A stretch of 35,916 bases of DNA from Natronomonas aquatica (lineage in GTDB: Archaea; Halobacteriota; Halobacteria; Halobacteriales; Haloarculaceae): contig NZ_JAHLKM010000024.1 of NCBI RefSeq assembly GCF_024449025.1, forward strand, positions 1-35,916. Direction: 5' to 3'. How positions within the stretch are numbered: the stretch's first letter is position 1; every line of letters begins with the position of its first letter. The position numbers and the translations under genes were made by a program. The notes below the pieces were generated by a model, which was not told the DNA's origin, searched no databases, and worked only from the letters and a program-made list of their open reading frames with translations. Of this stretch, positions 1-35,916 are shown piece after piece.

Positions 1-1508
1 GAGGAGACCGCCCATTCGGCGGTGCGGGCGAACTCCCAGGGGTTTTCGGGCGCTTCGGGGCCCGAGAGGTAGCTTTTTCCGAGGTTATAGAACATGATGA
101 AAAACGAGAATCCGAGGGCGAAAGCGCCGATGGTGCCGATCTGGTGTGAGGTGACGAACTCTTGGTTGTACTCGAAGACCCGCCGTGGGGTCTCCCAGGC
201 CGTGAACATCGAGAAGTACACGACGTTGAAGGCGATAAAGAAGACGACGAAGTGGAGTTTGCCGAGGAACTCGTCGTACATTTTGCCGGACATCTTCGGG
301 AACCAATAATAGATCGCTCCGACGAGTGCCGTTGCGCCGCCGAACATGACGTAGTGGAAGTGGGCGACGACCCAGTAGGTTCCGCGGAACTGGTAATCGA
401 GGACGATGGCGCCGAGGAAGACGCCGGTGATGCCGCCCAGAATGAACAGAAGCAGTGCGCCGAAAGAGAAGAGGAAGGGCGTTTTGAACCGGATGCGGCC
501 TTTCGCGAGGGTGTAGATGAGCGCGAAAACGAGGAGATCGAAGGGGAGTGAGATGCCGATGGTGGTGGCCATCATCAGGGTTTTGGTTTCGAGGTTGATG
601 GTGGTGAGGAACATGTGGTGCATCCACACGAGGAAGGACTGGAGTGCGATCAACACGATGGCGATGGTGACCCATTTGCGGCCGACGAGGCGGTTGCCGG
701 AGAAGGTCTGGAAGATTTCGAGCATGACGCCGAGTGCGGGGAAGAAGACGATGTAGACTTCGGGGTGGCCGAAGAACCAGAAGAGATGGCCCCACAGGAG
801 GGCGCCGCCCTCGGTCGCCGAGAAGTAGACGCTGCCGAAGACGCGGTCGGCCGCCAGGATGAAAAGCGCCGCGAGATACGCCGCGAATGCAAAGAGCATC
901 ATCCAGACGGTTGCGAGGATGGACCAGGTGAACATAGGCATGTCCATGAGGCCCATGCCTTCGGCGCGGGAGTGATGGATCGTCGTCAGGAAGTTGATCG
1001 TGGAGGCGGTCGAGGCGGAGATAAACATCGCGATCCCGAGCACCGCCCCCGTTGAGCCGACAGCCGGCGTGTAGGCGGGGATGTTAAGCGGGGCGTACAG
1101 CGTCCAGCCGGCGGTCATCGTTCCGCCGTCCTGGAAGAACGAGATTGAAAAGAGCAGGCCAGAAAAGAGGTACATCCAGTATGAGAGGGCGTTGAGCCGT
1201 GGGAACGCCAGATCGTCGGCGCCGATCTGGAGCGGGACGACGTAGTTAGCGAAAGCGAAGGCGAACGGCGAGAGGAACCAAAAGACCATGAGGAGGCCGT
1301 GTGCGGTGACGGTTTCGTTGTAGCCGACACCGTTGCCGCCGAGGACCGTCGCGGCGGGATCCCACAGCTCGACGCGGAGCAACAGCGCGAGGACGCCGCC
1401 GAAGAGCAAAAAGAAGATAGCGGTGAGTAAATAGAGGATGCCGACGTCCTTGTGGTTGGTCGTAACGAGCCAGCGTTTGAGCGAACTGGTATCGGGAAGC
1501 TCGCTCAT
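1..1508 (-). CDS. coxA: Cytochrome c oxidase subunit I (heme-copper oxidase), 3' end outside window
   Basis: Catalytic subunit of a terminal oxidase in the cytoplasmic membrane, reducing O2 to water and pumping protons. About 502 codons are visible; the frame is open to the left edge, so the C-terminus is missing. Read from ATG at 1508, the protein has many hydrophobic helices and the invariant ligands: H70 (motif TAHGLLMVFWF, low-spin heme), GHPEVY with H248 and Y252 (CuB ligand and cross-linked Tyr, typical of A-type enzymes), H297-H298 (CuB), and H383/H385 in VAHFHYVMFGG (high-spin and low-spin hemes). The start overlaps the stop of the preceding 64-residue ORF as TGATG, suggesting translational coupling. 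Family assignment is certain; whether the electron donor is a cytochrome or halocyanin is not visible here. Confidence 0.96.
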   Translation of the reverse strand, partial: MSELPDTSSLKRWLVTTNHKDVGILYLLTAIFFLLFGGVLALLLRVELWDPAATVLGGNGVGYNETVTAHGLLMVFWFLSPFAFAFANYVVPLQIGADDLAFPRLNALSYWMYLFSGLLFSISFFQDGGTMTAGWTLYAPLNIPAYTPAVGSTGAVLGIAMFISASTASTINFLTTIHHSRAEGMGLMDMPMFTWSILATVWMMLFAFAAYLAALFILAADRVFGSVYFSATEGGALLWGHLFWFFGHPEVYIVFFPALGVMLEIFQTFSGNRLVGRKWVTIAIVLIALQSFLVWMHHMFLTTINLETKTLMMATTIGISLPFDLLVFALIYTLAKGRIRFKTPFLFSFGALLLFILGGITGVFLGAIVLDYQFRGTYWVVAHFHYVMFGGATALVGAIYYWFPKMSGKMYDEFLGKLHFVVFFIAFNVVYFSMFTAWETPRRVFEYNQEFVTSHQIGTIGAFALGFSFFIMFYNLGKSYLSGPEAPENPWEFARTAEWAVS

Positions 1509-1702
1509 CAGGCGCTCGCCTCCCGGGTGTTACTCGCTGCCGCTGCGGGTGTCGGTGTTGATGTCGATACCGACGCCGATCCACCGCCGTCGGTGTCGTC
1601 GTACCACTCGTTGAACTCCTCAGGTTCTATACTGGAGGTGCCGAACGTACTGCGACCAGCCCCGTTGCGGCGGACCGGATCTATCGGGCAGTGACGACTC
1701 AT
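1508..1702 (-). CDS. Small 64-residue protein coupled to cox subunit I
   Basis: Unrecognised small protein encoded directly upstream of coxA; its TGA overlaps the coxA ATG by one base. The sequence has a polar N-terminus, an acidic middle (EEFNEWYDDTDGGG) and a Ser/Thr/Ala-rich C-terminal half, with no membrane helix. Haloarchaeal cox clusters often carry small uncharacterised ORFs beside the subunit genes, which makes a real gene plausible, but I cannot match it to a named family. The overlap and strand suggest it is co-translated with subunit I. It could alternatively be a chance frame in the leader of coxA. Confidence 0.5.
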   Translation of the reverse strand: MSRHCPIDPVRRNGAGRSTFGTSSIEPEEFNEWYDDTDGGGSASVSTSTPTPAAAASNTREASA

Positions 1703-1794
1703 GCGCTATCTGTTGTGCAGGGGAGGCGACGGATTGAAACTGTATTTGGCGTGCGACAAACACTTCACTCACTCCGCCGATAGGCCACGCAAAC

Positions 1795-2568
1795 ATGCGG
1801 GAGTTCGTGTTCGAACTAAAGTACGAACCCGGGCGGAATCCGTTGATGGACGTTTTCGATGAGTACCCGGATCTTTCCTCGAACGGTATCGCCGGTGTCG
1901 CTGGGAACGATGAACTCTGGCGGATAGAACGGATATCCGGACCGACCGAGGGACTGGATACGGCCGAAACGTGCCTCGAACGTCGTCCGGGAGCGGCCGA
2001 AACGGTAACCGCGACGCCGTGCGAGGTGAGGGCGCGGGTGAACGTTATAAAAAACTCCGGAGCCCACCGGGACGTGTATACCCACTTCGAATCGGTTCAG
2101 GGCGGCGATTCGGTTCATACGCTCGCCACGAAGCATCTGGGAGACGACGTCGTCTTCGAGGTCCAGCGGACGCGGCTGACCCAGCGATGGCGTATCGCCT
2201 GTCCGACCGACGAGGCGTTCGGTCTCTTTTATGACGCCTTCCAGGGGGCGTTACACGCGGATATTTCCTTTCGCTTCAGCCACGTCGGGCAGGCCCAGGG
2301 CTGGCAAGCGAACCTCTTTTCAGGGATCGATATGCCGGCCGAACAGCGCGTCGCGCTCGTAAACGCAGTCGAGCACGGATATTACGAATCCCCCCGGGAA
2401 ATATCACTGGAGGAACTCTCGACAGATCTCGGGTGGCCCCGGTCGACGCTCTCCTATCGGCTCCGGCGAGCCGAAGCCAGACTCGCCGAGGCGTTCGCCG
2501 AACGGGTCGGGTCCGGGGATGCCGGACGCCCGATCAGTTCCGGCCGCGATACCGAACACGGAGGATGA
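1795..2568 (+). CDS. Bat-like HTH transcriptional regulator (HTH_10 family)
   Basis: A 257-residue DNA-binding regulator of the bacterio-opsin activator type that is abundant in haloarchaea. The N-terminal ~180 residues form the unspecific sensor-like domain found in this family; the C-terminal part (around residues 190-240) contains the HTH_10 signature, including PREISLEELSTDLGWPRSTL followed by SYRLRRAEARL. It is transcribed divergently from the coxA unit across a gap of only 92 bases, so regulation of the oxidase genes is a reasonable guess but not shown. The ATG at 1795 is preceded by an A-rich stretch; no Shine-Dalgarno is needed if the transcript is leaderless. The ligand or signal cannot be deduced. 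Confidence 0.85.
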   Translation: MREFVFELKYEPGRNPLMDVFDEYPDLSSNGIAGVAGNDELWRIERISGPTEGLDTAETCLERRPGAAETVTATPCEVRARVNVIKNSGAHRDVYTHFESVQGGDSVHTLATKHLGDDVVFEVQRTRLTQRWRIACPTDEAFGLFYDAFQGALHADISFRFSHVGQAQGWQANLFSGIDMPAEQRVALVNAVEHGYYESPREISLEELSTDLGWPRSTLSYRLRRAEARLAEAFAERVGSGDAGRPISSGRDTEHGG

Positions 2569-2618
2569 CGTAGCGGTGGCGTCCACGGCGTTCGCCCGCG
2601 TCGGTGTCGGCGTCGCCG

Positions 2619-2975
2619 CTACTCTTTGGGCTGGATGTCGCCGGCGAACGTCTGGAACTCGATCGCCCCGTCGGGAATGTGGAACGTATCGGTACAGAAC
2701 CCATAGACGTTGTCCGGTGTTTCGGCGTGCCACAGGAGGTAGGCGAAATCCCCCTCTACGATGGTATCGTCCACCTCGAGATCCGTTCCGTCCTGAGAGA
2801 ACTCCTCGAACAGCTCCGAGAAGAGCCCCTCGATCTCCTCGAGGCCACGAAAGACGCCCATGTTCGTGACGACGACCGAATCCTCGACGTAGTCGACCAT
2901 GACCGCCTCGAGGTCCTGGGTGGCGAACGCGTCGAGGTGGTGATCGAGCACGCTTTCGGTGTTACTCATACTCAT
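2619..2975 (-). CDS. NTF2-like / SnoaL-like small protein
   Basis: A 118-residue acidic cytoplasmic protein with the pattern of the NTF2/SnoaL cone-shaped fold: an N-terminal helix (LDHHLDAFATQDLEAVM), a strand-turn segment (YVEDSVVVTNMGVFRGLEEI), a second helix (FSELFEEF), then alternating strands ending in FHIPDGAIEFQTFAGDI. Proteins of this type bind small molecules or act as isomerases or hydrolases; no substrate is evident. Two in-frame ATG codons six bases apart (2975 and 2969) are possible starts. It converges with the HTH regulator gene 50 bases away. A TATA-like sequence at about 3011-3021 could drive it. Confidence 0.75.
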   Translation of the reverse strand: MSMSNTESVLDHHLDAFATQDLEAVMVDYVEDSVVVTNMGVFRGLEEIEGLFSELFEEFSQDGTDLEVDDTIVEGDFAYLLWHAETPDNVYGFCTDTFHIPDGAIEFQTFAGDIQPKE

Positions 2976-3010
2976 AGGGTATCACGGGCGAAACGTACGA
3001 CGAGCACTCA

Positions 3011-3180
3011 TTTAGTTATTTGGCGGCGGAAGCGCTCACCGTGGTGGGCGCGGTTCCGTCGGTAGTCGTTTCCCGGCCGGCGAAGGAACTCCGGTGGACC
3101 CGGCTTCCGCCCGGAGCGTTCCGGTAACCGACACGGGGGGGACCGAGGGACTGTCTCGGGTTCCCCTCCTCTCATTTTAG
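3011..3180 (+). other. Non-coding stretch with two strong hairpins (possible small RNA or leader)
   Basis: The 285-base gap before the exchanger gene holds no convincing ORF. It contains an imperfect hairpin at 3085-3122 (GGAA-CTCCGG paired with CCGGAG-TTCC, with a two-base bulge) and a second at about 3135-3166 (GGGG.ACC.GAG with CTCGGGTTCCCC), followed by a TTTT at 3175-3178. A TATA-like TAGTTATTT at 3013-3021 could start a plus-strand transcript ending near the T run, though it may instead serve the minus-strand NTF2-like gene. Structure is seen; function is inference. Confidence 0.25.
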
Positions 3181-3260
3181 AGCAGACACGGGCTCGGGGG
3201 TGACACCCGTATTCGGTCGGGTGGGACACACCTTTGACTCGCCCTGCCGAAACGTGACTA

Positions 3261-4268
3261 ATGGTGGGACTAGTCGGCTCTCTCGCTTTGGTGGCCGTCG
3301 GGACCCTCGTCATCTGGAAGGGAAGCAAATACTTCGAGCAATCAGCGGAGCGACTCAGCAAACACTACGGGCTCCCGGTCGCGTTTCACGGTGCGATCGT
3401 CGTCGCCGTCGGATCCAGTTTTCCCGAGATCAGCTCTATCGTCATCAGCACCGTGGTCCACGACGAGTTCTCGCTCGGCGTCGGCGCGATCGTCGGCAGC
3501 GCCATCTTCAATCTGCTCGTCATCCCCGCGCTTTCGGCGCTGTTCAGCGAGGAGCTGGAAGCGACCCGTAGCCTCGTTCACAAGGACGCACAGTTTTACA
3601 TCATCAGCGTCCTCGTGCTTTTCATCGTGTTCGCGCTCGGGGCGACCTACGTCCCGGGAGGGACGAACCAGGCCGCGATCTTGACCCCGGTACTGACCGT
3701 CCTGCCGCTTGCGACGTACGGAGTCTATCTCTTCCTCCACCAGCAGGACGCCAGCGAACACGTCGCCGAAACCGAACTCGAGATCGACCGCAGGCGGGAG
3801 TTGATCACCCTCGTCGTCGCGTTGCTCGTGATCGCCGCCGGCGTCGAAGGACTCGTTCGCGCCGCGCTCTCGCTGGGGGAAACGTTCGGTACCCCGAGTT
3901 TCCTCTGGGGGCTGACCGTCATCGCGGCCGGGACGAGCCTCCCCGATGCCTTCGTCAGCGTTCGCGCCGCACAAAGCGGCGACAGCGTCACCAGCCTCAC
4001 GAACGTGCTCGGCAGCAACACATTCAATCTGTTGGTCGCCATCCCGGTCGGCGTCCTTCTCGCCGGCACGGCGACCATCAACTTCCTTGCCGCGATCCCG
4101 ACTATGGGATTTCTCGCTTTCGCCACGCTGGTGTTTATTGTCTTTGCCCGCACCGATCTCGAGTTGACCGACTACGAGGCCTACGGCTTCCTCGGGTTGT
4201 ATCTCGTGTTTCTCCTCTGGATGGCGCTCGAATCGATCGGCGCCATCGAAACCGTTCGGGGTATCTGA
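3261..4268 (+). CDS. Sodium/calcium exchanger family antiporter (CaCA)
   Basis: A 335-residue membrane antiporter that exchanges Ca2+ (or another cation) for Na+ or H+, relevant to ion homeostasis in a halophile. The family's duplicated architecture is visible: the first alpha repeat has GSSFPEISSIVIST (about residues 51-64) followed by GAIVGSAIFNLLVIPALSAL, and the second has AAGTSLPDAFVSVRAA followed by NVLGSNTFNLLVAIPVG. About ten hydrophobic helices are separated by a central acidic loop (HVAETELEIDRRRE). The acidic residue after the Pro of each alpha repeat (Glu in the first, Asp in the second) is conserved. Length matches prokaryotic YrbG-type members. Ion specificity cannot be read from sequence. 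Confidence 0.93.
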   Translation: MVGLVGSLALVAVGTLVIWKGSKYFEQSAERLSKHYGLPVAFHGAIVVAVGSSFPEISSIVISTVVHDEFSLGVGAIVGSAIFNLLVIPALSALFSEELEATRSLVHKDAQFYIISVLVLFIVFALGATYVPGGTNQAAILTPVLTVLPLATYGVYLFLHQQDASEHVAETELEIDRRRELITLVVALLVIAAGVEGLVRAALSLGETFGTPSFLWGLTVIAAGTSLPDAFVSVRAAQSGDSVTSLTNVLGSNTFNLLVAIPVGVLLAGTATINFLAAIPTMGFLAFATLVFIVFARTDLELTDYEAYGFLGLYLVFLLWMALESIGAIETVRGI

Positions 4269-4425
4269 CGGCGGTGTCAGGGGCGGACGAGAGAGATCGG
4301 CGCCTCTTCTTTATGTACTGTTTCGAACGCCACCGCTTCGTCCGTGACGCCGGGGCCGCTGCGGGTCCGGCCGTCGTCGTCCGGAACGATCAAGCCTGTC
4401 GGTTCCCAAATCTCACGAACGCTAA

Positions 4426-4854
4426 ATGGCCGCCAGACGAGAGTTTCTCACCGGGATCGCTGTCGCCGCCGCGGGCTGTCTCGGTCCGGGCGTCTCGAGC
4501 CGTGGCGCCGACGAGAGCGGCGATGGCGGGTCGACGGACGCCGGGAGCGATACGGACACAGACGATACCGACGACGAATCGCGCTATCACCTCCGGGGCG
4601 CCCCCGTCGAGGCCGACGACCGCGAGCCGGTGTTGTCGACCGACGACGACGCCGTCGCCAGGATCGAACCGCTCGTCGACCTACTCGAGGAGGTGACGGA
4701 GACCTTCGAGGTCAAGTACGCCTCGCTGTCCCCGAGCGACGCCGGGGCGTTCGAGGAGGTGACGGCCGACGTCGAACGGTACGCCGCGGGGAACCCGCCC
4801 GGCTACTACATCGACCACGAGGGGACCGTCGTCTCGGTCTCGTCCAGCGGGTAG
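4426..4854 (+). CDS. Tat-exported lipoprotein of unknown function
   Basis: A 142-residue secreted protein. The N-terminus has the twin-arginine motif RREFLTG, a short hydrophobic stretch and a lipobox AAGC, so it is probably exported folded by Tat and anchored by a lipid-modified Cys18, the standard haloarchaeal arrangement. A low-complexity Gly/Ser/Asp/Thr linker follows (about residues 24-50). The mature globular part (residues about 52-142) includes a helical segment IEPLVDLLEEVTETFEVKYA and ends in GYYIDHEGTVVSVSSSG. I do not recognise the domain. It stands alone, converging with the aminotransferase gene. Confidence 0.8.
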   Translation: MAARREFLTGIAVAAAGCLGPGVSSRGADESGDGGSTDAGSDTDTDDTDDESRYHLRGAPVEADDREPVLSTDDDAVARIEPLVDLLEEVTETFEVKYASLSPSDAGAFEEVTADVERYAAGNPPGYYIDHEGTVVSVSSSG

Positions 4855-4965
4855 TCTTCCCCGTTCTCCGTCCGTCGATGGCGAGGGAACGGTTCGGAAA
4901 AGCGCTGGTGATGCGGATCCGTTCGATCCTCGGACCCGACGCTCGTCAAACCTGAGACACGCACA

Positions 4966-6156
4966 TTAGGCCGGTCCCAGTTCCGTTCTGATCATCGATT
5001 CGAGCCGGTCGAGCCCGGTTGCGATCCGATCGCGATCGTTCGCAAAGCTCAGCCGTATGTGGCCCTCCCCTCCGTCGCCGAACGCCACACCCGGCGCTGT
5101 CACGACCTGATAGTCGTACAGGAGCCGTTTGGCGATCTCCATGCTCGATCCCTCGAGCGCGCTCACGTCGAGGAACGCATAGAAGCCGCCCTCCGGGGGA
5201 GCGACCGACACGTGGGGAATCGAACCGATCCGGTCGACGACGAAATCTCGTCGGGACCGGAAGGCGTCCTTCATCGCCTCGATCGGCTCCCGTGATCCGG
5301 TAAGTGCCGCGATGGCGGCGTGCTGTGCGGGGGCGTTGACACAGGATGTCGTGCTTTCGTGGATCTTGGTGACTTCTCCGAGCACGTCGGCGGGTCCCGA
5401 GAGCCAGCCGACACGCCAGCCGGTCATCGCGTAGGTCTTCGAGAACGAATCGACCGAGAGAACCCACTCGTCGTGGTCGGTGACGCTCCTGATCCGTGCC
5501 GGCGTCTCGCCGTAGGTGAGGTTCCGATAGACCTCGTCGGCGAGTACGTAGGCGCCGTGTTCGGCCGCCGCTTCGACGATACGCTCGATGGCCTCCGGCG
5601 GGAACACCCGGCCGGTCGGGTTCGAGGGGGAGGTAAGCGAAACGGCTGCGGTATCCTGGCCGATCGCATCGATGATCGTGTCGGGATCGGGCTCGAATCC
5701 CGCTTCGGGCGGCATCGACACCTCGATCGGCACCGCGCCGGCGAGTTTCGCCTGCGAGATCGGGTTCGGCCATGCGGGGGTCGGGATGAGGACCTCCTCG
5801 CCCGGATCCGCAACGGTGTGGATGGCGAGATGGAGCGCTTCCACGCCGCCGTTCGTGACGACGACCTCGGAGCCGGGATCGACGTTTTGGCCGGTCTGCT
5901 CCGAGAGCCGTTCGGCGATCGCCTCCCGGAGTTCGAGTAATCCTGCGTTCGGCGTGTATCGGGTCGCGCCCGCCGTCGCGGCCTCGTGGGCGGCCTCGAC
6001 GATGTGGCCCGGCGTATCGAAATCGGGTTCGCCGAGTTCGAGATGAACCAGATCGCCGTCGTACTCGGCGGCGAGATCGAACATCACACGGATCTTCTGT
6101 GGTTCGATGTCGTCGACGCGCCGCGAGATCCGTTTCCGCCCGTGATGCTGCTTCAT
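4966..6156 (-). CDS. PLP-dependent class I/II aminotransferase (aspartate aminotransferase type)
   Basis: A 396-residue fold-type I transaminase, probably acting on aspartate or another amino acid with 2-oxoglutarate. Visible features: LELGEPDFDTP near residue 40, the PLP-phosphate loop NGGVEALH (102-109), SPSNPTG (176-182), the DEVY Asp/Tyr pair (D207, Y210), the Schiff-base Lys in SFSKTYAMTGWRVG (K240) and the substrate-carboxylate Arg in the C-terminal HIRLSFAN segment. The frame is open about 75 codons further upstream, but that extension is Arg-rich and unlike the family. The ATG at 6156 gives the usual N-terminus (ISRRVDDIEPQKIRVMF) and lies about 42 bases after a TATA-like box. Exact substrate is uncertain. 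Confidence 0.92.
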   Translation of the reverse strand: MKQHHGRKRISRRVDDIEPQKIRVMFDLAAEYDGDLVHLELGEPDFDTPGHIVEAAHEAATAGATRYTPNAGLLELREAIAERLSEQTGQNVDPGSEVVVTNGGVEALHLAIHTVADPGEEVLIPTPAWPNPISQAKLAGAVPIEVSMPPEAGFEPDPDTIIDAIGQDTAAVSLTSPSNPTGRVFPPEAIERIVEAAAEHGAYVLADEVYRNLTYGETPARIRSVTDHDEWVLSVDSFSKTYAMTGWRVGWLSGPADVLGEVTKIHESTTSCVNAPAQHAAIAALTGSREPIEAMKDAFRSRRDFVVDRIGSIPHVSVAPPEGGFYAFLDVSALEGSSMEIAKRLLYDYQVVTAPGVAFGDGGEGHIRLSFANDRDRIATGLDRLESMIRTELGPA

Positions 6157-6197
6157 CTGTTGGTGGGACTTCCCTTGCCAGTAAATGCCTTTGGATC

Positions 6198-6206
6198 GTA
6201 TAAAAG
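6198..6206 (-). promoter_or_regulatory. TATA-like box for the aminotransferase gene
   Basis: Read on the minus strand the sequence is CTTTTATAC, a good haloarchaeal TATA-like element. It lies 42-50 bases before the aminotransferase ATG, implying a leader of roughly 15-20 nt. This is inferred from sequence only. Confidence 0.6.
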
Positions 6207-6277
6207 CGTCCCGACACGGCGGTCGGCGTCGGCACCGCCCCCGAACCGTTTTGGGTCGCGGTAACGAATCCGGGACG

Positions 6278-6577
6278 ATGCCGACGACGTGTGCGCTGTG
6301 TCGGCGCGTGGTTCCCGACGGAAAGATCGACGATCCACAGGTCGTCCAGCGGCACCACCTGCGACCGGAAGAGCGTGCCACGAGCCCGACGGTGACGCTC
6401 TGTCGGCCGTGTCACGAACAGATCCATGCCGTCTTCACGAACGCGGAACTCAGAGCCGAGTACGACACTATCGAGGCGTTGCGCGACGCCGACCGTCTCC
6501 GGGGGTACATCGAGTGGATCCGCGGGACGGACAAACTCGACATCCGGGTCTCGACCAGCGATCGGGTGCGTGAGTGA
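6278..6577 (+). CDS. HNH-like small zinc protein
   Basis: A 99-residue cytoplasmic protein. It opens with CALC (residues 4-7) and continues with QRHHLRPEERA and a second Cys pair in LCRPCHEQIHAVFTN, the layout of a compact HNH endonuclease core (His-His at the first strand, Cys pairs holding zinc, a final helix with HEQIH). Such proteins in haloarchaea are mostly uncharacterised; nuclease activity is possible but unproven. The frame stays open upstream, but the extension is Arg-rich and noncoding-looking, so ATG 6278 is preferred. Its C-terminal half is helical and acidic (TNAELRAEYDTIEALRD). Confidence 0.75.
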   Translation: MPTTCALCRRVVPDGKIDDPQVVQRHHLRPEERATSPTVTLCRPCHEQIHAVFTNAELRAEYDTIEALRDADRLRGYIEWIRGTDKLDIRVSTSDRVRE

Positions 6578-6653
6578 CCAGAGCGTTACACTGATAGCTC
6601 CCGTCCGGATGTCGCTTTCGACACAGTCTCGTGCCGTCGGCTATGGTTTCATG

Positions 6654-6681
6654 GGGATATCGCGCGGGGCAGGAATATCCC
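6654..6681. terminator. Inverted repeat between convergent genes
   Basis: GGGATAT at 6654-6660 is repeated inverted as ATATCCC at 6675-6681 with a 14-base loop, in the 126-base gap between the HNH-like gene and the convergent HAD gene. A role as a bidirectional termination or processing signal is inference; there is no long T run. Confidence 0.3.
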
Positions 6682-6703
6682 GAAATCGATATCGCCGAGG
6701 GTA

Positions 6704-7396
6704 TCACTCATCGACGCCGACGATCCCGAGCACGTCGCGGAGATCGTCGATCTCGTGATCCGCTTTCGGCCCCCACGCGTCCGGGCCGTAGCCGACCGTT
6801 TCGATCCCGAGTGCGGCCGCACCGACGATGTCGTGATCGTAGCGATCGCCGATCATAACAGTCCGTTCCGGGTCCGCGTCGGTCGCTCCGAGGGCGTCGC
6901 GGAACATCCGCTCGTCGGGTTTGGTGTAGCCGATCGCCTCCGAGGTAGTCACGTGATCGAAGTGGTCCCAAACGCCCAGGGTATCGAGCATCGATCGGGC
7001 CTCGGGGGTGTCGACGTCCGAGACGATCGCCAACCCGAACCCCGAAGCGGACAGCGTCGCTATCGTATCAACGGCAGCCGGCTTCGGTTCGAGCGCTTCT
7101 TCGAGTGCCGCCTCGAGCCGCGAGTCCCAGTCGGCCGGCGGGTCGCCGTCGAATAGCTCCGCGGTCGCCTTCGCGTACCCATCGCGTGCGAGCCGGTATC
7201 GGTTCCCCTCCCGTCCCCGGAAGTGATCGCCGAGCGTCGTCTTCCACGACTCGAGGGCGCCCTCCGGATCGAACCCGTACTCGGCGGCCAGACCGTCGAC
7301 GAACGCGGCGTACCCCGTCCGGATCGACGCGAGTTCGACGATGACACCGCCGATATCCCAAAAGACCGTCCGGGGGCGGGGATCCGGCGCTGTCAT
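6704..7396 (-). CDS. HAD-superfamily hydrolase (HAD-IA type)
   Basis: A 230-residue haloacid-dehalogenase-fold hydrolase. Motif I is VFWDIGGVIVE (nucleophile D14), motif II is the Ser in IVSDVD, motif III is the Lys in YTKPDERMF, and motif IV is MIGDRYDHDI (GDxxxxD). A helical cap occupies the region between motifs I and II. The second Asp of the usual DxD of motif I is Gly16, which phosphatases normally keep, so phosphatase activity may be weak or the substrate different. The start ATG overlaps the stop of the MBL hydrolase gene as ATGA, so the two are translated from one transcript. Substrate unknown. Confidence 0.88.
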   Translation of the reverse strand: MTAPDPRPRTVFWDIGGVIVELASIRTGYAAFVDGLAAEYGFDPEGALESWKTTLGDHFRGREGNRYRLARDGYAKATAELFDGDPPADWDSRLEAALEEALEPKPAAVDTIATLSASGFGLAIVSDVDTPEARSMLDTLGVWDHFDHVTTSEAIGYTKPDERMFRDALGATDADPERTVMIGDRYDHDIVGAAALGIETVGYGPDAWGPKADHEIDDLRDVLGIVGVDE

Positions 7397-8355
7397 CGGC
7401 TGTACCTCCGGACACCGGCACGGGATTCGCCCGTGACCCGCCCGGTCTTTTCGAGGTGTGCGAGTGCACCCATCGCCTCCGGAAGCAGATACTGGCTCCC
7501 GTGATCGCCGGCGACTGCCTCCGCGACGGCGGGGGTAGTCTCGTGGCCGTCGGCGACGAGGGCGGCGACCTGATCGAGTCGGTTATCGAGGCTCGACCGA
7601 TCGCGATCGACGACCCAATCGAGGTCGCCGTGTACCGGTCCGTGGCCGGGATAGACGACATCGACCTCGAGTTCCGCCATCCGGTCGAGAGCGCCGTAAA
7701 AGGCGCTGAAGGCGTCCCGGTAGCCGTCGTCGAGGCCCTCGTGTAACACGATCGGGCGGAACGGCTCGATCCCCATATCGCCCGCCAGGAGAACGCGGTC
7801 GCCGTCGATATCCGTCCGGTAGCTCAGGTGGTCGGCCTGATGGCCCGGGAGGTGGACTCCCTCGACGTCCAGCGACCCGACCGAGAGGCGTTCTCCGGGC
7901 TCGATCCAGACGTCGACCGATCCGGGGGCCAGCAGTTCGAGGTTCCGCTCGAGCGATTCGACGGCCCGTCCGACCGCCGTCTCGAGGGTCTCACCCGAAA
8001 ACCCGGCTTCCCGACAGTTCCGTCTGACACGTGCCTCGAGGGTATCCGCCGGGCGGTCGAACCGCGATTTGACGCCGACTGGAGCGTATACCGTCGGATC
8101 GCTGGCCTCGAGGACGGTCGGCACCTCGCCGATGTGATCGACGTGGGGATGGGTGACGAGGAGGTGCTCGATATCCCCGGGGCCGTACCCGTACGTCGCG
8201 AGCGCGTCCCGGAAGGCTTCGGTCCGTCCCGGTGCGGCGGCGTCGACGAGGATCGGCTCGGGGCCCTCGATCAAATAACAGGCGACGTGTCCGGGGGGCC
8301 ACTTCACGTCGAACGACAGTCGGTGAACGAGCTCCTGGCTGCTCCGTACGTCCAT
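7393..8355 (-). CDS. MBL-fold metallo-hydrolase with C-terminal winged helix
   Basis: A 320-residue metallo-beta-lactamase-fold hydrolase. The metal site motif HPHVDH is in LLVTHPHVDHIGEVPTV; further metal ligands are in HLPGHQADHL (His), LLAGDMGIE (Asp) and YPGHGPVHG (His). After about residue 235 the protein continues with a helical segment (DRDRSSLDNRLDQVAALV) and a winged-helix-like tail ending in a Gly-Val-Arg-Arg strand, as in LACTB2-type members. Family members cleave thioesters, glyoxalase products or nucleic acids; the substrate is not apparent. It is the first gene of a two-gene unit with the HAD hydrolase. Confidence 0.9.
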   Translation of the reverse strand: MDVRSSQELVHRLSFDVKWPPGHVACYLIEGPEPILVDAAAPGRTEAFRDALATYGYGPGDIEHLLVTHPHVDHIGEVPTVLEASDPTVYAPVGVKSRFDRPADTLEARVRRNCREAGFSGETLETAVGRAVESLERNLELLAPGSVDVWIEPGERLSVGSLDVEGVHLPGHQADHLSYRTDIDGDRVLLAGDMGIEPFRPIVLHEGLDDGYRDAFSAFYGALDRMAELEVDVVYPGHGPVHGDLDWVVDRDRSSLDNRLDQVAALVADGHETTPAVAEAVAGDHGSQYLLPEAMGALAHLEKTGRVTGESRAGVRRYSR

Positions 8356-8380
8356 TCGCCGATACCTCGGCTGTCGCCGC

Positions 8381-8390
8381 GTATAAACTT
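8381..8390 (-). promoter_or_regulatory. TATA-like box for the MBL-HAD operon
   Basis: On the minus strand the sequence reads AAGTTTATAC and lies about 26-35 bases before the MBL gene ATG, the spacing of a leaderless haloarchaeal promoter. Confidence 0.6.
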
Positions 8391-8449
8391 TCGTTTCGCT
8401 CTATGGATGGTTTCGTTACCACTGTTCGGCTCGATCCCACCGTACTTAC

Positions 8450-8459
8450 CTTTATTAAC
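8450..8459 (+). promoter_or_regulatory. TATA-like box for the SDR/F420 operon
   Basis: CTTTATTAAC is centred about 28 bases before the ATG of a 15-codon leader ORF at 8483 and about 72 bases before the SDR gene. Transcription is therefore expected to start at or near the micro-ORF. Confidence 0.5.
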
Positions 8460-8482
8460 GATACCGGAGAACGATCCGGTCG

Positions 8483-8530
8483 ATGACACGGACAACGCGT
8501 ACGCCACACCCAGTGTGTGAACACCCATGA
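8483..8530 (+). CDS. Leader micro-ORF (15 codons) overlapping the SDR start
   Basis: ATG at 8483 opens a 15-residue frame (MTRTTRTPHPVCEHP) whose TGA (8528-8530) overlaps the tandem start codons of the SDR gene (ATG at 8527 and 8530). The micro-ORF begins at the distance from the TATA-like box where a leaderless mRNA would start, so ribosomes could translate it first and re-initiate at the SDR. The peptide is rich in Thr, Arg and Pro and resembles no known leader peptide. It may be fortuitous. Confidence 0.35.
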   Translation: MTRTTRTPHPVCEHP

Positions 8531-9312
8531 TGAGTCCGTTTTCAGTCGACGGACGGACGGCCGTGATCACCGGCTCGAGCCAGGGGATCGGCGAAACGAC
8601 CGCAAAGCGGTTCGCCGCTGCCGGCGCAAACGTCGTCGTCACCTCCCGATCGCCGGAGCGAATCGAAGCGGTCGCCGAGGAAATAAACGACAGCGACCGT
8701 CCCGGCGAGGCTATCGCGATCGAGTGTGATGTCCGGGATCGGGCGGCCATCGAGGCGCTCCTCGAGGCGACCGCCGGGGAGTTCGGACGGATCGACTCGA
8801 TGATCAACAACGCCGGCGCGTCGTTCACCGCGGCGTTCGACGAGCTCTCGGAGAACGGCTGGAAGACGATCGTCGACATCAACCTCCACGGGACGTTCCA
8901 CTGTGCTCAGATCGCGGGCCGACATATGCAACAGCAGGAAGGTGGGGGAACGATCGTCAACGTCGCCTCCATCGCGGGAACGATGGGGTCGCGGTCGATG
9001 AGCCACTACGGGGCCGCCAAGGCGGCCGTGATCAACCTCACGAGGTCGCTATCGGCCGCCTACGCGGATCACGGGATCCGGGTCAACTGCGTCGCGCCCG
9101 GGCTCGTCGGGACGCCCGGCGTCGCCTCCCAGCTTGGGATCGATCCGGCCGACGTCGACCGCGAGGACGTCGACAAGGCGATGGGCCTGCCGGCAGAGAT
9201 CGCCGACGTCATCCAGTTCCTTGCGAGCGACGCCGCCTCCTACGTCGTCGGCGAAACGATAACCGCCCAGGGTGTTCCACCGCTCGAGGACACACAGCGG
9301 CCGAACACATGA
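8527..9312 (+). CDS. Short-chain dehydrogenase/reductase (SDR)
   Basis: A 261-residue NAD(P)-dependent oxidoreductase of the classical SDR type. The cofactor loop TGSSQGIG (residues about 15-22), the NNAG motif (96-99) and the catalytic triad Ser...Tyr-x3-Lys (in VASIAGTMGS and SHYGAAKAAV) are present, and GLVGTPGV marks the usual turn after the active site. R/S residues after the first strand (TSRSPERI) suggest NADP preference. Two tandem ATG codons make the exact first residue uncertain. The stop overlaps the start of the F420-dependent oxidoreductase gene as ATGA. Substrate unknown. Confidence 0.92.
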   Translation: MMSPFSVDGRTAVITGSSQGIGETTAKRFAAAGANVVVTSRSPERIEAVAEEINDSDRPGEAIAIECDVRDRAAIEALLEATAGEFGRIDSMINNAGASFTAAFDELSENGWKTIVDINLHGTFHCAQIAGRHMQQQEGGGTIVNVASIAGTMGSRSMSHYGAAKAAVINLTRSLSAAYADHGIRVNCVAPGLVGTPGVASQLGIDPADVDREDVDKAMGLPAEIADVIQFLASDAASYVVGETITAQGVPPLEDTQRPNT

Positions 9313-10310
9313 CTGAACGGGATCTCTTTCTACCGGTGGCAGCACAGCCGAGCGTCGAGACGCTCGTCGAGGGGGCACGGCTCGGCGAGGACCTCGGGTA
9401 CGACACCGCGTGGCTCCCCGAGACGTGGGGCCGGGACGCGGTCACGACGCTGACCTGCATCGCACGGGAGACCGACGAGATCGGTGTCGGCACCTCGATT
9501 ATGCCGGTTTACTCCCGGTCGCCGGCGCTCATCGGACAGACCGCGACGACGCTTCAGGAAGTCTCGGAGGGCCGGTTCCGGCTCGGACTCGGCCCCTCCG
9601 GCCCGCTCGTCATCGAGAACTGGCACGGCGTCGAGTTCGGGAACCCGCTGCGCCGGACCCGCGAAACCGTCGAGATCGTCAAACGCGTCCTCTCGGGCGA
9701 ACCGGTCGAATACGACGGGGAGATATTCGATCTCGAAGGGTTCAGGCTCCGGTGTGATCCCCCTGACCCGGTACCGGCCGTCGATACAGCCGGGATGGGG
9801 CCGAAGGCGGTCGAACTCGCGGGGCGTTTCGCCGACGGCTGGCATGCGCTTTTGTTGACCCGGGAAGGCCTCCGGGATCGGCTGGAAGATTTCGACCGCG
9901 GCACCGAACTCGGCGACCGGGACCGATCCGAACAGCGGGTCTCGCTGTCTCTGACCTGCTGTGTGCTTGAGGACGCCGAAGAGGCGAAACGGCTCGTCAG
10001 ACAGCACGTCGCCTTTTATGTCGGCGGGATGGGGTCCTACTACCGCGACAACCTCGCACGACAGGGACACGAGGCGGCTGCAAACGAGATCTACGACCGC
10101 TGGCAGGACGGCGACACCGACGGCGCGATGGCGGCGCTGTCGGACGACCTCCTCGAACGGCTCGCGGTCTGGGGAACGCCCGAGACTGCCCGTGAGCGAT
10201 TCGAACGGTTCACCGGCATCGACGGCGTGGCTGCGGTGTCGGTTTCGTTCCCGCGGGCGGCGGACATCGATCAGATCCGCTCGACGATGCGGGCGCTCGC
10301 CCCCGAATGA
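9309..10310 (+). CDS. LLM-class F420-dependent oxidoreductase (NP1902A-like)
   Basis: A 333-residue luciferase-like TIM-barrel flavin/F420 enzyme. It shows the family pattern: an N-terminal strand with LFLPVAAQPSVETLVEGARL, DTAWLPETWGRD, then IGVGTSIMPVYSRSPALIGQ and GRFRLGLGPSGP. The C-terminal half contains the insertion RVSLSLTCCVLEDAEEAKRL and a closing helix. Haloarchaea have a characteristic set of these enzymes, and the sequence resembles the group named after Natronomonas NP1902A; that subfamily name is from memory. Translational coupling to the SDR suggests both oxidoreductases act on related substrates, possibly successive steps of one carbonyl or alcohol conversion. This link is inferred. 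Confidence 0.88.
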   Translation: MTERDLFLPVAAQPSVETLVEGARLGEDLGYDTAWLPETWGRDAVTTLTCIARETDEIGVGTSIMPVYSRSPALIGQTATTLQEVSEGRFRLGLGPSGPLVIENWHGVEFGNPLRRTRETVEIVKRVLSGEPVEYDGEIFDLEGFRLRCDPPDPVPAVDTAGMGPKAVELAGRFADGWHALLLTREGLRDRLEDFDRGTELGDRDRSEQRVSLSLTCCVLEDAEEAKRLVRQHVAFYVGGMGSYYRDNLARQGHEAAANEIYDRWQDGDTDGAMAALSDDLLERLAVWGTPETARERFERFTGIDGVAAVSVSFPRAADIDQIRSTMRALAPE

Positions 10311-10390
10311 ACGGGTGGGCCCTCACCTCGCTATCGCTGTAACCGAGATCGACTCCGAGCACGCCGTTCTCCCGACGGGATCGCCCGACA

Positions 10391-10400
10391 ATTTATATAC
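10391..10400 (+). promoter_or_regulatory. Strong TATA box not followed by an ORF
   Basis: ATTTATATAC is a near-ideal archaeal TATA box in a GC-rich intergenic stretch. About 27 bases downstream, around 10421, transcription should start, but the first ATG (10423) meets TGA at its third codon. This points to a non-coding transcript. Confidence 0.65.
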
Positions 10401-10420
10401 GAACACGGGGCCAGCCCTCC

Positions 10421-10586
10421 TATGCGTTGAGCGATCGACGGCGGGTCGCCGAGGCGGGAGCAGAGCGGACCGATGAAGGAGGTGCCGGGTCGGCCGCTCG
10501 CTGTGACCCACGGCTCGCCGAACGAAAGCGGGTCACCTGTTCGCCAGTTCCCGGCCAGCCGCGACCGGCCGCAGCCTCAACGTTTT
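10421..10586 (+). ncRNA. Candidate structured non-coding RNA
   Basis: About 165 bases following a strong TATA box, with no protein-coding frame of its own. The ends pair: CGTTGAG at 10425-10431 is complementary to CTCAACG at 10576-10582, which is followed by TTTT at 10583-10586 as a termination signal. Inside, GTGACCC (10503-10509) pairs with GGGTCAC (10530-10536), enclosing a smaller CGG/CCG hairpin, and GGCC at 10553-10556 can pair with 10567-10570. The 3' end overlaps the last codons of the convergent zinc-ribbon gene. I looked for hallmarks of RNase P RNA, SRP RNA and C/D box RNAs and did not find them. It may be an H/ACA-like guide or a new sRNA. Confidence 0.45.
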
Positions 10587-10864
10587 CCGAGCGCCCGCCC
10601 GGCGTCCGTCGTCCCGTGGCGCACGAAGGAGAGATAGAAGCCCCGGCCGCAGCCGTCGGCGTCCGGATCGCGTGTCGTCTCGTCTTCACCGCACTGAAAC
10701 CGGACGCCGTCGATCCGTTCCCGCTCGTAGTCGTCATCGGCCGCAACGTACTCCCAGCCCTCGAGCGGGTACGGCGTAACGGACTTGTCGGCGAGATATC
10801 CCTCTCGCTCGAGTTCGACGACCGTCTCACAGTGCGGACAGTAGTACGTAACGGGAGTACTCAT
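10577..10864 (-). CDS. Small zinc-ribbon protein
   Basis: A 95-residue protein with an N-terminal CPHC (residues about 9-12) and a later Cys pair in FQCGEDETTRD...GCGRGFYLSF, consistent with a zinc ribbon whose second half has been expanded by an acidic loop. Haloarchaea encode many small zinc-finger proteins of unknown role; this could be one of them. The frame is open upstream, but ATG 10864 gives the natural MSTPVTYYCPHC start. It is divergent from the glutaredoxin gene across 100 bases. Its 3' end overlaps the candidate ncRNA on the other strand, so antisense interaction is possible. Confidence 0.72.
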   Translation of the reverse strand: MSTPVTYYCPHCETVVELEREGYLADKSVTPYPLEGWEYVAADDDYERERIDGVRFQCGEDETTRDPDADGCGRGFYLSFVRHGTTDAGRALGKR

Positions 10865-10934
10865 ACCGCTATTAGACGTCGCGGACGCTTGGCCGTGTCG
10901 GTGTCGGTAGTCCCGATCGGGGTTCCGGGCGTCG

Positions 10935-10943
10935 GCTTTATTG
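10935..10943 (+). promoter_or_regulatory. TATA-like box for the glutaredoxin gene
   Basis: GCTTTATTG lies 22-30 bases before the glutaredoxin ATG, matching a leaderless haloarchaeal promoter. Confidence 0.5.
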
Positions 10944-10964
10944 TCTCGGCCACGTACGCCCGGT

Positions 10965-11234
10965 ATGACGATCACGTTCTATCGCCTGGAGGGGTGTCCC
11001 TTCTGTGAGGACGTCCTCGCCAGACTCGAGGAATTGGACGTCCCGTTCGACAGCGTCCGGGTCGAAGGCCTGCACTCCGAGCGTGATACGGTGAAAGCGG
11101 TGACCGGCCAGCGGCAGGTTCCGGCCATCGTCGACGACGCCTACGGTGTCTCGATGAGCCAGTCGGTACGGATCATCGAGTACCTGGAGACAACCTACGG
11201 GGACGCTGACCCGACCGGAGCCGTCGACGGCTGA
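10965..11234 (+). CDS. Glutaredoxin-family thiol protein
   Basis: An 89-residue thioredoxin-fold protein. The dithiol active site CPFC is at residues 10-13 (EGCPFCEDVLARLEEL), the cis-Pro loop is QVPAIVDD, and a C-terminal helix carries SMSQSVRIIEYLETTYG, which resembles the glutathione-S-transferase N-domain/glutaredoxin signature. Haloarchaea use gamma-glutamylcysteine instead of glutathione, so that is the likely low-molecular-weight thiol partner (established for the group, not seen here). The shorter start at ATG 10965 is chosen because the TATA-like box is about 25 bases upstream. Confidence 0.88.
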   Translation: MTITFYRLEGCPFCEDVLARLEELDVPFDSVRVEGLHSERDTVKAVTGQRQVPAIVDDAYGVSMSQSVRIIEYLETTYGDADPTGAVDG

Positions 11235-11305
11235 CCCAGACCGCGGGCGATCCCGTCATCCGGCTTCCTCGCCCCCGGACGGGGCAAGTTCGGCAGTGAC
11301 GGGTA

Positions 11306-12061
11306 TCACCTGGAGAGGTCCTCGACCAGCCCCGGCAGCAGTTCCGCGACGTCGGCGCGGAAATCGTACGTTGCGATGTCGGAGAGGTCTGTCGGATCGA
11401 GGTTGACGATACAGAGCGTTCCACCAGACTCGACCGCATGTCGCGGCAACGAGGCGGCGGGTTCGACGGTCAAAGACGATCCGACTGCCAGGAAGACGTC
11501 GGCGTTCCGCGAGACCGTCCGTGCCCGAACGAGATCATCTCTCGGGAGCCGTTCGCCGAACAGCACAACGTCCGGTTTGAGGAGCCCGCCACAGCGGGTA
11601 CAGGTCGGCGGTGCTTCGCCGTCCTCGACACGTTCCATCACGGGACCGACGTCGAAGCGATGATCGCACTCCGTACAGACGACTCGCCGGCCGTTGCCGT
11701 GGATCTCGATCGGGTCCTCGTTGCCGGCGGCCTGATGGAGCCCGTCGACGTTCTGGGTAACGAGCGTATCGAGGTGACCGGCCGCTTCGAGGTCCGCAAG
11801 CGCCTCGTGGGCCGCATTAGGCACGACGTCGCCGCCGAAGACCTCTCGAACCATTTCGACGCGTTCGCGCCAAAACCCCTCGGGATCGGCACGGAACCGC
11901 GAGATATGGAAATCGTCAGGGTCGTACTTCGTCCAGATCCCGTCCTCCGAACGGAAATCCGGGATCCCGGACGCCGTCGAAACGCCCGCCCCCGTCATCG
12001 CGACCACGGAGTCAGCCCGGGCGATCGACCGGGCCAACGCGGTACGTTCCTGTCGGTCCAT
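11306..12061 (-). CDS. Sir2-family NAD-dependent protein deacylase
   Basis: A 251-residue sirtuin that removes acyl groups from protein lysines using NAD+. Visible motifs: GAGVSTASGIPDFRS (NAD-binding), the QNVDGLH motif, the catalytic His in EIHGNGRRV, two zinc-binding pairs CTEC and CTRC, then VGSSLTVEPAASLP and IVNLDPTDLSD for the ribose/adenine site. The frame extends to a TTG at 12088, but ATG 12061 (MDRQERTALARSIARA) is the better start. It lies downstream of the Lrp-type regulator on the same strand, so co-transcription is likely. Candidate targets in archaea include chromatin proteins and acetyl-CoA synthetase; none is evident here. Confidence 0.94.
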   Translation of the reverse strand: MDRQERTALARSIARADSVVAMTGAGVSTASGIPDFRSEDGIWTKYDPDDFHISRFRADPEGFWRERVEMVREVFGGDVVPNAAHEALADLEAAGHLDTLVTQNVDGLHQAAGNEDPIEIHGNGRRVVCTECDHRFDVGPVMERVEDGEAPPTCTRCGGLLKPDVVLFGERLPRDDLVRARTVSRNADVFLAVGSSLTVEPAASLPRHAVESGGTLCIVNLDPTDLSDIATYDFRADVAELLPGLVEDLSR

Positions 12062-12138
12062 ACGCTTTGGTTCGGGATCGCCGGACAAAACCGCTGTGGC
12101 GCGAGACGAGCGAAAAGCGGGAACGCCGCACCGTGGGA

Positions 12139-12564
12139 CTACTTCAGTCGTTCCTGCAGAAAAGAGGGGTGAGCGGCCGTCACGCCCTCGATCGAGAGGA
12201 TTTTCTCGCGGATCGCCTCGCCGACCTCGTCGCCGTCGGCCGCACGCACCTCGGCCATCAGCATGTGGTCGCCACTGGAGGTATACAGCGACTCGACGAC
12301 GTCGAGGTCCTTCAACTCGCGCGTGACCTCGACGTAGCGTTCGCTCGTGACGTCGATTCCGACCAGGGCGATCGATTTCCCGGAGAGCTTCTTCGGGTCG
12401 ATGTCGGCCGAATACCCGACGATGACGCCCTCCGATTCGAGCTTGTCGATATATTTCCGGACGGTCGGTTTCGATACGTTCGCTCGTTCGGCGATCTCGG
12501 TGTAGGAGGCCTGGGCGTCGTCCTCGAGGACGGCGAGTATCCGCTCCTCCGTTCCCGCGCTCAT
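12139..12564 (-). CDS. Lrp/AsnC-family transcriptional regulator
   Basis: A 141-residue feast/famine regulator. The N-terminal winged HTH (residues about 6-55) contains ERILAVLEDDAQASYTEIA followed by RANVSKPTVRKYIDKLE; the C-terminal RAM (ligand-binding) domain contains KSIALVGIDVT, LYTSSGDHMLMAEVRAAD and a final IEGVTAAHPSF. The frame is open upstream, but ATG 12564 gives the standard start and lies just after the operator/promoter at 12570-12597. It precedes the sirtuin gene. Lrp proteins commonly repress their own promoter and respond to amino acids; the effector here is unknown. Confidence 0.93.
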   Translation of the reverse strand: MSAGTEERILAVLEDDAQASYTEIAERANVSKPTVRKYIDKLESEGVIVGYSADIDPKKLSGKSIALVGIDVTSERYVEVTRELKDLDVVESLYTSSGDHMLMAEVRAADGDEVGEAIREKILSIEGVTAAHPSFLQERLK

Positions 12565-12569
12565 AGAGG

Positions 12570-12597
12570 GATATTTTACGTCCGCGGAAAAATATCT
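12570..12597 (-). promoter_or_regulatory. Palindromic operator overlapping the Lrp gene promoter
   Basis: GATATTTT (12570-12577) and AAAATATC (12589-12596) form a perfect 8-bp inverted repeat with an 11-base spacer. The distal arm read on the minus strand (AGATATTTTT) sits 24-33 bases before the Lrp ATG and doubles as the TATA box; the proximal arm lies over the expected transcription start. A regulator bound here would block the promoter, so autorepression is likely by inference. Confidence 0.6.
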
Positions 12598-12744
12598 TCC
12601 GAAGCGGAAAACGGACCGACCGAAGCCGGCTCTCGTCGGCTCGGTCCCACCGGGCGGCGCGGAACTCCCTTCCTCGGGAGAATCCCGGCTAACAGCGGTA
12701 CTGCGGTGGGGTAGGCTTAAGAGGGAGCCGCCGGGAACGGGTGT

Positions 12745-12900
12745 ATGATCACAGACGGTATCGGCCGCGACTGGCGAGCCGATCGTGAAAGCGAGCCGAT
12801 CGACGTCAGTGGCCACGGGGACGGACCGCTCCGGAGCGGTGTTACGACGGTACCGGCGACGTCGACGGCGAACCGATCCACCGCCGTCCGGAGCGAGTGA
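12745..12900 (+). CDS. Possible 51-residue ORF coupled to the thioesterase gene
   Basis: ATG at 12745 opens a 51-codon frame whose TGA (12898-12900) overlaps the thioesterase ATG (12900) as TGATG. A TATA-like GCTTAAG lies about 25-32 bases upstream, so the ORF would start a leaderless transcript. The product (MITDGIGRDWRADRES..., rich in Ser, Thr and Arg) is not recognised and lacks membrane segments. It may be a real small protein or a translational leader for the downstream gene. Confidence 0.35.
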   Translation: MITDGIGRDWRADRESEPIDVSGHGDGPLRSGVTTVPATSTANRSTAVRSE

Positions 12901-13343
12901 TGACCGGCCCGGAATCGCTCCCGGAGGATGTTCGGGACGGGTTCGAGACCGAACTCGACGACCACGGGCTCTTCTCGTGGTTGGACCTCGAGTTCGTCAC
13001 GCTGGAACCCGGACGCGTCGTCTTCGGAATCCCCTTCGAGGAGAAGTTCGCGAACCTCGTCTCGGGGGCCGTTCACGGCGGCGTGACTGCCTCGGCGATG
13101 GACACGGCCTCGGCATTCGCGCTGCGCTCGACGTTCGACGATCCCGTCTCCGCGCAGGTGACGACGACGGATCTCGACGTCCGGTACGTGAACGCGGCCC
13201 GCGGGGACCTCCGGGTCGAGGCGACCGTCGTCGAGGCCGGCGGAACCATGGGGTACACCGACTGTGAGGCCACGACCGCCCACGAGGGCGAACGGAAAAC
13301 CGTCGCCACCGGTGGCACGAGCTACAGACTGTTCCGAGAATGA
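12900..13343 (+). CDS. PaaI-family hotdog-fold thioesterase
   Basis: A 147-residue hotdog-fold protein likely to hydrolyse acyl-CoA thioesters. The active-site region is NLVSGAVHGGVTASAMDTA, with the HGG turn and an Asp on the long helix as in PaaI; the C-terminal sheet includes LDVRYVNAARGDLRVEATVVEAGG. A GTG three bases upstream (12897) is an alternative start, but the ATG overlapping the preceding TGA fits coupling. Its stop overlaps the MaoC gene start (ATGA), so the two hotdog-fold enzymes form an operon acting on acyl-CoA substrates. Exact acyl chain unknown. Confidence 0.9.
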   Translation: MTGPESLPEDVRDGFETELDDHGLFSWLDLEFVTLEPGRVVFGIPFEEKFANLVSGAVHGGVTASAMDTASAFALRSTFDDPVSAQVTTTDLDVRYVNAARGDLRVEATVVEAGGTMGYTDCEATTAHEGERKTVATGGTSYRLFRE

Positions 13344-13843
13344 CCGACGAGACAACGGCTACGAACACGAACGACAGTACCGACGACGCGGACGCCGACG
13401 CAGACGGTGTCTTCCATCTGATCGAGGAGGGCGACGCCTACGTCACACAGGGGCGGACGATCACGGACGCCGACGTGATGAACTTTGCAGGCGTCTCCGG
13501 GGACTTCAACCACATCCACACCGACAAAGAGCGGATGGCCGATTCGATGTTCGGCGGCCGGATCGTCCACGGGATGTTCGTATTGAGCGCGGCGACCGGG
13601 CTCGTCTGGCAACACCGATCGGTTGAGGAGCGCGAGGCCGTCGTCGCGTTCTACGGCATCGACAACCTTCGGTTCCGGCGGCCGGCGTACGTCGGCGACA
13701 CGATCCGCGTCTCGATGGAGGTCGAAGAGACGCGAAAAAAACCCGACGGTCCCGGGAACGGGACGGTCCGGTACGCGATGTCGGTAGAAAACCAGGACGG
13801 GGAGACCGTCCTCTCCTGTGAGATGATCTCGCTTCTGGAATAA
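13340..13843 (+). CDS. MaoC-like (R)-specific enoyl-CoA hydratase
   Basis: A 167-residue hotdog-fold hydratase that adds water to enoyl-CoA or works in related CoA chemistry. After an acidic, Thr/Asp-rich N-terminal extension (residues 1-22), the core has GRTITDADVMNFAGVSGDFNHIHTD, which is the hydratase signature with catalytic Asp and His, then FGGRIVHGMFVLSAATGL and FRRPAYVGDTIRV. Coupled translation with the thioesterase gene suggests a shared role in acyl-CoA metabolism, perhaps polyhydroxyalkanoate precursors or branched-chain fatty acid breakdown. It ends only nine bases from the convergent carB gene. Confidence 0.92.
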   Translation: MTDETTATNTNDSTDDADADADGVFHLIEEGDAYVTQGRTITDADVMNFAGVSGDFNHIHTDKERMADSMFGGRIVHGMFVLSAATGLVWQHRSVEEREAVVAFYGIDNLRFRRPAYVGDTIRVSMEVEETRKKPDGPGNGTVRYAMSVENQDGETVLSCEMISLLE

Positions 13844-13852
13844 ACGAGCGCG

Positions 13853-16800
13853 CTATTGGCCCCAGTTGCGGCGTTCGGTCGGCCGTTCGGAGAGCGCCAT
13901 CACGTCCAGGGGCTCCTCGACCGTCTCGAGCGCCTCGAGCGTGGCCCGCGAGCTCGGCACGGTCGAGAAGTAGGTGAGCCCCTCCTCGACGGCGACTTCG
14001 AGGAGATCGCGATCCCGGGAGAAGATCACGTCGATCTCGCCGTCGCGCAGGGCGCCGGAGACGTCCTCGAAGTCCTCCTTCGCGTGGACGTCGTAGTGGC
14101 GGGCAGCGTTTTCGCGGATATCGGTGATGTCTTCCTCCTGTTGGGACATCGCGCCGAGCGTTTCGAGGTCGACGATCGCCGTCCCATCGGTCGGGATGGC
14201 CTTGCTCGTCGCCGCCTGAGCCTTCAGGTAGGCCTTGCCGAACGAGCGGGCGGTCCCCATCACCTCGCCGGTCGATTTCATTTCGGGGCCGAGCCGCGGG
14301 TCCGATCCCGGCAGCCGGTCGAACGGCAGGACGACCTCTTTGACCGAGACGTGTTCGGGGATCTGCTCGTGGACCTGAAGTTTTTCGAGGGTAGCGCCAG
14401 CCATGACCTTCGCGGCGAGTTTCGCGATCGGGACACCGGTCGCCTTCGAGACGAACGGCACAGTCCGCGAGGAACGGGGGTTGGCCTCCAGGACGTACAC
14501 CTCGCCGTCGCGGACGGCCAGCTGGACGTTCAAAAGCCCCACAGTGTCGAGTTCGCGGGCGATATCGAGAGTGACTTCGCGGACGCGTTCGAGGACGTCC
14601 GCCGACAGCGATCGCGGCGGGATCATACACGCCGAATCGCCCGAGTGGACGCCGGCGGCCTCGACGTGCTCCATGATCCCGCCGATCAGAACGTCCTCGC
14701 CGTCCGAGACCGCGTCGACGTCGAGTTCGACAGCGTCCGCGAGGAAGTCGTCGACGAGGATCGGCTTGTCGGGGGCGACCCGGGCGGCCTCCTCGATGTA
14801 CGATTCCAGTTCCTCGTCGGAGGAGACGACGTCCATCGCCCGCCCGCCTAGCACGTAGGAAGGACGGACCAGAACCGGGTAGCCGATCCCGTGGGCGAGA
14901 TCGAGCGCCTCGGCCTGGCTCGTTGCGGCGCCACCTTCGGGCTGGCTGATACCCAGTTCGTCCATCAGCGCGTTGAACCGGTCGCGGTCCTCGGCCAGAT
15001 CCATGGCTTCTACGGAGGTGCCGAGGATCTCACAGTCCAGATCGCGCCGCTCGAGTTCGTCCTCGAGCGGTTCGCCGACGTTGACCGAGGTCTGGCCGCC
15101 GAACTGGACCATCACGCCGTCCGCGCCCGTCTCATCGGCGATGTCGGCGATCTCCTCGGCGGTGATCGGCTCGAAGAACAGGCCGTCGGAGGTGTCGTAG
15201 TCCGTCGAGACCGTCTCTGGGTTGTTGTTGACGACGTGAGCATCGATGCCCATATCCTCCAGGGCCCGGACGGCGTGGACCGCACAGTAGTCGAACTCCA
15301 CGCCCTGTCCGATCCGTATCGGGCCACCGCCGACCACGACGACCGATTCCACATCGCGGTCGACCTGCACCTCGCTGGCGCCCCGTCCCGTCGGCGGTTC
15401 CCGTGCCGAGTAATAGTACGGCGTCGAGGCGCGGAACTCGCCGGCACAGGTGTCGACCTGCTTGAACGTCCGGCTGGAGGTGTCGGCCTCGACGTTCTCG
15501 ACGGTCGTTCCGCCGCCGTCCGTCTCGACCGCCCCATCGCGTTCCGCGTCGGTCACCGCCGCGGGGATCCAGGAGGCGTGGGTGTCGTTGAACGCGCCCC
15601 CGGCGATGGCGGCGATCTCCTGGTTGGTGAATCCCACCTCGGCCGCGGGGGTGAACTCGCCGTTCCTGGCCGACTCGGCGGCCTCGGCGATCCGACCGAA
15701 CCGTTCGAGATACCACTCGTAGATCCCTGTCAGGTCGTGGACTTCTTCGACGGTGTAGCCGCGATCGAAGGCCTCCAGGATCGCGTAAGGGCGGTCCGGC
15801 GTCGGCCGTTCGAGGTACGCCGATTCGAGTTCCGCATCGAGGATCTCGGTCCAGTCGACGGCGGGGTCGTACTCGGAGGAACGCAGCGCCTTCAGCAGCG
15901 ACTCCTCGAAGGTCCGGCCGATCGACATCGCCTCGCCGGTCGATTTCATCGCCGGACCGAGCTCGAACTCCACGTCGGAGAACTTGTCTTTCGGCCACCG
16001 CGGGACCTTCGTGACGACGTAGTCGATCGCGGGCTCGAAGGCGGCGGTCGTCTCGCCGGTGATCTCGTTTTCGATCTCGTGGAGGCGTTTGCCGAGGGCG
16101 ACCTTCGCAGTGACGCGGGCGATCGGATAGCCGGTCGCCTTCGAGGCCAGAGCCGACGACCGCGAGACGCGGGGGTTGACCTCGACGACCCGGTACTCCC
16201 CGGAGGGCGTGCCGTCGTCGCGCCAGGCGTGCTGGATGTTACACCCACCCTCGATCCCCAACTCGCGTATGACCTTCAGCGCCGAGTCGCGCATCTCCTG
16301 GTGGGCCTCGTCGGGGATGATCTGCGACGGCGTGACGACGGTGGATTCGCCGGTGTGGATCCCCATCGGGTCGATATTCTCCATATTGCAGATGATGATA
16401 CAGGAGTCGTCGGCGTCCCGCATCACCTCGTATTCGAGCTCGACCCAGCCGGCGATCGATTCGGTGATCTGGACCTCGTGGTTCCGCGAGAGCTGAAAGC
16501 CCTTGCGCGCGATCTCCCGTAGCTCGTCCATATCGTCGACGACACCGGAGCCGGAGCCGCCGAGCGTGTAGGCCGTGCGGGCGATGACGGGGAGGCCGCC
16601 GACGGCCTCGACAGCGTCCTCGATTTCGTCCATCGATCCGATGGTCTCGGAGCGACAGACCGGCTCACCGATCTTCTTCATTCGCTCGCGGAAGAGGTTC
16701 CGATCTTCGGTCGCGTAGATCGTATCCAGCGGCGTCCCCATGATATCGACGTCGTATTCCTCGAGGACGCCCTCCTCCGCGAGCTCGGCGGTGACGTTCA

Positions 16801-17080
16801 GCCCCGTCTGGCCCCCGAGGCCGGCGATGACCCCGTCGGGTTTTTCTTTCCGGATGACCTCGGCGATCGCCTCCGTCGTGATCGGCTCGACGTAGACCTT
16901 GTCGGCCATCTCGGGGTCGGTCATGATGGTCGCGGGGTTGGAGTTGACGAGGACGACTCGGGCACCCTCCTCCCGGAGCGCTCGGCACGCCTGTGCGCCG
17001 GAGTAATCGAACTCGGCTGCCTGTCCGATCTGGATCGGCCCGCTGCCGATAAGCAGGATGGTGCGGTCCTCGTCTGGCAT
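13853..17080 (-). CDS. carB: Carbamoyl-phosphate synthase large subunit
   Basis: A 1075-residue synthetase that makes carbamoyl phosphate from ammonia (delivered by CarA from glutamine), bicarbonate and two ATP, feeding pyrimidine and arginine synthesis. The two homologous halves are evident: each starts with an ATP-grasp preface (LLIGSGPIQIGQAAEFDYSG and VVVGGGPIRIGQGVEFDYC), has GLGGQTGLN or QFGGQTSVN, and the Gly-rich ATP loops AYTLGGSGSG and SYVLGGRAMD; NPRVSRSSALASKATG and NPRSSRTVPFVSKATG close each grasp domain. The last ~130 residues form the MGS-like allosteric domain. Length matches the bacterial enzyme (about 1073). carA is not adjacent. Confidence 0.97.
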   Translation of the reverse strand: MPDEDRTILLIGSGPIQIGQAAEFDYSGAQACRALREEGARVVLVNSNPATIMTDPEMADKVYVEPITTEAIAEVIRKEKPDGVIAGLGGQTGLNVTAELAEEGVLEEYDVDIMGTPLDTIYATEDRNLFRERMKKIGEPVCRSETIGSMDEIEDAVEAVGGLPVIARTAYTLGGSGSGVVDDMDELREIARKGFQLSRNHEVQITESIAGWVELEYEVMRDADDSCIIICNMENIDPMGIHTGESTVVTPSQIIPDEAHQEMRDSALKVIRELGIEGGCNIQHAWRDDGTPSGEYRVVEVNPRVSRSSALASKATGYPIARVTAKVALGKRLHEIENEITGETTAAFEPAIDYVVTKVPRWPKDKFSDVEFELGPAMKSTGEAMSIGRTFEESLLKALRSSEYDPAVDWTEILDAELESAYLERPTPDRPYAILEAFDRGYTVEEVHDLTGIYEWYLERFGRIAEAAESARNGEFTPAAEVGFTNQEIAAIAGGAFNDTHASWIPAAVTDAERDGAVETDGGGTTVENVEADTSSRTFKQVDTCAGEFRASTPYYYSAREPPTGRGASEVQVDRDVESVVVVGGGPIRIGQGVEFDYCAVHAVRALEDMGIDAHVVNNNPETVSTDYDTSDGLFFEPITAEEIADIADETGADGVMVQFGGQTSVNVGEPLEDELERRDLDCEILGTSVEAMDLAEDRDRFNALMDELGISQPEGGAATSQAEALDLAHGIGYPVLVRPSYVLGGRAMDVVSSDEELESYIEEAARVAPDKPILVDDFLADAVELDVDAVSDGEDVLIGGIMEHVEAAGVHSGDSACMIPPRSLSADVLERVREVTLDIARELDTVGLLNVQLAVRDGEVYVLEANPRSSRTVPFVSKATGVPIAKLAAKVMAGATLEKLQVHEQIPEHVSVKEVVLPFDRLPGSDPRLGPEMKSTGEVMGTARSFGKAYLKAQAATSKAIPTDGTAIVDLETLGAMSQQEEDITDIRENAARHYDVHAKEDFEDVSGALRDGEIDVIFSRDRDLLEVAVEEGLTYFSTVPSSRATLEALETVEEPLDVMALSERPTERRNWGQ

Positions 17081-17102
17081 TACTCGTCCCGAGCCGACAC
17101 AT

Positions 17103-17113
17103 CGTAATAAGCC
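17103..17113 (-). promoter_or_regulatory. TATA-like box for carB
   Basis: On the minus strand GGCTTATTACG lies 23-33 bases before the carB ATG, the distance for a leaderless transcript. Confidence 0.55.
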
Positions 17114-17292
17114 CGGCGAAACGGTGTGGCGTCCGTCGCCGGGAACGTGCGCCGAACCGCCGTTTTCGGCCGCGTATTCCGGATATTGTCGTCTCCGGCG
17201 TCGGCGACGGTACCGAGGTTTCCCGGCAGATATTTGACGGCGGCTCCCCCAGTCCTGTCTACAGTGTTAGCAACGTCCGGCGGTGAGGTCAC

Positions 17293-18375
17293 ATGACGGA
17301 GACGGACGCCGAGTACTTCGGGCGGATCGTCGACCAGGAGTCACTGCGGGCGTACCTGACGGACGAACTCGGTGCGGTCGATACCTACGAGGTCCGACAC
17401 CACCAGGAAGGCCACTCCAACGAGACGCTGTTCGTCACGTGGGGTGATCGCGAACTCGTCGTCCGGCGGCCGCCGCCCGGCGACATCGCCGAGAACGCAC
17501 ACGATGTCCTTCGGGAGTACCGGGTGATCGATGCCCTCCAAGACACCGACGTCCGCGTCCCGACGACGGTGCTTTCGTGTGACGACCATTCGGTCATCGG
17601 AAGCGACTTCTACGCTATGGAACGCCAAGAGGGGAACGTCCTCAGGGACGAAGAGCCCGACCGGTTTTCGACGCCCGAGAAACGACGGGCGGTCGGCTAC
17701 GAGGCGATCGATCGGCTCGTCGAGATCCACGAGGTCGATTACGAGGATGTCGGGCTTGAGGAGGGCGATTTCGGCTACCCTCCGGGCTTTACCGAACGGC
17801 AGGTCCGGCGGTGGTCCGAACAGCTGCTGTGGGCGTTTCAGGTCACTGCCGACGAACGGGAAGTCGAGGACCTCTATGAGGTGATGGAGTGGCTCTACGA
17901 CAACGTCCCGGACGACGAGGCGTGTCCGAACACCCTCGTTCACGGCGATTACAAGCTGGATAACCTCATGTTCGGCCCGGGTGAGACCCCGGAGATCGCC
18001 GCGATCTTCGATTGGGAGATGTCGACGCTCGGGGACCCCTTCACCGATCTGGGGTGGCTGCTCTCCTACTGGCGCGACGAGGGGGACCCCGAACCGCCGC
18101 TTCCGTCGCTCGCCCAGCCGTTCCTCACCCGGGAGGGATACCCGACACGACGCGAACTCGTCGACCGATACGAACGGAAGACTGGCCACGAGTTCGAGAA
18201 CCCGACGTTCTACTGGGTGCTTGCGACGTACAAACTCGCCGGACTCGGCGAGATGTTCTACCGCCGCTATCTGGAGGGCAACTCCGCGGACCCGATGTAC
18301 CCGAAGATGGAAAAAGGCGTCCCGGCGCTGGCCGAACACGCGTTGACAATCATCGACGGCGAACTGAGTTTATAA
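17293..18375 (+). CDS. Phosphotransferase-family protein (aminoglycoside phosphotransferase fold, ACAD10-like)
   Basis: A 360-residue kinase-fold protein. The catalytic loop is LVHGDYKLDNLMF (HGDxxxxN; about residues 217-229) and the metal-binding segment is IFDWEMSTLGDPFTDLGWL. The N-lobe has an ATP-binding sheet with GHSNETLFVTWGDRELVVRRPP and YAMERQEGNVL. This resembles the phosphotransferase domain paired with acyl-CoA dehydrogenases (ACAD10/11 type), which phosphorylate hydroxyacyl substrates in eukaryotes; the archaeal substrate is unknown. Antibiotic resistance is unlikely. A TATA-like AGATATTTG at 17228-17236 would give a short leader, and GAGGT before the ATG could act as a ribosome binding site. 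Confidence 0.86.
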   Translation: MTETDAEYFGRIVDQESLRAYLTDELGAVDTYEVRHHQEGHSNETLFVTWGDRELVVRRPPPGDIAENAHDVLREYRVIDALQDTDVRVPTTVLSCDDHSVIGSDFYAMERQEGNVLRDEEPDRFSTPEKRRAVGYEAIDRLVEIHEVDYEDVGLEEGDFGYPPGFTERQVRRWSEQLLWAFQVTADEREVEDLYEVMEWLYDNVPDDEACPNTLVHGDYKLDNLMFGPGETPEIAAIFDWEMSTLGDPFTDLGWLLSYWRDEGDPEPPLPSLAQPFLTREGYPTRRELVDRYERKTGHEFENPTFYWVLATYKLAGLGEMFYRRYLEGNSADPMYPKMEKGVPALAEHALTIIDGELSL

Positions 18376-18387
18376 CCGCGATCGACG

Positions 18388-18396
18388 GCTTATTTG
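18388..18396 (+). promoter_or_regulatory. TATA-like box for the rhomboid gene
   Basis: GCTTATTTG lies 25-33 bases before the rhomboid-family ATG, fitting a leaderless start at 18421 and supporting that start over the longer open frame. Confidence 0.5.
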
Positions 18397-18420
18397 TCGT
18401 CCCGGCACATCGGAGCGGGT

Positions 18421-20058
18421 ATGGACCCGGTGACTGTGGGCTGGTATCTCCTTCTCGGTGGCGGCGTGGCCGTCTCGCTCGCCGTCCTCCTCTGGCTTGC
18501 CCGTCCCGATGGTCGCTGGAAACGACGGCTCCGAAAACGGCTCTATCTGGGCGTGCCGTGGGGGACGCTCACTGTGATCGCGCTCGTCGCAACCTTTTAT
18601 TTATTCGTACAGGACGGGCTCTCGAACCCCTACGACCCGATCCAGATACCCTTCCGGGCCTACAGCTACTTCTATCCGCTCGGCATGCTCACGTCCGGGT
18701 TCGCCCACTCCGGGCTAGGCCACGTCACGGGGAACCTGCTCTCGACGCTCGTCTTCGGGTCGCTCGCCGAATACGCCTGGGGACATTTCCCCGACGATGG
18801 CGGGAGGGGATCGCCCGCTGTGTCGCGTCTGGGACCTCCCGCCCGGATCGCGGCCTGGGCCGGCGCGCTCGTCGGCGCCGGGATCGTGACGTCGCTTTTC
18901 AGCCTCGGGCCGGCGATCGGCTTCTCGGGCGTCGTCTTCGCCTGCGTGGGATTTACTCTCGTTCGGTATCCGATCGCGACGATCGTCGCCGCGCTCTCGT
19001 CTGGAATCGTAACGCAGCTGTACTACGCGCTCCGGACGCCGGAATTCAGACGGACCGCCAGAGAAACGTTCTCACAGCCGTGGTGGGCCGGGATCGCGAT
19101 CCAGAGCCACGCCGTCGGGCTGCTCGTTGGCGTGATCGGGGGGCTCGTACTCCTGTACCGCCGGGACGTCCGGCCGTCACCCGAACACGTCTGGCTCGCA
19201 GCCCTCGCCTTCGCGGTCGATCGGGGGCTGTGGGCGATCTACCTCCCGGTGGGCTCGGAGACCTACCGGCTGTTTCGGGCGCTCGGGATGTCGGTAGTCT
19301 TTCTCCTGGCCGCACTCGTCGCCAGCGGCGCGACGGCGACGGCGTCGGAGTTCGTTTCCCGCATCGAACTCACCGGACGGGAGGCCGCCTTCGGGCTCGT
19401 GGTCGCCTCGACGCTGGCGCTCGCGTTCGTCGCCGTCCCGCTGAACCTCTATGCGGTCGAGGACCCGAACGCCGGACTCGGGGACGCCGAATCCGTCGAG
19501 ATCGAAGATTACACCGTGTTCTACGCCGAGGACGTCGAAAACCAGTTCGTGCCGGCGGTTTCGCTCCCCGGCGAAGTAAACGGGACCGGCGGTGGACTCG
19601 AATCCAGCGGCGTCATCGTCGTCTCCGAGCGCCGGAACATCTGGTGGGAGGAGGTCTCCGAGCGCCGGCTCGCCGCCGAGGGGGCCGCGACGGTCCGGGT
19701 CGGCGGCCTCACTTGGAACGAGAACGTCCGCGCCAACCGGACGACGTGGGAGGTCGCCGGCGGCAACGAAACGTATAACGTCCGACTCGGTCGTGCGGCC
19801 GCCGACCGGCCCGTCGTCTTTCGGGCCGATCCCGCCGAGACCGACGCCGTCATCGATGGCAGAAACACCACGATCGCACCCGACGAGGACAGCTTTGCCG
19901 TCGTCGTCTCCCGGAACAACGAGACGCTCGGCACCGTCGAGATCCCGGGCGATAACGAAACGGCGACGGCGGGCGGCATCACCGTCCGTCGGGAGGACCG
20001 TGACCTGTTCGCCGAGCGAAACGATACCCGGATCCGGATCGCCCGGCGGGCGGAGTAG
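18421..20058 (+). CDS. Rhomboid-family intramembrane serine protease with large external domain
   Basis: A 545-residue membrane protein. The rhomboid core is recognisable: a His-x3-Asn pair in GHVTGNLLSTLVFG (H101, N105), the catalytic Ser in GFSGVVFACVGF (S169) and the catalytic His in SHAVGLLVGVIGG (H230). Further helices follow, including MSVVFLLAALVASGATATA and AFGLVVASTLALAFVAVPLNL. From about residue 345 onward a ~200-residue soluble domain contains at least six N-x-S/T sequons (NGT, NRT, NET, NTT, NDT), suggesting it faces outside and is N-glycosylated. Rhomboids cleave transmembrane substrates; a link to glycosylation is known for the Haloferax RhoII. The substrate here is unknown. 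Confidence 0.87.
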   Translation: MDPVTVGWYLLLGGGVAVSLAVLLWLARPDGRWKRRLRKRLYLGVPWGTLTVIALVATFYLFVQDGLSNPYDPIQIPFRAYSYFYPLGMLTSGFAHSGLGHVTGNLLSTLVFGSLAEYAWGHFPDDGGRGSPAVSRLGPPARIAAWAGALVGAGIVTSLFSLGPAIGFSGVVFACVGFTLVRYPIATIVAALSSGIVTQLYYALRTPEFRRTARETFSQPWWAGIAIQSHAVGLLVGVIGGLVLLYRRDVRPSPEHVWLAALAFAVDRGLWAIYLPVGSETYRLFRALGMSVVFLLAALVASGATATASEFVSRIELTGREAAFGLVVASTLALAFVAVPLNLYAVEDPNAGLGDAESVEIEDYTVFYAEDVENQFVPAVSLPGEVNGTGGGLESSGVIVVSERRNIWWEEVSERRLAAEGAATVRVGGLTWNENVRANRTTWEVAGGNETYNVRLGRAAADRPVVFRADPAETDAVIDGRNTTIAPDEDSFAVVVSRNNETLGTVEIPGDNETATAGGITVRREDRDLFAERNDTRIRIARRAE

Positions 20059-20062
20059 CCGA

Positions 20063-20692
20063 TCAGCGCCACTCGATCCGGAATACCTCGGTGTCGATCG
20101 ACCGGGACTCGGTCGTGTGGTGATCGAACTGTTTGGGGAGTTCGAACTCCGCGGCGAAGGCGTCGGTGACCGTCCCCTTGTTGTCCCCGGCGAACGATTC
20201 GACGAAGGACGCGCTGCCGGCGTTGTGGACGGAGTAGGAGACGGCCGCGACTTCGGCGGCGGTCTCGAGGAACGCCCGGTCGATCCCCTCGTTGCCGGAC
20301 TGGGCGCCGAACGGGGGGTTCATGAGGACGGTCACCGTTCTGTCGGGCGAAAACGGCGCGACCGTGGCGTCGCCTCTGGCCCACGCCACCTCGGTCATCG
20401 CGCCGACTCGCCGTTCGTTCTCCTGTGCCGTCGAAAGCGGCGCGGGGTCTATATCGAGTCCGACGACCTGCTCGGGCCCGCGAAGCGCCGCACCGAGCGC
20501 CAACATCCCGGTCCCACAGCCGAGATCGAGCACCGTTCGGCCCTCGATATCGCCCCGGAGGTCGGCGACGTGGACGATGTGGGCCGCCAGATCCGGCGGC
20601 GTGTGGTACTGCTCCAGAGGCGCGCGCGGGTCCTCGAACCCCGCTACGACCGCGAGTTCCTGCGCCAGTCGCCGTCGGGTCGCACCGGTCAT
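20063..20692 (-). CDS. SAM-dependent N6-adenine methyltransferase (METTL5-like)
   Basis: A 209-residue Rossmann-fold methyltransferase. The SAM site is VLDLGCGTGMLALGA (about residues 54-68), followed by VVGLDIDPAPLSTA and the catalytic NPPFGAQSGNEGIDRAFLE; the NPPF motif is typical of enzymes methylating an exocyclic amine of adenine. The LEQYHTPPDLAAHIV N-terminus matches the METTL5/archaeal rRNA methyltransferase group, so modification of an adenosine in 16S rRNA is the likely role. The frame continues upstream, but ATG 20692 lies 26-35 bases after a strong TATA box and gives a family-like start. It converges with the rhomboid gene, four bases apart. Confidence 0.9.
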   Translation of the reverse strand: MTGATRRRLAQELAVVAGFEDPRAPLEQYHTPPDLAAHIVHVADLRGDIEGRTVLDLGCGTGMLALGAALRGPEQVVGLDIDPAPLSTAQENERRVGAMTEVAWARGDATVAPFSPDRTVTVLMNPPFGAQSGNEGIDRAFLETAAEVAAVSYSVHNAGSASFVESFAGDNKGTVTDAFAAEFELPKQFDHHTTESRSIDTEVFRIEWR

Positions 20693-20717
20693 CGTGCGTA
20701 ATTTTCGACAAGCATAC

Positions 20718-20727
20718 TTATAAATTC
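20718..20727 (-). promoter_or_regulatory. TATA box for the methyltransferase gene
   Basis: On the minus strand AATTTATAAG lies 26-35 bases before ATG 20692. It is a strong match and the reason the shorter start is preferred. Confidence 0.6.
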
Positions 20728-20802
20728 GTGTATGATTTTGGGTAATCGATACCGGCGTGCCGGCGGCCATAGCTTCTTTTCACCGCCCGTGTAACACCGA
20801 CT

Positions 20803-21240
20803 ATGGAGTGTCCCCGCTGTGGGAGCCCGATGGAGCGATATACCCTCGGCGACCGGTCGGCCGCCACCTGTAGCGCGTGCGGATACGTCGGCGTCTCTGT
20901 CGACCATCACGGCGAACGACACACGGTCGAGACCTGGAGGGAAGCCCTCTCTCGGGCACCCGAGGCGGCCCGGATCGACTCGGTAACCGTCGAGACGGCC
21001 ACAGAGGACCCATCGATGGAGATCGTCTTCGAAGCGTCCGCCGAGGAAAGCGAAAGCGTCCCCGAACCGACTGTCGTCCGCGTCGAACAGCCCGATCCCG
21101 AACTGGCTGCGGCACTCGAAGCGGCCGAAGGGGACGGGGAGGCCTTCGTCTGTGACGTCTGTGGACAGACCTTCGACCGGCGGGCACAGCTCTATGGGCA
21201 TCTCGCCGTCCATTCCGGCGAAGATACCGACGACGGGTGA
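20803..21240 (+). CDS. Double zinc-finger protein: N-terminal zinc ribbon, C-terminal C2H2 finger
   Basis: A 145-residue protein. Residues 3-6 (CPRC) and 23-26 (CSAC) form a zinc ribbon of the transcription-factor type. After an acidic linker with helix LAAALEAAEGDGEAF comes a classical C2H2 finger, VCDVCGQTFDRRAQLYGHLA followed by VH, with C-x2-C, a conserved Phe and H-x3-H spacing as in eukaryotic TFIIIA-type fingers. It may bind nucleic acid or protein. It lies alone, divergent from the methyltransferase gene. Function unknown; a single C2H2 finger is sometimes seen in haloarchaeal DNA-binding proteins. Confidence 0.82.
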   Translation: MECPRCGSPMERYTLGDRSAATCSACGYVGVSVDHHGERHTVETWREALSRAPEAARIDSVTVETATEDPSMEIVFEASAEESESVPEPTVVRVEQPDPELAAALEAAEGDGEAFVCDVCGQTFDRRAQLYGHLAVHSGEDTDDG

Positions 21241-21321
21241 TCGGTTCCGGGTCGCTCTTTCGACGCATGTCGATCCCTTCGATCGGGACCACTCGGCGGT
21301 GGTCCCGACCGCTGGTGCGTC

Positions 21322-23361
21322 TCAAGACGTCACCGTCACCCGGACGGCCGTGTGCTTGTATTCAGGGATCTTCGCCACCGGGTCCAGTGTATCCCCCGTG
21401 AGTCGATTGATCAGCGGTTCGGCGAAGTGGAAGGTCGCAAAGACGGTCCCGCGTCGGATCGCCGGTGTGACTTCGGCTACGATCGAAACGTTCCCGTGGT
21501 CGCTCGTTACTTCGACGGTGTCGCCGTCGTCGATCCCCCGGTCGTCCGCGTCGTCGGGGTGAATCTGGAGGGCGTTCTCGCCACGCATCCGCGTAAGCGT
21601 CCCCGATCGACGTGTCAGTGCGCCGCTGTTGAAATGCTGGAGCACGCGCCCGGTCGTGAGCACGAGTTCGTCGTCGGAAGCCGGATCGACCGGATCGACG
21701 TGATCGACGGCCCGGAGTTCGGCCGTTCGGCGTCCGTTCGCGAACTCCTCGGCGTGGAGAACGCCGACGCCTTCCGAGGCGCCCTCGGGAAAGGGCCAGC
21801 GCTGGCTGCCCGTTCCGATCCCCGCGTAGGACATGCCGCCATACTGGGGGAGCACCGTTCGGATCTCGTCGAAGACCGCCTTCGGACTCTCGTAGGTGAA
21901 GCGTTCGTCGGTGAGTCGGTCGCCGAGTTCACAGAGGAGAGACAGATCGCGGCGTGCGTCCCCCGGCGGCTCGGCGTTCGGGCGCATCCGCATCACCTGC
22001 CGGTCGGTGTTCGTGACGGTACCTCCCTTTTCGGCCCATGCGCTTCCCGGCAACACGACATCGGCATACTCGGCGGTTTCGGTGTGAAAGAGCTCGAGGA
22101 CGACGAGACAGTCGAGCCGACCGAGCCGATCCCGGATCCGGTTCGCGTTCGGTTCCGTGACGGCGGGGTTTTCGCCGAACACCACGGCACCGTGGATCGA
22201 GTCGCCGAATTCGTGGGACATCTCCACTTCGGTCAGCCCGGGCGTCGCCGGCGGTTCGAAGCCCCAGGCGTCCGCGATCGCTTCACGGGCATCCGCGTCG
22301 GTTACGGGCCGATAGCCGGGCAACACGTCGGGCAGCGCGCCGATATCGCCGGCCCCCTGGACGTTGTTCTGTCCGCGAAGCGGATTCACGCCCGTCCCGG
22401 CTTTGCCGACGTTTCCGGTCAAAAGCGCCAGATTGAGCAGCGCGTGAACGTTGTCGGTTCCACAGTGGTGTTGGCTCATCCCCATCCCCGTAAAGATCGC
22501 CGCCCGATCGGCCTCACCGTATGTCCGGGCAGCCGCCCTGAGCTCGTCCGGATCGATACCCGCCAATCGGGCGTTCTCGTCGATATCGACCGAAGAGAGG
22601 AACTCCCGAAACGTCCGAACTCTTTCGACGCGCGCCTCGAGGAAGCGTTCGTCGACGAGATCTTCCTCGAGGATGACTTTCGCCATGGCGTTACAGAGCG
22701 GGATGTCGAATCCCGGCCTGACCGCGAGGTGGTGGCTCGCCGCGTCGGTGGTATCGGTTGTGCGTGGATCGACGTGAATCAGCTCCGTTCCCTCTCTGAT
22801 CGAAGGCAAAAGATACGATCGGAAGACGATCGGATGCTGTTCGGCTGGGTTGGCACCGGCGACGAGGTAGACGTCGGCTTCCCGCAGATCTTCGAGCGTG
22901 TTCGTCATCGCGCCGGCACCGAACCGATCGCCCATCGCGGCGACCGTCGAGGAGTGACACAGTCGAGCGCAGTTGTCTACGTTGTTGGTTCCGATCGCAC
23001 GCGCGAGTTTCTGGAGGACGTAGTTCTCTTCGTTCGTGCAGTTCGAGGAGGCGAAAAAGCCGAGGGCGTCGGGGCCCGCCTCCGAGACGATCCGTGAACA
23101 TTCGGATTCGATCCGTTCGAACGCCGTCTCCCACGACACCGAGACGAGTCGTCCGTCCTCGCGAACCTTTGGCTGAGTCAGCCGGTCGTCGTGATCGACG
23201 ATCTCCCAGGCAGCCGCGCCCTTCGGACAGATCTCGCCGCGAGTGTTGACGGGGCCCTTCCAGCCGGTCGCCTTTCCGGTGTCGGGCTCGTATTCGATGC
23301 CACAACCGACCCCACAGTACGGACAGATACTCTCGCTCGGATCGGGGGCTCGATCGGCCAT
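21322..23361 (-). CDS. Molybdopterin oxidoreductase, formate dehydrogenase alpha-subunit type
   Basis: A 679-residue Mo/W-bisMGD enzyme. The N-terminal [4Fe-4S] motif is CPYCGVGC (C13, C16, C20) with the fourth ligand in ICPKGA (C45). The Mo ligand region is NNVDNCARLCHSSTV: C135 followed by H136 matches the position of selenocysteine/cysteine in formate dehydrogenases (U-H in E. coli FdhH). MGD-binding segments include VYLVAGANPAEQHP, GMGMSQHHCGTDN, GNVGKAGTGVNPLRGQNNVQGAGDIG and the C-terminal barrel. No electron-transfer partner (beta subunit, ferredoxin or diaphorase) or MoCo gene is adjacent. It probably oxidises formate in the cytoplasm (no Tat signal is visible). Assimilatory nitrate reductase is a less likely reading. 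Confidence 0.86.
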   Translation of the reverse strand: MADRAPDPSESICPYCGVGCGIEYEPDTGKATGWKGPVNTRGEICPKGAAAWEIVDHDDRLTQPKVREDGRLVSVSWETAFERIESECSRIVSEAGPDALGFFASSNCTNEENYVLQKLARAIGTNNVDNCARLCHSSTVAAMGDRFGAGAMTNTLEDLREADVYLVAGANPAEQHPIVFRSYLLPSIREGTELIHVDPRTTDTTDAASHHLAVRPGFDIPLCNAMAKVILEEDLVDERFLEARVERVRTFREFLSSVDIDENARLAGIDPDELRAAARTYGEADRAAIFTGMGMSQHHCGTDNVHALLNLALLTGNVGKAGTGVNPLRGQNNVQGAGDIGALPDVLPGYRPVTDADAREAIADAWGFEPPATPGLTEVEMSHEFGDSIHGAVVFGENPAVTEPNANRIRDRLGRLDCLVVLELFHTETAEYADVVLPGSAWAEKGGTVTNTDRQVMRMRPNAEPPGDARRDLSLLCELGDRLTDERFTYESPKAVFDEIRTVLPQYGGMSYAGIGTGSQRWPFPEGASEGVGVLHAEEFANGRRTAELRAVDHVDPVDPASDDELVLTTGRVLQHFNSGALTRRSGTLTRMRGENALQIHPDDADDRGIDDGDTVEVTSDHGNVSIVAEVTPAIRRGTVFATFHFAEPLINRLTGDTLDPVAKIPEYKHTAVRVTVTS

Positions 23362-23388
23362 AAATCGGGATTCGCCCGGTCAGCGTAT

Positions 23389-23398
23389 CAATATTTGC
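23389..23398 (-). promoter_or_regulatory. TATA-like box for the formate dehydrogenase-type gene
   Basis: On the minus strand the sequence is approximately GCAAATATTG, about 28-37 bases before ATG 23361, suitable for a leaderless or nearly leaderless transcript. Confidence 0.45.
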
Positions 23399-23486
23399 TC
23401 GCCGGACGTCCCGGGTCGAAAGCGGGTCGAGGCGCAGTCGGACGTTCGGAAAAAGGGGACAGGGCGGCGACGATAACTGCGTCCGT

Positions 23487-24512
23487 TCAGTCCTCGGCTT
23501 CGACTTCTGGCTCGCTTTCCGACGCCTCGCTGTCGCCTTCTTCTGTCCGGGAAGCGACGAGCGCACCGCGGGCGACGCTGTAGAGCGGTTCGTTGGCCTT
23601 CCGGACGTCGCTGATCGAGAAGGGGATGTCCGCCTTCTCGAGTCGCTCCTCGAAGAGTTTCTCGAAGCCCGGCGGGCTCGCCGTCCCGCCGGTGACGACG
23701 ACCGGCACGTCGAGGCCTTCCTCGACGTCTTCCTCGTTGACCTCCCGGACCACGTTCTCGATGACGTAATCGAGCAGGTTGTCGTAATAGATCGAGAGTG
23801 CACCCTCGACGCCCCCCGCGTCTGTGGTGAAATCGAGCCGGAAGTCCTCCTCTTTGATCGAGGTTACTTTGTCGACGGATTCGCCGGTCGCGGTCGCGGT
23901 CTGTTCGTCGACCCAGTCGCCGCCGCGGGCGACGCTGAAAGTCATGACCGGGACCGCATAGTAGGAGAGACAGACGTTCGTCATCCCCGCGCCGAAGGAG
24001 ATACCGAGTCCGGTGAAGTTGTGATCCGCCAACTCGGAGTAGATGACCGACATCCCCTCGTTGATCGGCTCCGGGTCGTATCCCATGTCCGCGAGGAACG
24101 ACTCCAGGGTCTTTTGGTGGTACAGCGTCGAGAGATCCGAGTCGATCGGATCCGCCGGCGTCGAAAAGTACACCCGCTCGTTCGGCCGGTCGGGCTCGCC
24201 GACCACCTGCTCGATGATTAGTTTGATCATCGGGATGGCCGATTTCTCCTCCGAGGAGAGGATACCGTGTTTCATCGGCCGGCGGGTCTCCTCGTTGAAG
24301 ATGTTCGCAAAGTTCAACGCGTCGTCGCCGACGACGTAGACGCTGTCGTCCTTCCGGATGTGGAGCACGTCCGACCGGCTGAGCATGCGCTCAGCCATGT
24401 CGCTGTATTCGATCTCCACGAACGAGTTTCGCTGTGATACGAAGACTGTCTCGCTTTCCTCCTGTTTGGCCGAGACGATGTTCATCGTCCCGACGTCAAT
24501 GCCACGGGCCAT
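23487..24512 (-). CDS. Actin/MreB-superfamily protein, salactin-like
   Basis: A 341-residue ATPase of the actin fold. Visible elements: phosphate-1 [13 protein letters not shown] (residues 4-16), a connect-1-like helix [13 protein letters not shown] (151-163), phosphate-2 [17 protein letters not shown] (169-185), the adenosine motif [13 protein letters not shown] (271-283) and connect-2 [14 protein letters not shown], ending in an acidic low-complexity tail (Glu/Asp/Ser rich). This matches the haloarchaeal actin homologue described as salactin in Halobacterium, a dynamically unstable filament needed for proper DNA partitioning at low phosphate (known for the family). The identification is from pattern memory. 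A separate promoter lies just upstream, although a membrane protein gene precedes it on the same strand. Confidence 0.75.
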
Positions 24513-24532
24513 ACCTAATGGGCTAATCGGGA

Positions 24533-24543
24533 GATATTAAATC
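24533..24543 (-). promoter_or_regulatory. TATA-like box for the salactin-like gene
   Basis: On the minus strand GATTTAATATC lies 21-31 bases before ATG 24512, in the 67-base gap after the upstream membrane protein gene. It indicates that the actin homologue can be expressed independently. Confidence 0.5.
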
Positions 24544-24579
24544 TACTCCCGGTCGGCCGGGATCGACCCACGAGGCCGG

Positions 24580-25458
24580 TCACAGCCCGAGGTACGCTTT
24601 GATTCGTTCGAGGAGACTGGTGGGTTTCGCGGCCTCTTCCTCCCGTTTCTGTTCGCGGAGTTCCTTCAGCGCCGCCGCCTGATCGTCGACACCGCTGCCG
24701 CTGTCGGTTCGCTGCTCGCCGCCTTTCAATCCCTTGAGAGCCGACAGCTGGTCGTCGATGCTCGAAGAGCGGTGTACATTCGTCGATGACTGATCCAGTG
24801 ATTGCCCCTCTAGCTCCTCGTCGGGCGTGATGTGTAACCGCTCGGTCTCGACACGCTCGACGCCGCCCCACGAGATTTCGGTGTCGGCCATCGCCTCGTC
24901 GATGTCGCGTCGGATTTGTTCGTCCGTGACGGCGGTATCATCGCCGTCGTCGCTTCCGTCGTCGGCCGCCTCGGCGCCCGGCCCGCCCTCGACGCGCTCG
25001 ATGTGATACCCCACGAGCGCCGAGGCCGTTGCGGCGAGGACGCTTATCAATCCGACGGCGTAGACGGTGACGCCGTGGAGGCTGTAATCCGGCGTACCGT
25101 AGTTCCAGTTCGAAGGGTATACCGAGACGAAAAAGCCGATCGCCGCGAGGACGATCGCTAGCCCGCCGGCGGCGACGTACAGCGCGCGCTTGTCGGCCGG
25201 CAACAGGACGACGACGGCGACCAACAGGAGCGGTAACCCGATCGCGCCGATCGCGAAGGCGATCTGCCGGACGAAAAAGACGATGCCATCGAGGAACGCG
25301 CGCTCGAGGACGAATAGGACCAACCCGAGGAGCCCGAGCCCGAGTCCTCCGAAAAACAGCGCGAACCCGAGATATACGTCCGTCCGCCGGTCCGGTTCCC
25401 CGATATACGACCGGTAAAGTTCGATGAGTCGGTCGTCGGCGGTGTCCGAGGGGGCCAT
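24580..25458 (-). CDS. Haloarchaeal membrane protein with long cytoplasmic tail
   Basis: A 292-residue protein. After a polar N-terminus (LIELYRSYIGEPDRRTDVYL), about five hydrophobic helices fill residues 28-165 (for example FALFFGGLGLGLLGLVLFV, LPLLLVAVVVLLP, VYAVGLISVLAATASALVGY). The remaining ~125 residues are acidic and soluble, with a Trp-Gly-Gly turn (TEISWGGVERVETERL) and two related helical segments: DDQLSALKGLKGGEQ and DDQAAALKELREQKREEE, ending in a short amphipathic helix LLERIKAYLGL. It sits upstream of and collinear with the salactin-like gene, so a membrane anchor or partner role is possible. I recall an uncharacterised haloarchaeal DUF of this shape but cannot confirm its number. 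Confidence 0.78.
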   Translation of the reverse strand: MAPSDTADDRLIELYRSYIGEPDRRTDVYLGFALFFGGLGLGLLGLVLFVLERAFLDGIVFFVRQIAFAIGAIGLPLLLVAVVVLLPADKRALYVAAGGLAIVLAAIGFFVSVYPSNWNYGTPDYSLHGVTVYAVGLISVLAATASALVGYHIERVEGGPGAEAADDGSDDGDDTAVTDEQIRRDIDEAMADTEISWGGVERVETERLHITPDEELEGQSLDQSSTNVHRSSSIDDQLSALKGLKGGEQRTDSGSGVDDQAAALKELREQKREEEAAKPTSLLERIKAYLGL

Positions 25459-25547
25459 ATGACAGCCATTTCGGCCGAGACAATATGATTGTTTGGCCGG
25501 ACGTCACGTTCGGCGCGGCCGAGAGAACGACAGGGGAAACAAGCCGG

Positions 25548-25970
25548 CTACGCCTCGCGTATAGCGACGACGTTCGATCGGTCCTGACCGACCCAGACGA
25601 CCCGGACGGTGTCATCGGGGTCGATATCTCCACTGACTGTTGCTTCATCACCGGCCTCGAACGGCAAGTCGCCTCCAGTTAGAGTCCCTATTTCAGTGCC
25701 CCCCGCGGTGACCCGAATCTCTTCGGTGTTGTCTTCGGTGAATATATCCCCACCGCTGTGAGCGAACGTCACGTTACCGGGGGTTCCGGTATTGATCTCC
25801 GTGATCGTGATCTGGGCGTTCGGGACCGACTCCTGTGTCTGGTCCGCCAGAGAAAACACGAACGTCCCGATAACCGCCGCCAGGATGACGGTGATCGCGA
25901 CCATCAGAATCACGCCAATAACAGGCGAAACACCACGGGAATCCTCTAACTTCAGTGAGAGTCTATTCAT
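25548..25970 (-). CDS. Type IV pilin / archaellin-like prepilin
   Basis: A 140-residue secreted pilin. The prepilin signature is at the N-terminus: a charged leader (MNRLSLKLEDSRG), then VSPVIGVILMVAITVILAAV as the hydrophobic assembly helix; PibD should cut after Gly13. The mature C-terminal domain is beta-rich and polar (AQITITEINTGTPGNVTF, then ending in VRVVWVGQDRSNVVAIREA), typical of haloarchaeal pilins that mediate surface adhesion. The open frame continues upstream to 26033, but ATG 25970 gives the right leader length. It is transcribed divergently from a membrane protein gene from overlapping TATA elements. Confidence 0.88.
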   Translation of the reverse strand: MNRLSLKLEDSRGVSPVIGVILMVAITVILAAVIGTFVFSLADQTQESVPNAQITITEINTGTPGNVTFAHSGGDIFTEDNTEEIRVTAGGTEIGTLTGGDLPFEAGDEATVSGDIDPDDTVRVVWVGQDRSNVVAIREA

Positions 25971-25991
25971 AATATAGTATAAGAGCGCTAC

Positions 25992-26010
25992 GTACTTATA
26001 CTTATACCTT
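25992..26010. promoter_or_regulatory. Overlapping divergent TATA elements
   Basis: The short repeat CTTATACTTATACC (25996-26009) reads as a TATA box on both strands. On the minus strand AGTATAAGTAC lies 22-32 bases before the pilin ATG (25970); on the plus strand TTATACCTT lies 28-36 bases before ATG 26038. The two genes therefore probably compete for the same promoter segment. Confidence 0.5.
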
Positions 26011-26037
26011 GTGGCCGTTACATTAATCGACACTATT

Positions 26038-26532
26038 ATGATCAGAATGGATCTACTACATTACGTGAGAGAAATACTAACACATTGCTTTCGGGGATAC
26101 GCTGCGATCGGGGCGGTCGCGGCCGGCTTTACCGCCCTGTGGGCGATCGGCGTAATCGACGTCACGATGCCGCTGGTCGGGTACGCGTGGTTCATCGTCG
26201 CCGCCGCCGGTACCGTCGTCGCGGTCGGCCTGATAACGAAACAGGAGGAGGTATTCGAACTCGACACGACGCCCGAACAGCTCGAGACGTTCGAGGAGTC
26301 GACGCTCACCGGTCGACCGTTCGATATGTACATCGGCGCGCTCGCGGCGTGGGCCGCGGTGTCGTTCGGGTGGGTACTCGGTGGTATGAGTGCCGCCGGC
26401 CTCACCGTCGTCGGATACGGATGGTTCGCTATCGCCGCCTACGGCCTCCTCATCGGGATTGGAATCGCATTAAACCACCGCGAAGACATTGTAACCGCGG
26501 TCAATCCCGCCGATTCGCTCGAAAAGAGATAG
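26038..26532 (+). CDS. Small haloarchaeal membrane protein, four helices
   Basis: An unrecognised protein of about 164 residues with four hydrophobic helices arranged as two similar pairs: the first pair is GAVAAGFTALWAIGVIDVTM...VGYAWFIVAAAGTVVAVGLI, the second is YIGALAAWAAVSFGWVLGGM...VVGYGWFAIAAYGLLIGIGIA. Both pairs end with a GY(A/G)WF motif, so an internal duplication is likely. Between them is an acidic loop (EEVFELDTTPEQLETFEE). A GTG at 26011 is in frame, but ATG 26038 or 26047 fits the promoter better. Function unknown. Confidence 0.7.
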   Translation: MIRMDLLHYVREILTHCFRGYAAIGAVAAGFTALWAIGVIDVTMPLVGYAWFIVAAAGTVVAVGLITKQEEVFELDTTPEQLETFEESTLTGRPFDMYIGALAAWAAVSFGWVLGGMSAAGLTVVGYGWFAIAAYGLLIGIGIALNHREDIVTAVNPADSLEKR

Positions 26533-26644
26533 ACAACTGATATCGACGCGGGAGACCGAACTGATTCCCCAGCGTGTATCCCGGACGATCGTCGCAACTC
26601 GGGTGTGGCGAAAGACCGCTATCGCGTGATTTCGGACACCGGTA

Positions 26645-26654
26645 CGTATTTTAT
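26645..26654 (+). promoter_or_regulatory. TATA-like box for the universal stress protein gene
   Basis: CGTATTTTAT lies 27-36 bases before ATG 26681, supporting that start. Confidence 0.5.
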
Positions 26655-26680
26655 CTCACGTCGTGTGGTGGGTCCTGTTG

Positions 26681-27169
26681 ATGGCACTGATCGTTCCGTT
26701 CGATGGATCGCCGCTGTCGAAAACGGCGCTCGCACGGGCGGTGCAGTTCCGGACAGTCCTCGAGGAGGATATCCTCGTCGTGAGCGTGATCCCGAAGAAC
26801 AACACCGAGTACGCCAGATCGCGGGGGTGGCTCGAGGACACGGAGCCGTTCGACGCCGAAAGGGTCGTCTCGTCGCTTCGCGCCGAGGTCGCGAACCTGG
26901 CTCCTGAAGCCGAGTTCCACTACATTTTCGTCGATCGAAACGCTCCGAGAGGGACGATCGCGGGACGCATCAAGCGGTTCGTCAGGACCCACGAGGGGAC
27001 CATCGTCTTCCTCGGAAGCGAAAACGCCGGACGGATCATCAGCGCGTTGACCGTCGGACAGTCCGTTGCCGGCGATCGCTCGTACGATACCTACATCGTC
27101 ACGAACGAGGCACCACCGACGATCGAAACGCTCGATCAAAATCAGCCGCTCGAGGACACAGTGTCCTGA
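26681..27169 (+). CDS. Universal stress protein (UspA family)
   Basis: A 162-residue cytoplasmic protein with the Usp alpha/beta fold. The N-terminal strand ALIVPFDGSPLSKTALARAV carries the conserved Asp and the P/S positions that contact nucleotide; the central part has VVSVIPKNNTEYAR and a long helix. In the C-terminal ATP loop the usual G-x2-G-x9-G(S/T) is replaced by GSENAGRIISALTVGQSV (first Gly at about 109), so the spacing differs and nucleotide binding may be altered. The shorter start (ATG 26681) follows a TATA-like box by 27 bases. Stress-response role is inferred from the family. Confidence 0.85.
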   Translation: MALIVPFDGSPLSKTALARAVQFRTVLEEDILVVSVIPKNNTEYARSRGWLEDTEPFDAERVVSSLRAEVANLAPEAEFHYIFVDRNAPRGTIAGRIKRFVRTHEGTIVFLGSENAGRIISALTVGQSVAGDRSYDTYIVTNEAPPTIETLDQNQPLEDTVS

Positions 27170-27399
27170 CTCGACTGCTTGTCGTTCGTCACGTGTTGAG
27201 AACGACTGGATCCGCTGGTTTCCGCGGCAATCAGTGTCTCGACCCCGAGGTCGTCAGCAGTCGCGACAGTACCGTCCTCTGCACCGGCACCCCGACGGTC
27301 GCCCATCCCACCACCGGGACCGCCACCGCGGGCGGCAGCAACGCCAAAACTGGCAGCTAAACCCGCGACTTTGGGAGTGCCCGCCCGAGTACCGATAAG
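27142..27399 (-). pseudogene. Possible remnant of a small Gly/Ala-rich protein gene
   Basis: The 338-base gap between the stress protein and DoxX-like genes has no plus-strand gene. On the minus strand one frame is open from 27399 to 27142 and reads like coding sequence: PKVAGLAASFGVAAARGGG near its start, then a more polar part with DDLGVETLIAAETSGS. The only ATG (27306) would give 54 residues and skip the first part. It overlaps the 3' end of the stress protein gene by 28 bases. This could be a decayed gene or chance; nothing else is seen in the gap apart from AT-rich promoter sequence near 27460. Confidence 0.2.
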
Positions 27400-27465
27400 T
27401 CAGCGTTACACACGTGTTCTACATCTCGAACGGCTCACTCAAGACCCACAATCCCTATCAATAAT

Positions 27466-27475
27466 CCTATACAAA
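27466..27475 (+). promoter_or_regulatory. TATA-like box for the DoxX-like gene
   Basis: CCTATACAAA is 32-41 bases before the first possible start codon (27507) of the DoxX-like gene. It sits in an AT-rich stretch after the GC-rich remnant. Confidence 0.45.
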
Positions 27476-27587
27476 ATTCAAGAGACAGATACAGCAAGGA
27501 CGCCGGATGGCCCCAGGGTTACTGGATTACCGCTGCAAAGCCGAGATGAAAACGAGGAATTACCCAGTCGCAGGACCTACAGGTGGT

Positions 27588-28682
27588 ATGCGCCGTCGAT
27601 CGGCTTTGGCTGTTGTTTCGATCGTACTCACGTGGCTGTTCGCCCGGCCGGTGGCTGCACACGTCGATTACGTCACCGAAGGGGAGGGCGAACGGATCGA
27701 CCCGGTAGCGTTCGTCGTCGAGGTGCTCTCTGATCCGTTTAACGCCGCGGTGCTCTTCGGATCCGGGACTGCGATCGCTGGCGTCCTCGTTGTGTATCTG
27801 TGGCTACGGCCAACGATCACCGATATCGTTGTGCTCCGGGAGAAACTCGCCAGCTACGGCGATCTCATCCCGTGGATGCTGCGGTTGTCGATCGGGCTTC
27901 CGCTTGTCGGAGCCGGCTTTCAAGGATACCTGTTCGCGCCGGCCCTGACGTTCGACCCGACGGCAAACCCTGTATTCAGGGTGTTGTTCATCGGCCTCGG
28001 GTTCTGTACACTGTTCGGACTTGGAACCCGAATTGTCTCCACACTCGGACTGTTGCTCTTCGGCTGGGTGTTCGTGGCTATCGATCTCGGCGTCATCATT
28101 GCAATAGAATACGTACCGATCTTCCTTTCCTTGCTCGTTCTCGGAGGTGGACGGCCGAGTGCCGATGACATGCTGTTGGAGGTCGCGAGCACCGCCGGCA
28201 CGTACTACGGTCGTATCGATCCGGTTCATCACCTGAAGGCATACCTCGACGAGACGATCGACCCGTTTCGTCGATACGTGCCGATGGTCCTTCGGGTCGG
28301 GATGGGGGTCACGTTCGTCTATCTCGGCTTGATCCAGAAACTCGCAACCCCCGGCCAGTCGCTGCTCGTCGTCGACCGATACGGTCTCACGTCCCTCGTT
28401 CCGGTTGATGCCGGACTCTGGGTCGTCGGTGCGGCGATCGCCGAAATCATCGTCGGGCTGGTGTTGATCGCTGGCTTCTTTACCCGCGGCGCGGCCGCCG
28501 TCTCGTTTGTCCTGTTCACGACGACGCTGTTCGGGTTGCCCGACGATCCGGTGTTGGCCCACATCTCACTGTTCGGGCTGGCGTCGGCGGTGTTTACCCT
28601 CGGCGCGGGACCACTCTCGATTGACCAGTGGATCGGCCGCCCCGCACTCGACGACGACGAGCAGACGATCCCGGCAGACTGA
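27588..28682 (+). CDS. DoxX-like multi-helix membrane protein
   Basis: A membrane protein of about 364 residues. The N-terminus MRRRSALAVVSIVLTWLFAR-PVAA-HVDY looks like a signal peptide ending before an extracellular His-Val-Asp segment. About nine hydrophobic helices follow. The C-terminal half (after HHLKAYLDETIDPFRRYVP) resembles the DoxX/DoxD fold, with RVGMGVTFVYLGLIQKL and AAIAEIIVGLVLIAGFFTRGAAAVSFVLF. DoxX proteins are small redox- or quinone-related membrane components. The frame is open further upstream (ATG 27507 and 27546 are alternatives); 27588 is chosen for the signal-peptide-like start. Function unknown. Confidence 0.72.
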   Translation: MRRRSALAVVSIVLTWLFARPVAAHVDYVTEGEGERIDPVAFVVEVLSDPFNAAVLFGSGTAIAGVLVVYLWLRPTITDIVVLREKLASYGDLIPWMLRLSIGLPLVGAGFQGYLFAPALTFDPTANPVFRVLFIGLGFCTLFGLGTRIVSTLGLLLFGWVFVAIDLGVIIAIEYVPIFLSLLVLGGGRPSADDMLLEVASTAGTYYGRIDPVHHLKAYLDETIDPFRRYVPMVLRVGMGVTFVYLGLIQKLATPGQSLLVVDRYGLTSLVPVDAGLWVVGAAIAEIIVGLVLIAGFFTRGAAAVSFVLFTTTLFGLPDDPVLAHISLFGLASAVFTLGAGPLSIDQWIGRPALDDDEQTIPAD

Positions 28683-28762
28683 CTGGATTCGCTCCTTCAC
28701 ATCCGAGAGACCAAACCCTGAGATATTACTGCAAAAATACTCGACAGAGCGTGGTGTCGGAA

Positions 28763-28891
28763 ATGGCTCTATGCGATGCGGGAGCCGTGAACCATCCCGA
28801 AGCGGCCGGTTTCTGGAGGGGTCTCGCCATCAGCGAGGCGCAATTTGAAGAGGATGATGGCATTCCGAGCGAGGAGATCAAATATGTGTAG
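28763..28891 (+). CDS. Possible 42-residue ORF in a 350-base gap
   Basis: The gap between the DoxX-like gene and the next membrane protein gene (28683-29033) has one short frame that looks coding, beginning MALCDAGAVNHPEAAGFWRG and ending in an acidic part with EEDDGIPSEEIKYV. A GTG about four codons upstream is an alternative start, and an A/T-rich element near 28734-28742 could be its TATA box. The acidic C-terminus resembles the tails of small antitoxins, but I cannot identify it, and it may be a gene fragment. The remaining sequence down to 29001 has no other feature I can support. Confidence 0.3.
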   Translation: MALCDAGAVNHPEAAGFWRGLAISEAQFEEDDGIPSEEIKYV

Positions 28892-29001
28892 GGTTTACAC
28901 GCAAACCGGTAGCTGAAGAGAAAACCCGCGTCGATTTCAACGCCCCGAAATCCCTCGTTGAGCGCGCCGATAGCTTCAATTCCAATTTGATTCAAAATCA
29001 G

Positions 29002-29010
29002 AAATATATG
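29002..29010 (+). promoter_or_regulatory. TATA box for the four-helix membrane protein gene
   Basis: AAATATATG lies 24-32 bases before ATG 29034, matching a leaderless transcript. Confidence 0.55.
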
Positions 29011-29033
29011 CTAGCCAGTGTTCAAAGGGCCGT

Positions 29034-29516
29034 ATGATCCCGTATTCGTCCATCGGAGGTATCGCGACGACGTTTCTGCAGTATCTGGCAATAATCGGAA
29101 TTGTTGCCCTCGGGTGTCTCCCATCACTCACGGTATCGGAAGTTCGTGCCCGACTCGATAGGTGGCCAACTGACCGATTCCCGGTGAACTATTTGTTGCT
29201 GGTCGGTGTGATCGCACTCGGTCAGGTAGTCGCCATGGTTGTTGGCTGGCGGGTGCTTCACATCGGTTCCACGCAGATCGATCCACAGTTTCGGGAACTT
29301 CGATTTATCGCAGTCCTCATAGCCTACCCTATAACGGTGTTAGGACTTGGAACGGTAGGTGTTCGTCTGTATTGTTGGCAACGGTCGATGGAGCAGTGGT
29401 TGACGCCCCGGACTATCGCCAGCCTTGGAGTTGCTGCTGGGATGTACATTGTAACGATCATCGGAGCAGCGACCGTCCTCTTTATTGTCGCGTTGTTTTT
29501 GGCGTTGCCGACCTGA
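29034..29516 (+). CDS. Hypothetical four-helix membrane protein
   Basis: A 160-residue protein with four predicted transmembrane segments: TTFLQYLAIIGIVALGCLPSL near the start, NYLLLVGVIALGQVVAMVVG, FIAVLIAYPITVLGLGTVGV and MYIVTIIGAATVLFIVALFL at the end. The loop between helices 1 and 2 is basic (VRARLDRWPTDRFP) and probably cytoplasmic. I do not recognise a family. It is followed 38 bases later by another membrane protein gene on the same strand, so they may form a unit. Codon use is less GC-biased than in the first 25 kb. Confidence 0.7.
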   Translation: MIPYSSIGGIATTFLQYLAIIGIVALGCLPSLTVSEVRARLDRWPTDRFPVNYLLLVGVIALGQVVAMVVGWRVLHIGSTQIDPQFRELRFIAVLIAYPITVLGLGTVGVRLYCWQRSMEQWLTPRTIASLGVAAGMYIVTIIGAATVLFIVALFLALPT

Positions 29517-29554
29517 AAACGCAATAAACAGCTATCGAACAAACGAGTGAATGT

Positions 29555-30205
29555 ATGAGAGAGAGCAGCCGGAAGCGGTTTGTTGAAATGGCTTCCCGAG
29601 TGCTCAGAGAGTCCCGTGAATTCGTTTCTGGGATCGTTCTGAATCTCGCACTCATCACCGGGGTGGTAACCTTTCGGTGGAGCCTCGTCGAAATTGCTGT
29701 GATATACCTCATCGAGATAGTAATAATCAATCTCCTGTTTTTTTCTGTTGCACTGTTCACGCCCCAGCCAGTGGATGATCTCGATGGAGACGTGTGGGAC
29801 ACGGAGCCCACCCCACTTCAGCCGGTTGCTCTGCTTCCGCCGGTGTACTGGCGGAACGTAAAGTTCGTCGGCAGCAAGGCCATCGGCAGCGGAATCTTCA
29901 TCGGGGCTGTAATGATACCTGTGGCTTCCAGCTACGATCTGGATTCGGGACTTCCTCTATCAGTCGGACTCGCGATCGCCGGCATTGTTCTGTTTCAACT
30001 GAGGCGCGTCTGGCGGTGCTTCATCACCAACCGATCGTATCGAGACAAGTCGCCAGCGGACGCGATGGCGTTTGCGTTCCCTCCAGTCGTTGAGTTGTAT
30101 ATGATGCTTATTTATGTGATCGCTCCCGTCACTTTCGTGCTTGTGGGTATTGCATTCGCGATGGATACCGAGCTCAACTCACCGCTTGTTTTACTGTCTA
30201 CTTAA
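29555..30205 (+). CDS. Hypothetical multi-helix membrane protein (possible DUF6498-like)
   Basis: A 216-residue protein. After a basic N-terminus come hydrophobic segments: FVSGIVLNLALITGVVTFRW, VEIAVIYLIEIVIINLLFFSV, SGIFIGAVMIPVAS, LPLSVGLAIAGIVLFQL and LIYVIAPVTFVLVGIAFAM. The paired helices with Glu-Ile in YLIEIVIINLL recall the pattern of haloarchaeal membrane proteins annotated as DUF6498, but this is a memory-based suggestion. It probably forms a two-gene unit with the preceding membrane protein gene. Function unknown. Confidence 0.65.
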   Translation: MRESSRKRFVEMASRVLRESREFVSGIVLNLALITGVVTFRWSLVEIAVIYLIEIVIINLLFFSVALFTPQPVDDLDGDVWDTEPTPLQPVALLPPVYWRNVKFVGSKAIGSGIFIGAVMIPVASSYDLDSGLPLSVGLAIAGIVLFQLRRVWRCFITNRSYRDKSPADAMAFAFPPVVELYMMLIYVIAPVTFVLVGIAFAMDTELNSPLVLLST

Positions 30206-30569
30206 TTCCGATGGGGGCGATTCGGGCGTGGATAGGAAGCTTGGATCCCCAGACTGACGATCTTGAAATCAGTTTCAACTGACAATTAATATCGGACCGA
30301 CATCGGCACCCAGACGATAGACCGCGAGTTTACTCGTAGGTTACTGACAGACAGCCAGGTGTGGACTGTTATTGGTGAGTGTACGAGAAATTTCTCAGCA
30401 ACACTCGCGTGTACTCTCGATTTCGGCGTGTCATAGGACCAATCACAGATCACGAAAGGCACTCGCTTACTGAATAGTTTGTATACACGATCCCCACGGT
30501 CAGTACAAACAATCCTACTAAGAACAGTGCTTCTCGCCCGCGGTCAAAACATCGTTTCAGCTATGAGGC
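30206..30569. other. Intergenic stretch with palindromes, no gene seen
   Basis: This 364-base, AT-enriched gap shows no convincing ORF on either strand. It contains the perfect palindrome GAGAAATTTCTC (about 30388-30399), a 7-bp inverted repeat GTTTGTA (30477-30483) / TACAAAC (30504-30510) with a 20-base loop, and an AT-rich element AATTAATATC near 30285-30294. These may be regulator sites for the next gene or remains of older DNA. Confidence 0.3.
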
Positions 30570-30579
30570 ATTTTAATAT
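30570..30579 (+). promoter_or_regulatory. TATA-like box for the GIDE-like gene
   Basis: ATTTTAATAT lies 24-33 bases before the GTG start at 30603. Two ATG codons just upstream (30598 and 30601) are followed at once by TGA out of frame or in frame, so GTG is the best start. Confidence 0.5.
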
Positions 30580-30602
30580 GCTATACGCGTCCATCAGATG
30601 AT

Positions 30603-31424
30603 GTGATCGGGGTCGGAGAGGCGCTTCTTGCCGGCGTGCTCAGTATCGTGTGCGTGTGGGCCGTTCACCGATTGACAGTCGTTGGGAACGCGGCGCTTAC
30701 CCTATGGCGGACCCCAATCGCCGACGCGACACAACTCGAGGATGGCCAACCAGTTGCGGTCGAAGGACGGGTGTTTGTCGATGAACCTGCCGCCGTAGCA
30801 GACAGGTTATTCGATCCGACCGCTGGCACGGTCGGCGCGTATCTTTGGCAGGCGTGGTTTGTGGATGCCGGCCGGTATACGTATGATTCCGACCGGGGCG
30901 AACTCCGTCGAGGGCAGAACACGTTCGCTTCCGGTTTCGAAAGTGGCCAGTGGGGCGTCACGACCGATGGCTCCGAAACCTATCTCAACCTTTCGTGGCT
31001 TGAACAGGTCTACGATGCGGAGGCGCTTTCGGACTTAGAAGTGGGAAATCCCGTGAGCAACGCGAAACTCCCGACAGTTGTAACCCGTCACGTCTGGGAC
31101 GCTATATATGTCTCGCTGGACTCGACGATTAGTGACTGCTCGATGGACCGATTGACGGACATCGTCGATCTCTATCAGGATGACGTAGCGGCTGACGAAT
31201 TTCATATCGAGTCCCGCGGCATTACTAACGGGCAAGACCTCTTTGTCTGTGGTGAATTGCGTGTACAAACCGGAGATTTCAGTATTATCGGTACCGATGA
31301 AACGCCGCTTCTGATCTCTGATGATGGGCGAGAAGGGCTCAAACGGCAATTACTGTGGCGAGGAGTCAAATATAGCTTGGCGCTGGTCGGCGCACTCGCA
31401 CTCGGCGCACTGTTTCTATTCTGA
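30603..31424 (+). CDS. GIDE/MUL1-like membrane protein
   Basis: A 273-residue protein with an N-terminal helix (GEALLAGVLSIVCVWAVHRL) and a C-terminal helix (YSLALVGALALGALFLF) bracketing a ~220-residue soluble domain. The soluble part has DATQLEDGQPVAVEGRVFVD near its start and DLFVCGELRVQTGDFSIIGT before SDDGREGLKRQLLWRG near its end. This two-helix topology and the paired V-x-G-x-V / G-E strands resemble the GIDE domain of MUL1-type membrane proteins, also found without RING domains in archaea. No RING finger is present, so ligase activity is not implied. Start is GTG. Family assignment is tentative. Confidence 0.6.
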   Translation: MIGVGEALLAGVLSIVCVWAVHRLTVVGNAALTLWRTPIADATQLEDGQPVAVEGRVFVDEPAAVADRLFDPTAGTVGAYLWQAWFVDAGRYTYDSDRGELRRGQNTFASGFESGQWGVTTDGSETYLNLSWLEQVYDAEALSDLEVGNPVSNAKLPTVVTRHVWDAIYVSLDSTISDCSMDRLTDIVDLYQDDVAADEFHIESRGITNGQDLFVCGELRVQTGDFSIIGTDETPLLISDDGREGLKRQLLWRGVKYSLALVGALALGALFLF

Positions 31425-31449
31425 GGGCTGTGTAACTGTTACAGAATCA

Positions 31450-31489
31450 AGTATCTATAAGTAACTACAAGTAGGAATCAGTAACATCT
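31450..31489 (+). repeat. IS607 left-end repeats, four AGTA-starting units on a 10-bp period
   Basis: Upstream of tnpA the units AGTATC (31450), AGTAAC (31460), AGTAGG (31470) and AGTAAC (31480) recur exactly every ten bases, one helical turn. The right end carries the inverted counterpart. A palindrome GTAACTGTTAC lies slightly further out (31432-31442). Phased repeats of this kind fit TnpA binding sites; the exact left boundary is not visible because IS607 elements make no terminal inverted repeats or target duplication. Confidence 0.6.
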
Positions 31490-31491
31490 GA

Positions 31492-32118
31492 ATGCCACGG
31501 TCGTACTCAATTGGCGAATTTGCAGACGAACTCGGTGTTCACGCCCAGACCGTCAAACGTTGGTGTCGCAATAACGACCTCGATTACACCCGTACACCGG
31601 GCGGTGAACGACGGATTCCACATCGGGAACTCCGCCGACTTGCTGGCGATACTCGTCCGACAGACCGTGTTGCCCTCTACGCTCGTGTTTCCAGTCACGG
31701 ACAGAAAGAAAACGGTGATCTCGACCGGCAACTTGAGCGACTCACAGACTACGCTCACGACCACGGCTGGAGCGTCGAAAACACCTACACTGACGTTGGC
31801 AGTGGCCTCAACGAAAACCGTCGTGGCCTCGACTCACTCCTTGGTGACATACAAGAAGCTGACTATGGACGCATTCTCGTCACCTACGAAGACAGACTTA
31901 CTCGTTTTGGCTTCTCATATCTCGAACGGTATTTCGACTGCTATGGCGTCTCCATTACCGTCATCGAAGACGAGACTGACAAATCCGCACAGGAAGAACT
32001 CGTTGACGACCTCATCAAGCTTGTCGCCAGCTTCAGCGGCAAACTCTACGGAATGCGGTCGTCGAAAAAACAACGGGTCGTCAACACTGTTGAATCCGAG
32101 GTGAAACCTGATGAGTGA
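31492..32118 (+). CDS. tnpA: IS607-family serine recombinase transposase TnpA
   Basis: A 208-residue transposase. The N-terminus is a MerR-type DNA-binding domain (YSIGEFADELGVHAQTVKRW, then TRTPGGERRIP), the order opposite to classical resolvases and diagnostic for IS607. The catalytic domain follows with ALYARVSSHGQKENGDLDRQ (nucleophile Ser near residue 67), a central helix region with DVGSGLNENRRGL and the DRLTRFGFSYLERYF segment, ending with LVASFSGKLYGMRSSKK. Length matches complete members. It overlaps tnpB by eight bases (ATGAGTGA), so the two are translated together. Confidence 0.95.
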   Translation: MPRSYSIGEFADELGVHAQTVKRWCRNNDLDYTRTPGGERRIPHRELRRLAGDTRPTDRVALYARVSSHGQKENGDLDRQLERLTDYAHDHGWSVENTYTDVGSGLNENRRGLDSLLGDIQEADYGRILVTYEDRLTRFGFSYLERYFDCYGVSITVIEDETDKSAQEELVDDLIKLVASFSGKLYGMRSSKKQRVVNTVESEVKPDE

Positions 32119-33883
32119 CCACCTTTCACTTCCGATTCACCTCCCAGACGAGGACGCCAAGCGATTCAAGCGGCTGGCGATCCTCACGCAACGGGTCGCC
32201 AACCACGTCCTCGAAGACCACTGGACGCCAGTCCATCTAGACGGTATTGCCGACGCATCGCATCAGGCGTGGAAATACTTCAATGAGCACGAACCGTTCG
32301 AAGAACTCGACCTATATCTCCCCTCGCGGTTTCGACGATGCCTCTTGCAGAAAGTCGGTGAAACGCTTCGGAGTCACGCCGACCGCCGAGACGCCTTTCA
32401 ATCCATCCAGAGCGTGTTGCCCGATCACAAAATCAGACGTATTCACCGCCGTCGCATCAAAGATCAGCTCTGGGACGACGGTGACTACCTCTCGTCAGGC
32501 TACGTGGACATCCTCATCGACCAACTCAACAGCTACTACGACCGCCACGGCACGTATCCAGACACGTATCTTGAGATGCAGGACAGTCCTGAGTATGACA
32601 ACGGCGTATTGCCGTTCTCTGCGGATGATGGCCCAACGAGCGGGCAAGCCGTCAAATATCAGTACGACAGCGACAACGAGACACTGGCTATCCGACTCAA
32701 AACACCGGACACACTATCGCCGGAGACGCGAGGTGACTGGTCGTGGACACAGTACGAGCGTGACGGCTACGAAGCGTTCCACGACCTGCTCGCTCACGGC
32801 GATCTGTCGGCCCCCGAGTTCCAGCCCTCCCGTGGTAAAACCGGTGACACCTACTACGAACTGTCCTTCCCCGTCGAAGTCGAACACCCAGAGCCGACTG
32901 ACGACGGTGACTGCGTACTGGCACTTGACGCCGGAATGCGAAAAGACATGACTGCCGTGGTGGTCTCTGACGACGGCGAGCAACTGTCCACGCCACACTT
33001 TATCCGATTCACTGACCGTGAGAAAATGCGACGACTCCACCGCGAACGCACCCGGCTGAACGACCGGCTTTCGGCGCTCCGCTGTGATGGTCACTCGCAT
33101 ACTGACGAGTTTGCTCATATCCACAGCGAATACGAACGGGTGAACGCGAAAATCCAACACAAACGCGAGCAACTAACACACGACGTAGCCAACCAAGTCC
33201 TCGCCCTCGCCCTCGCCTACGACGTAGATGCTATTGTTCACGAGGACTTACGCTCACTCTCACCACCACGTAACGAAAGCACATTGTCGTGGGAACTCTC
33301 GTCGTGGGCACGACGAGACATCATCGAGAACATCGAATACCGAGCAGACTGTGCTGGACTCGCTGTTAAGCGGGTCTTCCCACAGGGAACGAGCCGGTCG
33401 TGTCCCCGGTGTGGTTCGACCGGCCACACCTGCAAGTCCCCCGACCACCACCACGAACACTGGTGGGGCGGGCACTTCCGGTGTGACAACGCTCGGTGCG
33501 GCTTTGAGGGCGACCGGGACTACATCGGGGCACTGAATGTGGCTCGCGTCTTCTTCAGCGAGACGGACGAGCTAGACCACGGTTTCACGTCCTCCTACAC
33601 GGGGGGCTATGAAATCGTGCTAGCTGGCCGTTCCGCTGGTGAGCGAAGCACTGTTTCGCGATCCTCGTCAGAAGCGAGTTCTGACGCTGGCACGCGGCTC
33701 ACGTTTGGCTCTGGCATTGTCGCCTACAAACCCGAACAGACAACGGCGACCACTGGTGGTGGGTCGGCTGTCATAGCACCTGCCGTCGCCGTGTCCGAGT
33801 CGAATCCAACTGGTAGCGACGGACGTGGCCCAGTCGTCCAGCAGTGCACCCAATTCGTACGGTATGCTACTGAAAGCTACTGA
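32111..33883 (+). CDS. tnpB: TnpB RNA-guided endonuclease of the IS607 element
   Basis: A 590-residue nuclease, ancestor-type relative of Cas12, which uses an omega RNA from the element's right end to cut matching DNA and keep the element. The RuvC residues are intact: D273 (LALDAGMRKDM), E378 (IVHEDLRSLS) and D470 (GDRDYIGALNVA). The zinc site has C431/C434 (CPRCG) and C458/C463, separated by an unusual His-rich insert (SPDHHHEHWWGGH). After RuvC-III there is a ~110-residue Ser/Thr/Gly-rich tail; its DNA holds several RNA hairpins, suggesting that this part serves mainly as guide RNA. Overlap with tnpA supports one transcript. Confidence 0.94.
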   Translation: MSDHLSLPIHLPDEDAKRFKRLAILTQRVANHVLEDHWTPVHLDGIADASHQAWKYFNEHEPFEELDLYLPSRFRRCLLQKVGETLRSHADRRDAFQSIQSVLPDHKIRRIHRRRIKDQLWDDGDYLSSGYVDILIDQLNSYYDRHGTYPDTYLEMQDSPEYDNGVLPFSADDGPTSGQAVKYQYDSDNETLAIRLKTPDTLSPETRGDWSWTQYERDGYEAFHDLLAHGDLSAPEFQPSRGKTGDTYYELSFPVEVEHPEPTDDGDCVLALDAGMRKDMTAVVVSDDGEQLSTPHFIRFTDREKMRRLHRERTRLNDRLSALRCDGHSHTDEFAHIHSEYERVNAKIQHKREQLTHDVANQVLALALAYDVDAIVHEDLRSLSPPRNESTLSWELSSWARRDIIENIEYRADCAGLAVKRVFPQGTSRSCPRCGSTGHTCKSPDHHHEHWWGGHFRCDNARCGFEGDRDYIGALNVARVFFSETDELDHGFTSSYTGGYEIVLAGRSAGERSTVSRSSSEASSDAGTRLTFGSGIVAYKPEQTTATTGGGSAVIAPAVAVSESNPTGSDGRGPVVQQCTQFVRYATESY

Positions 33884-33890
33884 AAATTGG
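33640..33890 (+). ncRNA. Candidate omega (re) RNA overlapping the tnpB 3' end
   Basis: Within the last ~250 bases of tnpB lie several inverted repeats: GCGAA/TTCGC (33643-33659), a perfect CGTCAGAA/TTCTGACG with a five-base loop (33666-33686), a CGACC/GGTCG pair in the GGCGACC...GGTCGGC stretch around 33747-33769, and GGACG/CGTCC (33821-33839). TnpB guide RNAs are known to come from this position with the guide lying just beyond the right end. The 3' boundary and guide are inferred, not seen. Confidence 0.5.
33866..33885 (-). repeat. IS607 right-end tandem 10-bp repeat
   Basis: GCTACTGAAA occurs twice in tandem (33866-33875 and 33876-33885) and contains the tnpB stop codon. Read on the minus strand each unit is TTTCAGTAGC, matching the left-end AGTA-starting units in inverted orientation and in the same 10-bp period. 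Likely TnpA binding sites. Confidence 0.6.
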
Positions 33891-34108
33891 AACGGTACCA
33901 GAGTGATGGAACGTTTGCGCAACTTCGCGTAAGATATTCGCGCCGAGAGTAGTAGTTAGCTTTGCACCTAAGAGGTGAAAATCGCTGTACGGAAATCAGT
34001 TGAGAGCATGTATTGACTTCTAGTAACTTCTTGGATCCTCCCGGGGCGATCATCTGCTCACAGCGACTATCCAATACCGTAATTAGATTCCAGATAAAAT
34101 CTCCAGTG
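33891..34108. other. Gap downstream of the IS element
   Basis: No gene is supported in these ~220 bases. A small hairpin CACCT-AAG-AGGTG lies at 33965-33977. AT-rich elements GTAATTAG (34079-34086) and AGATAAAATC (34089-34098) precede the next gene and the first is a reasonable TATA box for it. Confidence 0.3.
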
Positions 34109-34759
34109 ATGCCCTCCAACGAGACATCCGGACAGCGACAGGAACTTCAGCGCCTCACGACACAATATCACAGGATTGAGCGCATCGCCACTGGATCTGT
34201 TGCGATCGTTGTGTCGGCACTGTTTCTGGGTATTTACCTGGCGAGTAAATTACTCACAGCTGTCGCCGCCGCGGCTGTCTTGGTCATCATCGTCCGCACG
34301 CCGGTCTTTCGATCAAGCGGGACCGTTCGCCTCCAGACAGACAAGTCTCCAGAGACGGTTATCGAGCAACTGACCGGTTTGCGACCGCCGATACTCGCAT
34401 TCCAGTGGTGTGTTGCAGACGGGATAACGACGAAGGCTAACGACGCTGTTTACTCGTTTTCGTATCTATTCGGATTGCGGTCCGCCGCGATGAGAGTCCG
34501 CACGGAAACCGAAACCACATCCGAGGGCTCCGATCTCGTAGAACTCACAATTAAAATAAATAATGAGCCCTGGGGAACGTACACTGCAACCATCGACGGC
34601 ACCGGCGCCGGATCGATCGTTGAGGTCGAGTACAGTTCGGACCGGCGTTTCGGCCTGCGGCGTGTCCCACAGCAACTCCTCGGAAAACGATACCACGACC
34701 AGGCACTGGAGCTACAGGGATTCAGCGTCGTTGAACGAGAAAGGAATATAGGTATATAA
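34109..34759 (+). CDS. Membrane-anchored SRPBCC-like haloarchaeal protein
   Basis: A protein of about 216 residues. After a polar N-terminus (ETSGQRQELQRLTTQYHRIER) come two adjacent hydrophobic segments (ATGSVAIVVSALFLGIYLA and LLTAVAAAAVLVIIV), then a ~150-residue soluble domain. That domain has the rhythm TVRLQTDKSPETVIEQLTGL near its start and a long C-terminal helix preceded by QQLLGKRYHDQALELQGFSV, which resembles haloarchaeal membrane proteins carrying a polyketide-cyclase/SRPBCC-like domain. Function unknown. The frame is open to 34013, but ATG 34109 gives the family-like start. Confidence 0.6.
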   Translation: MPSNETSGQRQELQRLTTQYHRIERIATGSVAIVVSALFLGIYLASKLLTAVAAAAVLVIIVRTPVFRSSGTVRLQTDKSPETVIEQLTGLRPPILAFQWCVADGITTKANDAVYSFSYLFGLRSAAMRVRTETETTSEGSDLVELTIKINNEPWGTYTATIDGTGAGSIVEVEYSSDRRFGLRRVPQQLLGKRYHDQALELQGFSVVERERNIGI

Positions 34760-34760
34760 G

Positions 34761-34779
34761 ACGAGTCAGAGAGACTCGT
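34761..34779 (+). terminator. Hairpin directly after the SRPBCC-like gene
   Basis: ACGAGTC (34761-34767) and GACTCGT (34773-34779) form a perfect 7-bp stem with a five-base loop, starting one base after the stop codon and followed by a T-rich stretch (CTTCTTGTCGACTTTATTTC). A second hairpin CTGCAGCC/GGCTGTAG (34812-34832, one G-U pair) follows. Together they probably mark the transcript end. Confidence 0.45.
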
Positions 34780-34832
34780 AGAACTCTTCTTGTCGACTTT
34801 ATTTCTATAATCTGCAGCCGAATTGGCTGTAG

Positions 34833-35038
34833 GAGCCTATATGTGAACGTAGCAAAAATATATACTCTGTCATCAGTAGTTGCGGTAACGAACGTGCAGC
34901 GGTTCTATACCCAGTTGCCCCGGCCTTGATAATAATCGTTAGGAGCGCCGATACAAACAACAGGGGTTCTGTGGAAGTCGCTGTTGCTTTTTCGATACAG
35001 TTTGGTTCGTTGCATCGAAGTCTGATACTGCTGGGGTG
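34833..35038. other. AT-rich gap without a supported gene
   Basis: No coding frame of convincing composition is seen. A strong A/T element AAAAATATATAC (34854-34865) could be a promoter reading right, but it would lead only to short frames (for example an 11-codon GTG frame from about 34894). The open frame on the plus strand across 34926-35315 is antisense to the small membrane gene on the minus strand and is not believed. Confidence 0.3.
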
Positions 35039-35212
35039 TTACTCCGCGTGTTTCAGTATCTGTGGAGTGACAACTACCTCAAGAGCAGCGATCCCAAGCG
35101 CAGCCCAGCGGATCGTTCCTTCAAGAAGAGCGAATGCGATGATAGCGATAACCGCAGCATTGATGAAGCTTATACCGTACCGGACGGCTGGACTGTCGAA
35201 GATGGAGGACAT
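35039..35212 (-). CDS. Small 57-residue membrane protein
   Basis: A short gene. The product MSSIFDSPAVRYGISFINAA continues into a hydrophobic helix (VIAIIAFALLEG), then TIRWAALGIAALEVVVTPQI as a second hydrophobic helix, ending LKHAE. This is a clear two-helix hairpin with sensible codon use, and an AT-rich promoter lies directly upstream. It is on the same strand as the membrane protein gene at 35334, so they may be related in function. I do not recognise the family. The polar N-terminal ends and lack of a signal suggest it stays in the cytoplasmic membrane. Confidence 0.6.
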   Translation of the reverse strand: MSSIFDSPAVRYGISFINAAVIAIIAFALLEGTIRWAALGIAALEVVVTPQILKHAE

Positions 35213-35232
35213 ATGTGTATTCTGTAGGAGTA

Positions 35233-35253
35233 CGAATATATTCTTTTATATAT
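35233..35253 (-). promoter_or_regulatory. Promoter region of the 57-residue membrane protein gene
   Basis: Two AT-rich elements lie upstream: GAATATATTCG (35233-35243; 21-31 bases before the ATG) and ATATATAAA (35245-35253). The nearer one is at the usual TATA distance for a leaderless transcript. Confidence 0.45.
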
Positions 35254-35333
35254 CTCATCTCAAGAGAGGCACTCGGGTTGACCGATATTTTCCCGTATAC
35301 AGGATATCGAACTGACAGATGTGGCGGTTCTAG

Positions 35334-35777
35334 TTAGCTGCCGACGCTATTGAGTGATTCAGAAACACCACTCGTATCAACTCGGTCGGGGCCGTCATCC
35401 TGTACCTGCAGATAGGCTGCAGCGATTATCCCGTACAACAGGACGAACAGGAGACTGTTGATCGTATTCACCATGAGTTCCCCGACGATCGCTGACCCGG
35501 CAATATCGAAGATCGTTCCGACGATGCCACTGATGGCTCCGATAACGCCGGCGAGGATCACGAGGGCGGCAAGTTTCAGTCGGTTCCCACGCGAAAGGCC
35601 CCAACTCCGTTTGAGTGCGCCAACAATCCCTCGATCTTCGACGCCGACGGCGAAGGTGAAAAACAGGAAACACACTGCAAGGAATATCCCCGGAAGAAAG
35701 AAGAACACGAATCCGATCATGATGGCGAGGCCGACAACAAGCCCACCGACGAACATCGAGAGTGTTGACCGCCCCAT
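35334..35777 (-). CDS. Membrane protein C-terminal part (DUF7847-like), probably 5'-truncated
   Basis: At least 147 residues of a membrane protein: an N-terminal hydrophobic pair (LSMFVGGLVVGLAIMIGFVF, FFLPGIFLAVCFLFFTFAVG), then VEDRGIVGALKRSWGLSRGN, a segment seen in multi-helix haloarchaeal proteins annotated as DUF7847-like, then two more hydrophobic segments. Family members are usually longer at the N-terminus. The frame stays open upstream of ATG 35777 for about 23 codons and that part also looks coding (KTALSGFPSALYTRR), but a TAA closes it at about 35849-35851 and no ATG or GTG is found. Either the gene is 5'-truncated or frameshifted, or a short isoform is used. Confidence 0.6.
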   Translation of the reverse strand: MGRSTLSMFVGGLVVGLAIMIGFVFFFLPGIFLAVCFLFFTFAVGVEDRGIVGALKRSWGLSRGNRLKLAALVILAGVIGAISGIVGTIFDIAGSAIVGELMVNTINSLLFVLLYGIIAAAYLQVQDDGPDRVDTSGVSESLNSVGS

Positions 35778-35916
35778 GCGACGCGTGTAGAGGGCACTCG
35801 GAAAGCCCGATAGTGCTGTTTTGGGACGCGTGAGTGCCCGTGATACGGTCGTGCGTTAGTTTTTACCGGGAATTACGGGCAGAGATAGTTCCAGATATTC
35901 GGTTCAGCAACGGTGG
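35778..35916. other. Right edge, possible end of another minus-strand gene
   Basis: Between the membrane protein gene and the edge no complete gene is seen. One minus-strand frame from the edge ends in TAA at 35873-35875 with the peptide TVAEPNIWNYLCP, which could be the last residues of a gene lying mostly outside the window. The evidence is only about 14 codons. Confidence 0.2.

Follow-up and report, generated by a model that had tools for sequence, protein, structure and literature searches.

The stretch of DNA analysed here, which we call the window, comprises 35,916 nt of the Natronomonas aquatica genome (contig NZ_JAHLKM010000024.1). At the locus of interest, an F420-dependent oxidoreductase-like ORF (9309-10310) is followed by a candidate RNA gene (Table 1), by a convergent zinc-ribbon ORF ending at 10577 (10577-10866) and then by a glutaredoxin-like ORF, the three ORFs being named from a reading of their sequences. 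An earlier note on this DNA had claimed a near-ideal TATA box, and this holds: the box, TTTATATA, lies within ATTTATATAC (10391-10400), and with the downstream stretch CGAACACGGGGCCAG it constitutes a strong promoter of leaderless type. The mini-ORF that follows would sit at the 5' end of the transcript.

Table 1. Features of the candidate RNA gene in the window
Feature	Position	Strand	Basis or remark
TATA box TTTATATA	10392..10399	+	Start codon 30 nt downstream of its first base
Whole RNA gene, match of covariance model R1	10422..10547	+	55.3 bits, E 2.8e-8 for the genome
Putative leaderless mini-ORF ATG CGT TGA (start, one sense codon, stop)	10422..10430	+	Frame in 155/164 copies and in the blind-model control
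Pseudoknot helix A, 5' strand CGGCGGGTCG	10439..10448	+	Partner 10511-10520; covariation
Conserved unpaired loop 1 motif CCGAGGCGGGAG	10449..10460	+	Almost unchanged across alignments A1 and A3
Hairpin inserted in loop 1, copy-specific	10461..10502	+	Only in some copies, e.g. syntenic L006, whose sequence differs
Pseudoknot helix B, 5' strand GTGACCC	10503..10509	+	Partner 10530-10536
Pseudoknot helix A, 3' strand CGGCTCGCCG	10511..10520	+	Partner 10439-10448
Pseudoknot helix B, 3' strand GGGTCAC	10530..10536	+	Partner 10503-10509
Conserved 3' tail CTGTTCGCCA	10537..10546	+	Position-wise composition over 164 copies

Over 164 copies of the gene, conservation ends sharply at CTGTTCGC[CT]A, which in the window copy falls at 10546, probably the 3' end of the functional RNA. 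Because conservation stops there and not at 10585, we take the gene to be ~125 nt long rather than the ~165 bases given earlier, and it ends ~30 nt short of the zinc-ribbon ORF. The TTTT at which the longer transcript was thought to stop is not enriched downstream of the copies (11 copies, versus 8.2 expected by shuffling). The 167-nt stretch of the interval proposed earlier folds better than its shuffles, to a moderate degree (z = -2.25; 4 of 200 shuffles equal it). The terminal stem proposed for it, CGTTGAG (10425-10431) with CTCAACG (10576-10582), does pair in the window sequence, but in the syntenic region of other genomes, where the earlier note had suggested looking for it, the stem is kept in none of three copies (L006, L170 and L007). 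Its 5' arm lies inside the mini-ORF and its 3' arm overlaps the final codons of the zinc-ribbon gene.

A blastn search with 10380-10600 against the same genome and its relatives returned eight places in the window's genome and matches in nearly every Natronomonas genome, spanning the promoter and the 5' part. Placed side by side, the copies follow one order: a TATA box, a start codon, a short spacer, a variable segment, CCGAGGCGGGAG, two further variable segments and CTGTTCGC, with the variable segments complementary in crossing order. Covariance model R1 found 17 copies in the N. aquatica genome and, in every one of the 20 Natronomonas genomes sampled, 6-17 copies; at wider ranks it matched 70 of 96 genomes in the family and 128 of 243 in the order, and matches occur in 37 of the 77 haloarchaeal genera sampled. 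The broader covariance model R2, run on 393 genomes of the phylum, gave no match outside the order. Copy number reaches 27 per genome at most, with 25-27 in Haloprofundus salinisoli, nine in Halobacterium sp. DL1 and one in Halomicrobium mukohataei. Since many haloarchaeal genera appear to be without the RNA, its role is probably not essential to haloarchaea. Two of the H. salinisoli copies (L319 and L321; G189:C1:2563390-2563477 and 2564423-2564517) lie ~1 kb apart on the same strand and have nearly identical pseudoknots, which would suggest a recent local duplication.

No family in Rfam 15 reaches its gathering threshold anywhere in the whole window, and among seven loci around copies the sole Rfam match was an unrelated tRNA. 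Permissive scans of three copies gave only chance-level miRNA or sRNA matches (E 1.3-2.9). The conserved boxes of RNase P, SRP and C/D RNAs had been reported as absent, and our searches likewise gave no match to these, nor a tRNA match for the RNA. A strict DNA pattern search matched a single genome record that carries a name, and none of the viral contigs. We found no description of the RNA family in the open literature, with supplements and most subscription journals lying outside the search; individual copies may well stand unnamed in published haloarchaeal sRNA lists. Comparison across genomes shows the window gene to be one copy of an undescribed, multi-copy family of predicted haloarchaeal RNAs. 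The earlier suggestion of a dedicated haloarchaeal sRNA gene, new and driven by a strong promoter of its own, is thus supported by comparative sequence, with the addition that the gene has many relatives.

In the surroundings of the copies, with neighbours called by a simple gene caller using acidic composition, the downstream gene is convergent in 107 of 160 cases (52 of 79 Natronomonas copies and 55 of 81 in other genera), and the RNA often reaches the stop codon of that gene. The constant position upstream of related same-strand genes by which a riboswitch is recognised is not seen, given these proportions. Many sites are common to three to six species with their neighbours unchanged. L006 and L170 each have the oxidoreductase, RNA and glutaredoxin genes side by side and also contain a relative of the zinc-ribbon gene; at L007 the oxidoreductase and the RNA are retained. 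The arrangement of the copies shows them to be free-standing predicted genes.

Pairing of the two crossing helices, A and B, was scored against shuffled controls. The 16 seed copies have 96.3% of cells paired (75.6% when shuffled) and 53 double-sided changes (12.9 when shuffled). For 100 copies from many genera, in an alignment fitted to helix A and not to helix B, 95.5% of cells are paired versus 67.0%, with 442 double-sided changes versus 128, and sliding the partners by 1-3 columns leaves at most 44.1% paired. Helix B by itself has 93.1% of cells paired in these 100 copies, with double-sided changes at 7 of 7 pairs. The copies are related by ancestry, and these statistics overstate the number of independent events. 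A mutual-information scan recovered helices A and B and nothing else. Helix B is the internal stem GTGACCC/GGGTCAC that had been noticed in the window copy, and it has proved to be a real helix of the family: the syntenic copy L006, which retains both helices with compensations, has GTGATCC/GGATCAC in its place. An H-type pseudoknot of two crossing helices with compensatory change is strongly supported by these alignments. A third helix beside helix B, pairing GCG of loop 1 with CGC of the tail, is possible, but it is without covariation and we do not adopt it.

Apart from the 5' frame, the only near-invariant unpaired sequences are the loop 1 core GCGGGWGY and the tail CTGTTCGC. Loop 1 is 80% identical between orthologues and 72% between paralogues, and the tail 80% and 79%; loop 3 has 43% and 34%, and the spacer 51% between orthologues. 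The variable parts that are exposed carry nothing specific to a copy, an argument against antisense recognition and in favour of a partner common to the copies. Motifs of 9-10 bases from the tail, loop 1 and 5' end have no exact complement in 16S or 23S rRNA, and the single exact complement of the 7-base tail core, at position 1831 of L247 in the 23S locus, is near chance expectation. An inserted hairpin in loop 1, as in the window copy, occurs also in L006, L108, L115, L136, L137, L164 and L171; at one site (L115, L137 and L171) the insert is ~45 nt or more, with common stretches such as TGGGCACC and GATGCGA.

The crossing helices invite comparison with known structured RNAs. The preQ1-I, SAM-II and fluoride riboswitches are H-type pseudoknots with two crossing helices and conserved unpaired residues. 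The haloarchaeal RNA is like them in both respects, but it has no common downstream gene set, no Rfam match and, as an element of its own, the conserved mini-ORF. Archaeal H/ACA and C/D guides are, similarly, small stable RNAs with conserved boxes, and RTGNNNTGA superficially resembles C/D boxes. An H/ACA RNA has a hairpin with an internal pocket and an ACA box near its 3' end; here covariation exists only for the two crossing helices, the conserved 3' end CTGTTCGC[CT]A holds no ACA and Rfam gives no match, so that the H/ACA-like guide considered in the earlier note is not supported. In box C/D RNAs the C box RUGAUGA and the D box CUGA form a kink-turn, whereas our consensus contains neither box and its 5' element, RTG-NNN-stop, admits TAA and TAG as well as TGA.

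The earlier note had seen that the ATG in the window is closed early, and this is correct, with one codon and then TGA. It had read the closure as a sign of a non-coding RNA, and here we differ, since the frame is the most telling conserved feature of the family. An ATG or GTG start is present in 160 of the 164 copies. The second codon takes 24 forms, while the third is TGA in 141 copies, TAA in 11, TAG in seven, TGG in one, TGC in one and something else in three. The two variable positions of the stop change jointly, in stop-keeping combinations only (Fisher p = 5e-7, the copies being related). Among RTG copies, exactly one sense codon separates start and stop in 155 of the 164, two in two copies and none in one. 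At a purM-like syntenic site, different species have ATG CGA TAA, ATG CGC TGA, GTG ACG TGA and GTG ACC TAA; at syntenic sites the frame persists through changes of start, second codon and stop alike. Because a model that includes the frame could be biased toward it, we built model R3 without the first nine bases. It yielded 40 further copies, from Haloprofundus, Halobacterium and a third genus, with the frame at the expected place in 34 (background, 0 of 10,255). Read by eye, the other six comprise one frame slightly further upstream, ATG TAG, ATG TAA, one four-codon frame and two copies without a frame. Judging from these comparisons, a start codon and a near-immediate in-frame stop are conserved as such. 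With six of the 164 copies and two of the 40 blind-model copies having no recognisable ultra-short frame, it is not absolutely required.

The position of the frame is also regular. The distance from TATA box to start is 30 or 31 nt in 126 of the 141 copies with a scorable box, and a TATA box at -30/-31 is the geometry of leaderless haloarchaeal transcripts. The mini-ORF is followed by ~8 nt and then by the H-type pseudoknot. Three copies (L222, L193 and L204) are without a recognisable upstream TATA box; in L222, possibly a decaying copy, the usual spacing of the start codon is gone as well. Start-stop and two-codon minigenes and minimal upstream ORFs are known from bacteria and plants, where the frame is kept for its effect on the ribosome and not for a peptide. 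These are parts of leaders or phage minigenes, and their effect is on a downstream ORF or on tRNA drop-off. The haloarchaeal family similarly keeps a one- or two-codon frame, but as part of a free-standing pseudoknotted RNA, on what is predicted to be a leaderless transcript. On this comparative evidence, what defines the family is a pseudoknot joined to a conserved mini-ORF.

Ribosome-associated RNAs of similar size have been described in Haloferax volcanii, among them rancRNA_s194 (PMC6104027) and sRNA_61 with other ribosome-occupied non-coding sRNAs (PMC12482152). Some are reported to be abundant and to occupy ribosomes with no detectable protein product (PMC12482152, PMC6104027), so RNAs of this kind do exist in haloarchaea. 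They are like our family in being small intergenic haloarchaeal RNAs of ~100 nt; the passages compared mention no pseudoknot, mini-ORF or multi-copy family.

The frame suggests an RNA that acts by engaging ribosomes. The transcript would be made in quantity and would begin directly with the start codon, and a 70S ribosome would enter it as it would a leaderless mRNA. The stop codon would then halt the ribosome before the pseudoknot is unwound; the first pair of helix A, at about +17/+18, would lie where an initiating 70S ribosome is expected to have its mRNA entry edge. Held in this way, the RNA could affect translation in trans, whether as a regulator that docks ribosomes or as a decoy, with many copies for dosage. 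Action in trans is suggested because the conserved parts that are exposed do not differ between copies and none of the exposed parts is specific to one copy. A trans-acting RNA of this kind, with leaderless 70S loading, a stop-codon halt with the pseudoknot at the entry edge and action on translation, is the reading we favour, with a confidence that stays a little below even. That it represents a new class of trans-acting, 70S-capturing RNA, in which a leaderless start loads the ribosome, a stop follows after zero to three further codons and a pseudoknot stands at the entry site, is a larger claim and a rather doubtful one. If it were true, haloarchaea would possess a device made of RNA and controlled by gene dosage, with which ribosomes could be parked, sensed or regulated.

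The same features could be explained by a structured sRNA or RNP scaffold in which a protein partner binds loop 1 and the tail and the mini-ORF has only a protective role: haloarchaeal transcripts that begin with RTG would be read as leaderless mRNA, and the stop would bar ribosomes from the pseudoknot. The near-invariant unpaired GCGGGWGY and CTGTTCGC do resemble a protein site, and the stop codon lies a little ahead of the helix. However, if ribosomes were a nuisance, loss of the RTG would be allowed, yet ATG or GTG is almost always kept, and the variants in frame length retain both start and stop. We regard a scaffold as unlikely, though worth serious consideration. A small mobile or selfish repeat with its own promoter would account for up to 27 dispersed copies per genome, for a number that varies between genera and for the close pair ~1 kb apart in Haloprofundus. 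It would not account for neighbours that are unchanged in up to six species of a genus or for compensatory change that preserves the fold across copies, and no transposase was noticed adjoining the copies examined; we consider this reading improbable.

Two further readings tie the RNA to its neighbours, and both fail because the copies are free-standing and mostly face a convergent gene. One is a cis-acting leader, a riboswitch or attenuator of the downstream gene. Some copies do lie 40-100 nt upstream of same-strand genes (EamA-type transporter, phosphomannomutase-like, ThiF-like), but the prevalent convergent gene often touches the RNA end, the downstream genes have no common function and some of the same-strand genes have a TATA box of their own, which makes a leader the least credible explanation, very improbable indeed. 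The other is an antisense or base-pairing sRNA with copy-specific targets, of which the zinc-ribbon gene would be one. The window copy is convergent with that gene at a distance of 30 nt, and convergence is common among copies. Weighing on the other side, the exposed variable segments (loop 3 and the spacer) are weakly conserved even in orthologues, the window RNA ends before the convergent ORF, and different copies have different neighbours; we give antisense pairing little credence. The particular antisense link to the zinc-ribbon gene raised in the earlier note finds no support, because the gene stops ~30 nt before the ORF and other copies face many unrelated genes.

A structured RNA with up to ~27 copies per genome, in about half of the sampled haloarchaeal genera and not in Rfam, is a large blank in well-studied archaea. 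The conserved one- or two-codon, presumably leaderless frame is an unusually clean sign of selection for ribosome entry on an RNA otherwise classed as non-coding, and it makes testable the question of what causes ribosome occupancy without a protein product in some haloarchaeal sRNAs. For annotators, the family model turns many unexplained intergenic regions into genes.

Two minor observations concern sequences adjoining the RNA genes. In another haloarchaeal genus (g65), a relative of the zinc-ribbon gene (52-55% identity) adjoins an RNA copy too, but on its upstream side and in divergent orientation (L202 and L260, about 1501-1950); this may be coincidental or may reflect a link. The promoter stretch TTTATATACGAACACGNGGCCA of the RNA genes is common, at up to 94% identity, to apparent leaderless protein genes of the genus (L035, L037 and L049), pointing to a probable extended strong core promoter that runs from the TATA box to about -12.
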